From Synechococcus sp. CC9902 (GTDB lineage: Bacteria > Cyanobacteriota > Cyanobacteriia > PCC-6307 > Cyanobiaceae), in the NCBI RefSeq assembly GCF_000012505.1, contig NC_007513.1, forward strand, positions 1,178,001 to 1,242,000: a DNA stretch of 64,000 nt. The letters are read 5' to 3'. Shown here piece after piece: positions 1-64,000 of this stretch. The position numbers were made by a program, and so were the translations under genes. The notes beneath the pieces were generated by a model. That model saw nothing but the letters and a program-made list of their open reading frames with translations. It searched no databases and was not told the origin of the DNA. Numbering within the stretch: the stretch's first letter is position 1; each line of letters begins with the position of its first letter.

Positions 1-2
1 CA

Positions 3-830
3 CTGGCCGCAGCCATGGCATGGACCACAGCCAGTGCCCTTTGGCGCTCCCTATCTCAATTCGGGACGGCCATCGAACTCAACGGCCTGAAGAACGGGCT
101 AGCGCTCCTGTTCTTTCTGCCCTTTTTATTCACCCTTCCTTGGACCGATCAAACCGGCGCCATCGTCGTGCTTCTGCTGAGCGGAGTGATTGGGATTGCT
201 GCAGGGGATAGTTTTTATCTAGGTGGATTACGACGGCTGGGTACGCAGCGGGCTCTCACCGTTGAGGCCATTGGTCCTGTTTTGGCCAGCATGGGAGGCG
301 TGTTGATGATGGGAGACACGGTTCGACCAGCGGCCTGGGCGGGGGCTTTGCTGGTGAGTTGTGCCGTTGTTTTGGTGGCACAGCAGTCCAAAGCGTCGTC
401 AGCCACCAACGGAACAGCTTTTGGTCTTCTGCTGTGCGTGCTGGCGGTGATGTGTGGCCTAAGCGGTGCATTTCTGTCACGGCATGTTCTGATCACGAGC
501 TCGCTCAGCCCAATGCAAACGGCTGCCGTTCGCCTGTTGGGGGGATGGCTTGGATTGCTCCCACTGCTTCGCGGACGTCTTAGTCCCAAACATTTGCCAA
601 AGGGTGTAGTGGCAAAGGTCGTCCTTGCGACCCTTTTGGGCACCAACCTCGGCATCGTTCTTCAGCAGATTGTCTTTCAAAGCCTTCCCGTTGGCCAGGG
701 AATCACCTTGATGAGTACGGCACCGGTGATGGCCCTTTTTCTCCATCGTCTGGAGGGGGAATCACTTCAATGGCAGGGGGTCGTTGCCGGGCTCTTAGCC
801 GTATCGGGCGTTGCATTAAGCAGCCTTTGA
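3..830 (+). CDS. EamA/DMT-superfamily permease, 5' end cut by window
   Basis: A very hydrophobic protein with about eight predicted membrane segments arranged as two halves, the layout of EamA (drug/metabolite transporter) permeases of the inner membrane. The frame is open to the left edge: the residues before the first ATG at 15 (LAAA) read smoothly into a typical first helix (MAWTTASALWRSL), so the true start is probably upstream of the window. Conserved-looking features are the GDSFYLGGLRR-type loop after the first half and the helix-breaking AGLLAVSGVALSSL end. Substrate cannot be told from sequence. Its last 64 bases overlap the 3' end of the convergent cobW-like gene. Confidence 0.8.
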   Translation: MAAAMAWTTASALWRSLSQFGTAIELNGLKNGLALLFFLPFLFTLPWTDQTGAIVVLLLSGVIGIAAGDSFYLGGLRRLGTQRALTVEAIGPVLASMGGVLMMGDTVRPAAWAGALLVSCAVVLVAQQSKASSATNGTAFGLLLCVLAVMCGLSGAFLSRHVLITSSLSPMQTAAVRLLGGWLGLLPLLRGRLSPKHLPKGVVAKVVLATLLGTNLGIVLQQIVFQSLPVGQGITLMSTAPVMALFLHRLEGESLQWQGVVAGLLAVSGVALSSL

Positions 831-1876
831 AGCCCTGATTCCAGGGCTGAACTCGCCGCATCATTCAAGGCAAGAACAACCAAATCAACGCCTGTGCCGG
901 AGGTTGGACGCCAAGCGTCCTTGGGAGCTGCTTCAAACCAGCTGTTCAAGCGAGGGCCCACCATTTGCAGCTGAAGCGGGAGGGGCTTACCCGCGAGCCA
1001 CACACGCCCCTTCAGGCGAATCACCTGGTGTTGACGCACCAGCTCGGGGAGGATTGATTCAAGCGCTTTTCGATCCCAATCCCCTTCCATTCGCACGCCT
1101 TGGCCGATGACCTCGACATGGCTGTGGTCATGGTGGTGGTGGTCGTCATCGTGATGATGATCATGATCGTCGTGGGCATGGGCCACGGAGTGGTGCTCAA
1201 TGCCCAACACGACGGAGGAATCCAGAGCACCGTTCGACACCGGTAACAGGGTGGTTCCCGGCCTGACCTTCGGTGCGATGGCCGCCTGCACGGACTCGAG
1301 TTTCGCCGCAGACAACGTGTCAGCACGGCTGATCAGCACCAAATCTGCCGCTTGCAATTGATCCCGAAACAATTCATCAATGGCCGTGATGTGATCGAGG
1401 CTTGGATCCTCCGCCCGTTGTCGTTCCAGCGCTTCTCGATCTGCCACAGGACTCCCTTCAGAGAGGGCTTCGCCATCCACCAAGGTGACGACACCATTGA
1501 CGTGAACCCGACTGCGAATCTCGGGCCAATCCAACGCTTGCAGCAGGGGGCGTGGCAAGGCCAAACCACTCGTTTCCACAACGATTCCGTCCAGCCGATC
1601 AGAACGCTCGAGCAACTTCTCCATGGTGGGGAGAAAGTCGTCCTGAACCGTGCAGCAAAGGCAGCCGTTGTTGAGTTCAACTAAGCGGTTTTCAACCTCC
1701 TCGTCCGGACAGAAACCACAACTCCGAATCAGATCACCATCCAAACCAACGCTGCCGAACTCATTCACCATCACCGCCAAGCGTTGGCCGCTGTTGGTTA
1801 ACAGGTGGCGCAGAACAGTGGTTTTACCAGCACCAAGAAACCCTGTGATGACCGTGACAGGAAGTCGATTCGCCAT
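767..1876 (-). CDS. cobW: CobW/COG0523-family metal-linked GTPase
   Basis: G3E-family P-loop GTPase, a family linked to metal delivery (cobalt for cobalamin, zinc or other metals). Numbering from the ATG at 1876: Walker A GFLGAGKT at residues 12-19, the family's metal-binding CLCC at 72-75, then ETSGLALP at about 101-108. A long histidine/aspartate-rich segment lies at about 228-254, as in metal-handling members. The usual base-specificity motif NKxD appears as SRAD near 184-187, which is unusual. The C-terminal CobW_C domain follows (RLKGRVWLAGK...). A GUG/AUG two codons upstream (1882) is also possible. Whether it serves cobalamin synthesis or zinc homeostasis cannot be decided here; the symbol is by family only. 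It ends inside the convergent permease gene. Confidence 0.85.
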   Translation of the reverse strand: MANRLPVTVITGFLGAGKTTVLRHLLTNSGQRLAVMVNEFGSVGLDGDLIRSCGFCPDEEVENRLVELNNGCLCCTVQDDFLPTMEKLLERSDRLDGIVVETSGLALPRPLLQALDWPEIRSRVHVNGVVTLVDGEALSEGSPVADREALERQRAEDPSLDHITAIDELFRDQLQAADLVLISRADTLSAAKLESVQAAIAPKVRPGTTLLPVSNGALDSSVVLGIEHHSVAHAHDDHDHHHDDDHHHHDHSHVEVIGQGVRMEGDWDRKALESILPELVRQHQVIRLKGRVWLAGKPLPLQLQMVGPRLNSWFEAAPKDAWRPTSGTGVDLVVLALNDAASSALESGLQRLLNATPDTAKSPATTPCH

Positions 1877-1886
1877 GACCAATTAC

Positions 1887-2396
1887 TCAAGGACGACACC
1901 CGAGACTTTCACGGGTAGAGACCCCACTCTGAGGGTTCACACCATCGGCAGAGCTACACAGAGCCCTTTGTTGGGGGAGGTCGATCACTGCATCGGTGAA
2001 ATCAGCACCCTCAATTTGTGCATCCGTAAAACGACTTTGCATCAACATTGCATTGGTTAAAACAGCCCCACGCAGATCGGCACCGTCAAATCGACTTGCA
2101 AAACCCACCACATCAGAAAGATTGGCATCTCGCAAATCAGCACCTTGTAATTGAGTGGTGTTGATCACGGCACCCCGAAGATCAGCACCGCTGAGGTTCA
2201 CATCGCGAAGGTTGGCCTTGAGGAACTCCTTCTCTTTAAGATCCATTCCATGCATGTCTTCTGTAATCCCCTGATAAGAGCTGCTGCCGCGCAACTCAGG
2301 AGCCGTAATCGCGGCGACAGAATCAGTCCAGAACAGTGTGGTGAAAACAATCAACACAGCCGCCAGAATTGAGACTGGGCGGAAGAAAGCTTGCAT
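1887..2396 (-). CDS. Secreted pentapeptide-repeat protein, probably thylakoid-lumen or periplasmic
   Basis: 169 residues. Residues 1-29 form a clear signal peptide (hydrophobic core ILAAVLIVF, cleavage after SVAA). Residues about 55-140 carry A(D/N)LxX repeats (ANLRDVNLSGADLRGA, GADLRDANLSD, GADLRGAVL, GADFTDAV), the signature of a right-handed quadrilateral beta-helix. Lumenal pentapeptide proteins are common in cyanobacteria and plastids, with mostly unknown functions. Two cysteines lie in the C-terminal tail, possibly a disulfide. It ends ten bases upstream of the cobW-like start on the same strand, so the two may be co-transcribed. Confidence 0.82.
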   Translation of the reverse strand: MQAFFRPVSILAAVLIVFTTLFWTDSVAAITAPELRGSSSYQGITEDMHGMDLKEKEFLKANLRDVNLSGADLRGAVINTTQLQGADLRDANLSDVVGFASRFDGADLRGAVLTNAMLMQSRFTDAQIEGADFTDAVIDLPQQRALCSSADGVNPQSGVSTRESLGCRP

Positions 2397-2451
2397 CTGG
2401 ACGGGTAGCTTGATCGCTCACGTTATGGCAGTTCCCAACTGAGCGTCGCTT

Positions 2452-3069
2452 ATGGCCATGAGCCTTCGGGTGGTGGTGCCCCCGCATCCACTGATCGGTC
2501 ACTGGCTCACGATGCTGCGGCACCGCGAGACCCCGCCAGCGTTGTACGCAACTGCGATGCAAGAGCTGGGTCGCTGGCTCACCTATGAGGCGCTTCGTGA
2601 TTGGTTGCCGCATCGTCGCGAACCCATTCCCACAGCCAATGGAGACACCGAAGGACTCGTGGTGGAGTCGAGAGCTCCCCTCTTAGCCATGCCTGTAATG
2701 CCTGGGGGTTTGGAGTTATGGCAAGGAGGACGACAGGTCCTCCCCGAGGCATCCCTTTGCCTAAACGGCGTTCCTGACAGCATCGAAACCAACGCAGGGT
2801 TGGTGATCTTTATCGATCAAATCACCGATGGACATGCGGTACTACAGCTGCTGCAAGACCTGCAGCAACAAGGGGTAAGTGGCAATCGGATTCGCTTGGT
2901 TACGGCTCTCTGTGCCAACCCTGGATTGAAAACCCTGGGAGAAGCCGTTCCGGACCTCACGATTTACACCACTTGCATCGATGAGGGGCTCGACGCATCC
3001 GGACTCGCAATTCCAGGAATTGGTGACCCTCTGCAAAGGCTCAACCTCAGGTTGAAGGGCCGTGTCTAG
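2452..3069 (+). CDS. upp: Uracil phosphoribosyltransferase-like protein with degenerate active site
   Basis: The ends match UPRT: HPLIGHWLTMLRHRETP...LTYEALRDW near the N-terminus, and YTTCIDEGLDASGLAIPGIGDPLQRL near the C-terminus, which is the uracil-binding end of the family. The length (205) is also typical. In between, the motifs needed for catalysis are missing. The PRPP loop, normally close to DPMLATGG, reads FIDQITDGHAVL; the ILRAG segment is MPVMPGG; the flexible MYRNEETLEPV segment is replaced by LCLNGVPDSIET. The family assignment is therefore solid, but UPRT activity is doubtful. It could be a non-catalytic regulatory homologue. Start at 2452 or the in-frame ATG at 2458. Confidence 0.75.
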   Translation: MAMSLRVVVPPHPLIGHWLTMLRHRETPPALYATAMQELGRWLTYEALRDWLPHRREPIPTANGDTEGLVVESRAPLLAMPVMPGGLELWQGGRQVLPEASLCLNGVPDSIETNAGLVIFIDQITDGHAVLQLLQDLQQQGVSGNRIRLVTALCANPGLKTLGEAVPDLTIYTTCIDEGLDASGLAIPGIGDPLQRLNLRLKGRV

Positions 3070-3106
3070 ATTTAAAAAATAGTTTTTCAAACCAATTGTT
3101 TCGGCC

Positions 3107-3385
3107 ATGGTGCAGAACCACGACAGCGGCTCAGGCACATTCACATCGTTGGTTACAGGAGCCGTCATCGGTGCAGCGGGTCTTGCCTGGTGGTTACTGA
3201 ACGAAGCCGATCGTCGTCGTCGTATCGGTGGACAAAAAGCAATGCTCTACGTCCCCCGAATGCAAGACGGATCAGAGGTTTATGAAAGCTCCGATAATGG
3301 TCATCTCGAAGAACGGGTTGAAAAACTCAACGCCGAAATCGCCCGCGTTCGCGCTCAACTTGAGGGTCTCGGGACTAACGACTGA
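3107..3385 (+). CDS. Small membrane-anchored protein with coiled-coil tail, unknown function
   Basis: 92 residues. A single hydrophobic segment at about 12-33 (LVTGAVIGAAGLAWWLL) is followed by a basic stretch (DRRRRIGG), placing the C-terminal part on the cytoplasmic side by the positive-inside rule. Residues about 65-88 (HLEERVEKLNAEIARVRAQL) have heptad-like spacing. I do not recognise a named family. It lies 37 bases after the UPRT-like gene and 44 bases before ilvD, all on the plus strand. Confidence 0.65.
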   Translation: MVQNHDSGSGTFTSLVTGAVIGAAGLAWWLLNEADRRRRIGGQKAMLYVPRMQDGSEVYESSDNGHLEERVEKLNAEIARVRAQLEGLGTND

Positions 3386-3429
3386 GTCGTCAGTAGGTTG
3401 GCGAGAAAGCTGAAGGCCCAGTTCGCGCC

Positions 3430-5103
3430 ATGCTCAGATCCGACGCCGTTACCAAAGGGATTCAGCGATCCCCCAACCGCGCCATGCTCCGGGCCGTTGG
3501 TTTTGGTGATGCTGATTTCGGCAAACCGATCCTGGGAATCGCCAACGGCTACAGCACGATTACGCCCTGCAACATCGGGCTTGATGTTTTAGCGAAACGT
3601 GCCGAAGAAGCAGCACGTCTGGCTGGAGGTATGCCGCAAATGTTTGGCACCATCACGGTGAGTGATGGAATCTCGATGGGGACTGAAGGGATGAAATATT
3701 CCCTTGTCAGCCGCGAAGTCATCGCCGATGCCATCGAAACGGCCTGTAACGGTCAGAGCATGGATGGGGTCTTGGCCGTTGGTGGCTGCGACAAAAATAT
3801 GCCTGGTGCGATGTTGGCCATGGCACGGATGAATATCCCCTCCGTGTTTGTTTATGGGGGAACGATCAAGCCGGGAAAACTTGGCGGCTGTGATCTCACT
3901 GTGGTGAGTGCCTTTGAAGCCGTGGGTCAAATCACCAGCGGCAAAATCGATGAAGAACAACTCACAGCGGTAGAAAAGAACGCCTGCCCTGGTGCTGGTA
4001 GTTGCGGCGGCATGTTTACCGCCAACACGATGAGTGCCGCCATCGAAACAATGGGGTTAAGCCTCCCCTACAGCTCCACCATGGCAGCGGAGGACCAGGA
4101 AAAAGCGGATAGCGCTGCTCGATCAGCAGAGGTGTTAGTCGATGCCGTGAAAGCCAACATCAGACCATTAGATCTCCTCACAACAGAAGCATTCGAAAAT
4201 GCCATCAGCGTGATCATGGCGGTTGGTGGCTCAACCAATGCTGTTTTGCACTTACTGGCGATTGCTCGCACTGCTGGGGTTGATTTGAGCATCGACGACT
4301 TTGAACGCATTCGTCAGCGCGTTCCAGTGATTTGCGATCTCAAACCAAGCGGTCGTTTCGTCACCGTTGATCTCCACAACGCCGGAGGAATCCCTCAAGT
4401 GATGAAGTTGCTTCTTGATGCCGGATTGCTCCACGGCGATTGTCAAACAGTGGAAGGGAAAAGCCTCAACGAATTGTTGGCAGATGTGCCGTCAGAGCCG
4501 CCTGCAGATCAGGAGGTGATCCGACCTTTAACAAATCCGATGTACAGCAAGGGACACCTCGCCATCCTCAAAGGGAACTTGGCCATCGAGGGGAGTGTGG
4601 CCAAGATCAGCGGTGTTAAAACCCCTGTGCTGACAGGTCCGGCTCGGGTTTTTGAAAGTGAGGAAGACTGTTTGGCTTCCATCCTCGAGAAAAAGATCAA
4701 CGCGGGAGACGTCGTTGTGATCCGCTACGAAGGGCCTGTCGGTGGACCGGGCATGCGCGAAATGTTGGCACCCACCTCAGCCATCGTCGGCCAGGGACTC
4801 GGCGACAAAGTGGCGTTAATCACCGATGGACGATTCAGCGGCGGCACCTACGGACTCGTGGTGGGTCACGTTGCTCCAGAAGCTGCTGTTGGTGGAACGA
4901 TTGGCCTTGTGCAAGAGGGAGACAGCATCACCGTGGATGCCAATCAACTCCTGCTGCAGCTCAACGTTGACGAAACCGAGTTAGCCAAACGGCGAGCAGC
5001 ATGGTCGAAACCGAAACCTCGCTATACCACTGGCATTTTGGGTAAATATGCCCGACTCGTTTCCACATCCAGCAAAGGGGCTGTCACCGATCAACCGGAT
5101 TAA
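3430..5103 (+). CDS. ilvD: Dihydroxy-acid dehydratase
   Basis: Converts 2,3-dihydroxy-isovalerate and -methylvalerate to the 2-keto acids in valine, isoleucine and leucine synthesis. At 557 residues it has normal length. The Fe-S ligands are visible in [10 protein letters not shown] and [16 protein letters not shown], and the C-terminal [14 protein letters not shown] and TDGRFSGG signatures of the IlvD/Edd family are intact. The start ATG gives the typical [21 protein letters not shown]-terminus. Its stop directly abuts the stop of the convergent minus-strand gene. Confidence 0.97.
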
Positions 5104-5469
5104 TTAACTGGGTTGCAGAAGGGAATGCAAACGGCGTCCAAGCGCTTCGAGGGGGCCTGCGTCCTGGGGTGCTGAGAGCCGTTGGCCATTTTCGCCATGC
5201 ATCCAAACGGGATGACGGCCCTGCCAAAGCATCGGCCGTTCCGGCTGGTCCCACCAACTCAGCATCAAATTGATATCGACTCCGCTGCGATAGATCTCTA
5301 GCTCTAAGTCTCGTTCAGGGCAGCGCTCTCCCTGGGGATCGCGGCACTCAATCCGCACATTCAGCTCATCCAGAACAGCGGGAGCGGAGGGGTCGATGGG
5401 CACAACCGCATGGACCCACGGCTTGAGGCACACATCTGCCGACTTCGCAATCAGCATCAAAAGATCCAT
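5104..5469 (-). CDS. Conserved-type small protein of unknown function
   Basis: 121 residues, no signal peptide or membrane segment. The middle is acidic and cysteine-bearing (ECRDPQGERCPERDLELEIYRSGVDINLMLSWWDQPERPMLWQGRHPVWM), with a tryptophan-rich stretch. I do not recognise a family. It is the last gene of the minus-strand run gnd-pgl-CIA30 and begins four bases after the CIA30 stop, so it is probably translated from the same message. Confidence 0.7.
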   Translation of the reverse strand: MDLLMLIAKSADVCLKPWVHAVVPIDPSAPAVLDELNVRIECRDPQGERCPERDLELEIYRSGVDINLMLSWWDQPERPMLWQGRHPVWMHGENGQRLSAPQDAGPLEALGRRLHSLLQPS

Positions 5470-5473
5470 GGCG

Positions 5474-6034
5474 TTAAGGCAGCGCTCGGATCGAACGAAT
5501 TAAGAGGCGAATCTCCCCTGGCCTGAAACCAGGATTGAGCGCACCAGCATCGCCAAACTTGGAGTGGAGCACCTGCAAACGCGTAATGCCGCCGGTATCA
5601 AATTTCAGTGGCAGCCCTACAGGTTTGGCACGGATGGTGGGACGTAAATTAGAAAAGGGAATCGTGAGGCGGGTTGTTCCTTCAGCTTGCGTTGGAACAT
5701 CAATCACCCAACGCACACCACCAGGGATTAATTCGGTGAGTCCCATGGCACCATCTCTGCAACCAAGGGCAATTTTGAGAGTGCGACCTTCACCATCGAC
5801 ATCAATCTGAAGGGCAGAGTATGGGGAGAGGTCGAGGGGAGGCTGCAAGCGCGGTGATCGGCAACTGACGAAACCACCCCCCGCTTCGACGAGCTGGCCT
5901 TCAAGCAGAAGACCATCGGTAGTGCTTCGACACCCCGCCCGGGAATTTCCTCCCATGATGGTGTCGTTCAAACTTGCCCATTCAGCGAAATCGCTGCCTT
6001 GGAATAAAACGTGTTCAGAGGCCGGCGGTTGCAT
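5474..6034 (-). CDS. CIA30-family (complex I intermediate-associated protein 30) domain protein
   Basis: About 186 residues from the ATG at 6034; a UUG at 6046 is also possible. The start LFQGSDFAEWASLNDTIMGGNSRAG, the central SPYSALQIDVDGEGRTLKIAL and the late PVGLPLKFDTGGITRLQVL match the CIA30 jelly-roll fold, found in mitochondrial complex I assembly factors and in plastid/cyanobacterial proteins. Its role in cyanobacteria is not settled. The gene overlaps the end of pgl by about 20 bases, so translation is likely coupled to the oxidative pentose phosphate genes. Confidence 0.8.
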   Translation of the reverse strand: MQPPASEHVLFQGSDFAEWASLNDTIMGGNSRAGCRSTTDGLLLEGQLVEAGGGFVSCRSPRLQPPLDLSPYSALQIDVDGEGRTLKIALGCRDGAMGLTELIPGGVRWVIDVPTQAEGTTRLTIPFSNLRPTIRAKPVGLPLKFDTGGITRLQVLHSKFGDAGALNPGFRPGEIRLLIRSIRALP

Positions 6035-6728
6035 CCTGATCCGCAATGATCAGCACATCACTAGCAGGTTGAACCAGTCGAGCGGGAGTGCGCTCTGAAG
6101 ATTCCGTTGAATCCAAGAGTCGTCGAAGCGCTTCTTGTTTGTTGGCACCACTCACCAGGAAGATCACTTGGCGTGCAGCGCTGAGCACTGGTGCGGTGAG
6201 GGTGATGCGGTCAAGACCCTTGCCCCGTCCGACGGTTGCCCAATGGTCGGTCACGCCTGGGGCTTCCGTACCTGGAAAGAGGGAAGCGGTGTGGCCATCA
6301 TCGCCAAGGCCCAACAACATCACATCAAAGATGGGCGGGTTAGCCGGACACAGTCGCGACACCAAATCGGCCATGGCCACGGCACTGGCCTCAGCATTTT
6401 CGAGCTCCACAGTGGGCACCGGATGGAAGGCCGCCACAGAGGCAGGCCCCTCCGCCAGCAATGTTCTTCGAAGCATGCGGGCATTGCTGGAGTCGTCGTT
6501 GGCTGAAACCCAACGTTCATCTCCAAGAACAACATCAACCCTGTCCCAAGGCAGATGTTCTTGCCCGAGCAACGCATACGCTTTGCTCGGGGTTGATCCA
6601 CCCGATAGAGCAATCTGACAACGATCCCGTTGATCGAGAGTCAGAGAAATCTGAGCAGCAATGGTCTGAGAGGCCTGACGAGCCAGGTCCTGGGAATCAC
6701 TGGCTCGAACAACGCGGTAGTTCGTCAT
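6015..6728 (-). CDS. pgl: 6-phosphogluconolactonase
   Basis: Second enzyme of the oxidative pentose phosphate pathway, hydrolysing 6-phosphogluconolactone. The N-terminal ALSGGSTPSKAYALL, the central DVVLGDERWVSANDDSSNARML, and GLGDDGHTASLFPGT are all diagnostic of the DevB/SOL lactonase family. The ATG at 6728 gives a normal 237-residue protein (MTNYRVVRASDSQ). An in-frame start at 6752 would overlap gnd and looks spurious. It follows gnd by 11 bases. Confidence 0.93.
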   Translation of the reverse strand: MTNYRVVRASDSQDLARQASQTIAAQISLTLDQRDRCQIALSGGSTPSKAYALLGQEHLPWDRVDVVLGDERWVSANDDSSNARMLRRTLLAEGPASVAAFHPVPTVELENAEASAVAMADLVSRLCPANPPIFDVMLLGLGDDGHTASLFPGTEAPGVTDHWATVGRGKGLDRITLTAPVLSAARQVIFLVSGANKQEALRRLLDSTESSERTPARLVQPASDVLIIADQDATAGL

Positions 6729-6739
6729 CGATGAACCGC

Positions 6740-8158
6740 TCAATCCAACCACTCGGTGTGGAAGCTCCCCTCTTCATCAACCCTCTTGTAGGTATGGGAG
6801 CCAAAGCAGTCGCGCATGGCCTGCACAAGGTTTTGGGGCAACCGACCTGTGCGGTAGCTGTTGATGTAGTCGAGGGTGCTGCTGAAACAAGGCACAGGGA
6901 TACCCGCTTCAGCAGCACCAGCCACAACCTGCGCTAAACCAGGCAACCGACGGTTGACTTGATCGGCAAACCAAGGATCCACCATCAAATTCTCAAGCTG
7001 GGGGTCGGCGCTAAACGCGTTTTGGATGCGCTTCAACAGGCGCGAGCGAATGATGCAACCACCTTTCCAAATCTGAGCGATGGACGGCATATCCAAGCCG
7101 TAATCAAGATCGTTGGAAGCAATGCGCAAAAGCTCCATACCTTGGGCATAGCTGGCCACACAGCTCAAAACAACGGCATCCATCAATGGAGACATTGCAT
7201 CGGACGGCTGGCCAAGATCAAAATCTTTGACCGACGGACCCTTCAGCACCTCCTCAGCCTTCACGCGTTGGGGCTTCATTGAACTCATCACCCGTCCATT
7301 TAAGGAGGCATAAATCGTGGGGACCGAAGCGCCCATCTGCAAGGCAGTCACCACAGTCCAAAGACCGGTGCCTTTTTGTCCGGCCTGATCCATGATCTTT
7401 TCAACCAAGTCGCCGCCATCCTTGGGATCTTTGGTGCGCAAGCAAACCTCGGTGATTTCCACCAAGTACGACGCCAGCTCTTCTGTGGAATTCCACTGGC
7501 CAAGAACATCAGCCATTTGGTCGCCATTCATTCCTTTGACCCGCTTCATCAGGTCGTAGGCCTCGGCCAAAATCTGTTCAATTCCGTACTCAATGCCGTT
7601 GTGAACGGTTTTCACCAAGTGACCTGAACCGCCAGGGCCGATGTAGGTGACGCACGGCCCATCTTCAACCTGAGCGGCCATTTTGGTCACAAGGCTCTCA
7701 ATCGCGTCGTAGGACGCTTTTGTTCCACCTGGCATCATGCTGGGTCCTTCGAGGGCCCCCTTGGCACCGCCGGAAACACCCATACCGATGAAGCCAAAGC
7801 TCTTGCTTTCCAGCTGCTTCACACGGCGTTCGGTGTCTTGATAATCGGAGTTGCCACCATCAATTAAGAGGTCACCCTCATCCAACAAAGGGGAAAGCTG
7901 GTCAACAACGGCGTCTACAGCAGGACCCGCCTTCACCATCATCAAAATTCGACGTGGACGTTCAAGTTTTTCGACGAAATCTTGAAGATCAGTCGCGCCT
8001 TGAATGTTTTTACCGGCGCCTTGGCCCTTTAAAAAATCCTCGGTTTTGGAATACGTGCGGTTGTATACAACGCTTGAAAAACCATTGCGCTCAGCATTAA
8101 GGACGAGATTTTCGCCCATAACACCGAGACCGATTAAACCGAAGTGGGACTTGGTCAT
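6740..8158 (-). CDS. gnd: 6-phosphogluconate dehydrogenase, decarboxylating
   Basis: Oxidises 6-phosphogluconate to ribulose-5-phosphate with NADP+. From the ATG at 8158 it is 472 residues, the family norm. The Rossmann motif GLIGLGVMGENL is at the N-terminus; VSGGAKGALEGPSMMPGG, GPGGSGHLVKTVHNGIEYG (catalytic Lys) and the C-terminal FGSHTYKRVDEEGSFHTEW follow. The frame is open 13 codons further upstream but those residues do not fit the family. It leads the cluster gnd-pgl-CIA30-small protein. Confidence 0.96.
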   Translation of the reverse strand: MTKSHFGLIGLGVMGENLVLNAERNGFSSVVYNRTYSKTEDFLKGQGAGKNIQGATDLQDFVEKLERPRRILMMVKAGPAVDAVVDQLSPLLDEGDLLIDGGNSDYQDTERRVKQLESKSFGFIGMGVSGGAKGALEGPSMMPGGTKASYDAIESLVTKMAAQVEDGPCVTYIGPGGSGHLVKTVHNGIEYGIEQILAEAYDLMKRVKGMNGDQMADVLGQWNSTEELASYLVEITEVCLRTKDPKDGGDLVEKIMDQAGQKGTGLWTVVTALQMGASVPTIYASLNGRVMSSMKPQRVKAEEVLKGPSVKDFDLGQPSDAMSPLMDAVVLSCVASYAQGMELLRIASNDLDYGLDMPSIAQIWKGGCIIRSRLLKRIQNAFSADPQLENLMVDPWFADQVNRRLPGLAQVVAGAAEAGIPVPCFSSTLDYINSYRTGRLPQNLVQAMRDCFGSHTYKRVDEEGSFHTEWLD

Positions 8159-8282
8159 GCTCTGAGAGCCGTCGACGACTGATGCCAGTGTGAGCATCTA
8201 GACGGCGGTCCGCTGCACATTCAGAGGGTTGTGTCAGGGATGGAGGATGGATGTCCTTCAGCTCCAGATCACAACATCGGGA

Positions 8283-9578
8283 TCAAATCACGGTTCCATC
8301 CTGGATCGTGGCGTTCTTCTGAACAACGACAATTCCATTACGGATGTAGAAGCCGAGGTCGGACCGATCAGCCTCCTCCACATGATCTTTGTTGATGATC
8401 GAAACGTTTGAACCGATACGCGTGTTTTTGTCGAGAATTGCCCGCTTTACAGTTGTGCCAGGGCCCACACCAACAGGAATTCCCCCCTGCTGACGGATAG
8501 TTTCACGTTCCTCATTCGATTCAAAGAAATCAGCGCCCATCACCAGAGTGTCTTGCAACACAACGTCGGTTTCAACACGGCTCCGGACCCCTAATACACA
8601 GTGATTAATGCTGCATGATTTGAGGATAGAACCTTCACCAATAATAGAATTAACGATTTGAGCATCAACTAACTTACTAGGGGGTAAATAGCGTGGACGG
8701 GTATAAATAGGAAACTTTTCGTCGTAAAAACTAAATGGTGGGGTGGGTTGCTGAGTTAAGGCAAGATTGGCCTCATAGAAAGCACCAATGGTTCCAATAT
8801 CTTCCCAGTAATCATCAAAGACATAACTTTGAAGCTTGTCCCCACGCTTCAGCGCCTCGGGAATAATTTCTTTTCCAAAATCTTTGTGGCCTGGATGCTT
8901 GTCAAGCAGGTCAAATAGGGTGTCGCGACTGAACACGTAAATCCCCATTGATGCCAAATAGGGACGCTCCTGAGCAGATTCGGGAGTCAAGCCAAATCGG
9001 GATGTATCGACAGCCATCTCCCGCAGGGAGTCCCCTTTGGGCTTCTCACGGAACTCTTGAATATTTCCATCACTATCCGTGCGCATTAATCCAAACGATT
9101 CAGCCTGCTTCGCATCAACGGGAAGAGCGGCAACGGTGAGATTGGCACCTGTGCGTCTGTGATGTTCAAGGAACAAGCTGTAATCCATCCGGTACAGCTG
9201 ATCACCGGACAGGATTAAATACTCGTCAACATCCCATTCCTGAAAAAGCCACTGATATTTACGAACAGCATCGGCAGTTCCCTCGAACCAAGAAGGGCTA
9301 TCGGGAGTTTGTTGAGCGGCAAGCACTTCAACAAAACCTCCACCGAAGGAATTAGAGAGATTAAATGTTTGGCTTAAATGACGATTCAGCGATGCGCTGT
9401 TGAACTGCGTCATCACGTACATCTTGTGGATGTCGGAGTTGATGCAGTTACTAATGGGGATATCGATCAGTCGATATTTACCTGCCAGAGGAACTGCAGG
9501 CTTCGCCCGCATCTTGGTAAGGGGATAGAGGCGGGTACCAGCACCGCCGCCAAGAATAATCGCCAGAACTCTCTTCAT
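8283..9578 (-). CDS. glgC: Glucose-1-phosphate adenylyltransferase (ADP-glucose pyrophosphorylase)
   Basis: Makes ADP-glucose for glycogen and glucosylglycerol-type solutes. 431 residues from the ATG at 9578. The N-terminal [36 protein letters not shown] (dinucleotide binding), the [12 protein letters not shown] and GDQLYRMDY segments, and a C-terminal left-handed beta-helix ending in [18 protein letters not shown] are all typical of the cyanobacterial/plant small-subunit type, which is activated by 3-phosphoglycerate and inhibited by phosphate. Upstream in-frame residues to 9638 do not look coding. Confidence 0.96.
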
Positions 9579-9699
9579 GCCGCTACCCAAATCGGCGTTG
9601 CCGCAAGAACTTACCGGAGAATTCCTTCTGAAAACCAACCTGGAGCACGAATCGGACGAGATTGCTGGGAATCAACTCTGGACAGCCCCAGTTCATGAG

Positions 9700-10998
9700 T
9701 CAGGAAGGGTCTAGATCAAAGAGTCGCTCGACGGCACGAAGCGCCTGTTGGCGCTCGCTACGGGCTTGTGAAGCCCTCAATTTGGTCACAGGGGTGTGGA
9801 GAATTTTGTTGATGATGCCTTTGCTTAAAGCCTCAACAACCTTGCGCTCACGCGCTGAAAAGTCTGGTCCCATACGGCTCAGTGCTTTTTGCAATTCCTC
9901 AGTGCGAATCGTTTCCATCGACGACCGCAATTGATTGATGGTGGGAACCGCCTCAAGGCTGTCCCACCAGTCGAGGAACTGTTGAGCTTCATCCTGGAGC
10001 AGATGCTCAGCCTCACGGGCGATGGCCTGCCGCGCTTCCTGGTTGCGTGCAACAACCTCTTCGAGATCATCAACATCGTGGGATTCAACGCCATCAACGG
10101 TCGCTGCATCGGCAGCAACGTTGCGGGGCACACCAATATCAATTAAGCGAAGCTGACTGCGTCGATTGAGGGGCTTGAGTCGCGATGCATCAATAATTGG
10201 ATCTTCAGCAGCCGTGCTGGTGAAGACAAGAGAGGATGTGCTGAGAAAGGTGTTGAGGTCAGTTAGGGGCCTGCACTCAACAGATAAATCCGGGAAATCG
10301 TTGGCGAGACGCTCAGCAGTTTCAACGGTTCGATTAACAAGAACAACGCCTGATGCGCCCTTCGCTTGAAGGTGCTGCAAAAGTAGTCGACTCATCCGAC
10401 CTGCCCCCACAACAGCGATCTGCTCACTTTCAAGGCTGACCAAGTCGTCAACGCCGCGAGACTGACCCAACTTGAGTTGTGCGAGTTCAACGGCCGCCGA
10501 ACTGATGGATACGGCACCAGTTCCTAAATTCGTTTCGCTGCGAACTTTTTTTCCAGTCGTAACCGCTTGTGTGAGCAATCGATTCAAGATCGGGCCCAGG
10601 GATTTATGTTCCTGCCCAAGCCGCATCATCTTTTTAACCTGGGAAAGGATTTGACCTTCTCCCAGAACAAGACTGTCTAAACCGGCAGCAACTCGTAGCA
10701 AATGATCAACCGCATCTTGATGATGAAAGTTGAATAAATGAGGAGACAATTCTCCAGTTTGCAAACCAGAGTGGTTGCTCAAAAATTCATTGACAGCTCC
10801 CACACCAAGTTCAGGGTGGCGAACCAAGGTATAGATCTCAAGACGATTGCAGGTGCTGAGGATTGACGCCTCAAGCACCTGGTCGTTTCCCCGAAGGGTT
10901 TTGAGAGACATTTCCATGCTCTGCTCAGGAATACTGAGCCTTTCCCGGATTTCCACCGGAGCCGTGCGATGACTGAGGCCGACGACGGCTATATGCAT
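9700..10998 (-). CDS. hemA: Glutamyl-tRNA reductase
   Basis: Reduces glutamyl-tRNA to glutamate-1-semialdehyde, the first committed step of tetrapyrrole (chlorophyll, haem, bilin) synthesis. 432 residues. The N-terminal VVGLSHRTAPVEIRE, the catalytic-cysteine segment STCNRLEIYT, EGQILSQVKKM and the NADP-binding VVGAGRMSRLLLQHL are intact. It starts 30 bases after glpX and precedes glgC with a 121-base gap, so it sits in a minus-strand carbon/tetrapyrrole cluster. Confidence 0.96.
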   Translation of the reverse strand: MHIAVVGLSHRTAPVEIRERLSIPEQSMEMSLKTLRGNDQVLEASILSTCNRLEIYTLVRHPELGVGAVNEFLSNHSGLQTGELSPHLFNFHHQDAVDHLLRVAAGLDSLVLGEGQILSQVKKMMRLGQEHKSLGPILNRLLTQAVTTGKKVRSETNLGTGAVSISSAAVELAQLKLGQSRGVDDLVSLESEQIAVVGAGRMSRLLLQHLQAKGASGVVLVNRTVETAERLANDFPDLSVECRPLTDLNTFLSTSSLVFTSTAAEDPIIDASRLKPLNRRSQLRLIDIGVPRNVAADAATVDGVESHDVDDLEEVVARNQEARQAIAREAEHLLQDEAQQFLDWWDSLEAVPTINQLRSSMETIRTEELQKALSRMGPDFSARERKVVEALSKGIINKILHTPVTKLRASQARSERQQALRAVERLFDLDPS

Positions 10999-11028
10999 GG
11001 AAATGATCCTCTCAACCGTGTTGGACGA

Positions 11029-12033
11029 TTAGTTCAAAGCGATGCTTTGAGCTCCATCCTTCATGTGGATGGTGGTGGTGAAACTGCAGGTGTTGTTCAT
11101 GTTGCTGATGACCAAGCTGCTCGTGCGTGTGCAATCGGCTTCGAACTTGACGCCGTTGAAGAGAAGCCCGTCAGTGATGCCACTGCCAGCAAAAACAACA
11201 TGTTCGCCGCAAGCGAGCTCCGAGGCTTCGTACACCTTATCTGGGTCAGTGATGCCCATTTCAGCAAGACGCTGCAAGTTGCCTTCCTTCGTCATGTCTG
11301 CCCACTCAGAGGTTTGAGCAATGGCAGGGTCATACACCAGCTGTCCTTGGAAGTGACCACCCAACGCGCGCATGGCAGCAGCGGAAATCACACCTTCGGG
11401 GGCGGCTCCAATACCCATCAAGCAATGGGTACCTGTACCAGCAAAACCACAGGCAATCGCCGCTTGAACGTCTCCATCGGAGATCGGCTGAATCCGAGCA
11501 CCGGTGGCACGAATTTCAGCAATCAAATCCTTATGACGGGCGCGATCCATCACAACGATGGTGAGCTCATCAGGAGCAAGACCTAAGCACTCGCTAAGGA
11601 TTTTGATGTTTTCGGTGGCTGATTTACGGATATCAACCTTTCCCTTCGCAGCCGGAGGTGCTGCGAGTTTCTTCATGTAGAAGTCGGGTGCATTGAACAG
11701 ACCACCACGGTCGGAAGCAGCCAAAACTGCCATCGAGCCACGTTGGCTGTAGGCACAAAGGTTGGTGCCTTCGCAGGGATCCACTGCGAAATCAACGCCA
11801 GGGCCGTTGCCCGTTCCAACTTCTTCTCCGATGTAAAGCATGGGAGCTTCGTCGCGCTCACCCTCGCCAATCACGATCTTGCCTTGCATGTTGATCTGAT
11901 TCATGCGCTTACGCATGGCATCAACTGCAAGAGCATCAGCCTCGTCTTTCAGGCCTTTGCCGGAGAGCGTGGCGGAAGCAATGGCGGCCTGCTCGACGAT
12001 CTCGAGAATTTCCTGAATAAGCGACTGATCCAC
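11029..12033 (-). CDS. glpX: Class II fructose-1,6-bisphosphatase / sedoheptulose-1,7-bisphosphatase
   Basis: GlpX-type phosphatase; in cyanobacteria this class has dual FBPase/SBPase activity in the Calvin cycle. 334 residues, from a GUG at 12033 ([21 protein letters not shown]). The metal-binding acidic motifs [15 protein letters not shown] and [10 protein letters not shown] are visible, as are [22 protein letters not shown] and the C-terminal HMKDG. It is the first gene of the minus-strand cluster continuing to hemA and glgC, and its promoter must lie in the 778-base gap upstream. Confidence 0.95.
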
Positions 12034-12811
12034 GGGACTCCGGATAATGAGGTTAATTGGGCTAGCGAGGCGTGCTGACAGGGCAGTTGGCCCATGCCGC
12101 AGTCGATCTCGGCTTAGAAGCGCGGCTCACTGTATCAGCGATACCCCAGTCTCAGCAGAGAGGAGAAGCCTCAAAAAAAAACTCAACGCACTTTTGCCTT
12201 GCGAGTGAAACGAATAGCGAGTCAGCAGGCCACCCCCGGGGAGAGATTTAAAAGAATTGGAGAGATCCCAGGGTGATTCCAATCTCCACAAGAAATTCGA
12301 CAATGACTTGCAATATTGACCAAAGAAATCAAGCTAAAAAGAGCACACAAAGCCAGGTTAATCGCCCTAAAAGACATTAAAAACAATCACACACAAATCA
12401 ATAGACCGATCAGCTTGATAGCGCAAAAGATTGCAGACCTTCCCCAAACGAAAGCATCAGGCAAATCAAGCTTATTAAATTTTAATCCCTATATATTAAG
12501 GCTTAGAACATAATCAAAGAGCAAAATATATCCATGCAGGTAATGCAAAAGGCATGAATAGTTTTCGTCAAAAAGAGAAGTCAGCAATCAGAATCTGATC
12601 CTGATGCATAAACAAATGAGGATATAAACACAATAAAGTCATAAGAACCACGGCTGAATGATCGTCTCAAAACGACGAGCAAACCAACCTCACCCATCGT
12701 GGTTTGATCGAAAACAGACCTTATCGCAGCAGGGGCAAGACGGCGACAGCAAGCCAGAAACATGCCTTAGTAATCGATGTAACATTGCTGGGTCAAACCG
12801 TTAGCGCTGCG
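12034..12811. other. 778-base divergent intergenic region between glpX and rpe
   Basis: Longest gap in the window. The first 200 bases are of ordinary composition; from about 12260 to 12660 the sequence becomes markedly A/T-rich. Short frames exist (for example 12316-12513 plus) but have lysine/asparagine-heavy residues, no convincing ribosome site and no recognisable family, so I do not call them. There is an A9 run near 12173 and a weak inverted pair ATTGGA/TCCAAT near 12257-12284. It must hold the promoters of both divergent genes and could hold an untranslated RNA, but I see no known RNA motif. Confidence 0.5.
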
Positions 12812-13477
12812 ATGTCCGCCAAAAGTCTTGTCGTCTCTCCATCAATTCTCTCAGCCGATTTTTCGAAACTCGGTGCTGAGGTGGAGGCCGTCGACAAGGC
12901 AGGTGCTGACTGGATTCACGTTGATGTGATGGATGGTCGCTTTGTGCCCAACATCACCATCGGTCCATTGATCGTTGAGGCTCTTCGCCCTGTGACACAG
13001 AAGCCCCTCGATGTTCACTTGATGATTGTGGAGCCTGAAAAATACGTACCGGATTTTGCCAAGGCTGGAGCAGACATTATTTCTGTTCAGGTCGAGGCAT
13101 GTCCTCACCTTCATCGCAACCTGGGCCAGATCAAAGATCTTGGCAAGAAAGCCGGTGCCGTACTGAACCCTGGAACCCCACTCGACACACTGGACTATTG
13201 CCTGGAGCTTTGTGATTTGGTGCTCATCATGAGCGTCAACCCAGGTTTTGGCGGACAAAGTTTTATCGAGAATCAGGTGCAGAAAATCAGCGATCTACGC
13301 AAGATGTGCGATGCACGGGGATTAGATCCTTGGATTGAAGTCGACGGCGGCATCAAAGGATCGAATGCATGGAAAGTAATCGAAGCTGGTGCCAATGCAA
13401 TTGTTTCTGGCTCCGGTGTATTCAACCAACCCGATTACGCCAAGGCGATCGAGGGCATTCGTACGAGCAAGCGTTAA
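12812..13477 (+). CDS. rpe: Ribulose-phosphate 3-epimerase
   Basis: Interconverts ribulose-5-phosphate and xylulose-5-phosphate in the Calvin cycle and pentose phosphate pathway. 222 residues from the ATG at 12812 ([21 protein letters not shown]). The TIM-barrel metal-site motifs [36 protein letters not shown] and the phosphate-binding EVDGGI...[12 protein letters not shown] are all present. The frame stays open upstream to 12704 but those residues do not resemble the family. Confidence 0.96.
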
Positions 13478-13813
13478 TCGCAGCACTCACCCTAAAGAGA
13501 ACACATTCGTTCTGCCCTATTGATCTAGGGCAGAACGACACATCTTTCGACGAATGCCCATACGGTTTGAAAGAGATATTGCCGAAATCCAACAATCGAC
13601 TTGGCTAGGACTGCACAGAGCCTTGGTCGAGCAAGTCAATCAAACTTTTCAATTCGATCACTTAAAGCCACTTCTCGTTCTTCTGGATACCAATACACGA
13701 AAAAGATTCAGCTCAACTTAAAAGAATCGAATCAAACTTAGTATCTATTGTTTATCAATTCCATGCATGGCTCCGGAGCTTGAGCCACAAAATTGCATAT
13801 AAATCTTTGACCA
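13478..13813. other. 336-base gap after rpe, no gene recognised
   Basis: Contains the 12-bp hairpin listed separately at 13508-13537 and a weaker stem TGGCTC/GAGCCA at 13768-13787. The rest is A/T-rich with no frame that looks coding. It lies between convergent genes (rpe plus; 69-residue protein minus), so a terminator region is expected. Confidence 0.5.
13508..13537 (+). terminator. Perfect 12-bp hairpin downstream of rpe
   Basis: CGTTCTGCCCTA and its exact reverse complement TAGGGCAGAACG flank a 6-base loop (TTGATC), 30 bases after the rpe stop. Position suggests transcription termination or 3'-end stabilisation for rpe. There is no U-run directly after the stem (ACACATCTTTCG follows), so it is not a textbook intrinsic terminator. 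Confidence 0.6.
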
Positions 13814-14023
13814 TTAGCCATACTTTTCCATGAATGCATCGAGAGTATAATATTCTGAATCTGTTGATGTTTCCTTGATCAGCTCAGGCAAAGTTTTGCT
13901 CAACATGGCATTACGATAGTCGACATAATTCAAATCAGATGCTGGATCAAAAGTTTCCTGGGTAAATAGAGCTTTATATTCATTGCACAATGCTTCAATT
14001 ATTTGCTCCTTCGCGTAGATCAT
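13814..14023 (-). CDS. Small acidic protein of unknown function (69 aa)
   Basis: Starts ATG at 14023 behind a purine-rich AAAGTGAA site. Acidic, with no membrane segment (MIYAKEQIIEALCNEYKAL...TSTDSEYYTLDAFMEKYG); the C-terminal TDxxYYTLDAFMEKYG looks like a compact helical end. I cannot name the family. It sits alone in an A/T-rich stretch between two gaps of over 300 bases, so it probably has its own promoter. Composition and amino acid pattern support a real gene; there is no functional evidence. Confidence 0.6.
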   Translation of the reverse strand: MIYAKEQIIEALCNEYKALFTQETFDPASDLNYVDYRNAMLSKTLPELIKETSTDSEYYTLDAFMEKYG

Positions 14024-14377
14024 TTCACTTTAAATTACCACAGCATAGTTCAAGTCTATAGTGAAAACAAATTATCTTCAACATTGCTTAGCCAACAGTT
14101 TAATGCTCGGGAATTATTCAGCTAGAAATTATAGTAGCTCGCGCAAGTATCGCGCAGGTTGACACAATAAAATCGAAACCCACAAAACCTGGCATCAGCT
14201 CGTAACAAAGTGCATCGAGAAACACACAAGTAAGGATTTAGAATAGGTTTTTTTCACCCCACTAATGCAGTCAGAACATTCAGTCAGAGAATTTTAATTG
14301 TAGAAAACATAAATATACTGACAATATAGATAACTCCAAAATACCATATTAAAAGGATTAAGCTGCTCGATCAATTA
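14024..14377. other. 354-base A/T-rich gap, no gene recognised
   Basis: Lies between the end of ccsA and the start of the 69-residue gene, both on the minus strand, so it may carry that gene's promoter. A TTGACA occurs at 14158-14163 on the plus strand without a convincing -10 box. An 8-base direct repeat CAGTCAGA lies at 14268-14275 and 14281-14288. I see no known RNA or protein gene. Confidence 0.45.
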
Positions 14378-15292
14378 TTAAAAGAACCATCCATAACTAT
14401 GTAAACCAATACCTAGCAAATTAACGCCGATATAGCAAACGGCAATCACTATCAAGCCAACCACTGCCACAAGCGCAGGCCGTCGACCCTGCCAGCCGCG
14501 ACTCAAACGGGTATGCAAATAAGCGGCATAGACCAACCAACAAATCAAAGCCCAAGTTTCCTTTGGATCCCAACTCCAATAACTACCCCAGGCTTCATTT
14601 GCCCAAACAGCACCACTAATGATTCCAACAGTGAGCATTAAAAAGCCAACCGTTATTGTGCGATAACTCAAGCTATCTAGCTGCTCATTGGTGCTGATCT
14701 CGAGAGATTGAAGCTCCAAGAAACCTGAATCAGGAGTTGTGACTGCTTGGCGAAATCCACCGCTTCCAATCGAACTACTTCGAAGCTGCAAAGCTTCGCC
14801 TCGATCCATCACCAAGACGGCCAAGGACAGCAACGATCCCACTAACAGTGCGGCATAGCTCACCATGATCACGCTGACATGCATGACCAACCAACTCGAG
14901 CGCAAAGCGGGCACCAATGGGGCCGCCGACTGCAATTGATCAGGCAGTGCAAAGCTCGCAAAAGCGATGCAACCCAATCCCATCGGCGTAGCGGCAGCAG
15001 CAACGATGGGTGATGGCCAGGCACGCTCAACAAGCAACTGAGTGAGGGTGCATGCCCAGGCAAGGAAACAGAGCGATTCGTACAGGTTGCTGATAGGGAA
15101 ATGACCCGACTGCCACCAGCGGAGTACAAGTTGAGCCGTGAGCAAAAGGTTCGCGACCGCAACCAACAAGCGAACAACACCGGGCCTGGAGTCGCTGGAT
15201 ACCGACCAGAAGGCAATCGGCAGGGCAATCAACAGAAGAACAAAAGCCGCAAACCCAAGGCTCGTTACTAGTTCAAACGGAGCGTTCAACAA
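14378..15292 (-). CDS. ccsA: Cytochrome c biogenesis protein CcsA (system II)
   Basis: Membrane protein of system II cytochrome c maturation, which with Ccs1/CcsB carries haem to the lumenal side and attaches it to apocytochromes such as cytochrome f and c6. 304 residues with about eight membrane segments. The diagnostic tryptophan-rich haem-handling motif [18 protein letters not shown] is near residues 240-258, and conserved histidines flank it ([21 protein letters not shown]). Start is UUG at 15292 or 15289. It lies 38 bases downstream of the lptF-like gene on the same strand. Confidence 0.93.
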
Positions 15293-15330
15293 ACCAAATC
15301 AAGGGGTGATAGGGAGTCTGGCGCGGAGCG

Positions 15331-16485
15331 CTAACGACTGGCCTGGCGCAAAAGCAAGCCACCAGCTCCAAGGGAGATCAGAACCGGAAGCCAAGCGGCC
15401 AAAAACGGTGGAAGAATTCCACTCACGCCTAATGAACTAAAACTAACGCTCAGAGCGTAATAACCAAGAATCAGAAGGATACTGACACCAAATCCCTGAC
15501 TTCGACTGGTGCGAGATCCAGGCCGTGCACCAAGACTGCTGCCAATCAAACCAAAGACGATGCATGCCATTGGAAATGAGAATTTTTCTTGGATGCGGAC
15601 TCTTAACTTTCGGGCCGCTTTAATATTTCCTGCATTCGATTCAACTTTTTCTGCCGATATTGCTTGAGATAAAGTCATATCATTGGCATCATCTGGCAAT
15701 TCTGCGACTTGAAGAGGGCCGGAGCTTAGAGGATAAAAGTTTTCATCGAATGCTAACCGGGTCGTACTTCCGTTTGGATTCAGAGTTAGAACCTGCCCAT
15801 TAAAGAATTCCCACATAGCCTTCGATTCGTTATAAACAGCACGCTCAGCAATCCACATCTGGCGATAATCAGCGCGTGAAAAGTCGAGAAGTGTAACATC
15901 CAACATCTCTCCACCTTCGTAACGTCTTGCATAAAATAGTTGACGCAAACCAGTTGAACTTGTTTGAGTTTTTGGATCGTAAATTTTGCCAAAACTATTG
16001 AAGGTAATATCTTTTCCTCTTTCAGTAGCAAGGGCTCGGCCAAGACCTCGCTGCAACGTTATTTCAGCCTGGGTATTGGCCCTTGGAACAATGACATCAT
16101 TAAAAACAAAAGTAAGACCTGTTAAAAGTATCGATAGAGCAAGCGCGGGAACAACCAAGCGTATTGTTGATACACCAAGGCTACGAAGTGCCGTGAGCTC
16201 ACTGTTCGATGACAACTTGCTGTAAGCAAGCAGTGTTGCAAACAAGGTCGCCATCGGTAGTGAGAGGACTAAAAAACTTGGAATATTGAGCAGAAGCAGC
16301 TGTAACGCCACCAAGATCGGCAAACCATCAACAAGACGTCTTGCAAGCTCAAACATCACTCCAATGGAGAGCCCCAACACCGTAAAAGCAGCAACGGCAA
16401 ACAGAAGGGGGGCAGCGATCTCAGCAAGCAACCATCGGTCCAGGAGAGATAGTTTGTGAATCCAACGGCTAAAGGTTCTAATCAC
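15331..16485 (-). CDS. LptF/LptG-family permease (YjgP/YjgQ)
   Basis: 384 residues with three membrane segments at the N-terminus, a roughly 150-residue soluble (jellyroll-type) domain, and three at the C-terminus: the layout of LptF/LptG, the permeases that extract lipopolysaccharide from the inner membrane. Typical features are LVLSLPMATLFATLLAYSKLSSNSELTALRSLG and VIVPRANTQAE. Only one permease gene is present, as often in cyanobacteria, where it may act as a homodimer. GUG start at 16485 overlaps the lptB stop by four bases. Confidence 0.88.
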   Translation of the reverse strand: MIRTFSRWIHKLSLLDRWLLAEIAAPLLFAVAAFTVLGLSIGVMFELARRLVDGLPILVALQLLLLNIPSFLVLSLPMATLFATLLAYSKLSSNSELTALRSLGVSTIRLVVPALALSILLTGLTFVFNDVIVPRANTQAEITLQRGLGRALATERGKDITFNSFGKIYDPKTQTSSTGLRQLFYARRYEGGEMLDVTLLDFSRADYRQMWIAERAVYNESKAMWEFFNGQVLTLNPNGSTTRLAFDENFYPLSSGPLQVAELPDDANDMTLSQAISAEKVESNAGNIKAARKLRVRIQEKFSFPMACIVFGLIGSSLGARPGSRTSRSQGFGVSILLILGYYALSVSFSSLGVSGILPPFLAAWLPVLISLGAGGLLLRQASR

Positions 16486-17210
16486 AACTGAAAGTCCTCG
16501 CCAAGGTAATAGCGACGTACCAACGGATCTTTAGAGACATGCTCAGCCCGACCTGACGCCAAAATTGCACCATCATTGAGGATTGTTGCTCGATCAGTGA
16601 TCGCCAGCGTTTCCCTCACGTTGTGATCCGTGATCAAAATTCCCATGCCCCGTTGCCGCAACGATTGAATCAAGATCTGCAGATCAGCAACAGCCAAAGG
16701 ATCAACACCGGCAAAAGGTTCGTCTAGAAGAAGATATTGAGGACCATCACGGCCAACTGCTAATGCCCTTGCGACTTCGCAGCGTCGGCGTTCACCACCG
16801 GATAGTTGGAAACCACGACGATCAATGAACTCACTCAGGTGAAACTCATCAATGAGTTGGTTGCGTCGATCACGACGATCTTTAGTCGTTAAGTCTGTTT
16901 GATCAAGGGCAAGATCAAGATTTTGACGAACAGTGAGTTGTCGAAAAACACTCGCCTCCTGTGGCAAATAACCGATACCGCATCTCGCGCGTTCGGGCAT
17001 GGATAGCTCAGTGACATCCTGTCCATCCAACAGAACCTGACCAACGTCGGGACGAAGCAATCCAATAACAAGATTGAACGTGGTTGTTTTACCAGCCCCA
17101 TTCGGACCAAGCAGACCAACAACCTCTCCCGGAGAGAGGTCGATGTTGACGGACTTAACCAGCTGCCGTCCACCCAAAGAGATGGAGATATTTTGGAGCT
17201 CCAGACTCAT
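16482..17210 (-). CDS. lptB: LptB-type ABC transporter ATP-binding protein
   Basis: 242 residues. Walker A GPNGAGKTT, Q-loop GYLPQEASVFRQLTVRQNL, signature LSGGERRRCEVARAL, Walker B YLLLDEPFAGVDPLAV and H-loop ITDHNVRETL match LptB, the ATPase of lipopolysaccharide export, closely. Position between an LptA/OstA-like gene and an LptF/G permease supports this strongly. Start ATG overlaps the upstream lptA-like stop (ATGA) and its own stop overlaps the next start, so all three should be translationally coupled. Confidence 0.93.
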   Translation of the reverse strand: MSLELQNISISLGGRQLVKSVNIDLSPGEVVGLLGPNGAGKTTTFNLVIGLLRPDVGQVLLDGQDVTELSMPERARCGIGYLPQEASVFRQLTVRQNLDLALDQTDLTTKDRRDRRNQLIDEFHLSEFIDRRGFQLSGGERRRCEVARALAVGRDGPQYLLLDEPFAGVDPLAVADLQILIQSLRQRGMGILITDHNVRETLAITDRATILNDGAILASGRAEHVSKDPLVRRYYLGEDFQL

Positions 17211-17641
17211 GGAATTACAGGGGTGGAATCATCATCATTACCACCAAAACTCCATTGACTGAACACCTGTTGATCCTCAGATGGCGTCGCCAGTGCTCGT
17301 TCGTCGGCTAAGGAATAAACAATCTTATCGGCTTGAAGTAAGTCGCCATTCTTTTGCACTATATCGACATCTCCACTCAAGACAATTCGCTCCTCTTTCA
17401 TAAAATATTGAGCCTGACGACCTGTGGCGACAATGCCACGATCAACATGGACAAGCCGAACATTTCCTTGAGCTGTTACAACGCCAATCGAATTGTCTGC
17501 GGTTTGCTGATCCGATTCAATCGTAATCAGTCCAGTCTCAGTTAATTGTTGAGCATTAACAATCACAGAACAAAGTGATAACAAAGCCATAAGGCTAAGT
17601 GAATAAATATTTTTTAATCGGAGCGGCCCTAAAGCGATCAC
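17207..17641 (-). CDS. LptA/OstA-like periplasmic protein
   Basis: 144 residues from GUG at 17641. An N-terminal hydrophobic signal (NIYSLSLMALLSLCSVIVNA) is followed by a short OstA-type beta domain: ITIESDQQTADNSIGVVTAQGNVRLVHVDRGIVATGRQAQYFMKEERIVLSGDVDIVQKNGD has the DxxxxxxxxGxVxaxGNV and LxGdV pattern of the family. LptA bridges LPS across the periplasm. It is the first gene of the three-gene export unit. The short length and acidic tail (GGNDDDSTPVIP) are a little unusual. Confidence 0.82.
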   Translation of the reverse strand: MIALGPLRLKNIYSLSLMALLSLCSVIVNAQQLTETGLITIESDQQTADNSIGVVTAQGNVRLVHVDRGIVATGRQAQYFMKEERIVLSGDVDIVQKNGDLLQADKIVYSLADERALATPSEDQQVFSQWSFGGNDDDSTPVIP

Positions 17642-17677
17642 GCCACATGCAGCAAGTTATCTGATTTTAACCTTCTT

Positions 17678-18043
17678 TCAGTCGACAACCCGCAAAACAG
17701 GGACAGTGCACAACTCGGGATCTTCATCGCATTGAAGTGAGCGAAGCCGCTGCTCAACAGAGGTACACAGACTTTTAATATCAAGACCCAAATCAGGGGT
17801 TCCTGGACGCTTTAAACGGCCGAGAGCTTCGCCAAAAAGGATCGTTGCTCCACGTCGATTGTCACGCTGCAAATGCAGTTGAGCCACAGCGACCTGAAGC
17901 ACACCTTGCAAGCTTCGTCGATGGGGATCGGCCGTTTCATGCCAAAGCTCTTCAAAGACATCATGAGCGTCGTACCACTCACCATCATTGAAGAGTTCAA
18001 CAGCTTTCTGAAAGCGGGGATCTGCCTGAGGCTCCTCGGCCAT
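17678..18043 (-). CDS. DUF309-domain protein
   Basis: 121 residues from ATG at 18043. FQKAVELFNDGEWYDAHDVFEELWHE followed by GVLQVAVAQLHLQRDNRRGATILFGEALGRL is the DUF309 signature, a small helical domain of unknown function found in bacteria and plastids. The start shares one base with the typA stop (TGATG), so it is probably translated by reinitiation after typA. Confidence 0.85.
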   Translation of the reverse strand: MAEEPQADPRFQKAVELFNDGEWYDAHDVFEELWHETADPHRRSLQGVLQVAVAQLHLQRDNRRGATILFGEALGRLKRPGTPDLGLDIKSLCTSVEQRLRSLQCDEDPELCTVPVLRVVD

Positions 18044-19845
18044 CAACGTTTTGCCATCTTTTTGGCAGGCAATTTGCGTAAACGAATCGACTCTGGAGTG
18101 ACTTCAAGCATTTCATCGGGTCCGATGTATTCCAGTGCACGCTCCAGGGTCATCTGAATTGGAGATTGGAGAGTATCCAAGACATCGGCACCTGCGGAGC
18201 GGATATTCGTAACTTGCTTTGCCTTAGAAATATTGATTTCCATATCTTGCGGACGGGTATTTTCACCAATAATCATTCCTTTGTAGACCTTTGTGCCAGG
18301 TGTGATAAAGAACTGTCCGCGATCTTCGGCATTCTTCAATGCATAGAACGTTGCTGTTCCTTCTTCAAATGCAATCAAAACACCATTTCTACGAGTATCA
18401 AATTCGCCACACATTGGCCGATACTCAAAGAAGGAATGGCTCATAATTCCCTCACCTCTTGTGGCACGAATAAATTCGCCACGGAAACCAATTAATCCCC
18501 GTGAAGGAACAACAAACTCCAGTTGGGTTCGACCATCAGTTCCTGTTTCCATATTTTGCATTTCTGCCTTACGGGTTCCAAGCTTTTCGATACAGGATCC
18601 AACCGCAGCCTCAGGCACATCCATGACGAGGGTTTCAACTGGCTCGCACGGTGTTCCATCGATTGTGCGAAAGATCACCTGAGGTTGGGACACTTGAAAC
18701 TCGAAGCCCTCCCGGCGCATCGTTTCAATCAAAATTCCCAGGTGGAGTTCTCCCCGTCCGCTGACAGCGAAGCTGTCTGGAGAGTCCGTATCTTCAACCC
18801 TTAGCGCAACGTTCGTGAGTAATTCTCGCTGCAGGCGGTCTCGGATCTGACGGCTCGTAACGAACTTTCCTTCTTTTCCAGCAAAAGGGGAATCGTTGAC
18901 GACGAATGTCATCTGAAGGGTAGGTTCATCCACCTTGATCAGAGGCAAAGCCTTCGGTTCATCAGGGCAGGCGATCGTTTCGCCGATGTTGACATCATCA
19001 AAGCCAGCAACCGCAACAAGATCACCAGCGGAGGCCTCATCAATATCAACCCGTTGAAGGCCCTCAAAGCCTAATAATTTGCTAATTCTTCCCTTTTTAA
19101 GACTTCCGTCGTCCTTGATCAAGGACGCATTTTGCCCTTTGCGAATCACACCATTATGAACTCGACCAATGATGATTCGACCCAGAAAGTCTGAATAATC
19201 GAGAGTTGTAATTTGAAGCTGGAGTGGCTTGGTTACATCGCCAACTGGGGGCGGGACATGACGGAGAATCGCATCAAAGAGAGGACGCATATTCTCGCTC
19301 TCTGTTTTCATATCTGGCTTGGCAAAACCACCAAGACCGCTACCAAATAAATAGGGGAAATCACACTGGTCATCATCCGCACCCAGCTCGATAAACAGAT
19401 CGAGCACCTTGTCGACGGCGGTTTCGGGATCAACCCGGGGCCGATCAATCTTGTTCACAAAGATGATCGGTCTTAAGCCCTGCTCCAGGGCTTTCTTGAG
19501 CACAAAGCGGGTTTGGGGCATCGGGCCCTCGTTGGCATCAACGATGAGCAAGCACCCGTCAACCATGCCGAGAACCCGCTCCACCTCACCACCAAAATCA
19601 GCGTGGCCAGGGGTATCAACAATGTTGATCCGCGTGTCGTTGTAAGTAACAGCTGCATTCTTCGAAAGAATGGTGATGCCGCGCTCACGCTCCAAATCGT
19701 TGGAGTCCAAAACGCACGTCGGAACAGCTTCGTTGTCGCGGAAGATTCCGGATTGCGCCAGCAGGGCGTCGACCAAGGTCGTTTTGCCATGATCAACGTG
19801 GGCGATGATCGCGATATTGCGAATCGCCTTTTGCTGGGCGCTCAT
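18043..19845 (-). CDS. typA: Ribosome-associated GTPase TypA/BipA
   Basis: 600 residues, the usual length. Translation-factor GTPase related to EF-G; acts on the ribosome under stress and in 50S assembly. G1 [10 protein letters not shown], switch RERGITI, G3 [13 protein letters not shown]4 NKIDRP are all present, followed by EF-G-like domains and the TypA-specific C-terminal [32 protein letters not shown]. Start ATG at 19845 gives [21 protein letters not shown]. Confidence 0.96.
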
Positions 19846-19902
19846 ACGGGATATTCGTCAGGAATTGTGAAGAACGCCACGACGGCGCTGCGAAAGGTTA
19901 TC

Positions 19903-22458
19903 TCAACGTGAGACGCGACTGGTCTTTTCCGGCCCCTTCACCAACAGGCTCCCTCGCGTGACGCCAAGTTGGTTGTGGATCCGTTCCTGGCGCCAAACGT
20001 CTTTAGAAGCGAGTCGACCCGCCAACGCATCGGCATAAAGATGCACACGCCTCAGCGTCGACTCAGCATCCTCATCCAATAACTCGAGACGAAAAGAGGT
20101 CACACCTGCTTTTCTTAAGACGGGGAGAGACTCAACCCCTGTCTGGGCCGTGCCGTTAAACAGGGTGTTGCGGCATCCCAAATCAGCGCGAAGCGGATGT
20201 TCAACGCCGCTGCGATCCCTCAATGTCACCGTGTGCGTCTCGCAGGGACGACCGCAATCTGTGTGGTCATGTCCATCGGAAAGGAAGGCGCAAAACAAGC
20301 AGTGCTCCATGTGGAACAAGGGCATGTGCTGGTGGAGCGTGATTTCCAGCGCCGATGCATCGACATGGGAGGTCAAATCAAGCAATTGCTGCAAATTGAG
20401 GTCGTAACTCGCTGTCAGGCGTTTCAGACCCCAATGCTCGCGATACCAAGACATCGCCAGGGGATTGGCGACGTTCAAAGAGAAATCACCGATACAAGGT
20501 GCTAGTGGACACAAGGTTTCCAGTTGATCGGCATTGCGAACCAGAAAGCCATCGGGTCGGGCTCGAATTAAGGGTTCCAAAGTCCACCGTTCATTGGGGC
20601 GTGTGACACGGGAACCGGCGAGCCAAATCCCTTCTGGCCAATGCCCACGTGCGATGGCAACGGCTTCACGCAAATCACGCGGATGCTCAAGGTCTGCAAC
20701 CACCGATCGAATGGGAGCCACTGACGTAGGCAAGTCCTTAAGGGCCTTGAGCTGCTGAAGACTGCGCACGAGCACCACCAAACCTGGCGCCTGTAGATCC
20801 ACAGGGTTAACAGGGGTGGAAGAGCCCGCCAGGGAGCTGAGCATCGGGACGAGGACGTCATGCACATTCAGCCCACTGTCCAAAGGCACCGCAGGATCTG
20901 CCGTTGGGGCCTCCTCAGCTTCTGCGAGAGTTTCAAGCGAATCCAGCAGTTGACGACGCATCCGATTCAGTTCAGCTACGGGCAAGAAGAGATCCCCTTC
21001 CAGATGAAGCTCAAGGCGCTCTAACCGCCAAGCCGTGCCCCCAAGCCGTCCCAGTTGCTCAGTCAGTCGCTGGTGATCCAGTGGCCGTTGGCTTGCGACT
21101 TGAAGAGGCATCGCGCTTTTCACGCTGAGTCCTGCGGTGCTCGGTTGCAGGACCTCAATCGTTAGGGGCTGATCCACCGCACCAACCACCGCAACCACCA
21201 AAGGGGTGGATACGGGCTCGACAACGCGACGGGAGGCTCGTTGCCACTGGGCTTGCCAAGCCGGATCGCTTGTTAGCCATACCGATGCGCCAGCCCTCAG
21301 CGCTTCGGTCTCAAGACGGTGCGGTCCTAAACGAAGTTTCAAGCGCTCTCGACCGATCTGCTCACAGGCCATCACACGGCCTCCAATCTCACGGGGTGGA
21401 GTTAACGGATCAGACGACAGCACCTCCAAAACAACGCCTTGGCCTGGCCGAATCCGCTCACGACTTCGAATTTGAAGCCATCCCCCCCGCTCAACGCCCA
21501 AAAGTTGCCCCACCAACGGCCCTCGCTTCTTGCTCCAACGCCCATGCACCAATTGACGGTGGTTAACCCCCCTCAACCATCCGGTGGACAAACCGCGGGA
21601 AAAGGCAAGCTCCAATTGTCTTCGCACCTCGGAAGGGTCGTCTTCCTGCTGATCCAGCCGGTTGCGGTAAGCCTCCGTCACTGCCGCGACATAAGTTGCG
21701 TCTTTTAAGCGACCCTCAATCTTGAGACTGGCGATTCCAATGCGCTGCAAATCAGGAAGCAGTTCCCAGGCGGCAAGATCCTGTGGGGACAGCAAATAAC
21801 GCTGATCTTCAAGGGAATGAGACGTGCCATCCACGACCATTTCATAGGGAAGGCGGCAGGCTTGGGCGCATTCACCACGGTTGGCACTGCGTTGCCCCAA
21901 CGATTCACTCGTGAGGCACTGGCCCGAGTAGGCCACACACAACGCGCCATGCACAAACACTTCCAAAGGGATTTGCAAATGCCTCTGGGTGAGCTGATTT
22001 TGAAGCCGCTCAAGATCCTGCAAAGACAGCTCACGAGCCAAGACAACCCGTTCACAACCCAAAGCAGCGGCTTGGGCCACTCCCGCGGCACTGGTGATCG
22101 ACATCTGCGTCGAACCATGCAGGGTTAATCGCGGCACCAACCGTTGGGCTAATCGGCAAAGGCCAACGTCTTGAACAATCACCGCATCAACACCGGCTTG
22201 ATCTGCGGCAAGGAGCAACTGGGCCGCCGACTCCAGCTCATCGCTAAACACCAGCACGTTGAAGGTGAGGAAGCCCCGCACACCGCGCTGATGCAGCCAA
22301 TGCATTATTTGCGGCAGTTCTTCCAAACGAAAGTTTTCGGCGCGCTGTCTTGCGTTGAAGGCATCAACGCCGAAGTAGACCGCGTCGGCGCCGGATGCAA
22401 CAGCCGCTTTAAGAGCAGCCCAGTCGCCAGCTGGAGACAACAGCTCAGGAGAATTCAC
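19903..22458 (-). CDS. Peptidase U32-family protein (RlhA-like, with DUF3656-type region)
   Basis: 851 residues, GUG start at 22458. N-terminal TIM-barrel: PELLSPAGDWAALKAAVASGADAVYFG and VFVHGALCVAYSGQCLTSE...GRSANRGECAQACRLPY (conserved cysteines) are diagnostic of COG0826/U32. Although named collagenase-like peptidases, characterised members such as E. coli RlhA, TrhP and UbiU/V hydroxylate RNA or ubiquinone precursors and bind Fe-S. A long C-terminal extension carries further cysteines (HCLFCAFLSDGHDHTDCGRPCE). An RNA-hydroxylating role is inferred, not shown. It overlaps the upstream vanY-like stop by four bases. Confidence 0.85.
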   Translation of the reverse strand: MNSPELLSPAGDWAALKAAVASGADAVYFGVDAFNARQRAENFRLEELPQIMHWLHQRGVRGFLTFNVLVFSDELESAAQLLLAADQAGVDAVIVQDVGLCRLAQRLVPRLTLHGSTQMSITSAAGVAQAAALGCERVVLARELSLQDLERLQNQLTQRHLQIPLEVFVHGALCVAYSGQCLTSESLGQRSANRGECAQACRLPYEMVVDGTSHSLEDQRYLLSPQDLAAWELLPDLQRIGIASLKIEGRLKDATYVAAVTEAYRNRLDQQEDDPSEVRRQLELAFSRGLSTGWLRGVNHRQLVHGRWSKKRGPLVGQLLGVERGGWLQIRSRERIRPGQGVVLEVLSSDPLTPPREIGGRVMACEQIGRERLKLRLGPHRLETEALRAGASVWLTSDPAWQAQWQRASRRVVEPVSTPLVVAVVGAVDQPLTIEVLQPSTAGLSVKSAMPLQVASQRPLDHQRLTEQLGRLGGTAWRLERLELHLEGDLFLPVAELNRMRRQLLDSLETLAEAEEAPTADPAVPLDSGLNVHDVLVPMLSSLAGSSTPVNPVDLQAPGLVVLVRSLQQLKALKDLPTSVAPIRSVVADLEHPRDLREAVAIARGHWPEGIWLAGSRVTRPNERWTLEPLIRARPDGFLVRNADQLETLCPLAPCIGDFSLNVANPLAMSWYREHWGLKRLTASYDLNLQQLLDLTSHVDASALEITLHQHMPLFHMEHCLFCAFLSDGHDHTDCGRPCETHTVTLRDRSGVEHPLRADLGCRNTLFNGTAQTGVESLPVLRKAGVTSFRLELLDEDAESTLRRVHLYADALAGRLASKDVWRQERIHNQLGVTRGSLLVKGPEKTSRVSR

Positions 22459-23207
22459 GGGCGAGGACGGGAGTAGCGACGAGCAGCTTCAAATTGACGC
22501 AGGGCGTCTGCGGAGCCTTCATATCGCCAATGCCACGGCTCATACATCACCCCTTGATCGTTTCCATCGGGAAACGAGAGAACGAAGTGATAACGAGCAG
22601 CGTGATCTTGAAGCCATCGGAAAGCTTGGGTGTTTTGGAATTGCGTGGACAAGTTGGTTTCTTGAGCCTCCCCATCGCCGAGATCGATCGCATAACCAGT
22701 GCTGTGTTCGGAATACCCAGGGGGAGCTGAAACCTGCGCACGCTCTTCAGGCGTTTGATTGCGTTCCGATGCCACATCGAAAAAGATTGATTCCTGAAGT
22801 GCTTGAGAGCGATATCCGCTGAGCAAACGAAGATCAATGCCATCAGAAATGGCGGCATTCATCATCGAATTCAATGCCGCTGCCGTATCAACATGCAATT
22901 CCACGCCGGGTTGAAAAACAATCAGCTCTTCAATTAACGCCTCGCGGTAAGGGAAGTGACCAAGCAACCGACCATCTGCATCGGGCCGTTCACGGAATCC
23001 ACGAATTTCAAACGGTTCACTTGGGGCCATACCCATCAACAACTGTGGAGCCACCATCACGGCCAGAACACTCCCACCGCCAACGAAAAGACACCCCATC
23101 AAGAGACCAAGCCCGCTGTTTTGTTTGCGTTGACGGGGCGGTCGAGAGCGTTGTGCAACGGGAATGTCATCGCGCTCAGAGCGTCGCGCAGAGGATGGCC
23201 GAACCAC
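22455..23207 (-). CDS. Membrane-anchored D-alanyl-D-alanine carboxypeptidase, VanY/M15B family
   Basis: About 250 residues from the GUG at 23207; the frame is open to 23258 but the extra residues look uncoded. A basic N-terminus (RSRPPRQRKQN) precedes one membrane helix (GLGLLMGCLFVGGGSVLAVMV), leaving the enzyme outside the cell membrane. The zinc-site motifs of M15B are intact: SGYRSQALQ, SEHSTGYAIDLGD and EPWHWRYEG. It should trim the terminal D-Ala from peptidoglycan stem peptides. Divergent from chlP, with about 108 bases between the two starts. Confidence 0.87.
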   Translation of the reverse strand: MVRPSSARRSERDDIPVAQRSRPPRQRKQNSGLGLLMGCLFVGGGSVLAVMVAPQLLMGMAPSEPFEIRGFRERPDADGRLLGHFPYREALIEELIVFQPGVELHVDTAAALNSMMNAAISDGIDLRLLSGYRSQALQESIFFDVASERNQTPEERAQVSAPPGYSEHSTGYAIDLGDGEAQETNLSTQFQNTQAFRWLQDHAARYHFVLSFPDGNDQGVMYEPWHWRYEGSADALRQFEAARRYSRPRP

Positions 23208-23315
23208 AGCGCTGATGCATGTTGTTTCGATCGTAAGGGTGTAAGCCCGTGCTACCAAGACAAGTTGATTTCTCGGTAGTAGCTTTAAAAAACAGACCAG
23301 CGGAGTTTTGCTGAG

Positions 23316-24674
23316 ATGTTGAGAGTCGCAGTGATTGGCGGAGGACCAAGTGGTTCTTGCGCGGCGGAAATTCTCGCGAAGGCTGGGATCGAAACTTGGT
23401 TGTTCGAGCGAAAACTGGACAACGCCAAACCCTGTGGTGGTGCCATTCCGCTTTGCATGGTTGAGGAATTCAACCTCCCTGATTCGATCATCGATCGAAA
23501 GGTGAGGAACATGAAAATGATTTCCCCCTCCAATCGAGAGGTGGATATTCAGCTCGATCCCCTCGGTTACGACGAAAATGCCTACATCGGTATGTGCCGA
23601 AGGGAGGTGTTTGATGCCTTCTTACGGAACCGCGCGGCGGACCTTGGCACCACGTTGATCAATGGCCTGGTGCAAAAAATCGACACCGGCAAAAATCGTC
23701 AAGGGCCGTACTGCATCCATTACGCCGACTACAGCGGTGGCGGTCCGACAGGCGAACCTAAAACCCTCGATGTAGATCTGATCGTCGGTGCCGATGGAGC
23801 CAACTCACGGGTAGCGAAGGCGATGGACGCCGGTGATTACAACGTGGCGATTGCTTTCCAGGAACGGATCAAACTTCCGCCTGAGGAGATGACCTATTAC
23901 GAGGATCTCGCCGAGATGTACGTCGGCACAGACGTGTCGCCAGACTTCTATGCCTGGGTGTTCCCGAAATACGACCACGTGGCGGTTGGTACCGGCACGA
24001 TGCAACAAAACCAAAGCCTGATTAAGGGTTTGCAAAAGGGCATCCGTGAACGCGCCACCAAACGGCTCTTCAAAGGTGAAGTGATCAAGGTTGAAGCTCA
24101 CCCAATCCCAGAGCATCCACGGCCTCGCCGCGTCGTCGGACGCATGGCTCTTGTGGGTGATGCCGCTGGATACGTCACCAAAAGTTCTGGAGAAGGGATC
24201 TACTTCGCTGCCAAAAGTGGCCGGATGTGCGCGGAAGCGATTGTTGAAATCTCCAACAACGGTGCAAACGTCCCAACGGAGAAGCAAATCAAATCCACCT
24301 ATCTCAAGCGTTGGGATCGAAAATACGGCGCTACTTATGCAGTTCTCGATATCTTGCAGCGCATTTTTTATCGGAACGATGCAGCGCGGGAAGCCTTTGT
24401 CGAAATGTGCGACGACAAAGATGTACAACGCCTCACCTTTGACAGCTACCTCTACAAGCGGGTGGTGCTGATGAATCCATGGCAACAGGTGAAACTCACG
24501 CTGCGCACCCTGGGAAGTTTGCTCCGTGGAGAAGCGCTTGCTCCTCCGGTTTACAAGCCAGTGCCTTCAGCAGTGGGTCGCTCTGATGGTGATTTTCTCG
24601 CAGAGGAAGCCTCCCAACAGATCAAAGCCCAAGCCAAAGAACAAGAGAGTAAAGAAAAAGCCGGAGTGAATTAA
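23316..24674 (+). CDS. chlP: Geranylgeranyl diphosphate/chlorophyllide reductase
   Basis: FAD-dependent enzyme that reduces the geranylgeranyl chain to phytol for chlorophyll a, tocopherol and phylloquinone. 452 residues. The N-terminal VAVIGGGPSGSCAAEILAKAGI is the FAD motif; CGGAIPLCMVEEF, GADGANSRVAKAM and ALVGDAAGYVTKSSGEGIYFAAKSG are typical of plant/cyanobacterial ChlP. The lysine/glutamine-rich tail is variable in the family. Confidence 0.96.
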   Translation: MLRVAVIGGGPSGSCAAEILAKAGIETWLFERKLDNAKPCGGAIPLCMVEEFNLPDSIIDRKVRNMKMISPSNREVDIQLDPLGYDENAYIGMCRREVFDAFLRNRAADLGTTLINGLVQKIDTGKNRQGPYCIHYADYSGGGPTGEPKTLDVDLIVGADGANSRVAKAMDAGDYNVAIAFQERIKLPPEEMTYYEDLAEMYVGTDVSPDFYAWVFPKYDHVAVGTGTMQQNQSLIKGLQKGIRERATKRLFKGEVIKVEAHPIPEHPRPRRVVGRMALVGDAAGYVTKSSGEGIYFAAKSGRMCAEAIVEISNNGANVPTEKQIKSTYLKRWDRKYGATYAVLDILQRIFYRNDAAREAFVEMCDDKDVQRLTFDSYLYKRVVLMNPWQQVKLTLRTLGSLLRGEALAPPVYKPVPSAVGRSDGDFLAEEASQQIKAQAKEQESKEKAGVN

Positions 24675-24693
24675 TTCCAGCTTTCCTCCAACC

Positions 24694-24879
24694 TCACTGG
24701 CGAGGGTCCATCGCTTGATCCGCGGCATCCTTCAGCCGTTCGATTCCCTGCTCCAGGTTCTTGCCTGGGGCAGTTTCTTTTTGGGTGGTTGACCACACAT
24801 TGATGGCGTAAATCGCCGCACCGGCAATGATCAATGCCGCCACAATGGATCCCAATCCATTTCCACCCTGACGAATCAC
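24694..24879 (-). CDS. Small single-span membrane protein, start uncertain
   Basis: At least 61 residues from GUG at 24879: one membrane helix (GSIVAALIIAGAAIYAINVW) followed by a polar tail (KETAPGKNLEQGIERLKDAADQAMDPRQ). The frame stays open 27 codons upstream to 24960 and those codons (ITDQESASGTGSQQQAPVV) read like protein, but contain no ATG, GUG or UUG; an ATT lies at 24931-24933. The true N-terminus may therefore use a rare start. Function unknown; convergent with chlP. Confidence 0.6.
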   Translation of the reverse strand: MIRQGGNGLGSIVAALIIAGAAIYAINVWSTTQKETAPGKNLEQGIERLKDAADQAMDPRQ

Positions 24880-24994
24880 GACCGGAGCTTGTTGCTGAGA
24901 GCCCGTTCCTGATGCGCTCTCTTGATCGGTAATGTCGAAAAAAAATGCAGCAGCTCCTCGTTAGCCTTCCGAAACGCCGCTGCCAACGAAAGCG

Positions 24995-27157
24995 TCAGCT
25001 TTGAATCAACTCGAATTGAGCAAAGACAGCTGCTTGATTGCGTAACACACCGAGCAAATTGAGTCGGTTCATTCGAAGGGCCGGATCATCGGCCATCACC
25101 ATCACACTCTGGTCACCATCAAAGAACGCCTCAAGTGCCGGTGTGGATTCCACAAGAACGTCACAGAGTTCTTGATAGGCACCACGTTCAGCGAGGGGGT
25201 TCAATCGTTCGGTGGCATCGAACAGCCCCTTCTCACTGGCCGACTCAAACCGCGAAGGGTCCACCACTTCAGTGCTGGACAACACATCCAGAGGTAGGTC
25301 ACCCTTTTCAGCCAACCGAGAAGCACGCTGAACCACCGCTTGCACTGCCGTTAATCGACCCTGATCTCTCAATCCGTGCAGCAGTTGAATACGAACCCGC
25401 ACATCCAGGGGATCGTGCAACAGACGCGTCGTCGAAACGGTGTCGCCAGCCACCGCCTGAACCAAATCGGCGGCATAACCATCGTCTTCGAGTTGCGATG
25501 TAATGCGCTGTCGCAACAAGGCTGAAAGATCGCTGGTCAGTTGGGCTGTGTCCACCGCAAAAGCTGGAAAAAGCTCTCTCCAGGCTTCAACGGCCTTGGC
25601 AAGAAAGACATTGAGATCGAGTTTCCAGCCTTGATTCCAAAGAATGAGCAGCACACCGTTGCCCGCCCGACGTAGGGCGTAGGGATCGGATGAGCCAGTG
25701 GGGCGTTCCCCTTTAGCGAAAATGCTGAGTAACAGCTCAAATCGCTCAGCCAGGGCCACAACGGCACCAGCATCAGTGCTCGGCAATTCGTCCCCTGCAC
25801 CCCGGGGTAAGTAGTGCTCCACAACCGCCAGCGCCACATCGCGCGATTCGCCTTCCTCCAGTAGGTATTTGCCTCCCATCAACCCCTGAAGTTCAGGGAA
25901 TTCACCCACCATCTGACTAACAAGATCGTGCTTGCACAGATGTGCCGCACGACGAGACGCCATAGCAACCGAATCCGACAGCGCAAGGTCTGTTAAGAGC
26001 TGGTTTGTGAGGCGCTCAATCCGATCACAACGATCACGAAGACTGCCAAGCCCCTCGGCAAACGTGACGCGGCTTAGAGCCTCACGACGCGTTGCACTGG
26101 CCTGACGTCGATCAACCTCGAGGAAAAACTCAGCATCGGCAAGACGGGCCCCTAAGACCCGCTCATTCCCCCGGGTAATCAACGCCGAGGCCTGCTCAAG
26201 GCCATTCGCCACCAACAAAAACTCAGGGCGCAGGACCGCCTCGGCCGTTAATCGCAACGGGTCTGGGTCGAGTCCTGGAATCTCCAACGGCACATAGCGC
26301 TGATGCGCTTGCATCACGGTGGAAATCACCTCAGGGGGTAATTGCAGAAATCGCTCCGCAATTTGCCCCTGCAAAACCCGGGGATCTTCAACAAGATCAA
26401 CGAGTTCTTCAAAAAGTCGGTCCGGGCAGTTGGCCTCCCCCTCTGCGGCTTCAGCCCCTTGATCAATCGACGCTCGGATTAGACGAGATCGTTCGTCGCG
26501 ATCCACCAAAACGCCAGCCTTTTGAAGGGTTTTGACGTACTGATCCGCCGACGCAATACACAACTGTTGGTTGCCATAGAGACGATGGCCGCGGCTGTAG
26601 CGGTCGCTTCGAACCACGGGGTCTGCCCCAGGCATCTCCACATTGATCACATCGTCGCCATGGAGCGCTACCAACCAACGAATTGGTCGACTGAAGCGCT
26701 GGGTCCCCGTTCCCCATCGCATAAAGCGACGGCCCTGCAGTGCATCAATCCACGTTGGGATTAGCTCGCGAAGCAAGGACACACCGTCGCGCCCTGCCGT
26801 CAACACAGTGGCGAAGACACACGGACCTTTGGGTGTATCGCGTTGCTCGAGCTGTGATGCATCGATGCCGCAGCGTTTGGCAAAGCCAATCGCTGCAGGG
26901 CCTGGAACACCATCTTTGAAAGCCTGAGCAACCGGAGGACCTTTTCGCTCTTCACGGAGATCGGGTTGACGGTCGTCCAAGTCGGGGATCGACACCACCA
27001 ATCGGCGTGGGGTTCCAAAGATCGAAATCGATCCATGGCTCAACCGTGCTTCAGCAAGGTCGTGCGGAACCCGTTCTCGGAGTTGGTCGAGCGCTTGACG
27101 CGCAAAATCCGCCGGCAATTCTTCAGTGCCGATTTCAAGAAGAAACGTTGTTGTCAC
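24995..27157 (-). CDS. glyS: Glycine--tRNA ligase beta subunit
   Basis: 720 residues from the GUG at 27157 (MTTTFLLEIGTEELPADFARQAL); the frame is open further upstream but only this start fits the family. The beta subunit of the alpha2beta2 glycyl-tRNA synthetase binds tRNA. LVEDPRVLQGQIAERFLQLPPEVISTVMQAHQRY and the C-terminal anticodon-binding region (VMVMADDPALRMNRLNLL) are typical. The alpha subunit (glyQ) is not in this window. Divergent from sir, with 87 bases between the starts. Confidence 0.95.
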   Translation of the reverse strand: MTTTFLLEIGTEELPADFARQALDQLRERVPHDLAEARLSHGSISIFGTPRRLVVSIPDLDDRQPDLREERKGPPVAQAFKDGVPGPAAIGFAKRCGIDASQLEQRDTPKGPCVFATVLTAGRDGVSLLRELIPTWIDALQGRRFMRWGTGTQRFSRPIRWLVALHGDDVINVEMPGADPVVRSDRYSRGHRLYGNQQLCIASADQYVKTLQKAGVLVDRDERSRLIRASIDQGAEAAEGEANCPDRLFEELVDLVEDPRVLQGQIAERFLQLPPEVISTVMQAHQRYVPLEIPGLDPDPLRLTAEAVLRPEFLLVANGLEQASALITRGNERVLGARLADAEFFLEVDRRQASATRREALSRVTFAEGLGSLRDRCDRIERLTNQLLTDLALSDSVAMASRRAAHLCKHDLVSQMVGEFPELQGLMGGKYLLEEGESRDVALAVVEHYLPRGAGDELPSTDAGAVVALAERFELLLSIFAKGERPTGSSDPYALRRAGNGVLLILWNQGWKLDLNVFLAKAVEAWRELFPAFAVDTAQLTSDLSALLRQRITSQLEDDGYAADLVQAVAGDTVSTTRLLHDPLDVRVRIQLLHGLRDQGRLTAVQAVVQRASRLAEKGDLPLDVLSSTEVVDPSRFESASEKGLFDATERLNPLAERGAYQELCDVLVESTPALEAFFDGDQSVMVMADDPALRMNRLNLLGVLRNQAAVFAQFELIQS

Positions 27158-27244
27158 GACACGGACATGAGCCAAGCCGACTGTATTGGAAGCCGTTTCG
27201 CTACGGTCAGTTAGTAACTCCTGATCTGAGCAAGAGAAGGCTCT

Positions 27245-28987
27245 GTGGACGTGGCGGAACCTCAAACCAACAGCCTCTCAAAAGCGGAACAGCGCAAGCT
27301 CGACAGCGACCATCTGCGCGAGCCGTTGTTGACGGAACTAGGCAACGATGAGGTGCGCTTCAGCGAAGACGCTGTTCAGCTCCTGAAGTTTCATGGCAGC
27401 TATCAGCAGCACCACCGAGAACTCAGAAAAACCGACAAGATCCGCAGTTGGCAAATGATGCTGCGGCTTCGCAGCCCTGGTGGTCGAATCCCTGCCCAAT
27501 TGTTTTTGGCCCTCGATGAGCTCTCCAACCGAATTGGAGATGGAACCCTTCGGGCCACAACCCGTCAGGCCTTCCAGATGCACGGGATTCCTAAAGCCGA
27601 TCTGAAAGAGGTAATCGGCACCATCGTGCGCAACTTGGGATCCACCCTTGCTGCCTGTGGCGACATCAACAGAAATGTGATGGCTCCCCCTGCCCCCTAT
27701 GAAAAAGGTGGTTATCCAGCTGCCCGGCAGTTAGCTGACGAGATTGCCGACCTGCTGAGCCCAGAAGCAGCTGAAGGGTCGTATCTCGACCTTTGGGTGG
27801 ATGGCGACCTCAGCTATCGCTTCAAACCATCCAAGGCGGTCAACCAGGCGCGACAACGCCAATCGGAAGGCGGGGTCTACTCCGGAAGTGAGGCTGAACC
27901 TCTCTACGGCGACACCTACCTGCCAAGAAAATTCAAAGTTGGCGTCACAGTGCCCGGCGACAACTCCATCGATCTCCTCACGCAAGACATCGGATTGGTG
28001 GTCTTCACCCATCCGTCTGGAGAATTAAAAGGTTGCAATGTTTATGTGGGCGGTGGCATGGGTCGCACCCACAACAAGGAAGAAACGTTCGCTCGCATCG
28101 CTGATCCCCTCGGATACGTTGCAGCAGAACACGTCTTAGACGTGGTTCAGTCGATCCTCGCGCTACAGCGAGACCATGGCGACCGGGTCATCCGACCCCA
28201 CGCTCGGATGAAATATTTGCTGCACGACAAAGGAATTCAATGGTTCCGCCAGACGTTGCAGCGGGATTATTTCAAGGGTGAGCTCACAGGACTCCGCAAT
28301 GAACCCAAACCCAAACTCCTTGACTATTTGGGTTGGCACCGTCAGCGGGCTGGGCTCTGGTTTGTAGGACTACCTCTGCTATGCGGTCGGTTGGAAGGGA
28401 AGCTCAAGCAAGGGCTACGGCAGCTCGTTGAGACATATCAACTGGAAATCAGGCTCACGGCAAACCAAGATCTGTTGCTCTGCAACATCGGAACCGCACA
28501 ACGCGCTGGGATTCGATCGGCTTTGGCTGAGCTTGGCTTTGATGTACCCGAGTCGCCGGCACCCTTGGCCCGTCATGCGATTGCCTGTCCAGCACTGCCG
28601 ACATGCGGTTTAGCTATTACCGAATCCGAGCGGATTCTTCCCGATGTGTTGGATCGACTCGATGCCCAGCTCAGACGTCTGGAGATTGAAAAATCCGTGC
28701 TGGTGCGGATGACTGGCTGCCCCAATGGTTGTGCACGCCCATATATGGCTGAGCTTGCTTTGGTGGGAAATGGGGTGAATCAATACCAGCTCTGGCTGGG
28801 CGGCACCCCGAATTTGCAAAATCTGGCGCGCCCTTACGTGGAGAAGCTTCCACTCAAGGATCTAGAGCAAACCATTGAGCCACTGTTGCTGAGCTGGAAA
28901 GCAGCTGGTGGGAGACGGAGCTTTGGAGATCACATCAACAAACTTGGCGATCAGGGGGTTGCTGAATTGCTTCCTGCTTCCGAATAG
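27245..28987 (+). CDS. sir: Ferredoxin-dependent sulfite reductase
   Basis: Reduces sulfite to sulfide for cysteine synthesis using ferredoxin, a sirohaem and a 4Fe-4S cluster. 580 residues from GUG at 27245 behind a good GAGAAGG site. Cluster/sirohaem ligands are in CPALPTCGLAITESER and MTGCPNGCARPY. Upstream TTRQAFQMHGI and CGDINRNVMAPPAP are typical of assimilatory sulfite reductases and argue against nitrite reductase. The last 37 bases overlap the convergent VanX-like gene. Confidence 0.94.
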   Translation: MDVAEPQTNSLSKAEQRKLDSDHLREPLLTELGNDEVRFSEDAVQLLKFHGSYQQHHRELRKTDKIRSWQMMLRLRSPGGRIPAQLFLALDELSNRIGDGTLRATTRQAFQMHGIPKADLKEVIGTIVRNLGSTLAACGDINRNVMAPPAPYEKGGYPAARQLADEIADLLSPEAAEGSYLDLWVDGDLSYRFKPSKAVNQARQRQSEGGVYSGSEAEPLYGDTYLPRKFKVGVTVPGDNSIDLLTQDIGLVVFTHPSGELKGCNVYVGGGMGRTHNKEETFARIADPLGYVAAEHVLDVVQSILALQRDHGDRVIRPHARMKYLLHDKGIQWFRQTLQRDYFKGELTGLRNEPKPKLLDYLGWHRQRAGLWFVGLPLLCGRLEGKLKQGLRQLVETYQLEIRLTANQDLLLCNIGTAQRAGIRSALAELGFDVPESPAPLARHAIACPALPTCGLAITESERILPDVLDRLDAQLRRLEIEKSVLVRMTGCPNGCARPYMAELALVGNGVNQYQLWLGGTPNLQNLARPYVEKLPLKDLEQTIEPLLLSWKAAGGRRSFGDHINKLGDQGVAELLPASE

Positions 28988-29661
28988 ATCGCTGCTTCGG
29001 CGCCACTCCGCCAAGCCCACAATTGGTCTCCATAGGAATAGTGCCACCATTCATTTGGGTGTTGAGCAAACCCGGCAGACGCCATCACCGTGCGCAAAAG
29101 TTCTCGCCGTTGATGAAACAGCTGCTCCGCTGGATCGGATGTATTGGCGAAGTAATCAGGTTCTGAAACAACTCCAATGGCATCAATCGGTGAGCCCATC
29201 GCCAGCAGCTCGCCAGCATCGGTTGCAAGGGTGAGATCCACAGCAGCGCCCGTGCTGTGGGGGGGAGGGGTCTGAGGATTTCGACTCGGTGGAGCCCAAA
29301 AGCGCCCAACTTCAGATTCCACAGTCTGCAAGTCAGCTTCTTGACGAGGATCCTCGCGATCGACACCCCGTTCTCGGCATAGCTGATCGATGGTGTAGTT
29401 CACCATGAAGGCCTGAACGCTGATCGGTCTCCATGCATCGAAGATTGCGAAACAGAGCTCAGGGGCACGTTGACGCAATAGATCCTGCGCCTTAAGTAAG
29501 CGCCTGACGACACCGGATCGCAAACGAAACGGGTCCTTCCCTTGGCCATAGGGAGCTCCGACAGACGCATAGGGATGCGGTTCAATCCGAAGCAATTGCG
29601 GCGGTAGATATTCCAATGATTCCAAGCAATCTTGGATCGGACGATCACTCCAAGGACGCAT
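28951..29661 (-). CDS. D-alanyl-D-alanine dipeptidase-like protein, VanX/M15D family
   Basis: 236 residues, no signal peptide. Zinc ligands and catalytic residues of M15D are visible in HSTGAAVDLTL (His...Asp) and NEWWHYSYGDQLWAW (Glu, His), with the arginine motif FDAWRPISVQAFM upstream. Such enzymes cleave D-Ala-D-Ala; outside resistance clusters they serve peptidoglycan turnover. There is no vanH/vanA neighbour, so I infer turnover or recycling rather than glycopeptide resistance. It follows recG's strand, 57 bases beyond the recG stop in the direction of transcription. Confidence 0.87.
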   Translation of the reverse strand: MRPWSDRPIQDCLESLEYLPPQLLRIEPHPYASVGAPYGQGKDPFRLRSGVVRRLLKAQDLLRQRAPELCFAIFDAWRPISVQAFMVNYTIDQLCRERGVDREDPRQEADLQTVESEVGRFWAPPSRNPQTPPPHSTGAAVDLTLATDAGELLAMGSPIDAIGVVSEPDYFANTSDPAEQLFHQRRELLRTVMASAGFAQHPNEWWHYSYGDQLWAWRSGAEAAIYSEAGSNSATP

Positions 29662-29718
29662 TGGCTGAAGATTTGGGGATTGGGATGTCCAAGGTTGAGT
29701 AAAACCAGTGAACGATAT

Positions 29719-32271
29719 TTAATTCAATGGTGTGCCACCACTGAGGCGACGTTGTTGATCATCGAGCAAGGCTCGAAGTTTGGGGCAACGTTCAAGATTT
29801 GGATCATCGCGGAGTAGATCCTGGGCTGCAGTCCGAGCATCCTCCAAAACCGCCGCATCATCGGCGAGGCTCGCCAAGGCCAAATCTGGCAAACCGGATT
29901 GGCGCGTTCCCAGTACCTGTCCAGGACCACGCAACCTCAGATCCATTTCAGCAATTTCAAATCCATCGGTGGATCGCACCAAAACATCGAGCCGTTGACG
30001 GGCCAAAGGATTGGAACTGCCATTGATCAATAGGCAGTGGGAGGCAGCCGCCCCACGACCCACCCGTCCACGCAACTGGTGGAGTTGCGCCAGACCAAAC
30101 CGCTCCGCGTGGTCGATCATCATCACGCTCGCCTCAGGAACATCCACCCCCACTTCCACGACCGTTGTTGACACCAGCACCTGACAGGCACCCGACGAGA
30201 ACGAAGAGAGCACTTCTTGTTTTTCCACACTGCTTAACCGACCGTGCAGTAACCCAACCTGCAGATCTGGGAACACCTCCGACACCAACTCGGCATGCAC
30301 TTCAACCGCTGAACGCAATTCCAATTTCTCGGATTCCTCCACCAGTGGCAGCACCACATAGGCGCGCTGACCTTTCGACACTTCGTCCCGGATCAAGGCA
30401 TAGGCCTTCTCCCGTTGTCCGGCGGACAGCATTGCCGTTTTGATCGGCGTTCGTCCTGGCGGTAATTCATCAATTTGGCTCACATCTAAATCACCATGGA
30501 CAGACAGTGCCAAGGTTCTGGGAATTGGAGTCGCCGTCATCGTGAGCAGATGCGGCTGCAGACCTTTGTTCAACAATCGGTCCCGTTGATGAACGCCAAA
30601 GCGATGTTGCTCATCAACCACCACAAGTCCCAAGCGTTCAAACACCACGGGATCCTCCAAAAGAGCGTGGGTGCCCACCAATAATTTCAACGAGCCACTG
30701 GCCAGGTCGTCGAGGAGCTGACGCCGACGCGGACGTGGCGTTGAGCCCGTGAGCAGTTCAACCGTGATGTGAAGTTGAGGAAACCAGTGACACAGATTGC
30801 GATGGTGCTGCTCGGCCAAGACTTCGGTAGGTGCCATCAAGGCGCCCTGCCACCCAGACGCGATGGTGCTGAGTAGGGCCGCAATCGCAACGACCGTTTT
30901 TCCAGAGCCCACATCGCCTTGGACCAGACGTGCCATGGGTTTCGACTGGGCCAAATCAGCTTCGATTTCGCGCAACACCCGCTGTTGGGCATCAGTGAAC
31001 TGGAACGACAGCAAATCCTTGAAATCCTGCACAAGTCCCTGACTGGAGGGGAGAAGGCCAAGCTCAGGACCAGGGCGTGAGCGCAACGCCTGGCGGCGCC
31101 TCAACAAACCCAGTTGCAACAGCAGAAACTCATCAAAGACCAAACGATGACGACCACGGTCCAGCGTGGTCCGATCCTTTGGAGCATGGAGCGCCTTCAA
31201 TGCCTCTGAAACCGACAAAAGACCAAACGTCTTCCGTAGTGGCTCAGGCAGAGGTTCGATCCATTGCTCTGTAAGGGGCAACACCTGCTCAATCAGGCTT
31301 CTAAAGCGATCGGCCCCCACGCCCTCCGTAAGGGCATACACCGGAAGCAGGCGTCCAATGCTTGCCGACTTGACCGGTGAGGTGGGGTTCTCGAGAACCT
31401 CAATCAACGGATCCTGAAACGACAGCCCATAGGCACCGTCTTTGACAAGACCGCTCACAGCCACGCTGGCTCCAGCTGGATACAGGCGTTGTTGGCCTTT
31501 GAGGTAGGCCTGCGAACTAAAACGTTTCCCCGCGAGAAAACGCGTCACCTTCAGCCGTCCTGTCGGGTCCTGCAACTGGAGTTCAAGAATGGCGAGGTTG
31601 GGATTGCGCGGGCTCACAAAGCCATTACAACGGCGAATCGTGGCCACGATGGTTGCTGTTTCCCCTGCCACTAAGGCCTCAATTCGTCGCATCGCCGAGT
31701 AATCGACATGGTCGCGGGGGTAATGACGCAACAGATCTTTCACCAGCAACAAATTGAGTGAGGCCAAGCGACTGGCCAACTTCGGTCCCACCCCTTTGAT
31801 GCGAGTGATCGGACTCTCAAGATCAAGGCTGGGACCTTCTCTTGAATGTGACCCGGAAGCGGTTGGCAGTTTTAAGCGCGGTGGTGCCATCGGAGCCGAT
31901 GGTTCCAAGCGATGGCGTAACTCGTACAACCACTGACGGGCGTCACTGACGAGCCGACGACGGGCGGCATCTGTGAGCTGCGGATACTTATCAAAGGAGT
32001 CGCGCAACCGGTCCATCCGTTCCACAGCGCCACGGGGCATCGGTATCGACGGAGGTGCCGACAACTGTTGCGATAAGAACTCGTGAAATCGCTGTTGTCG
32101 TCCTTGGAGATTTTGAAAACCGCGATCCACCTCCAAACCCAACGACTGCTGCAGTGGTCGCAGCCAGCCAAGGAACAGAGCTAGCTGAGCGCTCGTCAGT
32201 CCCCGGTCGGCATTGATCTCGAGTCGCGTGCCGTCGAATCGAGTGGAGTCGAATCGGGTGGAGTCTGCCAA
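29719..32271 (-). CDS. recG: ATP-dependent DNA helicase RecG
   Basis: Remodels stalled replication forks and Holliday junctions. Wedge (OB) domain: ITRIKGVGPKLASRLASLNL and LLRHYPRDHVDYS; helicase motifs: RLVQGDVGSGKTVVA (Walker A), VVVDEQHRFGV (DEQH box), TMTATPIPRTLALSVHGDLD, DHAERFGLAQLHQLRGRVGRG (motif VI). About 850 residues. The start is unsure: no ATG fits; UUG at 32271 or 32373 are candidates, both inside the 3' end of the upstream gene. A cyanobacterial N-terminal extension of about 180 residues precedes the wedge domain. Confidence 0.92.
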   Translation of the reverse strand: MADSTRFDSTRFDGTRLEINADRGLTSAQLALFLGWLRPLQQSLGLEVDRGFQNLQGRQQRFHEFLSQQLSAPPSIPMPRGAVERMDRLRDSFDKYPQLTDAARRRLVSDARQWLYELRHRLEPSAPMAPPRLKLPTASGSHSREGPSLDLESPITRIKGVGPKLASRLASLNLLLVKDLLRHYPRDHVDYSAMRRIEALVAGETATIVATIRRCNGFVSPRNPNLAILELQLQDPTGRLKVTRFLAGKRFSSQAYLKGQQRLYPAGASVAVSGLVKDGAYGLSFQDPLIEVLENPTSPVKSASIGRLLPVYALTEGVGADRFRSLIEQVLPLTEQWIEPLPEPLRKTFGLLSVSEALKALHAPKDRTTLDRGRHRLVFDEFLLLQLGLLRRRQALRSRPGPELGLLPSSQGLVQDFKDLLSFQFTDAQQRVLREIEADLAQSKPMARLVQGDVGSGKTVVAIAALLSTIASGWQGALMAPTEVLAEQHHRNLCHWFPQLHITVELLTGSTPRPRRRQLLDDLASGSLKLLVGTHALLEDPVVFERLGLVVVDEQHRFGVHQRDRLLNKGLQPHLLTMTATPIPRTLALSVHGDLDVSQIDELPPGRTPIKTAMLSAGQREKAYALIRDEVSKGQRAYVVLPLVEESEKLELRSAVEVHAELVSEVFPDLQVGLLHGRLSSVEKQEVLSSFSSGACQVLVSTTVVEVGVDVPEASVMMIDHAERFGLAQLHQLRGRVGRGAAASHCLLINGSSNPLARQRLDVLVRSTDGFEIAEMDLRLRGPGQVLGTRQSGLPDLALASLADDAAVLEDARTAAQDLLRDDPNLERCPKLRALLDDQQRRLSGGTPLN

Positions 32272-33395
32272 TGGGTCCGGGCCTCGCGATCCAGGGAGCG
32301 ACGCTCCCAGTGACGTTGCTGTCCGACCATTTTGGTCAAATCGTGATGGTGTTGGCGTAAACGGTTGCGGCAACGGCGCAACCGATGACTATCAAATTCC
32401 AACTCACTCGTGCGAATCAAAATCGAAAACACATCCATTCCTGGCTCAAGCTCACCCATGGCCAATGGCATCCGAATGCGTAAAACATTGCTAGCCGTTG
32501 GCTGGGTTTCCATTTGTCCGCGCTGAACGGCCTCCAACAGGGTGATGGGCAGAAGGGCTTGCGCTAGCCCCGCTCTCAACATTTGAACATTGACGGCGTG
32601 GGACAAATTGCGCAGACGCCGAGAGAGGGCCAAATCCATGGATTGCATCCAATGGAGCAAGGCATCAGGACGTGTCGGGAGCAAATGATCGTCCCCTTCC
32701 GACGATGGACTGCTCGGTGCATCAAGCATCCAATCCTCAACATGCCCTGACGGTTGCATGACATCACCAGCCAGCTGGAATAACGATTGCAAGACGTCGA
32801 GATCAGAACTCTGCTGTTGGTCGTCCTCGTCCCCAGGCATGACGGCCTCTGACTCATCGCTGGCTTCGCTCTGAGGTTGATCAGAAGGGTTCATCGGTGC
32901 CACAGGAGGAGAGCCCAGTGGAGACGCCAAACTCAAATGAACGGATCCTGCAGGATCGGCTCGATTCAACCGCGGCGGGTCAGTTTGATCCTGTTGTGTA
33001 GCTGTTTTGGTCTCCTGAATATTTTTGGAGAGTCCTTGCAACATCTCACGACTGGCATGCGCCTGTTGACGACGCTGTTCATCGTTCATCTGGGTGACGA
33101 GATGCATAAGTTGCTCCACCGTGAGTAAAACGGAGCACCGCTTGGTTAAGTCCTGCACCGCCGCGTGAAAACGGCTCCGTTCGATGCCACTTAGGCGACT
33201 AAACCTTGCCGGATCAACCTCACTCAACAAACTAAATAGCGCCTGGCGTGTGGCAGCTTGCACTTCGTCGCGCAACACCTGCAGATAAAGCGCTTGATCC
33301 CGATAGATGGCAACCGATCTGAGCCGGCACTGCCGTTGAAGGCGTGCCAGCTGTTCTGATGGGTCGTAGGCGGACTTGATGTCCGGAACAGACAC
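32196..33395 (-). CDS. Large protein of unknown function upstream of recG
   Basis: 399 residues, no membrane segment. The N-terminal third is helical and arginine-rich (EQLARLQRQCRLRSVAIYRDQALYLQVLRDEVQAATRQALF), the middle is a low-complexity acidic/serine/glutamine linker (residues about 135-200), and the C-terminal third is a second folded part (LRIRMPLAMGELEPGMDVFSILIRTSELEFDSHRLRRCRNRLRQ). I recognise no named domain. Its 3' end runs into the recG frame, and its stop lies beyond the likely recG starts, so coupled translation is probable. It begins five bases after tsf. Confidence 0.78.
   Translation of the reverse strand: MSVPDIKSAYDPSEQLARLQRQCRLRSVAIYRDQALYLQVLRDEVQAATRQALFSLLSEVDPARFSRLSGIERSRFHAAVQDLTKRCSVLLTVEQLMHLVTQMNDEQRRQQAHASREMLQGLSKNIQETKTATQQDQTDPPRLNRADPAGSVHLSLASPLGSPPVAPMNPSDQPQSEASDESEAVMPGDEDDQQQSSDLDVLQSLFQLAGDVMQPSGHVEDWMLDAPSSPSSEGDDHLLPTRPDALLHWMQSMDLALSRRLRNLSHAVNVQMLRAGLAQALLPITLLEAVQRGQMETQPTASNVLRIRMPLAMGELEPGMDVFSILIRTSELEFDSHRLRRCRNRLRQHHHDLTKMVGQQRHWERRSLDREARTHWQTPPDSTPLDSTARDSRSMPTGD
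32233..32262. repeat. Two 15-base tandem repeats in the recG/unknown-gene overlap
   Basis: GTCGAATCGAGTGGA (32233-32247) is followed directly by GTCGAATCGGGTGGA (32248-32262), one mismatch. A weaker third copy precedes at 32218-32232. Because the unit is 15 bases, each minus-strand frame across it encodes a pentapeptide repeat: STRFD/STRFD/GTR in the recG frame and DSTPL/DSTAR in the upstream gene's frame. Confidence 0.85.
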
Positions 33396-33400
33396 CGGGA

Positions 33401-34060
33401 TCAGCCGGCGTTCTGCATGGACGCCACTTCCGCGGCGAAGTCGTTGTCTTCGACTTCAATACCCTCGCCGAGGGTGTAACGGGTGAATCGACGCACTTTG
33501 ACGTTCTCACCAATCTTGCCGGCGGCCTGCTTGACCAATTCAGCGACGGTGATGGAACTGTCTTTAATGAAAGGCTGCTCCATCAGAGCCAGCTCTTTTA
33601 AGCGCTTGGCAATACGACCCTCAACGATCTTTTCCTTCATCTTCTCGGGCTTGCCTTCTAGGTCGTCCCGACCCATTTCAATCGCTTTCTCGCGCTCGCT
33701 GATCTCCGGTGGGATCTCATCGGTGGTGACGTATTCCACGTTTGGACATGCTGCGACTTGCATCGACACATCCCGAAGCAGCTCTTGGAACATGTCGCCA
33801 CGGGCGACAAAGTCTGTTTCGCAGTTGATTTCGATCAACACTCCCACACGAGCACCGGTGTGGATGTAGCTCCCGATCGATCCCTCTGCGGCGGTCCTTC
33901 CAGATTTCTTCTCAGCGCTGGCAATGCCCTTTTGGCGCAGCCACTCGACAGCCTTGTCGGTATCACCGTCTGTTGCTGCAAGAGCCTTCTTGCAGTCCAT
34001 CATTCCCGCGCCTGTCTTGTCGCGCAGTTCTTTGACAAGCTTTGCGGTTACGGCAGCCAT
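33401..34060 (-). CDS. tsf: Translation elongation factor Ts
   Basis: Guanine-nucleotide exchange factor for EF-Tu. 219 residues from the ATG at 34060 ([27 protein letters not shown]), which is the family's N-terminus; the in-frame start at 34102 adds residues that do not fit. The TDF motif in NCETDFVAR, needed for EF-Tu binding, is intact. It is the short form common in cyanobacteria. It follows rpsB by 85 bases, the usual bacterial rpsB-tsf order. Confidence 0.96.
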
Positions 34061-34145
34061 CGGATTTAAGGGAGATAAAAAGGAAACATGAATCGCCACC
34101 AATCTGCAAGGCAGATCGGCGGCGAGAACTTAGCGGACGAAAGGC

Positions 34146-34865
34146 TTAACCCTCGTAATCGTCTCCGCCTCTTTGCTCATTAGAGCCATGGCGGCCTTCA
34201 TTGATCGCATCAGCCAAGCGACCAAGAACGAGTTGAACAGATCGGACTGCATCGTCGTTGCAAGGGATCGGCACCTCACAGAGATCGGGATCGCAATTGG
34301 TATCCAACATCGACACCAACGGGATGTCCAGTTTGCGGGCTTCGAGCACGGCGTTGGATTCCCGACGCTGGTCAACCAAAACAACAACGTCAGGAAGACG
34401 ACGCATGGTCTTCAGACCACCGAGGTATTTCTGAAGACGCTCAAGTTCCCGACGGAGAACAGCTCCCTCTTTTTTAGGGCGCATCGCAATGGCACCACTG
34501 GATTCCATGCGTTCGAGGTCTTTCAGACGATCGATACGCGCTTTCATCGTGGTCCAGTTGGTGAGCATGCCGCCCAACCAACGCTGGTTGACATAGGCCG
34601 CGCCACAACGGGCAGCTTCCAAAGCAACCACCTCAGAGGCCTGCTTTTTGGTACCAACGAACAGAAAACGTTTGCCGCTACGCGCTGCAGAGCGGGTCCA
34701 CTTGTATGCATTGTTCATGCATACGGCGGTTTTAACCAAATCAATGATGTGGACACCATTGCGCGCGCAATAGATGTAGCGCGACATCTTGGGGTTCCAA
34801 CGACGGGTTTGGTGCCCAAAGTGGGCACCCGCCTCCATCATTTCGGAGAGAGTGACAACAGCCAT
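34146..34865 (-). CDS. rpsB: 30S ribosomal protein S2
   Basis: 239 residues. [24 protein letters not shown] at the N-terminus, [35 protein letters not shown] and [34 protein letters not shown] are all hallmarks of S2. It pairs with tsf downstream. The acidic/glycine C-terminal tail ([14 protein letters not shown]) is variable in the family. Confidence 0.97.
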
Positions 34866-35002
34866 GGTTTAAGGGTTTCGGGTTCGCCTCCACCTGCCAG
34901 GGACTGAACAATCACGACCAGGGCCGAAAACCATTCAAGTACACCCGAAACGGGCAAGTGTGCGGAATAGGGGACCCTCTGACGGTACCAAATCGATTGC
35001 TT

Positions 35003-35935
35003 TCAATGCAGTCCTTCCGCCTCTGCCACTTGAAAAAGAGTACGCACGCCAATCCTGTTCAAAGGAAGACGCAGCAGCTCCATCGCTGTGCCCGGATAAC
35101 CGTTGTGAATCAACCAACGCAGCGTCGGTCGAAGACTGTGCTGATTCACCAAACCCCCAAGCGTTAAAACCTCCCAGAGCAGTCGATGCAACCAAGTGAA
35201 CTGAATGATGAAGCGCACACGACGGGTGGGGTGCTTCCGGAAGAAGACAAGTCCCATTCGAGCCCGTTCACCCTCCACACGAATCAAATTGGGAATTTGA
35301 TCAAGCGTGAGCGCTGGATGCCAGTGATAACCGACGGCCTCTGGACATTTGATCAAGCCAACCCCCATCCGCCGTAGACGTTCCCCCAATTCCAAGTCTT
35401 CCCATCCATACAAACGAAACGAACAATCAAACAAGCCTGAGCGCTCCAAAACTCCACGGTCGATCGCCACATTGCCTGTCGCGAAGTAGGCCCATGAGAG
35501 ATCTCGAAGCTTGTGGCGTTCTGATGTGGGGTCTTCAAAATTCGCTGTGTTCACCACAGCCCCGTAGGTGAAGCAAAGCCGATTGCCACGCTGATCCCAA
35601 CTCCGTTGCAAGGCTTTGGCATGACAGGCCAAAAACGACTCTGTTACCACCAGATCACTATCGATAAAGACGATCACATCACCCTTGGCGTGATCCACGC
35701 CTCGATTACGCCCCTCCGCAGGACCACCGTGCTGCTGTTCCACCAACCGAACATGGGGGAAACGATCCACATGCCCGCGTAGCCAGGCGGGGGTGCCATC
35801 GGTGGATCCGTCATCGACGACGACCACCTCGTACTGATCAAGGGGGCCCGCTACGTGCTGCCGCTCCAATGCATCGAGACACTTCTCGAGAATCGGCCTG
35901 CGGTTGTAGGTCGGAATAACGACGCTTACGAACAT
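35003..35935 (-). CDS. Family 2 glycosyltransferase
   Basis: 310 residues, soluble. GT-A fold: VVIPTYNRRPILEKCLDALERQ, VVVDDGSTDGTPAWL, GRNRGVDHAKGDVIVFIDSDLVV (DSD metal site) and, later, YGWEDLELGERLRRMG (catalytic ED). The second half resembles galactosyl/chondroitin-synthase-like GT2 proteins (GWEDxELxxRL). Probably transfers a sugar to a surface polysaccharide or lipid. It follows a terminator that closes the pcyA-dev unit, so it is likely transcribed on its own. Confidence 0.85.
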   Translation of the reverse strand: MFVSVVIPTYNRRPILEKCLDALERQHVAGPLDQYEVVVVDDGSTDGTPAWLRGHVDRFPHVRLVEQQHGGPAEGRNRGVDHAKGDVIVFIDSDLVVTESFLACHAKALQRSWDQRGNRLCFTYGAVVNTANFEDPTSERHKLRDLSWAYFATGNVAIDRGVLERSGLFDCSFRLYGWEDLELGERLRRMGVGLIKCPEAVGYHWHPALTLDQIPNLIRVEGERARMGLVFFRKHPTRRVRFIIQFTWLHRLLWEVLTLGGLVNQHSLRPTLRWLIHNGYPGTAMELLRLPLNRIGVRTLFQVAEAEGLH

Positions 35936-35975
35936 CGCGACAGCCGAAGCAACAAGACCACCAGCCTACGGACAC

Positions 35976-36004
35976 AAAAAAGGGGGTCCAACGACCCCCT
36001 TTTT
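35976..36004 (-). terminator. Intrinsic terminator closing the pcyA-devBCA-51 aa unit
   Basis: AAAAAAGGGGGTC and GACCCCCTTTTT pair across a 4-base loop (CAAC). Read on the minus strand the G/C-rich stem ends in a run of six T. It lies 33 bases after the stop of the 51-residue gene and 41 bases before the glycosyltransferase start. Confidence 0.85.
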
Positions 36005-36036
36005 CAAATTTGATCGTGAACGATCCATGGAACCGA

Positions 36037-36192
36037 TCAATCGGCGGCGCCGCCGTTGTTAGCAGTACCGGTAACGCCGTTGCCAGCACCTTCGCCACGG
36101 CCGTCATTACGCATCTTGCGCTTTTTGAACTTGCGCGCATAAGCGCGGTTGCGCTCCTGTTTCTCTTTCTTCAGGTTTCTGCGCTTGGCCAT
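36037..36192 (-). CDS. Small highly basic protein with glycine/asparagine tail (51 aa)
   Basis: ATG at 36192, stop at 36037. The first 31 residues are extremely basic (MAKRRNLKKEKQERNRAYAR, then KFKKRKMRNDG), reminiscent of small ribosomal or RNA-binding proteins; residues 32-51 are an uncharged Gly/Asn/Ala tail. It starts 30 bases after devA and is followed by a strong terminator, which supports a real gene at the end of that unit. I do not recognise the family; binding to RNA is only suggested by charge. Confidence 0.7.
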   Translation of the reverse strand: MAKRRNLKKEKQERNRAYARKFKKRKMRNDGRGEGAGNGVTGTANNGGAAD

Positions 36193-36222
36193 CCGTCGAT
36201 GTCACTTTCAATTTCAACCATC

Positions 36223-36936
36223 TTACTGAACAGCAGGCAATAAACAGCCATCTTCCATTTCGAGAAGTCGGTCGGCCACATCCAAAATGCGCGGATCATG
36301 GGTCACCATCAACACTGCACACGCTTGCTCCCGAGCCAGTTTCTTGAGCAGATCCACCACTTCTCGTCCGGTTCTGCTGTCCAATGCTGCGGTGGGCTCA
36401 TCAGCCAAAAGCAAACGTGGATGGGCTGCGAGGGCACGGGCAATCGCTACACGTTGTTTTTGACCACCGGACAAATCATGGGGCAACTGACCCATTTGCT
36501 GATCATCTAAACCAACCGCCCTTAGCCAGGTACGGGCTTCGTTCCTTCGCGCTCGATAGGTGAGATCTGGCAACAGGTCCGCACCCATTTGCACGTTCTG
36601 TTCTGCCGTAAGGCACCGCAACAGGTTGTGGCCCTGGAAAATCATGCCAATGCGACGGCGCACTTGTTGGCGGCTGCGACGTCCGGCGCCGTCTAAGCGT
36701 TGACCGAGCACATTCACCGACCCCTGTTGCACCGTGCGTAAGGCACCAATCAAGGTGAGCAGGGTTGTTTTGCCGCATCCCGAGGGTCCTGTTAGCAACA
36801 CAACCTCTCCGGGATTGATCCGTAGGGAAATGTTCTCGAGAACCTGACGGCGCATCGAACCCTGACCGAAGGAATGGCTCAAGGTGTCAATCGACACCGC
36901 CGGCGGCGCCGAATCAAAGTTGAGAGCAACAGACAT
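36223..36936 (-). CDS. devA: DevA-type ABC exporter ATP-binding protein
   Basis: About 237 residues from ATG at 36936, just past the devC stop with GGAGAT eight bases upstream; a start at 36963 would overlap devC. Walker A GPSGCGKTTLL, Q-loop MIFQGHNLLRCLTAEQNV, signature LSGGQKQRVAIARAL, Walker B LLLADEPTAALD, H-loop VTHDPRILDVADR. It belongs to the MacB/LolD/DevA group. With DevB and DevC it should form a tripartite exporter, known for glycolipid export in heterocyst formers; in a unicellular species the substrate is unknown. Confidence 0.88.
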   Translation of the reverse strand: MSVALNFDSAPPAVSIDTLSHSFGQGSMRRQVLENISLRINPGEVVLLTGPSGCGKTTLLTLIGALRTVQQGSVNVLGQRLDGAGRRSRQQVRRRIGMIFQGHNLLRCLTAEQNVQMGADLLPDLTYRARRNEARTWLRAVGLDDQQMGQLPHDLSGGQKQRVAIARALAAHPRLLLADEPTAALDSRTGREVVDLLKKLAREQACAVLMVTHDPRILDVADRLLEMEDGCLLPAVQ

Positions 36937-36937
36937 A

Positions 36938-38107
36938 TCAGAAGATCTCCGCAGGATCGGCATCGATCAAACGGCGCATCGCCAACAGCGACGACAGCAT
37001 GCACATCACAAGAATCATCACCAGAACGGTGATCGCGCGGGCAGGATCCATGCCTACCGGGAGTTTTGTCGCGTCACGAACGAACCAATACAGCCCTTGT
37101 CCGGCGAGATAGGCGGGCACATAACCAAGCGCCGCTAGATAAAAACCTTCTCGCATCACAACACCAAGCAAGTGACTCATGCGATACCCCATGGCCATCA
37201 AGGTGGCGTATTCGGGCAGATGATCACTCACATCGGTGTACAGCACCTGATACACAATCACGCAACCCACCACGAAGCCCATGGCAGCCCCGAGGGTGAA
37301 AATGAAGCCAATGGACGTGCTGCTTTTCCAGTAGTTCTGCTCGAAATCAATAAAACCTTGTTTCGTCAACACCGTCACATCGTCGGGTAAGCGCTGTTGA
37401 AGACGCTCAACAGCGAGGTCGGGATCGGTTCCAGGCTGCAACCGAATCAAGCCAACCTCAATCCCACCGGGGGATTTCTGAGGCATCAAATCCAAAAATG
37501 TTTCGGTACTCGTGAGCAAATTGCCATCGGCTCCAAAACTGGTGCCCAAGCTCACCAACCCTTCAACACGGACCCGATTGCCGGCTATTTCTGTTTCCAC
37601 CACCTTTCCGTCGTTGTACCAGTCGGCAATCGGACCAAATTCGGGACGCGACAACCGATCGAACAAAATTCGGCCTTTCTGCTTCAAGACCCCGGTTTGT
37701 TCTGCTAATCCAGGGTCTATAAAGAAAGGATCATCAGGATTGAAGCCCAGCGCCAGGATGGCCCGATTGCGACGGGTTTCAGGATTGCGCCACAACATCA
37801 AACCCCAATGAACGGGGGTGACTCCTTCAACCGATGGATCAGCCAAGGTTTGAATCAGGCGCCGACGGGGAAATCCCGCCATTCGCACCGAGCTGGCTGA
37901 ACGGGGACTAATCAGCACCAAGTCGGCATCAAAGAGCCGGTGAACCGTGACGCTCGCATCAAATAAGCCATCACGAAAACCGAGCTGCATGAACATCAGG
38001 ATTCCGGCGAAACTGATGCCAGCGAGAGCCACTAACAACCGCACTGGTTGTCGGGTGAGCAACATCCAAGAGAGTGGAATTCGACGTCCCTGCCAAGGCG
38101 AGGTCAT
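36938..38107 (-). CDS. devC: DevC-type ABC exporter permease
   Basis: 389 residues. MacB-like layout: an N-terminal membrane helix (LLVALAGISFAGILMFMQLGFRDGLF), a periplasmic domain of about 220 residues, then three C-terminal helices (GFIFTLGAAMGFVVGCVIVYQVLYTDVSDHLPEYATLMAMGY...). FMQLGFRDGLFDA and the YTDVSDHLPEYATL loop are typical of DevC. Start overlaps the devB stop by four bases (ATGA). Confidence 0.9.
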   Translation of the reverse strand: MTSPWQGRRIPLSWMLLTRQPVRLLVALAGISFAGILMFMQLGFRDGLFDASVTVHRLFDADLVLISPRSASSVRMAGFPRRRLIQTLADPSVEGVTPVHWGLMLWRNPETRRNRAILALGFNPDDPFFIDPGLAEQTGVLKQKGRILFDRLSRPEFGPIADWYNDGKVVETEIAGNRVRVEGLVSLGTSFGADGNLLTSTETFLDLMPQKSPGGIEVGLIRLQPGTDPDLAVERLQQRLPDDVTVLTKQGFIDFEQNYWKSSTSIGFIFTLGAAMGFVVGCVIVYQVLYTDVSDHLPEYATLMAMGYRMSHLLGVVMREGFYLAALGYVPAYLAGQGLYWFVRDATKLPVGMDPARAITVLVMILVMCMLSSLLAMRRLIDADPAEIF

Positions 38108-39018
38108 GGGTTCGACTGGAAACGGGCGATCACTTTCAAACCAGCCAAGCGCATGACCTTTTTGGCATCGGCGGGATCCAAGGCAACGTCCACTTGCACC
38201 ACCCGAGCATCCGCATCGCCGGTGGGGTCTGTCGACAGCACAGCGCGCTGCTCAACCTGGGGGCTTATCCGAATCACTTGTCCATTCAGATTCCCTTTAA
38301 AGCCACCGTTCTCACTTGTTAAACGCACGATCTGGCCAAGCTGGATCCTCGCAACATCCGACTCATAAACCTCAATTTTTGCTTCCATCTTTTGACTTGC
38401 CCCAACGTCCATCACGCCATCACTGCCTGGGCGTTCTCCCTCACGGGAATGAATTTCAAGAACCAAGCCATCGATGGGTGAGATGAGTTGGCTCAAGGCA
38501 AGATCTGTTTGCAATCCCTTTCGGCTGGCCAGAGCCTCTGAGCGCTGGCCCTGCATCCGAATCAGTTCTTCCCGTTTGTTGTCCACCAAAACACGTTCAG
38601 CAGCCCCCCACTCAGCCGCTTTTTGAAACCGACTGACCTCAACCGTTTGGAGAGCAATTTGCTGCTCAAGGCTTCGTAATTTTGCGTTGATTTCTTCGAG
38701 ATCGGCCAAGAGCCCCTGGCGGTGATCAAAGGTGGCCAACACCTCGCCGCGTTGAATCACCGCACCTTCTTTCACGTGCAAGGCTGAGATCCGAGGCGTT
38801 CCCGCAATTCCTGCGGTGGGTGCCGCAAGACTACGAATATCGCCAGCGGGCATCAGTTGACCAAGGGCCGCCACCGCTTCCGCTTTGACTGGTGACGCCT
38901 GTTCCGGCACAACTGGCGAGCTTTGAAGCTCTGATGGCTTTGGACGCAATACCAACCAACCGCCAGCCGCAACAACGACTGCAGTGGCTGCGATCAGAGG
39001 ACGAGGAATCTTCGGCAT
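38104..39018 (-). CDS. devB: DevB-type membrane fusion protein (HlyD family)
   Basis: 304 residues with an N-terminal membrane anchor (LIAATAVVVAAGGWLVL). A barrel-sandwich half motif (GQLMPAGDIRSLAAPTAGIAGTPRISALHVKEGAVIQRGEVLATF) and its partner (LISPIDGLVLEIHSREGERPGSDGVMDVG) flank a helical hairpin (about 110-175), as in periplasmic adaptors. It provides the periplasmic link from DevAC to an outer-membrane channel. Its ATG shares one base with the pcyA stop (TAATG), tying it to pcyA translation. Confidence 0.88.
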   Translation of the reverse strand: MPKIPRPLIAATAVVVAAGGWLVLRPKPSELQSSPVVPEQASPVKAEAVAALGQLMPAGDIRSLAAPTAGIAGTPRISALHVKEGAVIQRGEVLATFDHRQGLLADLEEINAKLRSLEQQIALQTVEVSRFQKAAEWGAAERVLVDNKREELIRMQGQRSEALASRKGLQTDLALSQLISPIDGLVLEIHSREGERPGSDGVMDVGASQKMEAKIEVYESDVARIQLGQIVRLTSENGGFKGNLNGQVIRISPQVEQRAVLSTDPTGDADARVVQVDVALDPADAKKVMRLAGLKVIARFQSNP

Positions 39019-39758
39019 TAAGGAGTTGGCGGGTTATCAAACAGCAGAAGCTCGATATACCGATCGGCCCACTCTGGATCGAACGCTTTCTCGAGCACCC
39101 GGCGGGTTTTGTCGTTGCGCTTCTGTTGAAGGCAGTAGTTCAGTTGGCCTTCATACCGGTTGATCGTAGAAACGGTTGTTGGTGATTCGGGATTTGCGCG
39201 CGAGGCACAATCGGAAAGAACCTCGAGATAGTCGATTACGACCTGATTAAAAAGAGCCTCTTCGTCGGCTCCATCTGGCCGAATGAAACAAACCTTGCTT
39301 GAAAAAATTGTCCCCCATCCAGGCAGGTCTCGCACCTGACGAAATGCTGGCCTTTCAATCGCCTCAAGGCCTTTAAACACTGGATCTGGTAACTCGCCCG
39401 ATGTCGGCGATAGGTCAACAATCGCCGCTGATATCCCCGCAGGACCCGCAACGATATCGGCACCAAAAATCGGTAAGTCGTATTGAGGATCAGGAAACCA
39501 AACGCAGTGAAGAATCTGCAAGCCGTTGCCGAGTCTTGCTATTTCCAGGTGAATTTTGCGAAAACCTCGGCACTGATACAGCTCGTTGCCAATAAAAAGC
39601 GTTTCACCGTCGAGTTCTCCATGAATCGCCTTGAGGTCGTCAGCGGTGCATAACGGTGCAAGTTCTGGAAGTTTTTGCCAAGACGAACGGATGGACGCTG
39701 CGAGCGTCGACACCAGAGGATGCAGTTCCTGACAGGGATCCTTCGACTGAGGCTGCAT
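39018..39758 (-). CDS. pcyA: Phycocyanobilin:ferredoxin oxidoreductase
   Basis: Reduces biliverdin by four electrons to phycocyanobilin, the phycobilisome chromophore. 246 residues from ATG at 39758 ([12 protein letters not shown]); upstream in-frame residues do not fit. Residues matching the known catalytic set are visible in order: Glu in NELYQ, His in RKIHLE and Asp in LPIFGADIV, i.e. the E76/H88/D105 equivalents of the Synechocystis enzyme. Directly followed by devB with a one-base overlap. Divergent from the M16 peptidase gene. Confidence 0.95.
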
Positions 39759-39825
39759 CAAGGCCGGCAGGCACAGAATAGAACTTTGCCACGCAGTTCT
39801 GAACCGTTCGTTCTTCGGTCCCAAG

Positions 39826-41064
39826 TTGGACAACTGGACTTTGCCCAACGGCACCCGTTGCGTGGCGGCAGCGATGCCCGATGCACCGCTCACCTGCCTT
39901 GATTTTTGGTGCCAAGCCGGCAGCAGCAGTGAGCAGCCTGGTGAGGAAGGCATCGCACATTTTCTTGAACACATGGTGTTTAAGGGAAGTCATCGCTTAG
40001 CCGCTGGGGCATTCGATGAAGCCATCGAAGCGCTTGGAGGCAGCAGCAATGCAGCCACTGGATTCGACGACGTGCACTTTCACGTTTTGATCCCACCAGA
40101 TCGAGCAGCGGAGGCTTTGGATTTACTGCTCGAACTTGTGCTGCAACCGGCCCTCGACCCGCAGGGCTTTTCAACAGAAAGAGATGTGGTGCTCGAAGAG
40201 ATTGCCCAATATGCCGACCAACCCACTGAGCAAGTGCTGCAAAGCATCTTGAGTTTGGGTTGCGGAGACCATTCCTACGGCCGACCCATTCTCGGCAAGG
40301 TTGCAACGCTCAACGCCATGGAGCCCAGCCTGATGCGGCGGTTTCACCAACGGCGTTACCTCGGGCCAAATTGCACCCTGGCCCTGGCTGGCCCTGCCCC
40401 AGAAACGCTCAAACCAACCATCGCAGCATCGGCCTTGGCGGACCTTCCAGGAGATCGAAACGAGCCCAGCTCGCATCAACCCTTGCCACTGATGCTTCAC
40501 GCCGGCCGCCACACGCAACGGGTCGACCGTTTGGAATCGGCGCGAATTTTGATGCTTTGGACGACAGCGCCTGCCCACAACCAGGAGGCCGTTATGGGAG
40601 CAGATCTCGCGACAACACTGTTAGGTGAGGGAAGAAGAAGTCGTCTGGTGGAGCGTTTACGGGAGGAGCTTCAATTGGTTGAAAGTATCTCGATGGACCT
40701 CACAGCCTTGGAGGAGGGGAGCCTCATCACCCTGGAAGTGATCTGCCCAGAAGATGCATTATCCGCAGTTGAACAAGAGATCAATGCAGTGCTGCATCAA
40801 GTGGCAGACGAAGCCGTTTCAGAACAAGAGTTACGGCGTGGGTACCAGCTGGTGAGCAATAGCCTCCGCTACTCGTTGGAATCTGTCGGACATGTGACCG
40901 GTCTTTGTGCCAGCCACGTGCTTTGGCATCGCAACCAAGACTTGTTATCTCCCTTAAACCATCTGAACCATTGGAGTGCCGAACGACTGCAGACCGAACT
41001 ATTCCCTGCGCTTCTGCCTGAAAAGGCCTGTGTGTTGATTGCTCGCCCTGGAGCCAACCAGTGA
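39826..41064 (+). CDS. M16-family zinc metallopeptidase, catalytic subunit
   Basis: 412 residues from UUG at 39826 ([21 protein letters not shown]); a CUG at 39799 is an alternative. The inverted zinc motif HFLEH is at about residues 45-49 ([14 protein letters not shown]), and the third ligand glutamate follows in [11 protein letters not shown]. This is the active half of a processing-peptidase-like pair (compare bacterial PqqF/PqqL-type M16B). Location and substrate are unknown; no signal peptide. Its stop overlaps the next start. Confidence 0.88.
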
Positions 41065-42314
41065 GTTCAGCACTGGATGTTTTGGTCGAACCTCTCGCTT
41101 CACCGGGCGTGATGGCCGCAAAGCTTTGGCTGCCATTTGGCAGTGCTTGCGATGCCAGAGATCAGCGCGGTGCCCACGACCTATTGGCGTCGCTTCTGAG
41201 CCGGGGCTGCGGCCCCTACAACCCAAAGGAACTCGCCGATGTTGTCGAGGGATGTGGAGCAGGGCTGCGCTGCGATGCGCAAGAGGATGGGTTGTTACTG
41301 AGTCTTCGCAGCACCCTGGAGGATGCGGAGCAGCTTCTTCCTTTATTGGGGTGGATGGTCCTAGAACCGCATCTCGCACCGGACCAAGTCGCCCTCGAAA
41401 AAAACCTCACCCTGCAGATGTTGCAGCGGCAGCGGGAGGACCCATTCCACATGGCAGCCGTCGCATGGCGTGGACTCGCCTTTAACAACGGCGGCTACGG
41501 CCATGATCCGATGGGAGTGGAACAGGACCTCCAAAACATCGAGCGCCAGCAGATTCTGCCCCTGGCACAGCAACTCCCAAGCGGGCAAAGCGTTTTGAGC
41601 CTGGCGGGCTCCCTACCCGAAGACATCGAGCACCGCATTCGTGCCATGGATGGTTTCCGTGGCTGGCCACAAGCATCAGCTGAATGGAACGCTGGTCGTC
41701 TGAATTACGGAACGCCTGCAGGCGAAAGGATTCACCTTGAATCGATGGACACAGAACAGGTGGTTCTGATGCTTGGACAAGCAACGGTCCCCCACGGACA
41801 TCCCGATGATCTGGTGTTGCGCTTGCTCCAATGTCATCTCGGGGTTGGGATGTCGAGCCTTCTGTTTCGACGGCTTCGGGAGGAACACGGTGTTGCCTAT
41901 GAAGTTGCAGTGCACTATCCACAATTGATGGGACCAGCCCCATTTGTGCTTCTGGCTGCTACGGGGATGGAACGGGCAGAACTCAGCCTGCAACTCCTTC
42001 TTCAAAGCTGGGACGAGCTTTGCCAAACCACTCTGAGTCAAGCCGATCTAACCCTTGCCCGCGCCAAATTCATCGGTCAGATGGCCCAGGGACGGCAAAC
42101 CTGCTCTCAACGCGCTGAGCGGAGGGTTCAACTTCGCGCCATGGCACTGCGCGATGACCATGACCAGAGCTGTATGGAAGCCATTGCGTCGATCACGGTT
42201 GATCGCATCCAAGAGACCTGCCAACGCTGGTTCCAGAAACCTCAGCTCAGCCTCTGTGGTCCGCCTGAATCATTAGAGACTCTGGAGCGGGTTTGGGCTA
42301 ATCGACATCCATAA
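41061..42314 (+). CDS. M16-family peptidase-like protein, non-catalytic partner
   Basis: 417 residues, GUG start overlapping the preceding stop (GTGA). The same two-domain M16 fold is apparent (GAHDLLASLLSRGCG at the place of the zinc helix), but HxxEH is absent, while the C-terminal substrate-binding RLREEHGVAYEVAVHYP is kept. This is the standard active/inactive pair of M16B proteins, which form a heterodimer. The pairing is inferred from sequence and overlap. Confidence 0.87.
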   Translation: MSSALDVLVEPLASPGVMAAKLWLPFGSACDARDQRGAHDLLASLLSRGCGPYNPKELADVVEGCGAGLRCDAQEDGLLLSLRSTLEDAEQLLPLLGWMVLEPHLAPDQVALEKNLTLQMLQRQREDPFHMAAVAWRGLAFNNGGYGHDPMGVEQDLQNIERQQILPLAQQLPSGQSVLSLAGSLPEDIEHRIRAMDGFRGWPQASAEWNAGRLNYGTPAGERIHLESMDTEQVVLMLGQATVPHGHPDDLVLRLLQCHLGVGMSSLLFRRLREEHGVAYEVAVHYPQLMGPAPFVLLAATGMERAELSLQLLLQSWDELCQTTLSQADLTLARAKFIGQMAQGRQTCSQRAERRVQLRAMALRDDHDQSCMEAIASITVDRIQETCQRWFQKPQLSLCGPPESLETLERVWANRHP

Positions 42315-42319
42315 CGCGA

Positions 42320-42604
42320 TCACTCCACTGAGTCATCGACATCATCTTCAGCGACATCTTTTTGAGCGACATCATCTTGAGCGTCATCGCCTGTGGCGGC
42401 AGCCTCGAGTTGATCGAGGGAGATTAAATAGGTGCCGCGACGAAACCGAACAGCGACGGTGTCGAGCGGATGTAGCGCAACGACTTCCCCCACTTCATCC
42501 AGGCTGACAAGGTCCGATGGGCGCAACATCGGCATGGGATCGGCGGTCTTCAGATAAGGAAGTTGTTGCTTCAGTCGCAACCTGTCACCAATGGAGGCCG
42601 TCAT
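42320..42604 (-). CDS. SipA-like regulatory protein (DUF3148) with acidic repeat tail
   Basis: 94 residues. KQQLPYLKTADPMPMLRPSD followed by VGEVVALHPLDTVAVRFRRGTYLISLDQLE matches the small SH3-like cyanobacterial DUF3148 proteins, of which SipA interacts with the histidine kinase NblS/Hik33 controlling light and nutrient stress genes. The last 22 residues are a low-complexity acidic tail (AQDDVAQKDVAEDDVDDSVE) made by a 15-base tandem repeat. The kinase partner is not in the window. Convergent with the M16 gene. Confidence 0.75.
   Translation of the reverse strand: MTASIGDRLRLKQQLPYLKTADPMPMLRPSDLVSLDEVGEVVALHPLDTVAVRFRRGTYLISLDQLEAAATGDDAQDDVAQKDVAEDDVDDSVE
42337..42381. repeat. Three 15-base tandem repeats at the 3' end of the SipA-like gene
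   Basis: CGACATCATCTTCAG (42337-42351), CGACATCTTTTTGAG (42352-42366) and CGACATCATCTTGAG (42367-42381), with a decayed fourth unit after. On the minus strand they encode (A)(Q/E)(D/K)DV pentapeptides. Such repeats can change copy number by slippage in 5-residue steps without breaking the frame. Confidence 0.85.
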
Positions 42605-42651
42605 GATCTCTAGGCAGGACGTTCATTCTCGAGCAGGATGGTCCCAGTTGT

Positions 42652-43230
42652 TTGTGGAACGTGAGGGCTCTCGCTACCTGGAGCGGTGCCCTAGCGGGGC
42701 TGATGGCCATTTTGATTGGCAGCCTTGTGCCTGCGGCACTGCTCCTACCAACTCCGCAGCTCGCGGTGGTTGATCTCCCCGCAACCTGGCAAGTCTCCGC
42801 ATTGTTGGTCTGCGCCATGGTCAGTGGCCCACGCGCTGGCGTCATTGCGGCGGTGGCCTACTTGAGCATGGGCTTCATCAACCTCCCGGTGTTCCACGGC
42901 GGTGGTGGGTTGAATTACCTGCTTGAGCCTGGCTTTGGATACTTGGCGGGCTTTGTTCCAGCAGCCTGGTTGACCGGCCGACTGGCGCATCAAACGGGAA
43001 TGCAGGACCTACCAAAGCAGTGCTTCGCTGCTGGAGCTGGTCTCTTGGTTTTGCAGTTGTGTGGCCTACTCAACCTCGGATTGGGTGCGCTATTCGGACG
43101 GTGGAGTTCACCGGTGTTGAGCCTGATCATGCAGTACTCGATTAACCCACTTCCGGCTCAAATTTTCCTTTGCATCGCATCGGGCTTACTCGCTGTGATT
43201 TTGCGTCGCCTACTAATCGTTGAATCATGA
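42652..43230 (+). CDS. bioY: Biotin transporter substrate-binding component BioY
   Basis: 192 residues, about six membrane helices; UUG start at 42652 or GUG at 42661. AYLSMGFINLPVFHGGGGLNYLLEPGFGYLAGFVPAAWLTG is the BioY signature (GLP.F..G..G...L..PT.GYL.G). It is the S-component of an ECF transporter; no bioM/bioN energy-coupling genes are nearby, so it either works alone or shares an ECF module encoded elsewhere. Its stop overlaps the lspA start (ATGA). Confidence 0.9.
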   Translation: MWNVRALATWSGALAGLMAILIGSLVPAALLLPTPQLAVVDLPATWQVSALLVCAMVSGPRAGVIAAVAYLSMGFINLPVFHGGGGLNYLLEPGFGYLAGFVPAAWLTGRLAHQTGMQDLPKQCFAAGAGLLVLQLCGLLNLGLGALFGRWSSPVLSLIMQYSINPLPAQIFLCIASGLLAVILRRLLIVES

Positions 43231-43703
43231 GCAGGGTGCTGCAACGATCCACAACCTTGTCGATTGCTGCAGCCATCGTGCTGATCGATCAGCTGAGTAA
43301 GGCCGGACTGTCGGAGATCTTGGTTGATGGAAGATCGATTCCCGCCATCCCAGGGATCCTCTCTCTGCAACTGGTTCACAACAGCGGCGCTGCCTTCAGC
43401 CTGTTCAGCGGATCCACAGAATTCCTAGGGCTGCTCAGCCTATTGGTGAGTTTGGGAATCTTGGTCTGGATTGGGCGACAGCGTGCGATACCTCTTTGGC
43501 AAGGCCTAGCGACGGCATGCCTGTTGGGCGGAACGCTTGGCAATGGCTTAGACCGCTGGCGCCTTGGCTACGTGGTGGACTTTCTCGCGCTCGTGCCGAT
43601 CAACTTCCCCATTTTCAACGGCGCCGATATCGCGATCAATCTTGCGGTGCTGTGCTTCGTTTTGGATCTCTGGCTCAACCGCCATGACGGGGAGCATGGT
43701 TAA
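43227..43703 (+). CDS. lspA: Lipoprotein signal peptidase (signal peptidase II)
   Basis: 158 residues, four membrane helices. Cleaves the signal peptide of lipid-modified prolipoproteins. The catalytic aspartates are in LGNGLDRWRLGYVVDF and FNGADIAIN, with the helix-1 motif IVLIDQLSKAG and HNSGAAFSLF. The start overlaps bioY by four bases, and the end overlaps the FHA-PBP start by eight bases. Confidence 0.95.
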   Translation: MSRVLQRSTTLSIAAAIVLIDQLSKAGLSEILVDGRSIPAIPGILSLQLVHNSGAAFSLFSGSTEFLGLLSLLVSLGILVWIGRQRAIPLWQGLATACLLGGTLGNGLDRWRLGYVVDFLALVPINFPIFNGADIAINLAVLCFVLDLWLNRHDGEHG

Positions 43704-45819
43704 TCCCACATTGCTGATTCAACAGCTGAATCAGCGCGAACGAAGCATCGAACTCCACGGCGAGAGTTACCGGCTGGGGCGCGACAAAAACGCTGACATC
43801 CCTCTCATTCATCCAGCGATCAGCAGGTTTCACGCACGATTGGTCCGTCGTGGTCGGCGCTGGTTACTGATCGACGAACAATCAACCAATGGCTTGTGGT
43901 GGCAGGGAAAACGGATTCAAGAACTTGAACTCCGCGACGGAGATCAGATCGCTCTGGCGCCAGCCTCAGAGCCCGATGCACCTCAACTGAACTTCAGATA
44001 TTCGTCGGATCGAAACCAGCAGAAATGGGCAAATCGGATTGGCCTGGTGATCGCCGCAGCGCTGACAGCGGGCTCAGGTCTACTAGTAGTTGCCAACCTC
44101 AGCGTGCCCGTGCGGGGTCGTTTGGCACGAGTACAAGGTCCAATCGCTCTTTACGACCGAAACGATTTGCCGATCAGTTCACTGGATTCCGAGCGGCACA
44201 ACGAGTTGCAACGCTTGGATGCCTTCTCCCCAAAACTGATCAGTGCCGTCATTGCCAGTGAGGACAGTCGTTTCTGGTGGCACCCTGGCATTGACGCGAT
44301 CGGAACCCTGCGCGCCCTGGTCACGAATGTGCAGGGACGGGAGGTGCTGGAGGGAGGCAGCAGTCTCACGCAGCAACTCGCTCGTAGCCTCTATCCCGAT
44401 CAAGTGGGACAAGGAGACACCCTGGAACGGAAATGGAGGGAGTTACTCGTTGCCCTTCAGCTGGAAACCCGGTTCAGCAAATCAGACCTGTTATTGAGCT
44501 ATCTCAATCGCGTTTATCTCGGCGTGGGCTATGGCTTTGAGGATGCTGCCCAGGCCTATTTCGACACCTCAGCTGCAACACTTCGCCTCGACCAAGCGGC
44601 ACTCCTGGTGGGTTTACTGCCGTCTCCCAATGGGCATGATCCATGCCGCCACCCCGCAAGGGCCCTACAAGCCCGCAATCTTGTTCTGAACAAAATGGCC
44701 GACCAAGGGAAAATTTCCCTCGACACGGCCCGTTTGACTCGACGTCGCCCGATACAACTCGCGCCAGAGGCCTGTAGCCGTCGTCATGCAGACGCAGCGC
44801 CGTTTTACAGCGACCAAGTTCAACGTGATCTCGCCGCATTGGTTGGTGCTGACGTTGCCGAAGAAGGAAATTTTTTAATCGAGACGTATTACGAGCCGCA
44901 CCTTCAAGCGGTCATGCAGCGACAGCTGCGTCGAGCTCTGCGGGTGAATAGAGGACGTGGGATTGACCAGGGTGCGGCTGTCTTGATCGACAGCCGCAGC
45001 GGTGGTGTTCTCGCGATCAGTGGTGGCCGCGACTTCCGAGCCAGTCAGTTCAATCGCGCCTCGATGGCACTCCGACAACCAGGAAGCACCTTCAAGCTTT
45101 TTGCTTACCTCGGTGCCCTCGAACAAAACATGCCTCCGAGTCAAGCCATTGACTGTGGGCCGTTGCGATGGGGAGGACAAGAGTTCGCGAGCGACTGTGC
45201 TGGACAACGCACCCTGATTCAAGCCTTTGCATTGAGCGACAACACAGTTGCCTTAAGGCTTGCGCAACGCATCGGCGTTGATCAGGTGGTTCGCCAAGCG
45301 CGTGCGCTCGGGATCACGACTCCCCTTTCCCCTGTTCCCGGACTCGCGTTGGGGCAAAGCGAGGTGCGCTTGATCGAACTCACCAGTGCCTATGCCGCCG
45401 TCGAAAATGGAGGCCTTTGGTACCCGCCAACCACCATTCGACGCCTCGTTGATGCCGAAACCTGTGCGTCCGAAACAACGGATCGTTGCCGCAGCCGCAG
45501 CACACCCGTCTCAACCCCACGGCAAGCCATTCGTCCTGCCACTGCGTTGAAGATGCAAGGAATGCTCCGTACCGTTGTTCGCAAGGGCACCGGCCAAGCC
45601 GCAGCCCTCGGTGGGCAAGAAGGCGGGAAAACGGGAACAACCAATGAAGGCCGTGATTTGTTGTTCATTGGCTATGAACCTGCCAATCACTGGGTTCTGG
45701 GAATTTGGTTGGGCAATGACGACAACAGCCCAACCACTGGATCAAGTGCCATTGCGGCTGGTTTATGGGCTGACATGATCCGAGCCGCTAGAAGCGGTGG
45801 ACACCAAGCCAAACCATGA
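43696..45819 (+). CDS. FHA-domain class A penicillin-binding protein (glycosyltransferase/transpeptidase)
   Basis: 707 residues from ATG at 43696. Residues about 1-100 form a cytoplasmic forkhead-associated domain with its phosphothreonine-binding set: YRLGRDK (28-30), S43/H46 in SRFHARL, and STNG (63-66). A membrane helix follows (IGLVIAAALTAGSGLLVVA). Then come a GT51 glycosyltransferase (ASEDSRFWWHPGIDAIGTLRA; EGGSSLTQQLARSL) and a transpeptidase with STFK, SDN and KTGT motifs. It should polymerise and crosslink peptidoglycan, with the FHA suggesting control by protein phosphorylation. Coupled to lspA upstream and to a GTPase downstream by overlapping starts. Confidence 0.92.
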   Translation: MVNPTLLIQQLNQRERSIELHGESYRLGRDKNADIPLIHPAISRFHARLVRRGRRWLLIDEQSTNGLWWQGKRIQELELRDGDQIALAPASEPDAPQLNFRYSSDRNQQKWANRIGLVIAAALTAGSGLLVVANLSVPVRGRLARVQGPIALYDRNDLPISSLDSERHNELQRLDAFSPKLISAVIASEDSRFWWHPGIDAIGTLRALVTNVQGREVLEGGSSLTQQLARSLYPDQVGQGDTLERKWRELLVALQLETRFSKSDLLLSYLNRVYLGVGYGFEDAAQAYFDTSAATLRLDQAALLVGLLPSPNGHDPCRHPARALQARNLVLNKMADQGKISLDTARLTRRRPIQLAPEACSRRHADAAPFYSDQVQRDLAALVGADVAEEGNFLIETYYEPHLQAVMQRQLRRALRVNRGRGIDQGAAVLIDSRSGGVLAISGGRDFRASQFNRASMALRQPGSTFKLFAYLGALEQNMPPSQAIDCGPLRWGGQEFASDCAGQRTLIQAFALSDNTVALRLAQRIGVDQVVRQARALGITTPLSPVPGLALGQSEVRLIELTSAYAAVENGGLWYPPTTIRRLVDAETCASETTDRCRSRSTPVSTPRQAIRPATALKMQGMLRTVVRKGTGQAAALGGQEGGKTGTTNEGRDLLFIGYEPANHWVLGIWLGNDDNSPTTGSSAIAAGLWADMIRAARSGGHQAKP

Positions 45820-47405
45820 AAGGTCGCACACGGCTTCTGCTGGGACTCGCCTGCGCCCTCCTGGCCCTGGTGGTCGTGGGAGTCGTCTTACAGGCCGTCC
45901 GAACCCTGCTGTGGGATCTCAGTTATTTCCTACCCCCTTGGCTTCTTACGCCAATCTTGCTGCTGGGACTCACTCTCTTGGCGACCGCCGTTGTCCAGGT
46001 CGGGCTGCCTTGGTGGAGGAAACAACAAGCAACGGCACGACGCCGCCCCACGCAACCTTTGCAGGCGCCAACCAATCGTCGCGATGCCGCTGACCAAAGC
46101 CTGAGCAATATCGACCGTTTAATCGAAAGACTTGAAAGTGACATCGCCCGCGAAAGCCTTCAGGCTGAACGGGATCGGGTGAACGAGGAACTGCAACGTG
46201 GGGACCTGGTGGTCGTCGTCTTCGGCACCGGCTCCAGCGGCAAAACATCGCTAATTAGAGCCCTCCTGCAAAAAATGGTGGGAGACGTGGGTGCTCCGAT
46301 GGGGCTCACCAAGGAAACGCGCAGTTACAGGTTGCGCCTCAAAGGGTTGAATCGGGGTCTACAACTCGTGGATACCCCGGGGATTCTTGAAGCAGGCGAC
46401 GACGGTCTGAGTCGAGAAGATCAAGCACGACGTCGCGCCATTCGAGCCGACTTGCTCTTGGTGGTGGTGGATGGCGATCTCCGAGCGTCGGAACTGGCTG
46501 TGGTGCGCTCAATTGCTGATCTTGGAAAACGACTCCTCCTTGTTCTCAACAAACGCGATTTACGCGGCGTGGATGAAGAGAAACAGCTGCTGCAGGTGTT
46601 GCGATCCCGCTGCACAGGGCTGTTGTCGAACGCAGATGTTTTGGCGTGTAGTGCCGCCCCTCAATCCATTCCACAACCGGGTCGGCGACCACTACAACCC
46701 AAGCCCGACGTCATGGACCTGATGCAGCGATTGGCGGTTGTGTTGCAGGCCGAGGGGGAAGAACTCATTGCAGACAACATTCTTCTCCAGTGCCGCAACC
46801 TTGATTCCCGCGGTCGAGATCTATTGAACCAACAACGCATCCGCGATGCGAAGCGTTGCGTCGACCGCTACTGCTGGATCGGAGCCGGGGTCGTAGCGGC
46901 CACTCCACTGCCGGGTATCGACCTCCTCAGTACAGCTGCGGTCAATGCCCAAATGGTGGTGGAAATGGCGGGCATCTACGGCATTGAAATGTCGAAAGAA
47001 CGAGCCAAGGAACTCGCCGTTTCGGTGGGACGCACCCTGGCAACCCTTGGCATGGTGAAAGGTGCCATGAGCTTGCTGGGCACAGCGCTCACCCTGAATT
47101 TGCCGACCCTATTGGTGGGTCGTGCGATCCAGGGAGTTACTGCGGCATGGCTCACCCGAGTCGCGGGTAGCAGCTTCATTCGGTTTTTTGAACAAGACCA
47201 AGATTGGGGAGATGGCGGCATGCAAGACGCCGTCCAAGAAGCGTTTCAGCTCAATCGGCGGGAAACGTCTTTGCAGCGCTTTTTAGAAACCGCGATGCGT
47301 CAGGTGGTGGAGCCACTTCAGCGATCGGCGAAGCGACAACTACCGCCCCGGCCAGGGCCTCGGGAGGAGGGGGGAGCAGCGGACCGCGGGCATCAAGAGC
47401 AGTGA
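45816..47405 (+). CDS. Membrane-bound DUF697 GTPase
   Basis: 529 residues. Two N-terminal membrane helices (LLLGLACALLALVVVGVVLQ; LLTPILLLGLTLLATAVV), then a coiled, charged linker, then an Era-like GTPase: G1 GTGSSGKTSL, G3 DTPG, G4 NKRD. The C-terminal part (GAGVVAATPLPGIDLLSTAAVNAQMVVEMAGIYGIE) is DUF697, a membrane-associating domain. Cyanobacteria carry several such proteins, with no settled function. ATG overlaps the PBP stop by four bases, so it belongs to the bioY-lspA-PBP unit. Its last 155 bases overlap a convergent small gene. Confidence 0.87.
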   Translation: MKGRTRLLLGLACALLALVVVGVVLQAVRTLLWDLSYFLPPWLLTPILLLGLTLLATAVVQVGLPWWRKQQATARRRPTQPLQAPTNRRDAADQSLSNIDRLIERLESDIARESLQAERDRVNEELQRGDLVVVVFGTGSSGKTSLIRALLQKMVGDVGAPMGLTKETRSYRLRLKGLNRGLQLVDTPGILEAGDDGLSREDQARRRAIRADLLLVVVDGDLRASELAVVRSIADLGKRLLLVLNKRDLRGVDEEKQLLQVLRSRCTGLLSNADVLACSAAPQSIPQPGRRPLQPKPDVMDLMQRLAVVLQAEGEELIADNILLQCRNLDSRGRDLLNQQRIRDAKRCVDRYCWIGAGVVAATPLPGIDLLSTAAVNAQMVVEMAGIYGIEMSKERAKELAVSVGRTLATLGMVKGAMSLLGTALTLNLPTLLVGRAIQGVTAAWLTRVAGSSFIRFFEQDQDWGDGGMQDAVQEAFQLNRRETSLQRFLETAMRQVVEPLQRSAKRQLPPRPGPREEGGAADRGHQEQ

Positions 47406-47493
47406 TCATCAATAGATAGAGCAGCCCAATCGCCACAGAGATGGCACCGGTCACGATGGCGATCCAGCGAGGTCGCTGCGACTGTTCCGGCAT
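47251..47493 (-). CDS. Small single-span membrane protein, unknown function
   Basis: About 80 residues from ATG at 47493 (MPEQSQRPRWIAIVTG); a UUG at 47535 would overlap the upstream decarboxylase stop. One membrane helix (IAIVTGAISVAIGLLYLLMI), then a proline-rich segment (PLLPPPPEALAGAVVVASP) and a polar tail. The first 30 residues lie outside the GTPase overlap and look protein-like; the rest is read antisense to the GTPase tail. No family recognised. Confidence 0.55.
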   Translation of the reverse strand: MPEQSQRPRWIAIVTGAISVAIGLLYLLMITALDARGPLLPPPPEALAGAVVVASPIAEVAPPPDASRFLKSAAKTFPAD

Positions 47494-47531
47494 GGCCTGT
47501 CCAAGGAGTGGGTCGATTGTGGTCGATGGGA

Positions 47532-48983
47532 TCAACGCACCGAGCCATTGATCAGTTCTGCCAGTTCTGTCAAATGTTCTGGCGTGGTGTGGGGGTTACC
47601 AAAAACCCCCTTCAAGCAGAAGTGATCCCCATAGAACGGCCGCGAAAGCATGTATCCCGCTGACAACAGCTGCTGACGAAGATGCTCGCTCCAGACATCA
47701 CCGCTCGTTGAATCGCTTTGGTTGAGACGAAAAGCCTGGATATGCAAATCACCTGGCAACAAGTTGAGGCGAGTGATGTCCAATTGACTGGCAAATGCCG
47801 CCCGTCGTTCCAGGGCATTGGACAAGATCGATTCAATGCCCACCTCACCGAGCTGGCGCAGACCAAGCCAAAGCTTGAGAACTTCAGCTGGCCGCGTTCC
47901 CTGAAGCCCCACCTCGCCGCCATGGTGCTCACCCGTCGGTCGTTCCATGTATGGAAGTCCGGTTCCGAACGTCGTGCTGAGTTGATGCCCATCGCGAAGC
48001 AGGAGCAGCGATGAGGCCTTGGTAATACCAAGCAGCTTTTGGGGATTCAGCGTGATCGAATCCGCCTGATCCAGACCACGCATCAAGGACGCATGCTCGG
48101 CACTCAGGGCAAAGACGCCACCGATGGCAGCGTCAACATGCAGCCAAACATTGTGTTGTCGACAAAGATCAGCCAGCTGAGGCAAGGGATCAATCGCCCC
48201 GCGAACCGTGGTTCCCGCGGTGGCCACCACCGCCATACAGGGACTCTGAAGACGACGCAATTGATTGAGCTTTTGCTCAACCGCAGCAAGACAAAGTCGT
48301 CCAGAATCGTCCGTGGGCAGCAAGACAAGGGCGTCATCCGACAAGCCCATCACACGTGTTGCCTTGACCAACGACACATGGGAATCGCGACTACACAGGA
48401 TCACCCCATCGCGAGGGCCTTGCCCACAGGCACGCGCCGTGACCAATGCCATCAAGTTGCTGAGAGTGCCACCGCTCGCCAAGACACCACCAGCCCCTTT
48501 TGGAAGCCCAAGTCGCTGACAAAACCAGCCGCACAATTCCTGTTCCAAACTGGAGAGACCTGGTGACAACTCATCAGCCAGCAGGTTGTTATTGAGCCCA
48601 GCACAAACCAGTTCCGCAGCAATCGATGCCGTAAGGGGTGGTGGATCGAGATGGGCGAGTGAGCCCGGATGGGATGGCTGGAAGGCCCCATCCATCACCA
48701 CCTGAAGGTCGTGGAGAAGAGCATCTAGGTCCGCCGCCTCAGCATTCGGTGCGATCGACGGCTGCGGTCGCATTAGAGGCAAAGGGCTGTGCTGCTCAGC
48801 CGATCCGATCCAGGCACAAAGCAGATCCGCTGTTCTGTGCAGAAAATCCTGCAGGACAGGATCCGTTGCATAGGGAGCCGCAAACGGTGCCAATCGTGCC
48901 GTTGAAGGGTTTGGATCGGAACCGGCGTGCAAGAGCGAGGGCTGAACTGACCTAATCCTCGCCCCTCGTGGGATGGTGCTCAC
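47532..48983 (-). CDS. Pyridoxal-phosphate group II amino acid decarboxylase family protein
   Basis: 483 residues, GUG at 48983, although the first 60 or so are poorly constrained. PLP-dependent decarboxylase fold: SGGTLSNLMALVTAR, VVATAGTTVRGAIDPLPQLADLCRQHNVWLHVDAAIGG and the PLP lysine in SITLNPQKLLG. In most relatives the lysine is preceded by histidine (DxHK); here it is NPQK, so substrate class (glutamate, aromatic or diaminobutyrate) cannot be inferred safely. Annotated relatives are often called L-2,4-diaminobutyrate or aromatic-L-amino-acid decarboxylases. Confidence 0.83.
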   Translation of the reverse strand: MSTIPRGARIRSVQPSLLHAGSDPNPSTARLAPFAAPYATDPVLQDFLHRTADLLCAWIGSAEQHSPLPLMRPQPSIAPNAEAADLDALLHDLQVVMDGAFQPSHPGSLAHLDPPPLTASIAAELVCAGLNNNLLADELSPGLSSLEQELCGWFCQRLGLPKGAGGVLASGGTLSNLMALVTARACGQGPRDGVILCSRDSHVSLVKATRVMGLSDDALVLLPTDDSGRLCLAAVEQKLNQLRRLQSPCMAVVATAGTTVRGAIDPLPQLADLCRQHNVWLHVDAAIGGVFALSAEHASLMRGLDQADSITLNPQKLLGITKASSLLLLRDGHQLSTTFGTGLPYMERPTGEHHGGEVGLQGTRPAEVLKLWLGLRQLGEVGIESILSNALERRAAFASQLDITRLNLLPGDLHIQAFRLNQSDSTSGDVWSEHLRQQLLSAGYMLSRPFYGDHFCLKGVFGNPHTTPEHLTELAELINGSVR

Positions 48984-49003
48984 AGCCGCGCCTGCGATTC
49001 GGA

Positions 49004-49477
49004 GTGGATCAAACCGGTCGATTGCACGAGTGGATGAAGGTGCTGTTGCAGCGTGCCCAGGTCAACGGCCTCAGCGGGGAGGTGCCTGTTGCAGCAGTGG
49101 TACTGGATGCCAATGGTCGAGCGATCGGCCATGGCCGCAATCGACGAGAAACCAAACAAGATCCCCTTGGCCATGCGGAATTGGTCGCGCTTCAACAAGC
49201 CGCGTTGGTTCTTGGTGATTGGCGCTTCAACCAATGTTGCTTAATCGTGACGCTGGAACCGTGTCCGATGTGCGCCGGAGCTTTAGTCCAGGCACGGATG
49301 GGGACCGTTGTTTTTGGAGCCCATGATCGAAAAAGGGGAGGCCTAGGAGGAACGATGAACCTTGCGACCCACACCAGCGCCCACCACAAAATGACAGTGA
49401 TCGGCGGAGTGATGGAGGCCGAAGCCTCCACACAACTGGAGCAATGGTTCAAGCAGCGGAGGCAACAGAACTGCTGA
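49004..49477 (+). CDS. tadA: tRNA-specific adenosine deaminase
   Basis: Deaminates A34 to inosine in the anticodon of tRNA-Arg(ACG). About 157 residues from GUG at 49004 (VDQTGRLHEWMKVLL), which places the first helix correctly; ATG at 49034 is a shorter option. Zinc and catalytic motifs are in GHAELVALQQAA and LEPCPMCAGALVQARMGTVVFGAHD. Divergent from the decarboxylase by about 20 bases. Its end overlaps the convergent aminotransferase by 29 bases. Confidence 0.93.
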   Translation: MDQTGRLHEWMKVLLQRAQVNGLSGEVPVAAVVLDANGRAIGHGRNRRETKQDPLGHAELVALQQAALVLGDWRFNQCCLIVTLEPCPMCAGALVQARMGTVVFGAHDRKRGGLGGTMNLATHTSAHHKMTVIGGVMEAEASTQLEQWFKQRRQQNC

Positions 49478-50633
49478 ATTTCGGCAGCTCGGTTTCAAAC
49501 AAGTTGAGCAGGTGGTTCACATTCGCTGGATTGGAGTTGTACCCCATCAATCCGATACGCCAAATCTTGCCGGCCAAAGATCCCAAACCACCGCCAATTT
49601 CGATGCCGTGTTCGTTCAGTAAGTGCTGACTGAAGGCCTTACCGTCCACACCATCGGGAATTCGAACCGTCGTGAGGGTAGGAAGCCGACGATCGGCTGG
49701 AACATGCATCGAAAGCCCAAGGCTTTCCAATCCATTCCATAACGCCTCAGCGTTCTGGCGATGGCGCGCCCAAGATTGCTCGACGCCCTCTTCTGCTAAA
49801 AGCCGGAGCGCCTCCCGCATGCCGAAGTTCATGTTGACGGGGGCCGTGTGGTGATAAACCCGATCGCTGCCCCAGTACTTGTTGAGCAGAGATACGTCGA
49901 GATACCAGTTCGGAACTTTGCCCGTACGAGCTTCCATCTTGGCTTCAGCCCTTGGCCCCATGGTGAAGGGACCCAATCCGGGAGGACAGCTCAGTCCCTT
50001 TTGACTGCAGCTGTAGGCCAGATCCACCTTCCATTCATCGATATAGAGGGGCACCCCACCTAACGACGTCACCGTGTCCAAGAGCAGAAGGCAGTCGTGC
50101 TTCCGGCAAAGATCACCCACCCCTTCCATGGGCTGGCAAACACCCGTTGAGGTTTCAGCGTGAACGATGGCCAGCATTGCTGGCTTGTGTTCAATCAGGG
50201 CTGCTTCGAGCTCATCAAGGGAAAACCACTCGCCCCAGGGCTTTTCAATGGTTTTGACATTGGCCCGATAACGACCGGCCATATCGACGAGACGAAGACC
50301 GAAATACCCCTTGACTGCAACCAGAACTGTGTCGCCGGGTTCAACAGTGTTAGCAATCGTGGCTTCCATGGCCGCACTGCCCGTGCCGCTCATTGGAAGG
50401 GTGAGACGGTTATCGGTTTGCCAGGCATAGCGAAGGAGTTCCTGAACTTCACCCATCAACTCCACATAAAGCGGGTCGAGGTGACCGATCGGCGTCCGCG
50501 CTAATGCCTGGAGAACAGTTGGATGGGCGTTCGACGGACCCGGACCCAACAGCAATCGGTCGGGAGTTGCGATCGGAGCAAATGACTTGCGATGACGATC
50601 GTCAACATGGAGAAGAGATTGCGACGTCGCCAA
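49449..50633 (-). CDS. Class V aminotransferase, alanine/serine--glyoxylate type
   Basis: 394 residues, UUG start at 50633. LLLGPGPSNAHPTVLQAL, HLDPLYVELMGEVQELLRYAW, SGTGSAAMEATIAN and the PLP lysine in CSQKGLSCPPGLG identify the AGXT-like class V family. It transaminates photorespiratory glyoxylate to glycine from alanine or serine, in keeping with a phototroph with carboxysomes. Which amino donor is preferred cannot be read from sequence. It lies 95 bases downstream of apcF on the same strand. Confidence 0.9.
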   Translation of the reverse strand: MATSQSLLHVDDRHRKSFAPIATPDRLLLGPGPSNAHPTVLQALARTPIGHLDPLYVELMGEVQELLRYAWQTDNRLTLPMSGTGSAAMEATIANTVEPGDTVLVAVKGYFGLRLVDMAGRYRANVKTIEKPWGEWFSLDELEAALIEHKPAMLAIVHAETSTGVCQPMEGVGDLCRKHDCLLLLDTVTSLGGVPLYIDEWKVDLAYSCSQKGLSCPPGLGPFTMGPRAEAKMEARTGKVPNWYLDVSLLNKYWGSDRVYHHTAPVNMNFGMREALRLLAEEGVEQSWARHRQNAEALWNGLESLGLSMHVPADRRLPTLTTVRIPDGVDGKAFSQHLLNEHGIEIGGGLGSLAGKIWRIGLMGYNSNPANVNHLLNLFETELPKFSSSVASAA

Positions 50634-50728
50634 AGCCTTGAACGTTATTTCTGAGCACAGAGCCTACGCAGTCATCGTTCCAATTCGGCACCCAAACGGG
50701 GCGATTGCAATCCTGCTGAAACCTTGAA

Positions 50729-51253
50729 TCAGCGCTGACGAACGTTGGTTTCCCCCAACCCACGGGCTAAATGATCAAAGGGTTGCATCACAGAACCGAG
50801 CTTGTCGGCAGGAACACCCTGTTGGAGAAGGCTCTCGGCAACCACTTCGCCCAGCAAAACAATGCTCCGAACCGTTGGACCGGTCGGAACACCAAGACTT
50901 TTATAGGTATCGTCCAATCCATTCAGAACACGTTCGTTGAGGATCGTGCTGTCTCCGGCCACGAGCGCGTAGCTCGCATACCGCAAGAAGTAATCCATAT
51001 CCCGCAAACACGCCGCAAGACGCCGCGTTGTGTAGGCGTTCCCGCCGGGCAAAAGCAGGTCTGGTTCATCTTGAAAAAGGCGCTGGCTGGCTTCGCGCAC
51101 AATTTCAGCCGCGTCGGCATTGATCAACTCAACAGCCCTGATACGCAGCTCAGATTCATCGAGGTAAGACTCAATACTGTCGATCGCCGATCTGTCGAAA
51201 TAGCGGCCCAGCTGGTCGTAGCGACCGATCAGACCACCAATGGCATCGCGCAT
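50729..51253 (-). CDS. apcF: Allophycocyanin beta-18 subunit (ApcF)
   Basis: 174 residues. Phycobilisome core protein that with the linker-core ApcE makes a terminal emitter unit. The beta-type chromophore site is visible as Cys82 in RRLAACLRDMDYFLRYASYALVAGD; N-terminal MRDAIGGLIGRYDQLGRYFDR and C-terminal PFDHLARGLGETNV fit ApcF rather than ApcB or ApcD. A lone apcF away from the apcEABC cluster is normal. Divergent from glnA with a 200-base shared upstream region. Confidence 0.92.
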   Translation of the reverse strand: MRDAIGGLIGRYDQLGRYFDRSAIDSIESYLDESELRIRAVELINADAAEIVREASQRLFQDEPDLLLPGGNAYTTRRLAACLRDMDYFLRYASYALVAGDSTILNERVLNGLDDTYKSLGVPTGPTVRSIVLLGEVVAESLLQQGVPADKLGSVMQPFDHLARGLGETNVRQR

Positions 51254-51379
51254 GTCTGGAACTCAGGACTACCCCAATTTGGACGCTAACACCGCTTTAC
51301 AGCTGAGAAACCCTGGCAGGCCTGAGATCCCGTCTTTTTGACAGAAACGGTTACGCGATCCACATTCAGAAGCCGGAAT

Positions 51380-51393
51380 GTCCCTCTTGATAC
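51380..51393 (+). promoter_or_regulatory. Candidate NtcA-binding site upstream of glnA
   Basis: GTC-N8-TAC (GTCCCTCTTGATAC), one base off the NtcA palindrome GTA-N8-TAC, centred about 67 bases before the glnA start. NtcA activates glnA in many cyanobacteria from such a box in place of a -35 element. The -10 element is not obvious; T/A-rich hexamers lie 20-35 bases downstream. Confidence 0.5.
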
Positions 51394-51453
51394 AAAATGG
51401 AGCCATCGAGATCTTTACGGTCTCTCTAAATCCGTCTTTGGCGTCCGTTTTAC

Positions 51454-52875
51454 ATGGCCAAAACCCCTCAGGAGGTCCTTCGTCAAATCAAGGACGAAGG
51501 CATAGAGCTGATTGATCTCAAATTCACTGACCTTCACGGCAAGTGGCAGCACCTGACGGTGTGCACTGACTTACTGGAGGAAGAGTCGTTCACCGAAGGA
51601 CTGGCCTTCGATGGATCCTCCATTCGTGGATGGAAGGCCATTAACGCCTCGGATATGGCGATGGTGCCTGATCCAAGTTCCGCCTGGATCGATCCGTTTT
51701 ACCGCCATAAAACCTTGAGCATGATTTGCTCAATTCAGGACCCTCGCACCGGTCAGGATTACGACCGTTGTCCTCGAGCACTGGCGCAACGCGCTCTCAA
51801 CCATCTCAACAACACCGGACTTGCCGACACGGCGTTTTTCGGCCCAGAGCCTGAGTTTTTCATCTTCGACGACGTTCGCTACAACTCGTCGGAAGGTGGA
51901 TCCTTCTACAGCGTTGACACAATTGAGGCCGGCTGGAACACAGGCCGCATCGAAGAAGGCGGCAACCTCGCGTACAAAATCCAAACCAAAGAGGGCTACT
52001 TCCCGGTTGCTCCAAATGACACAGCTCAGGACATTCGTTCCGAAATGCTGCTGCTCATGGCCCAACTTGGAATTCCCATTGAGAAGCACCATCACGAAGT
52101 TGCCGGTGCGGGTCAACACGAACTGGGCATGAAGTTCGCGCAGCTGATTGAAGCTGCCGACAACGTCATGACCTACAAGTACGTCGTACGGAACGTTGCC
52201 AAGAAATACGGCAAAACAGCCACCTTTATGCCGAAGCCGGTGTTTAACGACAACGGCACAGGCATGCACGTTCACCAAAGCCTGTGGAAGGGTGGTGAAC
52301 CTTTGTTTTTCGGTGAAGGCACCTACGCCAACCTGTCCCAGACAGCGCGTTGGTACATCGGTGGCATTTTGAAGCATGCGCCGGCATTCCTCGCCTTTAC
52401 CAACCCAACCACCAACAGCTACAAGCGCCTGGTTCCAGGTTTCGAAGCTCCGGTGAATTTGGTGTATTCCGAGGGCAACCGCTCTGCTGCTGTTCGCATT
52501 CCCCTGACAGGTCCAAGCCCGAAAGCCAAACGCTTGGAGTTCCGCTCAGGTGATGCCCTCGCCAATCCCTACTTGGCCTTCAGCGCGATGATGATGGCCG
52601 GTTTAGACGGCATCAAAAATCAAATCGATCCCGGCGATGGCGAAGATCGTGACTTGTTCGAGCTAAGTGCTGAAGAACTGCAGAAGATCTCAACGGTGCC
52701 ACCTTCTTTAAATGGTGCACTAGAGGCCCTAAGTGCTGATCGCGCCTTCTTGACTGAAGGTGGCGTCTTCACCGACGACTTCATCGACAACTGGATCGAC
52801 CTCAAATACGAGGAAGTTCAGCAACTGCGCCAGCGCCCACACCCGCACGAATTCACCATGTACTACGACGCCTGA
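51454..52875 (+). CDS. glnA: Glutamine synthetase type I
   Basis: 473 residues. Central nitrogen-assimilation enzyme joining ammonium to glutamate. [13 protein letters not shown] near the N-terminus, [18 protein letters not shown], the metal-site [11 protein letters not shown] and [17 protein letters not shown], and [15 protein letters not shown] are intact. The adenylylation-type region is [18 protein letters not shown]; cyanobacterial GSI is instead controlled by small inactivating factors, none of which is seen here. A possible NtcA box lies upstream and a strong terminator downstream. Confidence 0.97.
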
Positions 52876-52898
52876 TTCAGGTTGTTGAAGTCTCCATG

Positions 52899-52925
52899 GC
52901 CCGCCTCAAAAGAGGCGGGCTTTTT
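52899..52925 (+). terminator. Intrinsic terminator of glnA
   Basis: GCCCGCCTC and GAGGCGGGC form a perfect 9-bp stem with an AAAA loop, followed by TTTTT. It begins 24 bases after the glnA stop. Upstream in-frame starts for the next gene lie inside or before it and can be discounted. Confidence 0.93.
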
Positions 52926-52991
52926 AGTGCCTACTCAAAGCCGCATTTTTCTTTCGCATTCGTTGGAATGGTGCTCTTGTGCGATGTCTCG

Positions 52992-54065
52992 ATGGCGACC
53001 ACGCCCTTCAGCAAATTGGCTTACCAGACCCTTCAACAGGGCAAGAGCATCGCTGGACTGGCCCATAAAGAGCTGAGTACAAAATTGATGGAGCTGGTGG
53101 CTCCAGAAGCCATGCCGACGACAGAGTCGGTGTCATCTGACATTTTGCAAACGTTGCGCAATGCCATGGCACAGCTCGAGGAGCGCGATTGGCAAGAAGC
53201 TGAACAGGGCGTCTACCCAACCTCACTCCTTTTTGATGCACCCTGGCTGGACTGGGCTAGTCGGTACCCCCAGGTTTGGCTTGACCTGCCATCGATCTGG
53301 AACCGGAGAAAAGAACGCAACGTGCGGGATCTCCCCAAAGACACCGACCCCAGCCTTTTTCCTGAGTATTACCTTCAAAATTTTCATCACCAAACCGACG
53401 GTTATCTCAGTGATCATTCGGCTGGTTTGTACGACCTACAGGTGGAAATCCTGTTCAACGGCACCGCTGATGCAATGCGCCGCCGCGTGATCGCACCGTT
53501 GAAGCGTGGTCTTAAGCACTTCTCAGATCGCAGCCCCGCCTCTTTACGCATCCTCGATGTGGCGACAGGAACAGGTCGAACCCTTCACCAAATAAGGGCC
53601 GCTCTTCCCCACGCTGAACTCATCGGAACAGATTTATCCGATGCCTATTTAAGACAAGCCAATCGTTGGCTCAATAAAGCCCAAACGTCCCTTGTCCAAC
53701 TGATTCGCAGCAACGGAGAATCTCTCCCGTTGGCAAATGGATGCTTGCAGGGTGTGACCTGCGTGTTCTTGCTGCATGAGCTTCCAGGCGAAGCACGTCA
53801 GAACGTCATCAACGAAGCCTGGAGGGTGCTGGAACCTGGTGGCGTGCTGGTGTTGGCCGATTCGATTCAGTTAGCAGACACACCGGAATTCAGCGTGGTG
53901 ATGGAAAACTTCCGCAAGTTCTTCCACGAGCCCTATTACCGGGACTACATCGGTGATGACATTGAGGCTCGACTCCTCACGGCTGGGTTTGAAGGCGTTA
54001 CGGCTGAGTCCCACTTCATGACGAGGATTTGGTCTGCTCGAAAACCTGTCTCGAGTCACACCTGA
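52992..54065 (+). CDS. Class I SAM-dependent methyltransferase, substrate unknown
   Basis: About 357 residues from ATG at 52992 (MATTPFSKLAYQTLQQGKS); ATG at 52968 is possible, but an in-frame start at 52896 lies inside the glnA terminator. Residues about 180-330 form the SAM domain: RILDVATGTGRTLHQIRAALPHAELIGTDLSDAYL (motif I and acidic loop), LPLANGCLQGVTCVFLLHEL and EAWRVLEPGGVLVLADS. The N-terminal 170 residues have a proline/tryptophan-rich pattern (WLDWASRYPQVWLDLPSIW) that I cannot assign. It resembles UbiE-type quinone/lipid methyltransferases only in the catalytic core. Confidence 0.85.
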   Translation: MATTPFSKLAYQTLQQGKSIAGLAHKELSTKLMELVAPEAMPTTESVSSDILQTLRNAMAQLEERDWQEAEQGVYPTSLLFDAPWLDWASRYPQVWLDLPSIWNRRKERNVRDLPKDTDPSLFPEYYLQNFHHQTDGYLSDHSAGLYDLQVEILFNGTADAMRRRVIAPLKRGLKHFSDRSPASLRILDVATGTGRTLHQIRAALPHAELIGTDLSDAYLRQANRWLNKAQTSLVQLIRSNGESLPLANGCLQGVTCVFLLHELPGEARQNVINEAWRVLEPGGVLVLADSIQLADTPEFSVVMENFRKFFHEPYYRDYIGDDIEARLLTAGFEGVTAESHFMTRIWSARKPVSSHT

Positions 54066-54137
54066 ACGGATTCGCTGACATGCCCTGTGCTGACAAGGCT
54101 GGCCGCCATAGGGTAAAAACAATCCCAAAGGGTATTC

Positions 54138-54461
54138 ATGACAAATCCCTTTCGGTTGCGTTGGTTAGAAGGTTGGACCTTTCAAGTGGTCCTGATGGAA
54201 GGCCACGTTCAAGTTGAAGCTCAAGGGTTTGGCATCACCCTCCGCACACCCGTGCTGCCTCAGGAAACACCCCAGGCGGCAGCTGATCGTCTGGTCCTCG
54301 ACGAAGATCGGCGACGTAGATCATTGCGACAGGCCTGGCTCAGGGGCCAAGATTCCATCTCCACTAATCAGGAGATGCGTTACTCAAACGGGATTTCGAA
54401 GGAAGGTCTTCCTACATCCCTCGTGGTTGTTGGTGAAGGACATCGCCAATTGGTGGCTTGA
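54138..54461 (+). CDS. Small protein of unknown function (107 aa)
   Basis: ATG at 54138 with AAGGG eight bases upstream. Mixed basic/acidic, no membrane segment; a central VQVEAQGFGITLRTPVLPQETPQAAADRLVLDEDRRRRSLRQAW suggests a short beta part and a helix. No family recognised. It follows the methyltransferase by 72 bases and converges on the next gene. Confidence 0.6.
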   Translation: MTNPFRLRWLEGWTFQVVLMEGHVQVEAQGFGITLRTPVLPQETPQAAADRLVLDEDRRRRSLRQAWLRGQDSISTNQEMRYSNGISKEGLPTSLVVVGEGHRQLVA

Positions 54462-54468
54462 TCGGGTT

Positions 54469-54738
54469 TTAAAGGTGGGCTGCAACCCAAGCCAAAACAA
54501 ACCCTGCGCCTCCCCAGCGAAGTCCTCTCCAAAAACGTGATCCAGACCGCTCAGGATGAAGCCATCCATTGAAATTGCGGTCGAGCAATTGCTGAGCGAA
54601 CAAGCGCCGTTGCTGCCAACGACGTCCCTGCACGCTCGAACCTGACTGGTGTTGACATTCACCCTGTTGGATCAATCGGGACACGCCATGCAGCCACTTC
54701 AACTGTCGCTGTTCACGACGACGTGTGTTTGGTGGCAT
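54469..54738 (-). CDS. Small basic protein with C-terminal hydrophobic segment (89 aa)
   Basis: From ATG at 54738 (MPPNTRRREQRQLKWLHG); the frame is open to 54831 but that part overlaps the divergent gene. Very arginine/glutamine-rich, ending in a short hydrophobic tail (WGGAGFVLAWVAAHL) that could anchor it in the membrane. No family recognised. It is divergent from the following gene with 49 bases between starts. Confidence 0.5.
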   Translation of the reverse strand: MPPNTRRREQRQLKWLHGVSRLIQQGECQHQSGSSVQGRRWQQRRLFAQQLLDRNFNGWLHPERSGSRFWRGLRWGGAGFVLAWVAAHL

Positions 54739-54787
54739 CCGCTCGCCTCCTTCAACTCCGAAACTAGATCCACTGCATTGCATTGCC

Positions 54788-55042
54788 ATGGCTAAACCGG
54801 ATTCGATCTGGCCGGAGCAAACCCAAGCCAAATCGGCTGAGCTCCATAGCCTCTTAAAAATTGGTGATCGTGATTGGCACCGGTTGAAATCACAATCGAA
54901 CCGCCGCGCCGCCGAATTACTTGCCGCTGCCTTGGTTCAGTTGACTCAAGAAGGCAGCCCTGAGGATGTGGCAGCCCTCACCAACCAAGCGCTTGGATGG
55001 ATCAAAGGAGACCTCAAGGATCCCGGTTGTCCGCGCCACTAA
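54788..55042 (+). CDS. Small helical protein of unknown function (84 aa)
   Basis: ATG at 54788 (MAKPDSIWPEQTQAKSAELHSLL). Predicted all-helical: KSAELHSLLKIGDRDWHRLKSQSNRRAAELLAAALVQL and PEDVAALTNQALGWIKGDLKDPGCPRH. No named family can be assigned with confidence; the pattern looks like a conserved cyanobacterial small protein. Its last four bases overlap the convergent kinase-like gene. Confidence 0.65.
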   Translation: MAKPDSIWPEQTQAKSAELHSLLKIGDRDWHRLKSQSNRRAAELLAAALVQLTQEGSPEDVAALTNQALGWIKGDLKDPGCPRH

Positions 55043-55440
55043 GCGGGACGGCGACAGGCGAGTTGAAGCCGATTTCCACGACGGCTCCAACGAACATCAT
55101 CAAAACATTGATGAATCAGAAACAAGCCACGTCCATGCTGGGCATCCACAGACAAAGGAAGCTCAGAGGCTCGAGCCGTTGGTGGCAATCCACAGCCCTC
55201 ATCTTGCACCTGCCAAATCAACCAATTGGGCGTAAGGATTCGTCGAACGCGGAGTTGTTTTTGGGGATTTTCGGAATTTCCATGACGCACAGCATTGACC
55301 AATGCTTCGTGTAAGCCAAGTTCAACCTTCTGACTAGTCGTTTCACAGCCGACAGGTTCAACCAGAAGCTCCAAGAGGGGAGCCAGCTGGAGAGTGGACG
55401 GCAAAACAAAGTCTGCCCAGCGGAATCGATGAAACGGCAC
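55039..55440 (-). CDS. RsbW-like HATPase (anti-sigma factor type serine kinase)
   Basis: 133 residues, GUG start. GHKL-fold ATPase: N-box LGLHEALVNAVRHGNSEN, G1 box VQDEGCGLP and G2-like HGRGLFLIHQCFDDVRW are those of RsbW/SpoIIAB-type proteins. Such kinases phosphorylate an anti-sigma-factor antagonist (STAS protein) or bind a sigma factor. No STAS, PP2C phosphatase or sigma factor gene is adjacent, so its partner is unknown. Confidence 0.83.
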   Translation of the reverse strand: MPFHRFRWADFVLPSTLQLAPLLELLVEPVGCETTSQKVELGLHEALVNAVRHGNSENPQKQLRVRRILTPNWLIWQVQDEGCGLPPTARASELPLSVDAQHGRGLFLIHQCFDDVRWSRRGNRLQLACRRPA

Positions 55441-55504
55441 GATTCGCCCAGTGGCAACGACCTCTTTTGAACCTACCTGGTTCAGTCCCCAATAACAGGA
55501 GCTC

Positions 55505-56224
55505 TCAGGCCCGACGAGCCATTAAGGCCGGGTGCTTCAGAACTGCATCCATCAAACGCACACCTCGCAATTGATTGATCAAAGGCATGTGCCCTTCTGG
55601 TGCCTCTAACGACCAGGTGAATGAACCTGGATATCGGGTCCATACTCCCTCGCATTTCCAGCCAATACGCGGCCAAAGTTGGTCAAAACGACCACTCACA
55701 GTCGTTAACAACCGTGCCTGGCTTGTAAAGCCAAACCGTCCCTGGGAATACACCGTCCAAAGACGGTCGATGCTGACGAGATCGACACCCTGCATGGCGG
55801 GCACTTCACTGAAGTAGACGTAACCACGCTGAACCGCTGCATCTCCCGCGAGCTCACGCAACATGCTGCTCGTCAGACGATCTGCCGCCTCAAAGTCTTG
55901 ATTCAAAAGATCGCGTTGTAACGCAACAAAATCGAGACCGATTGCCGATTCAACGCTTAACCAGCCAGCGGTGGAACCCTTCAGCAGTTCCGTTAAGGCG
56001 GCGGGGTGATGGCGCTGGATGACCTGAAGGATCCAACCAGGAGCCCAATCGTCACCCTTGGGATCAAAAGGCAACAATTCGGATGCACCCAGCGTCACCA
56101 GGTCATCGACCCGAGATTCAATCGTCTTGATCAGCGGGCGGCGCTGACGGGGATTACCAGCAGCGAAGCGCTCAATGAGCATTTCAACGCTGAGGGATGT
56201 GGTGGGGGAAGAACCGGAAAGCAT
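55505..56224 (-). CDS. gun4: GUN4-domain protein, chlorophyll biosynthesis activator
   Basis: About 239 residues from ATG at 56224; UUG at 56233 also possible. The C-terminal half is GUN4: LLNQDFEAADRLTSSML, IDRLWTVYSQGRFGFTSQARLL and FTWSLEAPEGHMPLINQLRGVRLMDAVLKHPAL. GUN4 binds protoporphyrin IX and Mg-protoporphyrin and activates Mg-chelatase. The N-terminal 80 residues are a helical-repeat-like domain as in the Synechocystis protein. Divergent from mnmH with 40 bases between starts. Confidence 0.92.
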   Translation of the reverse strand: MLSGSSPTTSLSVEMLIERFAAGNPRQRRPLIKTIESRVDDLVTLGASELLPFDPKGDDWAPGWILQVIQRHHPAALTELLKGSTAGWLSVESAIGLDFVALQRDLLNQDFEAADRLTSSMLRELAGDAAVQRGYVYFSEVPAMQGVDLVSIDRLWTVYSQGRFGFTSQARLLTTVSGRFDQLWPRIGWKCEGVWTRYPGSFTWSLEAPEGHMPLINQLRGVRLMDAVLKHPALMARRA

Positions 56225-56264
56225 TTTTCGCAACCGGCTTTGTCGAGCACGGCGTTATCCCACT

Positions 56265-57308
56265 ATGTCAGGCATGGGAGAAGACCATTCCACTTCAATC
56301 GAACAGCTGCGGCAACTCCGTGGCCCCCTGATCGATGTCAGAAGTCCCTCGGAATTCGACAAGGGGCACTGGCCAGGGGCTGTGAACCTCCCGTTATTTA
56401 GCGACGACGAACGCGCAGCCATCGGTACCAGCTACAAGCAAGACGGGCGACTGAAAGCCATTCATCTTGGCCTGAGCGTTACTGGACCGAAAATGGCGGC
56501 CCTAGCCGAACAACTCGACCAATACAGGGGGACTGAGCAGCTGAGGCTGTATTGCTGGAGAGGCGGGATGCGCTCAGCCAGCATGGCTTGGCTTGCACAG
56601 CAAATTGACCTCAACCCTCTGCTACTTGAAGGGGGATACAAGGCCTATCGCCATTGGGCTCAGTCACGTTTCGATCAAGAATGGCCCTTAAGGATCATGG
56701 GTGGTCGCACCGGTACGGGAAAAACCGATCTGCTGTTGGCTCTGCAGAACAAAGGCGTTGCCGTTTTAGATCTTGAGGGCCTTGCCAACCATCGAGGTAG
56801 CAGTTTCGGAGGTCTTGGACTGCCAGCTCAACCCAGTACTGAGCACTACGAAAATCTTCTCGCTGAGGTGCTGGATCAGCATCGACAACAGGGTGCCGGC
56901 TCCATCTGGCTCGAGGCGGAAAGCATTCAAGTGGGACGCTGCCGCATCCCAAAAAGCCTTTTTGACCAAATGCAAACAGCACCTGTTCTCGAAATCCAGC
57001 GAAGCCTCGAAGAACGCGTTGACCAGCTAGTGGAGGTGTATGGACAACAGGGCGCCGAAGGGTTGGCGGAAGCCACCAACAGAATTAGTCGTCGATTGGG
57101 TCCCCAACGCACACAGCAAGCTTTGGAGGCAATCGAAAAACAAGACTGGGCAACAGCCTGTCGAGCCACACTCGATTATTACGACCGCTGCTACGACCAT
57201 GAACTGGCACGCTGCCCCGACCGAAACAGCATTGATTTGACCGGACAAACGGCGAAAGTGGCCGCAGAGACGCTGCTTAAAGCCAAACTTGTGGAACTTT
57301 CCGCCTAA
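56265..57308 (+). CDS. mnmH: tRNA 2-selenouridine synthase
   Basis: About 347 residues from ATG at 56265 or 56274. An N-terminal rhodanese domain ([24 protein letters not shown]) carries the active cysteine in [15 protein letters not shown]; a P-loop domain follows ([15 protein letters not shown]). Also called SelU/YbbB, it replaces sulfur by selenium, through a geranyl intermediate, in wobble 2-thiouridine of some tRNAs. selD is not visible in this window. Confidence 0.92.
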
Positions 57309-57312
57309 GATC

Positions 57313-57329
57313 CCCCTTCAAGAAAGGGG
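57313..57329 (+). promoter_or_regulatory. Hairpin overlapping the psb28 ribosome-binding site
   Basis: CCCCTT (57313-57318) pairs with AAGGGG (57324-57329) across a 5-base loop. The 3' arm is the presumed ribosome site AAGGGGAG, five bases before the psb28 ATG at 57335. If formed in the mRNA the stem would mask that site, so translation may depend on read-through from mnmH or on opening of the stem. Confidence 0.45.
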
Positions 57330-57334
57330 AGCCT

Positions 57335-57730
57335 ATGGCCGAGGCAAAAGGAACGGCATCGATTCAATTTTTCCGAGGCGTCGATGAGCCCGTCGTCCCT
57401 GATATTCGTCTCACCCGCAGCCGTGATGGGAGAACTGGCCAAGCCACATTCGTGTTTGAGCAACCTCAAGCCTTAGCCCCAGAAACCTTCGGGAACATCG
57501 GAGGCATGTGGATGGTGGATGAAGAAGGGGAGATGGTCACCCGTGAAGTGAACGGAAAATTCGTCAACGGCATCCCTAGCGCCCTCGAAGCCACCTATAC
57601 CTGGAAAACGGAAGAGGATTTTGAACGGTTTATGCGCTTTGCCCAGCGCTACGCCGATTCCAACGGCCTTGGCTACTCACAGAATCAAAAGTCTGATCAA
57701 ACAGACGCAGCCACCGAAGAACAAGCTTGA
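57335..57730 (+). CDS. psb28: Photosystem II assembly factor Psb28
   Basis: 131 residues; the core of about 112 is conserved: [87 protein letters not shown]. Psb28 binds the cytoplasmic side of CP43/CP47-containing assembly intermediates and protects them. The last 17 residues are an acidic/glutamine tail. It starts 27 bases after mnmH. Confidence 0.95.
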
Positions 57731-58806
57731 GATTGCCTCACTGGCTGTCCTTCGCAGCCTTGATTGCAGCGGCTGTTTTGCTTTGGTCTCTGCGTGAGGT
57801 CTTGCTTCTTCTGTTTGCTGCAGTCGTGTTGGCGATGGCCCTCTGCACGTTGGTGGGCATTTTGCGGGAACGTCGTCCCATGGATCGTTCCCTCGCACTC
57901 CTGCTTTGCTTGGGCGGTCTTCTAACGATTTTCACCGTCATCCTCACGGTGGTGATCCCTCCCTTTTTGGAGGAGTTCGCTGTACTTTTGCAGCAACTTC
58001 CCAAAGCAGCACAAACGCTGTTGGGGCTGTTGATGGATTGGATCGATGGCATTAGCCAGGCGATCTACGGGGTTGATTCCCCCTCCAATCTTGATGAGAT
58101 TGGCGTCTCTGACCCCAGCAAATTGGTGCCAAATGGCCAATCCATTGCTGTGGGTCTGGGCAGCGGTGCTCTGGGTCTGCTTGGGCTGGCCGGAAACTTA
58201 GGCAATGCTTTGTTGCGCCTGCTTTTCGTGATTGCTGTGGCACTGATGGTGAGTGTGCAGCCCCAGGCCTACCGGGGAGTGGGCCTGCAATTAATTCCGT
58301 CGTTTTATCGACGTCGGGCTGCAGAGGTCTTGGATTTGTGTGGACAAGCTCTCAGCAGTTGGATGGTGGGTGTCTTGATCAGTTCACTCGCTGTTTCAGC
58401 ACTTTGCGGCATCGCCTTATCACTCTTGGGTGTGAAGTTAGTGCTGGCTAACGCCCTATTGGCTGGACTGTTGAACATCATTCCCAATGTGGGACCGACG
58501 ATGAGCACTGTGTTCCCAATGGCGGTTGCAGTGCTCGATGCTCCCTGGAAATCGATCGCAGTTCTCGGAGCGTATGTGGTGATCCAAAACATGGAAAGTT
58601 ATGTGATTACCCCATCGGTGATGCATCACCAAGTGAAATTGCTCCCCGGCTTGACCTTGGCCGCACAGTTTGTTTTCACATTGATATTCGGACCGCTGGG
58701 ATTGCTATTGGCATTGCCCTTAGCCGTTGTCTTTCAAGTCGTGATTCGTGAGGTCTTGATCCACGATGTTTTGGATCACTGGAACAACTCCGGAGCAACA
58801 ACATGA
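57727..58806 (+). CDS. AI-2E family transporter, first of tandem pair
   Basis: 359 residues, UUG start overlapping the psb28 stop (TTGA). About seven to eight membrane helices with the family's middle soluble part and the conserved [21 protein letters not shown] and [27 protein letters not shown] segments. The family was named from E. coli TqsA but most members are sodium/proton or unknown exporters, so no substrate is inferred. Confidence 0.87.
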
Positions 58807-59792
58807 CGGCCAGAAGCGTTTTGGTCGCCCTCAGCCTTGTAGTGCTGACCTTGTTGACATGGCACTTGCGTTGGGTGTTGTTGGTGTTGTTTGGCGCCGT
58901 TGTGGTGGCAGTAGCCCTGGATGTATTGATCCAAAGCCTTCAACAACGCACAAAGCTGGAGCGTCCAGCGGCGCTGGCTGTTGTGCTGGGCCTTTTGCTT
59001 CTTGCGGGAGCGTTCCTTGGTCAGCTTCTCCTACCCGAATTGCTTGATCAATTCCGGCAATTGGGACGAGACCTTCCCCAATTGGTTGGCAAGTTGTCAG
59101 ATCTGCTCAGCAGCGACCCTCGATTAGAGCAATTTGACGAGGCGATTGGCTCAGCCATCAACCTCAAGGGACTTCAACCCCTACTGGGCTTTGCTGGCGG
59201 GGCTGCCAACACGTTGATCCAGCTCTTCCTCATGGTTCTGCTGGCGATTCTTCTTGCGCTGGATCCCAGTGCCCATCGACGCATGCTGCTTGCGGCTTGC
59301 CCGCGGCCAGCCAGGGAACAGTTGGATCAACTCCTGGATGAATGCAGACATGCCCTAGGCGGTTGGCTTAGCGGGATGACCTTGTCAGCCACGATTGTTT
59401 TTCTGCTGACATGGGGAGGGTTACTCGTTCTCAAAGCACCGCTTGCACTCTTGAGTGCACTGGTTTGTGGACTCCTCACCTTTGTACCCACTATCGGGCC
59501 AACGGCCGCCACTCTCCTGCCAACCGGCCTAGCGCTTCTCCAATCACCACAACTGATGGTGTCTGTGTTGGTGTTCCGTCTCATTCTTCAAAACCTCGAA
59601 GCCTTTTTGCTCACACCGCTATTGCTTCGGAAAACGGTCAATCTGCTCCCCACCGTGGCCTTGATGGCGCAATTCAGTCTGGGCGCTCTGCTTGGGTTAC
59701 CGGGTGTGCTTTTGGCTCTTCCACTGGTCGTTGTGCTGCAAGTGCTAATGCAACGGGTTGTTGTGCAGCAAATCATGGATCGATGGGCCTAG
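58803..59792 (+). CDS. AI-2E family transporter, second of tandem pair
   Basis: 329 residues; the ATG overlaps the previous stop (ATGA). Same architecture as its neighbour: a leading hydrophobic pair of helices, FVPTIGPTAATLLPTGLALL and VALMAQFSLGALLGLPGVLLALPLVVVLQVL near the end. The two are paralogues, clearly diverged, and the overlap suggests equal synthesis, perhaps for a hetero-oligomer. Substrate unknown. Confidence 0.87.
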   Translation: MTARSVLVALSLVVLTLLTWHLRWVLLVLFGAVVVAVALDVLIQSLQQRTKLERPAALAVVLGLLLLAGAFLGQLLLPELLDQFRQLGRDLPQLVGKLSDLLSSDPRLEQFDEAIGSAINLKGLQPLLGFAGGAANTLIQLFLMVLLAILLALDPSAHRRMLLAACPRPAREQLDQLLDECRHALGGWLSGMTLSATIVFLLTWGGLLVLKAPLALLSALVCGLLTFVPTIGPTAATLLPTGLALLQSPQLMVSVLVFRLILQNLEAFLLTPLLLRKTVNLLPTVALMAQFSLGALLGLPGVLLALPLVVVLQVLMQRVVVQQIMDRWA

Positions 59793-59810
59793 GCCCGACG
59801 GTCCCATACG

Positions 59811-60065
59811 GTGGATTGCGATCTCCTTCATACGATTCAGTTGGACGTCATTTTTAATTTTGCCCGTTATGAGGAGCTGCGCGAAGCGGTGCAGCAACTC
59901 CAGCGCGACAACTTTGATCCCGACCTTCTTCACGAAGAAGCCCATGACCTCTTCGAATCATGGTGGTCATCCAACAACAGTTTGGGGGAGTGGAATGAAG
60001 CGGTCAAAGAACGCACCTGGAATTCACTCTGGAACGAATTTGGTCGCAAAGACCTTCAGCGATAA
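59811..60065 (+). CDS. Small acidic protein of unknown function (up to 84 aa)
   Basis: GUG at 59811; a UUG at 59841 (giving LDVIFNFARYEELREAV) fits the globular part better. Acidic and tryptophan-rich: HEEAHDLFESWWSSNNSLGEWNEAVKERTWNSLWNEFGRKDL. No signal or membrane segment and no recognised family. It follows the transporter pair and converges on the next gene with a 10-base overlap. Confidence 0.65.
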   Translation: MDCDLLHTIQLDVIFNFARYEELREAVQQLQRDNFDPDLLHEEAHDLFESWWSSNNSLGEWNEAVKERTWNSLWNEFGRKDLQR

Positions 60066-60265
60066 CGTCGCCATAAAGAGACCGAACTGAGCAAAACGAG
60101 GATCGCGAGTTGATGATCTCGGATCGCATAGGTCAACCCCGTCAGCGTGAAATGATCGGCCAAGAGGATGAGCTCCGTCCGCAAATCTCCAAACGCCAGC
60201 ACAACCAGCAGGAGAGGTAACCATCGAGCCGATCGGCGCTGCAGCAAGGATCGTCCGGAGTGCAT
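60056..60265 (-). CDS. Small two-helix membrane protein (69 aa)
   Basis: From ATG at 60265 (MHSGRSLLQRRSARWLPLLLV). A basic N-terminus precedes two hydrophobic segments (WLPLLLVVLAFGDL and LAILVLLSSVSLW), with HFTLTGLTYAIRDHQ between them. The frame is open into secF but only this start is sensible, seven bases after the secF stop, so it probably belongs to the pdhB-secD-secF unit. No family recognised. Confidence 0.6.
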   Translation of the reverse strand: MHSGRSLLQRRSARWLPLLLVVLAFGDLRTELILLADHFTLTGLTYAIRDHQLAILVLLSSVSLWRRYR

Positions 60266-60272
60266 CGGCTTG

Positions 60273-61259
60273 TTAGTCACCCTGTGGTTGCCACAACGTG
60301 AGCAATGAAGGAGCGAGGGCGATACTCGACCAGCTCCCCACCACCACGCCGAGGGCAAGGGCAATCGCGAACCAATACAAGGTTGAACCACCGAAGAACA
60401 CCAAGGCCAGCAAGGGCATCAAGGTGGTTCCACTGGTGTAAAGCGTGCGAGTCAGGGTCGCTGAAACGGCCTGATCCACCTGAAGCTTCAGAGGTAAATC
60501 AGACCCTTGCTGAGTGCGTTCACGGATCCGATCGAACACCACAACCGTGTCGTTCACGGAATAGCCGGCAATGGTAAGCAGTGCCACCGCAAAGAGGCTG
60601 TCGACTTCCAGCTGAAAGAACAAGCCGAGCCAAGCAAAGAAGCCGCACACAATGACAACGTCATGGGCCAAGGCGACCAAAGCCAAGAAGGCATACCGCC
60701 GGTCGTATCGGAAGGAGATATAAACAGCAATCCCCGCAAACGCCACCAGCAACGACACCAAACTGCTTTGGAGCAACTGACGACCCAGGCTCGGCCCAAT
60801 GGTGTCAACCGATTGACCACCATCCTTGAACGGACCTGCGACCGGTTCAACCGCCTGAATGACCGCTTGGCCTTGGGCGGCAGACAGCGTAGGGAGACGC
60901 AACAACAGCGATTGGCCAGCATCGAGCAATTGCACCCGAGGTGCATTGAGTTGGGGCAGCGGCGCATTGCCCTCTTTGGGAAGAGCCAATTCACGGATGA
61001 CATTCGAAACCGCAATGGCTTTGAGATCGGCGCAGGCCGGATCACATTGACGCTCCAACTGGATTTGGGTGCCGCCCGTGAAATCAAGGCCAGGCCGCAG
61101 CGGGGCACGGATCGTTGGATCCAGCCAACTCGAAACCAAACCAATCAGGCTCACCACAACAACCGCTGCTGAAATCAGCCACACGCGTTGTCGCATGGCA
61201 CTCAAAGACCAGCGCAACTGACGGACATCGGCCGTCGCGGGGGAAGACGCGTCAACCAT
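60273..61259 (-). CDS. secF: Protein translocase subunit SecF
   Basis: 328 residues, six membrane helices. With SecD it uses the proton gradient to pull exported proteins through SecYEG. The N-terminal DPTIRAPLRPGLDFTGGTQIQLE is the SecF/SecD-shared DFxGG motif; AFAGIAVYISFRYDRRYAFLALVALAHDVVI and GYSVNDTVVVFDRIRE are signature segments. The periplasmic part has an extra cysteine-containing insert (RQCDPACADL). It starts three bases after secD. Confidence 0.95.
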   Translation of the reverse strand: MVDASSPATADVRQLRWSLSAMRQRVWLISAAVVVVSLIGLVSSWLDPTIRAPLRPGLDFTGGTQIQLERQCDPACADLKAIAVSNVIRELALPKEGNAPLPQLNAPRVQLLDAGQSLLLRLPTLSAAQGQAVIQAVEPVAGPFKDGGQSVDTIGPSLGRQLLQSSLVSLLVAFAGIAVYISFRYDRRYAFLALVALAHDVVIVCGFFAWLGLFFQLEVDSLFAVALLTIAGYSVNDTVVVFDRIRERTQQGSDLPLKLQVDQAVSATLTRTLYTSGTTLMPLLALVFFGGSTLYWFAIALALGVVVGSWSSIALAPSLLTLWQPQGD

Positions 61260-61262
61260 GGA

Positions 61263-62753
61263 TCAGGCGGAGGGGGTAGGGAGCTGACTGTTGGGCAAGA
61301 AATTATTCGGAGAACGAAGGCCCGAATAACCCATCAGGAATCGCAACAACGTGCGGGTACACGTGAGTGCCGTAAATAGGCTGAGCAAAACGCCAATCCC
61401 CAACGTTGCAGCGAAACCCTTCACTAAGCCCGTACCGAGGAAGAACAAGGCTGCGCAGCTGATCAGCGTGGTGAGATGGCCATCAACAATGGATGAAAAC
61501 GCCTCAGAAAAGCCTGTATCGATCGAACGAATCAGCGTGTTGCCACGCCGCAATTCATCTTTAATCCGCTCAAAGATCAACACGTTGGCATCCACCGCCA
61601 TGCCAATACTGAGAATGAAACCTGCAATCCCAGGGAGCGTGAGGGTCACAGGAATTAAGGCGTACATGGCCAAGTTGAAGAGGGCGTACAAGCTCAAAGC
61701 AACAACCGCCACAGCCCCAGGGAGCCTGTAGGCCACGACCATAAAGACCGCCACAAAAGCCAGCCCAGACAAGGCGGCCACCAAGCTTCGACGGATGTTT
61801 TCGGCACCAAGGGTTGGACCAATGGTGCGAACTTCAATGATTTCTACGGGCAGGGGAAGCGATCCACCGCGGAGCTGTACCTCCAACTCTCGAGCTTCTT
61901 CAGCGGTGAAGTTTCCACTGATGCTGGCCGAACCACCGGAGATGCCAGCGGCTTGGAATTGTGGGCCAACACTGGCTTCACTGATCGCCTGACCATCAAG
62001 AACGATGCCGAGAAGCCTGTCGGTGCCTGCAATGGATTTCGTGAGCTCAGCAAACGCCTCAGCCCCATCGCTGTTGAACGACAGGGTGACCTCCCAACTG
62101 TTGGGATTGTTTTGCAACGGCTGACGGCCTGCCGTAACCAAATCCTTACCTGTTAGAGCAGCGGGCTCGAACTGTTGAACGATTTCCCCATTCACTTTCT
62201 CAAGCAGCTGTTGCAACTGATCGATTTCGCTGGTGGACTCACCATCGAGACCAAAGAGCTTCTGCGCCTCCGCTAACTGGTCGAAATCGATCCCGTCGCT
62301 GTTGTCTGGATCGCCATTGCGAGCTTGGTCTTCGCGCAACCGCAAAATGGCCCGGACTTGGGATCGCAACTGACGCAAACTTCTGAGATCTCCCTCCGCA
62401 CCAGGCTTTTGTGCACGGAACTCCAACATCGCCGTACTGCCAAGCACCCGTGCAGCTCGCGTTGGATCTTGCTCGCCTGGGAGCTGAAGCACCAACTGGG
62501 TATCACCCACGGTTTGAAGAGTCGACTCGGCCACACCAAGACCATTGACACGGCGCTCGAGCACGGCTTTCACCGCCTCCATTTCCTCGGAACCCACACG
62601 GGTAATGTCCCCTGCCGGCTGCACCTGCACGGTGAGCTGACTGCCCCCGCGTAAATCAAGACCCAATTCCAACGGGGTCCGAAGCAAGAACATCCCAGCC
62701 GCAATGGCCAAGGCAAGAACAAACGCAAACCAACCCTGATAACGCGCCATCAA
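61263..62753 (-). CDS. secD: Protein translocase subunit SecD
   Basis: 496 residues, six membrane helices with a large periplasmic domain after the first. LGLDLRGGSQLTV, AVLERRVNGLGVAE, GEAAR-type EARELEVQLRGGSLPLPV, SLGAE-like GPTLGAENIRRS and GMAVDANVLIFERIKDELRRG are all family signatures. The start is two bases past the pdhB stop, so expression is coupled with pdhB and secF. Confidence 0.95.
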   Translation of the reverse strand: MMARYQGWFAFVLALAIAAGMFLLRTPLELGLDLRGGSQLTVQVQPAGDITRVGSEEMEAVKAVLERRVNGLGVAESTLQTVGDTQLVLQLPGEQDPTRAARVLGSTAMLEFRAQKPGAEGDLRSLRQLRSQVRAILRLREDQARNGDPDNSDGIDFDQLAEAQKLFGLDGESTSEIDQLQQLLEKVNGEIVQQFEPAALTGKDLVTAGRQPLQNNPNSWEVTLSFNSDGAEAFAELTKSIAGTDRLLGIVLDGQAISEASVGPQFQAAGISGGSASISGNFTAEEARELEVQLRGGSLPLPVEIIEVRTIGPTLGAENIRRSLVAALSGLAFVAVFMVVAYRLPGAVAVVALSLYALFNLAMYALIPVTLTLPGIAGFILSIGMAVDANVLIFERIKDELRRGNTLIRSIDTGFSEAFSSIVDGHLTTLISCAALFFLGTGLVKGFAATLGIGVLLSLFTALTCTRTLLRFLMGYSGLRSPNNFLPNSQLPTPSA

Positions 62754-62755
62754 CG

Positions 62756-63739
62756 TCAGAGACCCTTTGTGACCATCTCTTTCGCCGCCTCAACAATTTG
62801 ATGGGGCTGAATGATGGTCAGATTTTCGAGGGAGCCGTTGTAGGGCGTTGGAATGTCTTGGCTCGACAGCCGAATCGGACGGGCATCGAGGTCGTCGAAA
62901 CAGTGCTCGGTAATCAGCGCAAGGAGCTCAGCGCCAATTCCGCCAGTTTTCATACACTCTTCCACCACAATCACGCGGTGAGTCTTCCGAATCGAGCGAC
63001 CAATGGTGTCCATATCCAGAGGCTTCAAGCTGATCAGATCAATCAGCTCAACACTCACGCCTTCGGCCTCTAACTGCTCAACTGCCTTCAGGCAGTGATA
63101 CCGCATTCTCGAGTAGGTGATGATCGTGATGTCACTCCCCTCCTGCACGAGATCAGCTTGATCGAGGGCACAGGTGTAGTCGCCTTCGGGCAGCTCTTCT
63201 GTGAGGTTGTAAAGCAGCACATGTTCAAAGAAGAGAACGGGGTTGTTATCTCGAATCGCTGCCTTCATCAGGCCTTTGGCATTCGTGGGAGTACTGCAAG
63301 CCACGATTTTGATCCCGGGCACGGCATGGAAGTAAGCCTCAAGCCTTTGGCTGTGCTCAGCACCCAGTTGTCGGCCCACACCACCCGGACCGCGCACCAC
63401 TGTCGGAATCGTGAAATTACCTCCACTCGTGTACCTCAACATCCCCATGTTGTTGGAGATTTGGTTGAAGGCGAGCAGCAAAAAGCCCATATTCATCCCT
63501 TCCACAATCGGCCGTAAGCCGGTCATGGCAGCACCCACAGCCATGCCGGTGAAACCGTTCTCAGCGATGGGTGTATCGAGAACCCGTAGTTCACCGTATT
63601 TCTCATAAAGGTCTTTGGTGACCTTGTAACTGCCGCCGTATTGGCCGACGTCTTCCCCCATCACGCAGACGTAGGGATCGCGGGCCATCTCCTCATCGAT
63701 GGCTTCGCGCAGAGCGTTGAAGAGAAGTGTTCCTGCCAC
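62756..63739 (-). CDS. pdhB: Pyruvate dehydrogenase E1 component beta subunit
   Basis: 327 residues, GUG start at 63739 ([21 protein letters not shown]). Transketolase-like pyrimidine domain: [44 protein letters not shown], then the C-terminal domain with [19 protein letters not shown]. With PdhA it decarboxylates pyruvate to feed acetyl-CoA synthesis. It leads pdhB-secD-secF, an order that is regular in marine picocyanobacteria as far as I know. Confidence 0.94.
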
Positions 63740-63801
63740 GGCTTCACTGTGATCCCGGCTAATCCGGGGAATGAAGCCAAGCTATCTCAGCCTGAGCAAG
63801 C

Positions 63802-63897
63802 TCAACCGCCCGCAGCGAAGGTAAAGAGCAACAAAACAGACAACAACATGGCTGGCGACAACAGCAGCACCAGTTGACCGAGGTCATGGGGCGTCAT
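63802..63897 (-). CDS. Candidate 31-residue single-span membrane peptide
   Basis: ATG at 63897, TGA at 63802-63804. The peptide MTPHDLGQLVLLLSPAMLLS continues with a hydrophobic stretch and ends FTFAAGG: a short polar head and one membrane helix, the layout of the small photosynthetic subunits (Psb/Pet/Psa), though it matches none that I recognise. It lies between the right-edge gene and pdhB on the same strand. Ribosome site weak (GATGG). Could be a chance ORF. Confidence 0.4.
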   Translation of the reverse strand: MTPHDLGQLVLLLSPAMLLSVLLLFTFAAGG

Positions 63898-63922
63898 CCA
63901 ACCATCGCGAGATAAATCGACG

Positions 63923-64000
63923 CTAGGCAGGGTTCTGATCCTTGATCGTAAAAAGACTGCGAAGGAACACCAACGTCAAACCAAGGGCCACAAAGCTTGT
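63923..64000 (-). CDS. C-terminal end of a membrane protein (DUF3082-like), cut by window
   Basis: Open frame from the right edge to TAG at 63923-63925. The last 25 residues read as the end of a hydrophobic helix (TSFVALGLTLVFLRSLF) and a short polar tail (TIKDQNPA), which resembles the C-terminus of cyanobacterial DUF3082 membrane proteins. The main part lies outside the window, so the family call is tentative. Confidence 0.55.
   Translation of the reverse strand, partial: TSFVALGLTLVFLRSLFTIKDQNPA

Follow-up and report, generated by a model that had tools for sequence, protein, structure and literature searches.

A class A penicillin-binding protein with a built-in FHA domain may be the partner of a single membrane Ser/Thr kinase in Synechococcus

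INTRODUCTION

Most known cases of kinases steering peptidoglycan synthesis come from actinobacteria and firmicutes, where a separate adaptor protein often relays the signal. In mycobacteria, FhaA complexes with the pseudokinase domain of MurJ after PknB phosphorylates that domain (PMC6180346). A correlation between FHA proteins and Ser/Thr kinases (STKs) across bacterial genomes is also already known (stated in PMC2176072). Marine picocyanobacteria carry one STK per genome, for example sync_0122 and Syncc9605_0116, deviating from the canonical motifs, and SpkE of Synechocystis, reported as a close relative of these marine kinases, lacks the catalytic Asp (PMC2176072) and is reported to show no kinase activity (PMC2176072; PMC3102658). 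The accessible text of PMC2176072 links the marine STKs neither to a penicillin-binding protein (PBP) nor to catalytic decay, and the word 'penicillin' is absent from its main text. Our literature search, outside which subscription papers largely lay, found no description of an FHA-fused PBP.

The stretch of DNA analysed here (64,000 nucleotides, hereafter the window) encodes such a protein, FHA-PBP1. We consider it somewhat more likely than not that this protein serves as an additional, dispensable class A peptidoglycan synthase and that its FHA domain, as half of a dedicated pair, reads a phosphothreonine signal from a membrane kinase encoded elsewhere in the genome, kinase A.

RESULTS

FHA-PBP1 combines an FHA domain with a class A PBP

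FHA-PBP1 carries in a single reading frame an FHA domain, a membrane helix, a GT51 domain and a transpeptidase domain, in that order, the three domains being Pfam matches (Table 1). The start compatible with both the FHA domain and the operon is the ATG at 43696, giving 707 aa; the TTG at 43564, which opens the longest mechanical frame, lies deep within lspA. Position 43227, given as the start in an earlier note on this DNA, belongs to lspA and not to the PBP. The FHA match scored 67.8 bits (cut-off, 20.7) and, in a second search, 64.9 bits, and the Transgly and Transpeptidase matches scored 172 and 105 bits, respectively. The complete FHA domain with RLGRD, SRFH and STNG ahead of the membrane helix, as described in the earlier note, was found, with the motifs at residues 26, 43 and 63. 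In the AlphaFold model, of which the FHA part alone was used owing to the low confidence of the whole (pLDDT 65.7, pTM 0.38), residues 1–101 form a beta-strand domain (block pLDDT 79–88) followed by the helix, which would separate a cytoplasmic FHA domain from periplasmic catalytic domains. The best 50 Foldseek matches of the whole model were all PBPs, with PBP1b on top, and no separate match to the FHA fold was among them.

Table 1 Features of the FHA-PBP1 locus in the window
Feature	Position	Strand	Evidence
bioY-like transporter, upstream of lspA	42652..43230	+	ORF, Pfam, synteny
lspA, signal peptidase II, upstream neighbour of FHA-PBP1	43227..43703	+	Profile matches, synteny
FHA-PBP1, class A PBP with N-terminal FHA domain, 707 aa	43696..45819	+	Pfam, orthologues
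FHA domain (Pfam PF00498); G28, R29, S43, H46, N65 and G66 invariant	43768..43956	+	Pfam, alignment, model
Membrane helix, residues 106–136	44011..44103	+	Model secondary structure, hydrophobic stretch
GT51 transglycosylase domain; E189 and E249 invariant	44170..44697	+	Pfam, alignment
Transpeptidase domain; S464xxK467, S514xN516 and K645TG invariant	44971..45744	+	Pfam, alignment
Membrane GTPase with DUF697 (slr1306-like), operon neighbour	45816..47405	+	Profile matches, synteny

The FHA residues G-R, S-x-x-H and N-G, which we take to be the usual phosphothreonine site, showed no variation among 70 family, 30 class-level and 19 paralogue sequences, and neither did E189, E249, SxxK, SxN and KTG of the PBP part; a lack of conservation of the FHA key residues in orthologues, which the earlier note had named as a refutation of its reading, was thus not observed. 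Because a single chain unites the GT51 and transpeptidase domains and keeps their catalytic residues, FHA-PBP1 is a predicted class A PBP enzyme, and its FHA domain, judged by fold and conserved residues, is a putative phosphothreonine binder. No second FHA domain scored above the Pfam cut-off in the window genome, to which the FHA count was limited.

Kinase A is the candidate partner

Kinase A (G000:C1:165513-167438) lies outside the window and is unlinked to FHA-PBP1. No other Hanks-type kinase gene in this genome passes the Pfam cut-off (kinase A: Pkinase, 45–47 bits; cut-off, 31.7); an AarF-like gene, ABC1/UbiB-like by eye, scored 21.5 bits, below the cut-off, and was rejected as the kinase. 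A Hanks-like domain forms the N-terminal part of the protein, followed by a single hydrophobic stretch at about residues 317–339 (by eye) and then by a conserved C-terminal domain, which would lie outside the membrane; Pfam recognised no PASTA domain in kinase A. Against solved structures, kinase A best matched PknI, a Mycobacterium kinase, and the best 60 matches contained nothing informative on its C-terminal domain. Among the 38 copies from FHA-PBP1-carrying genomes, D137 (HxD), N142 and D156 (DFG) are present in all, and the activation-segment T172 in 36; T172 is missing in 16 of 19 decayed copies. By Pfam match and catalytic residues kinase A is a Hanks-type kinase, but only a candidate for an active one, because Arg44 replaces the VAIK Lys in all 38 copies; at no position of residues 1–125 was a Lys found in more than five of them.

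Kinase A may alternatively be a pseudokinase in all these genomes, with FHA-PBP1 binding its nucleotide-loaded fold as a scaffold, by way of the FHA domain or of some other region, and any phosphate coming from elsewhere. The Arg at the VAIK position and the N-lobe devoid of a commonly Lys position are consistent with this, as are the reported inactivity of SpkE (PMC2176072) and the mycobacterial precedent of FhaA bound to the MurJ pseudokinase domain following phosphorylation by PknB (PMC6180346). However, a pure scaffold need not retain Asp137, which is invariant together with Asn142 and Asp156, and SpkE is an unfair stand-in for kinase A because it lacks the catalytic Asp (PMC2176072). We regard the pseudokinase explanation as unlikely.

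FHA-PBP1 and the kinase core are retained and lost together

By the textbook triad, a criterion picked after the alignment had been viewed, the kinase A core (Asp137, Asn142 and DFG Asp156) was intact in 40/40 genomes with FHA-PBP1, and the core was lost or the gene absent in 39/41 genomes without intact FHA-PBP1; in the other two, G229 and G290, FHA-PBP1 is in two pieces. A Pfam kinase search involving no motif reading gave a similar split (39/39 versus 7/41). Remnants of FHA-PBP1 were observed in G229, G310 and G314. In a loss-only Pagel test of FHA-PBP1 against the kinase A core, the likelihood ratio (LR) was 30.6 (p = 2e-7), with losses recurring on the tree, and the fitted rate of kinase-core loss was about 0 with FHA-PBP1 present and about 18 once it was lost; the LR was 31.7 on a GTPase-only tree. 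The specificity control, consisting of one gene pair only, the paralogue FHA-PBP2 against kinase A, was flat (LR 2.3, p = 0.32). FHA-PBP2 does not track kinase A, so a general rule for FHA-PBPs and kinase A was rejected and the tie is specific to FHA-PBP1. A class-wide pairing test matched in 62/65 genomes but had no power, because most genomes have many kinases and all 58 non-family class genomes sampled contain an FHA-PBP.

In a second set of 55 genomes, the kinase core was intact in 25 of 29 genomes with FHA-PBP1, not visible in three and without a match in one, and it was intact in one of the 26 genomes without FHA-PBP1. In G284 (73% complete), FHA-PBP1, its frame holding one TGA, was present and the kinase unmatched; in G296 (58% complete), the kinase was present and no FHA-PBP1 was found. 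Decay of kinase A differed between lineages: in the main genus clade N142H is accompanied by DGG or EGG, and the activation segment is deleted; g6 has lost the Asn, and g85 has lost the Asn and the DFG motif. The gene itself often persists with a conserved C-terminal domain but a missing or degenerate kinase core.

The co-loss might also reflect a common ecology, streamlining of genomes or an unseen third component, with no direct functional contact, given that many of the losses are in small genomes and that the comparison uses one control gene rather than the whole genome. However, removal of the 18-genome streamlined clade left the signal in place (LR 28.5), and the control pair was flat. 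Within the same genus, moreover, genomes of 2.5–2.6 Mb (G291, G295 and G201) have lost both FHA-PBP1 and the kinase core, whereas the 2.23-Mb window genome has both, and the frequent survival of the kinase gene minus its core also argues against this explanation. We therefore judge this explanation improbable, and the pairing of FHA-PBP1 with kinase A remains our preferred reading.

FHA-PBP2 lies in a kinase cluster of its own

In 19/19 loci, including L221, the source of the queries, FHA-PBP2 adjoins genes for a kinase, a PP2C and a VWA protein. The cluster contains a PP2C_2 protein, a kinase with a CxxC..CxxC stretch and a weak VWA match (PF00092, 25.8 bits; cut-off, 23.8). In G141, the kinase, VWA and PP2C genes are present and FHA-PBP2 is not in the locus.

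A DUF697 GTPase gene as operon neighbour

The overlaps of the PBP gene with its neighbours pointed out in the earlier note are real, amounting to 8 nt with lspA and 4 nt (ATGA) with the GTPase gene. In some other families, lspA is likewise near the PBP. The GTPase scored 186 bits for DUF697 and 56 bits for MMR_HSR1, both above the Pfam cut-offs, and 259 bits against NCBIfam NF049994 (slr1306 family; cut-off, 490), and its model (pLDDT 69, pTM 0.53) showed weak Foldseek similarity to bacterial dynamins, GIMAP/IRG GTPases and Era. PBP and GTPase were both found in 65 of 66 family loci (some genomes counted twice; L054 ends before the GTPase), on the same strand in 65/65 and separated by an estimated −7 to +32 nt. 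The FHA-GT51-transpeptidase order beside DUF697, which the earlier note proposed to search for across cyanobacteria, holds within the family; outside it, only 2/58 class genomes, compared by eye, had the two genes within 5 kb of each other (G027 and G008, of two further families). A DUF697 gene was present in 64/64 genomes searched, and lspA and the GTPase gene were still adjacent in 29/29 genomes examined without the PBP. For the tight junction within the family, operon synteny with a neighbour conserved in general is the best explanation, and we judge the GTPase to be neither a dedicated partner nor part of the switch. That kinase signal, PBP and GTPase act together as a full module is thus very improbable: the same-strand junction and the two extra-family cases favour it, but the ubiquity of DUF697, the persistence beside lspA after PBP loss and the 56/58 class genomes with the two genes apart speak against it, and the PBP–GTPase module was rejected.

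DISCUSSION

The earlier note envisaged a wall-control module of kinase, PBP and GTPase, in which peptidoglycan synthesis could respond to threonine phosphorylation. Its kinase half gained support, the catalytic integrity of kinase A tracking FHA-PBP1 while the control was flat, and its GTPase half did not stand; the predicted kinase-to-PBP link was sharpened by the recurrent paired loss. Considering these results, we propose that kinase A and FHA-PBP1 may work as follows. The extracytoplasmic domain of kinase A would sense the state of the envelope, and the kinase would phosphorylate a threonine, possibly T172 in its own activation segment. The FHA domain of FHA-PBP1 would then dock at the phosphothreonine, and control would pass to the synthase by placing or switching it.

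More broadly, and with slightly less than even confidence, a one-to-one pair of a membrane kinase and an FHA-fused synthase may account for all Hanks/FHA signalling in this small genome. Loss of the synthase would free the kinase domain from selection, leaving a pseudokinase or nothing, often with the outer domain kept for another task, and FHA-PBPs would have been wired to kinases at least twice in cyanobacteria, in trans with kinase A and within the kinase/PP2C/VWA cluster of FHA-PBP2. Because the reader is built into the synthase, a single gene encodes the presumed kinase, and one or both have disappeared naturally in close relatives, the link is testable. The marine single-copy STK genes, which probably belong to the same orthologous group as kinase A, gain a candidate function, and kinase domains can be seen decaying after loss of a putative client.

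FHA-PBP1 resembles described class A PBPs (PBP1A family TIGR02074; Escherichia coli PBP1b structures) in its GT51 and transpeptidase domains and conserved catalytic residues, and differs from TIGR02074 in its score (442 bits; cut-off, 509) and its extra N-terminal FHA domain. The TerY-P triad consists of a vWA protein, a PP2C phosphatase and a kinase with a Zn ribbon, encoded side by side. The FHA-PBP2 loci place vWA, PP2C and kinase genes side by side in 19/19 cases, and as extras they hold genes for FHA-PBP2 and an FHA-membrane protein besides a rhomboid-like gene; NCBIfam yielded no TerY-type name for the cluster and our literature search no paper on the triad, so that the relation is a lead only. 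The genome-level correlation of FHA proteins with Ser/Thr kinases (PMC2176072) concerns co-occurrence, whereas here a single orthologous FHA protein was tested on a tree against the catalytic residues of a single orthologous kinase. There is a likeness in layout to the mycobacterial PknB/FhaA/CwlM/MurJ system, with its membrane Ser/Thr kinase bearing an extracytoplasmic part, its FHA reader and its wall-synthesis target (PMC6180346). Among solved structures, the window FHA domain best matched an FHA domain of Mycobacterium Rv1747, then Synechocystis Slr1951 and then FhaA (TB39.8), with EmbR lower. Unlike in the PknB/FhaA system, the kinase is an atypical one with Arg in place of the VAIK Lys, its gene is unlinked, Pfam recognised no PASTA domain in it, and the FHA domain is fused to the synthase, making reader and effector one chain. 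Parts resembling those of PknB–FhaA, a candidate membrane kinase and a putative FHA reader on a wall synthase, are present and co-conserved.

Results

FHA-PBP1, the class A penicillin-binding protein (PBP) of the window, had been claimed to carry an FHA domain and to be coupled to lspA and the gene of a DUF697 membrane GTPase, and both points were confirmed by its domain order (see table), an 8-nt overlap of its start with the end of lspA and a 4-nt overlap (ATGA) with the GTPase gene. The proteins of relatives (Synechococcus, Cyanobium, Vulcanococcus and other cyanobacteria) were 54-63% identical to it. The FHA residues G28, R29, S43, H46, N65 and G66 did not vary among 70 distinct sequences from the family, 30 from the class level (30 of 58 genomes read) and 19 of its paralogue FHA-PBP2, and neither did the PBP active-site residues. 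In a Pfam search of the window genome (2.23 Mb, single contig, family f1), this FHA domain was the sole one.

Coordinates of the features discussed
Feature	Location	Strand	Description
FHA-PBP1	43696-45819	+	707 aa; order FHA, membrane helix, GT51, transpeptidase
FHA domain of FHA-PBP1	residues 25-87
M16-like genes	39826-42314		two adjacent peptidase genes, upstream (family name by eye)
Kinase A	C1:165513-167438		window genome, outside the window; sole Pkinase match above Pfam cut-off
EgtB-type (ergothioneine)-like gene	L002:118-1269	-	adjoins kinase A; judged by eye
FHA-PBP2 cluster	L221-L239, e.g. L221:1060-9669		divergent FHA-membrane protein, kinase, VWA, PP2C, PBP, rhomboid-like gene
G141 kinase locus	L240:73-8492		kinase, VWA, PP2C
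FHA-like match in L240	297-73		short
G310 remnant	L201:2013-2222		in-frame FHA-PBP1 remnant
G314 remnant	L375:286-1663		FHA-PBP1 remnant full of stops

When 146 genomes of the phylum were searched with the protein, full-length FHA-PBP1 matches, FHA included, were present in all 58 same-class genomes of other families, and full-length matches in two of six same-family genomes; among the matches listed from other classes, none began before residue 90. FHA-PBP1 was patchy across the family (151 genomes searched) and in the genus (5/34 genomes positive). Within the family it has been lost repeatedly, leaving remnants. The lspA-GTPase gap of G229 (~120 nt), whose GTPase is 96-97% identical to that of the window, holds a degenerate match to the last 31 residues; the G310 remnant fuses the first ~33 residues to the final 36, the N- and C-terminal pieces meeting at a short similar stretch; and the G314 remnant lies just upstream of the GTPase gene, its two matching pieces being weak (E 5e-4 and 0.003) yet right in position and order. 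Separately, a complete bioY-lspA-FHA-PBP-GTPase locus was carried by a metagenome-assembled genome titled Prochlorococcus marinus str. MIT 9215 (bin.404), a title that may be a misassignment.

The gene order bioY, lspA, FHA-PBP1 (where present), GTPase was constant across the family loci read, and the M16-like pair precedes bioY-lspA in the longer loci that extend that far. PBP and GTPase genes were both present in 65 of 66 family loci, always on the same strand (65/65; estimated gap -7 to +32 nt), and a DUF697 gene was found in 64/64 genomes. In 29 of 30 genomes chosen as lacking an intact FHA-PBP1 of the window type, lspA was directly upstream of the GTPase gene with no PBP between, the gaps being mostly small (~570 nt in G211); the thirtieth, G290, had PBP1 sequence there. 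Outside the family, the PBP-GTPase distance, compared by eye, was at most 5 kb in 2/58 genomes. The functional PBP-GTPase module proposed in the earlier note is thus not supported: the GTPase is a neighbour of FHA-PBP1, not a partner. Because in longer class loci lspA (window query) was near the PBP in 8/18 and the GTPase in 2/18, counts that may miss divergent copies and omit a weak 26% GTPase match ~9 kb off in L220, lspA looks like the older neighbour.

Kinase A is an unlinked transmembrane Hanks-type kinase; one further Pkinase match in the window genome, AarF-like, fell below the cut-off. Among 80 family genomes hand-picked from a longer list (79 at least 98% complete, one 95%), 46 had a Pkinase match at E<=1e-8: 39/39 with FHA-PBP1 versus 7/41 without an intact one. 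The seven were G229, G290, G211 (decayed kinase A) and G141, G154, G232 and G255 (kinase B, of another type). With kinase A as query, the gene was found often to survive PBP1 loss, but with a ruined catalytic core. Within the window's genus, main-clade copies with a readable core had His for Asn142 and DGG or EGG for DFG, and had lost the activation segment; Asn was gone in group g6 (G141, G211), and Asn and DFG in group g85 (G154, G232, G255). Other PBP1-negative genomes had only pieces of kinase A or none of it. Asp137, Asn142 and Asp156 were retained in 38/38 kinases A of PBP1-positive genomes, a set omitting the partial, core-intact copy of G161. The C-terminal part, which matched no Pfam family in a search of the full-length protein, was conserved in most decayed copies and was the sole piece found in G168, G306, G238 and G279; this domain may have its own role, since it is found alone in L373, L374, L349 and L351 (frames of 317-393 aa).

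In a second set of 55 genomes, many incomplete and one (G274) common to both sets, 25 of 29 with PBP1 sequence had an intact core; the catalytic loop was not visible on the stretches read in three (G227, G265, G251), and G284 (73% complete) had no kinase match. One of the 26 without PBP1, G296 (58% complete), had an intact core.

The 80 genomes and G274 (81 in all) entered the dependence test, run on a FastTree phylogeny from GTPase, lspA and bioY alignments; two outgroups and G310, G297 and G147 (<90% complete) were excluded. PBP1 and core were both present in 40 and both absent in 39; two (G229, G290) had the core without PBP1 and none the reverse. Eight PBP1 losses and six core losses were inferred, and the six clades with core loss are all among the eight that lost PBP1. 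A loss-only Pagel model favoured dependence (LR 30.6, p=2e-7), also with G290 scored PBP1-positive (LR 33.7), on a GTPase-only tree (31.7) and after removing an 18-genome streamlined clade (28.5). Shared ecology could drive this co-loss, and the control comparison rests on one gene, FHA-PBP2, which gave LR 2.3 (p=0.32) with kinase A and LR 2.0 (p=0.37) with FHA-PBP1. The core criterion was set after viewing the alignment; the Pfam-only split (39/39 versus 7/41) is independent of it.

FHA-PBP2 shares 38-42% identity with FHA-PBP1 and was flanked by kinase, VWA and PP2C genes in all 19 loci carrying it, 15 of which had been chosen for a nearby kinase; the cluster was present in all four chosen regardless of kinase (G274, G272, G288, G282). 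An FHA-membrane protein was encoded in 16/19 (15 by match, plus the query source L221). Downstream of the PBP, 17/19 had a rhomboid-like gene; the kinase has Zn-ribbon-like Cys pairs. As judged from gene content, this cluster is a putative second FHA-PBP-to-kinase wiring. A twentieth locus, from G141, taken for its kinase, had no FHA-PBP2 within its 12 kb.

Discussion

The kinase-to-PBP half of the proposed wall-synthesis module is supported by comparative evidence, namely the Pkinase split and the loss-only Pagel test, suggesting that kinase A and FHA-PBP1 are tied within the family. Against this count the Arg at the VAIK Lys position in 38/38 kinases A and the inactivity reported for the related SpkE (PMC2176072). 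A genome-level FHA/kinase correlation is already known from the same source; the present analysis adds the gene-level FHA-PBP1/kinase A tie and the catalytic core decay. Kinase-FHA control of wall synthesis is itself known, whereas in the window the putative reader is fused to the synthase itself.
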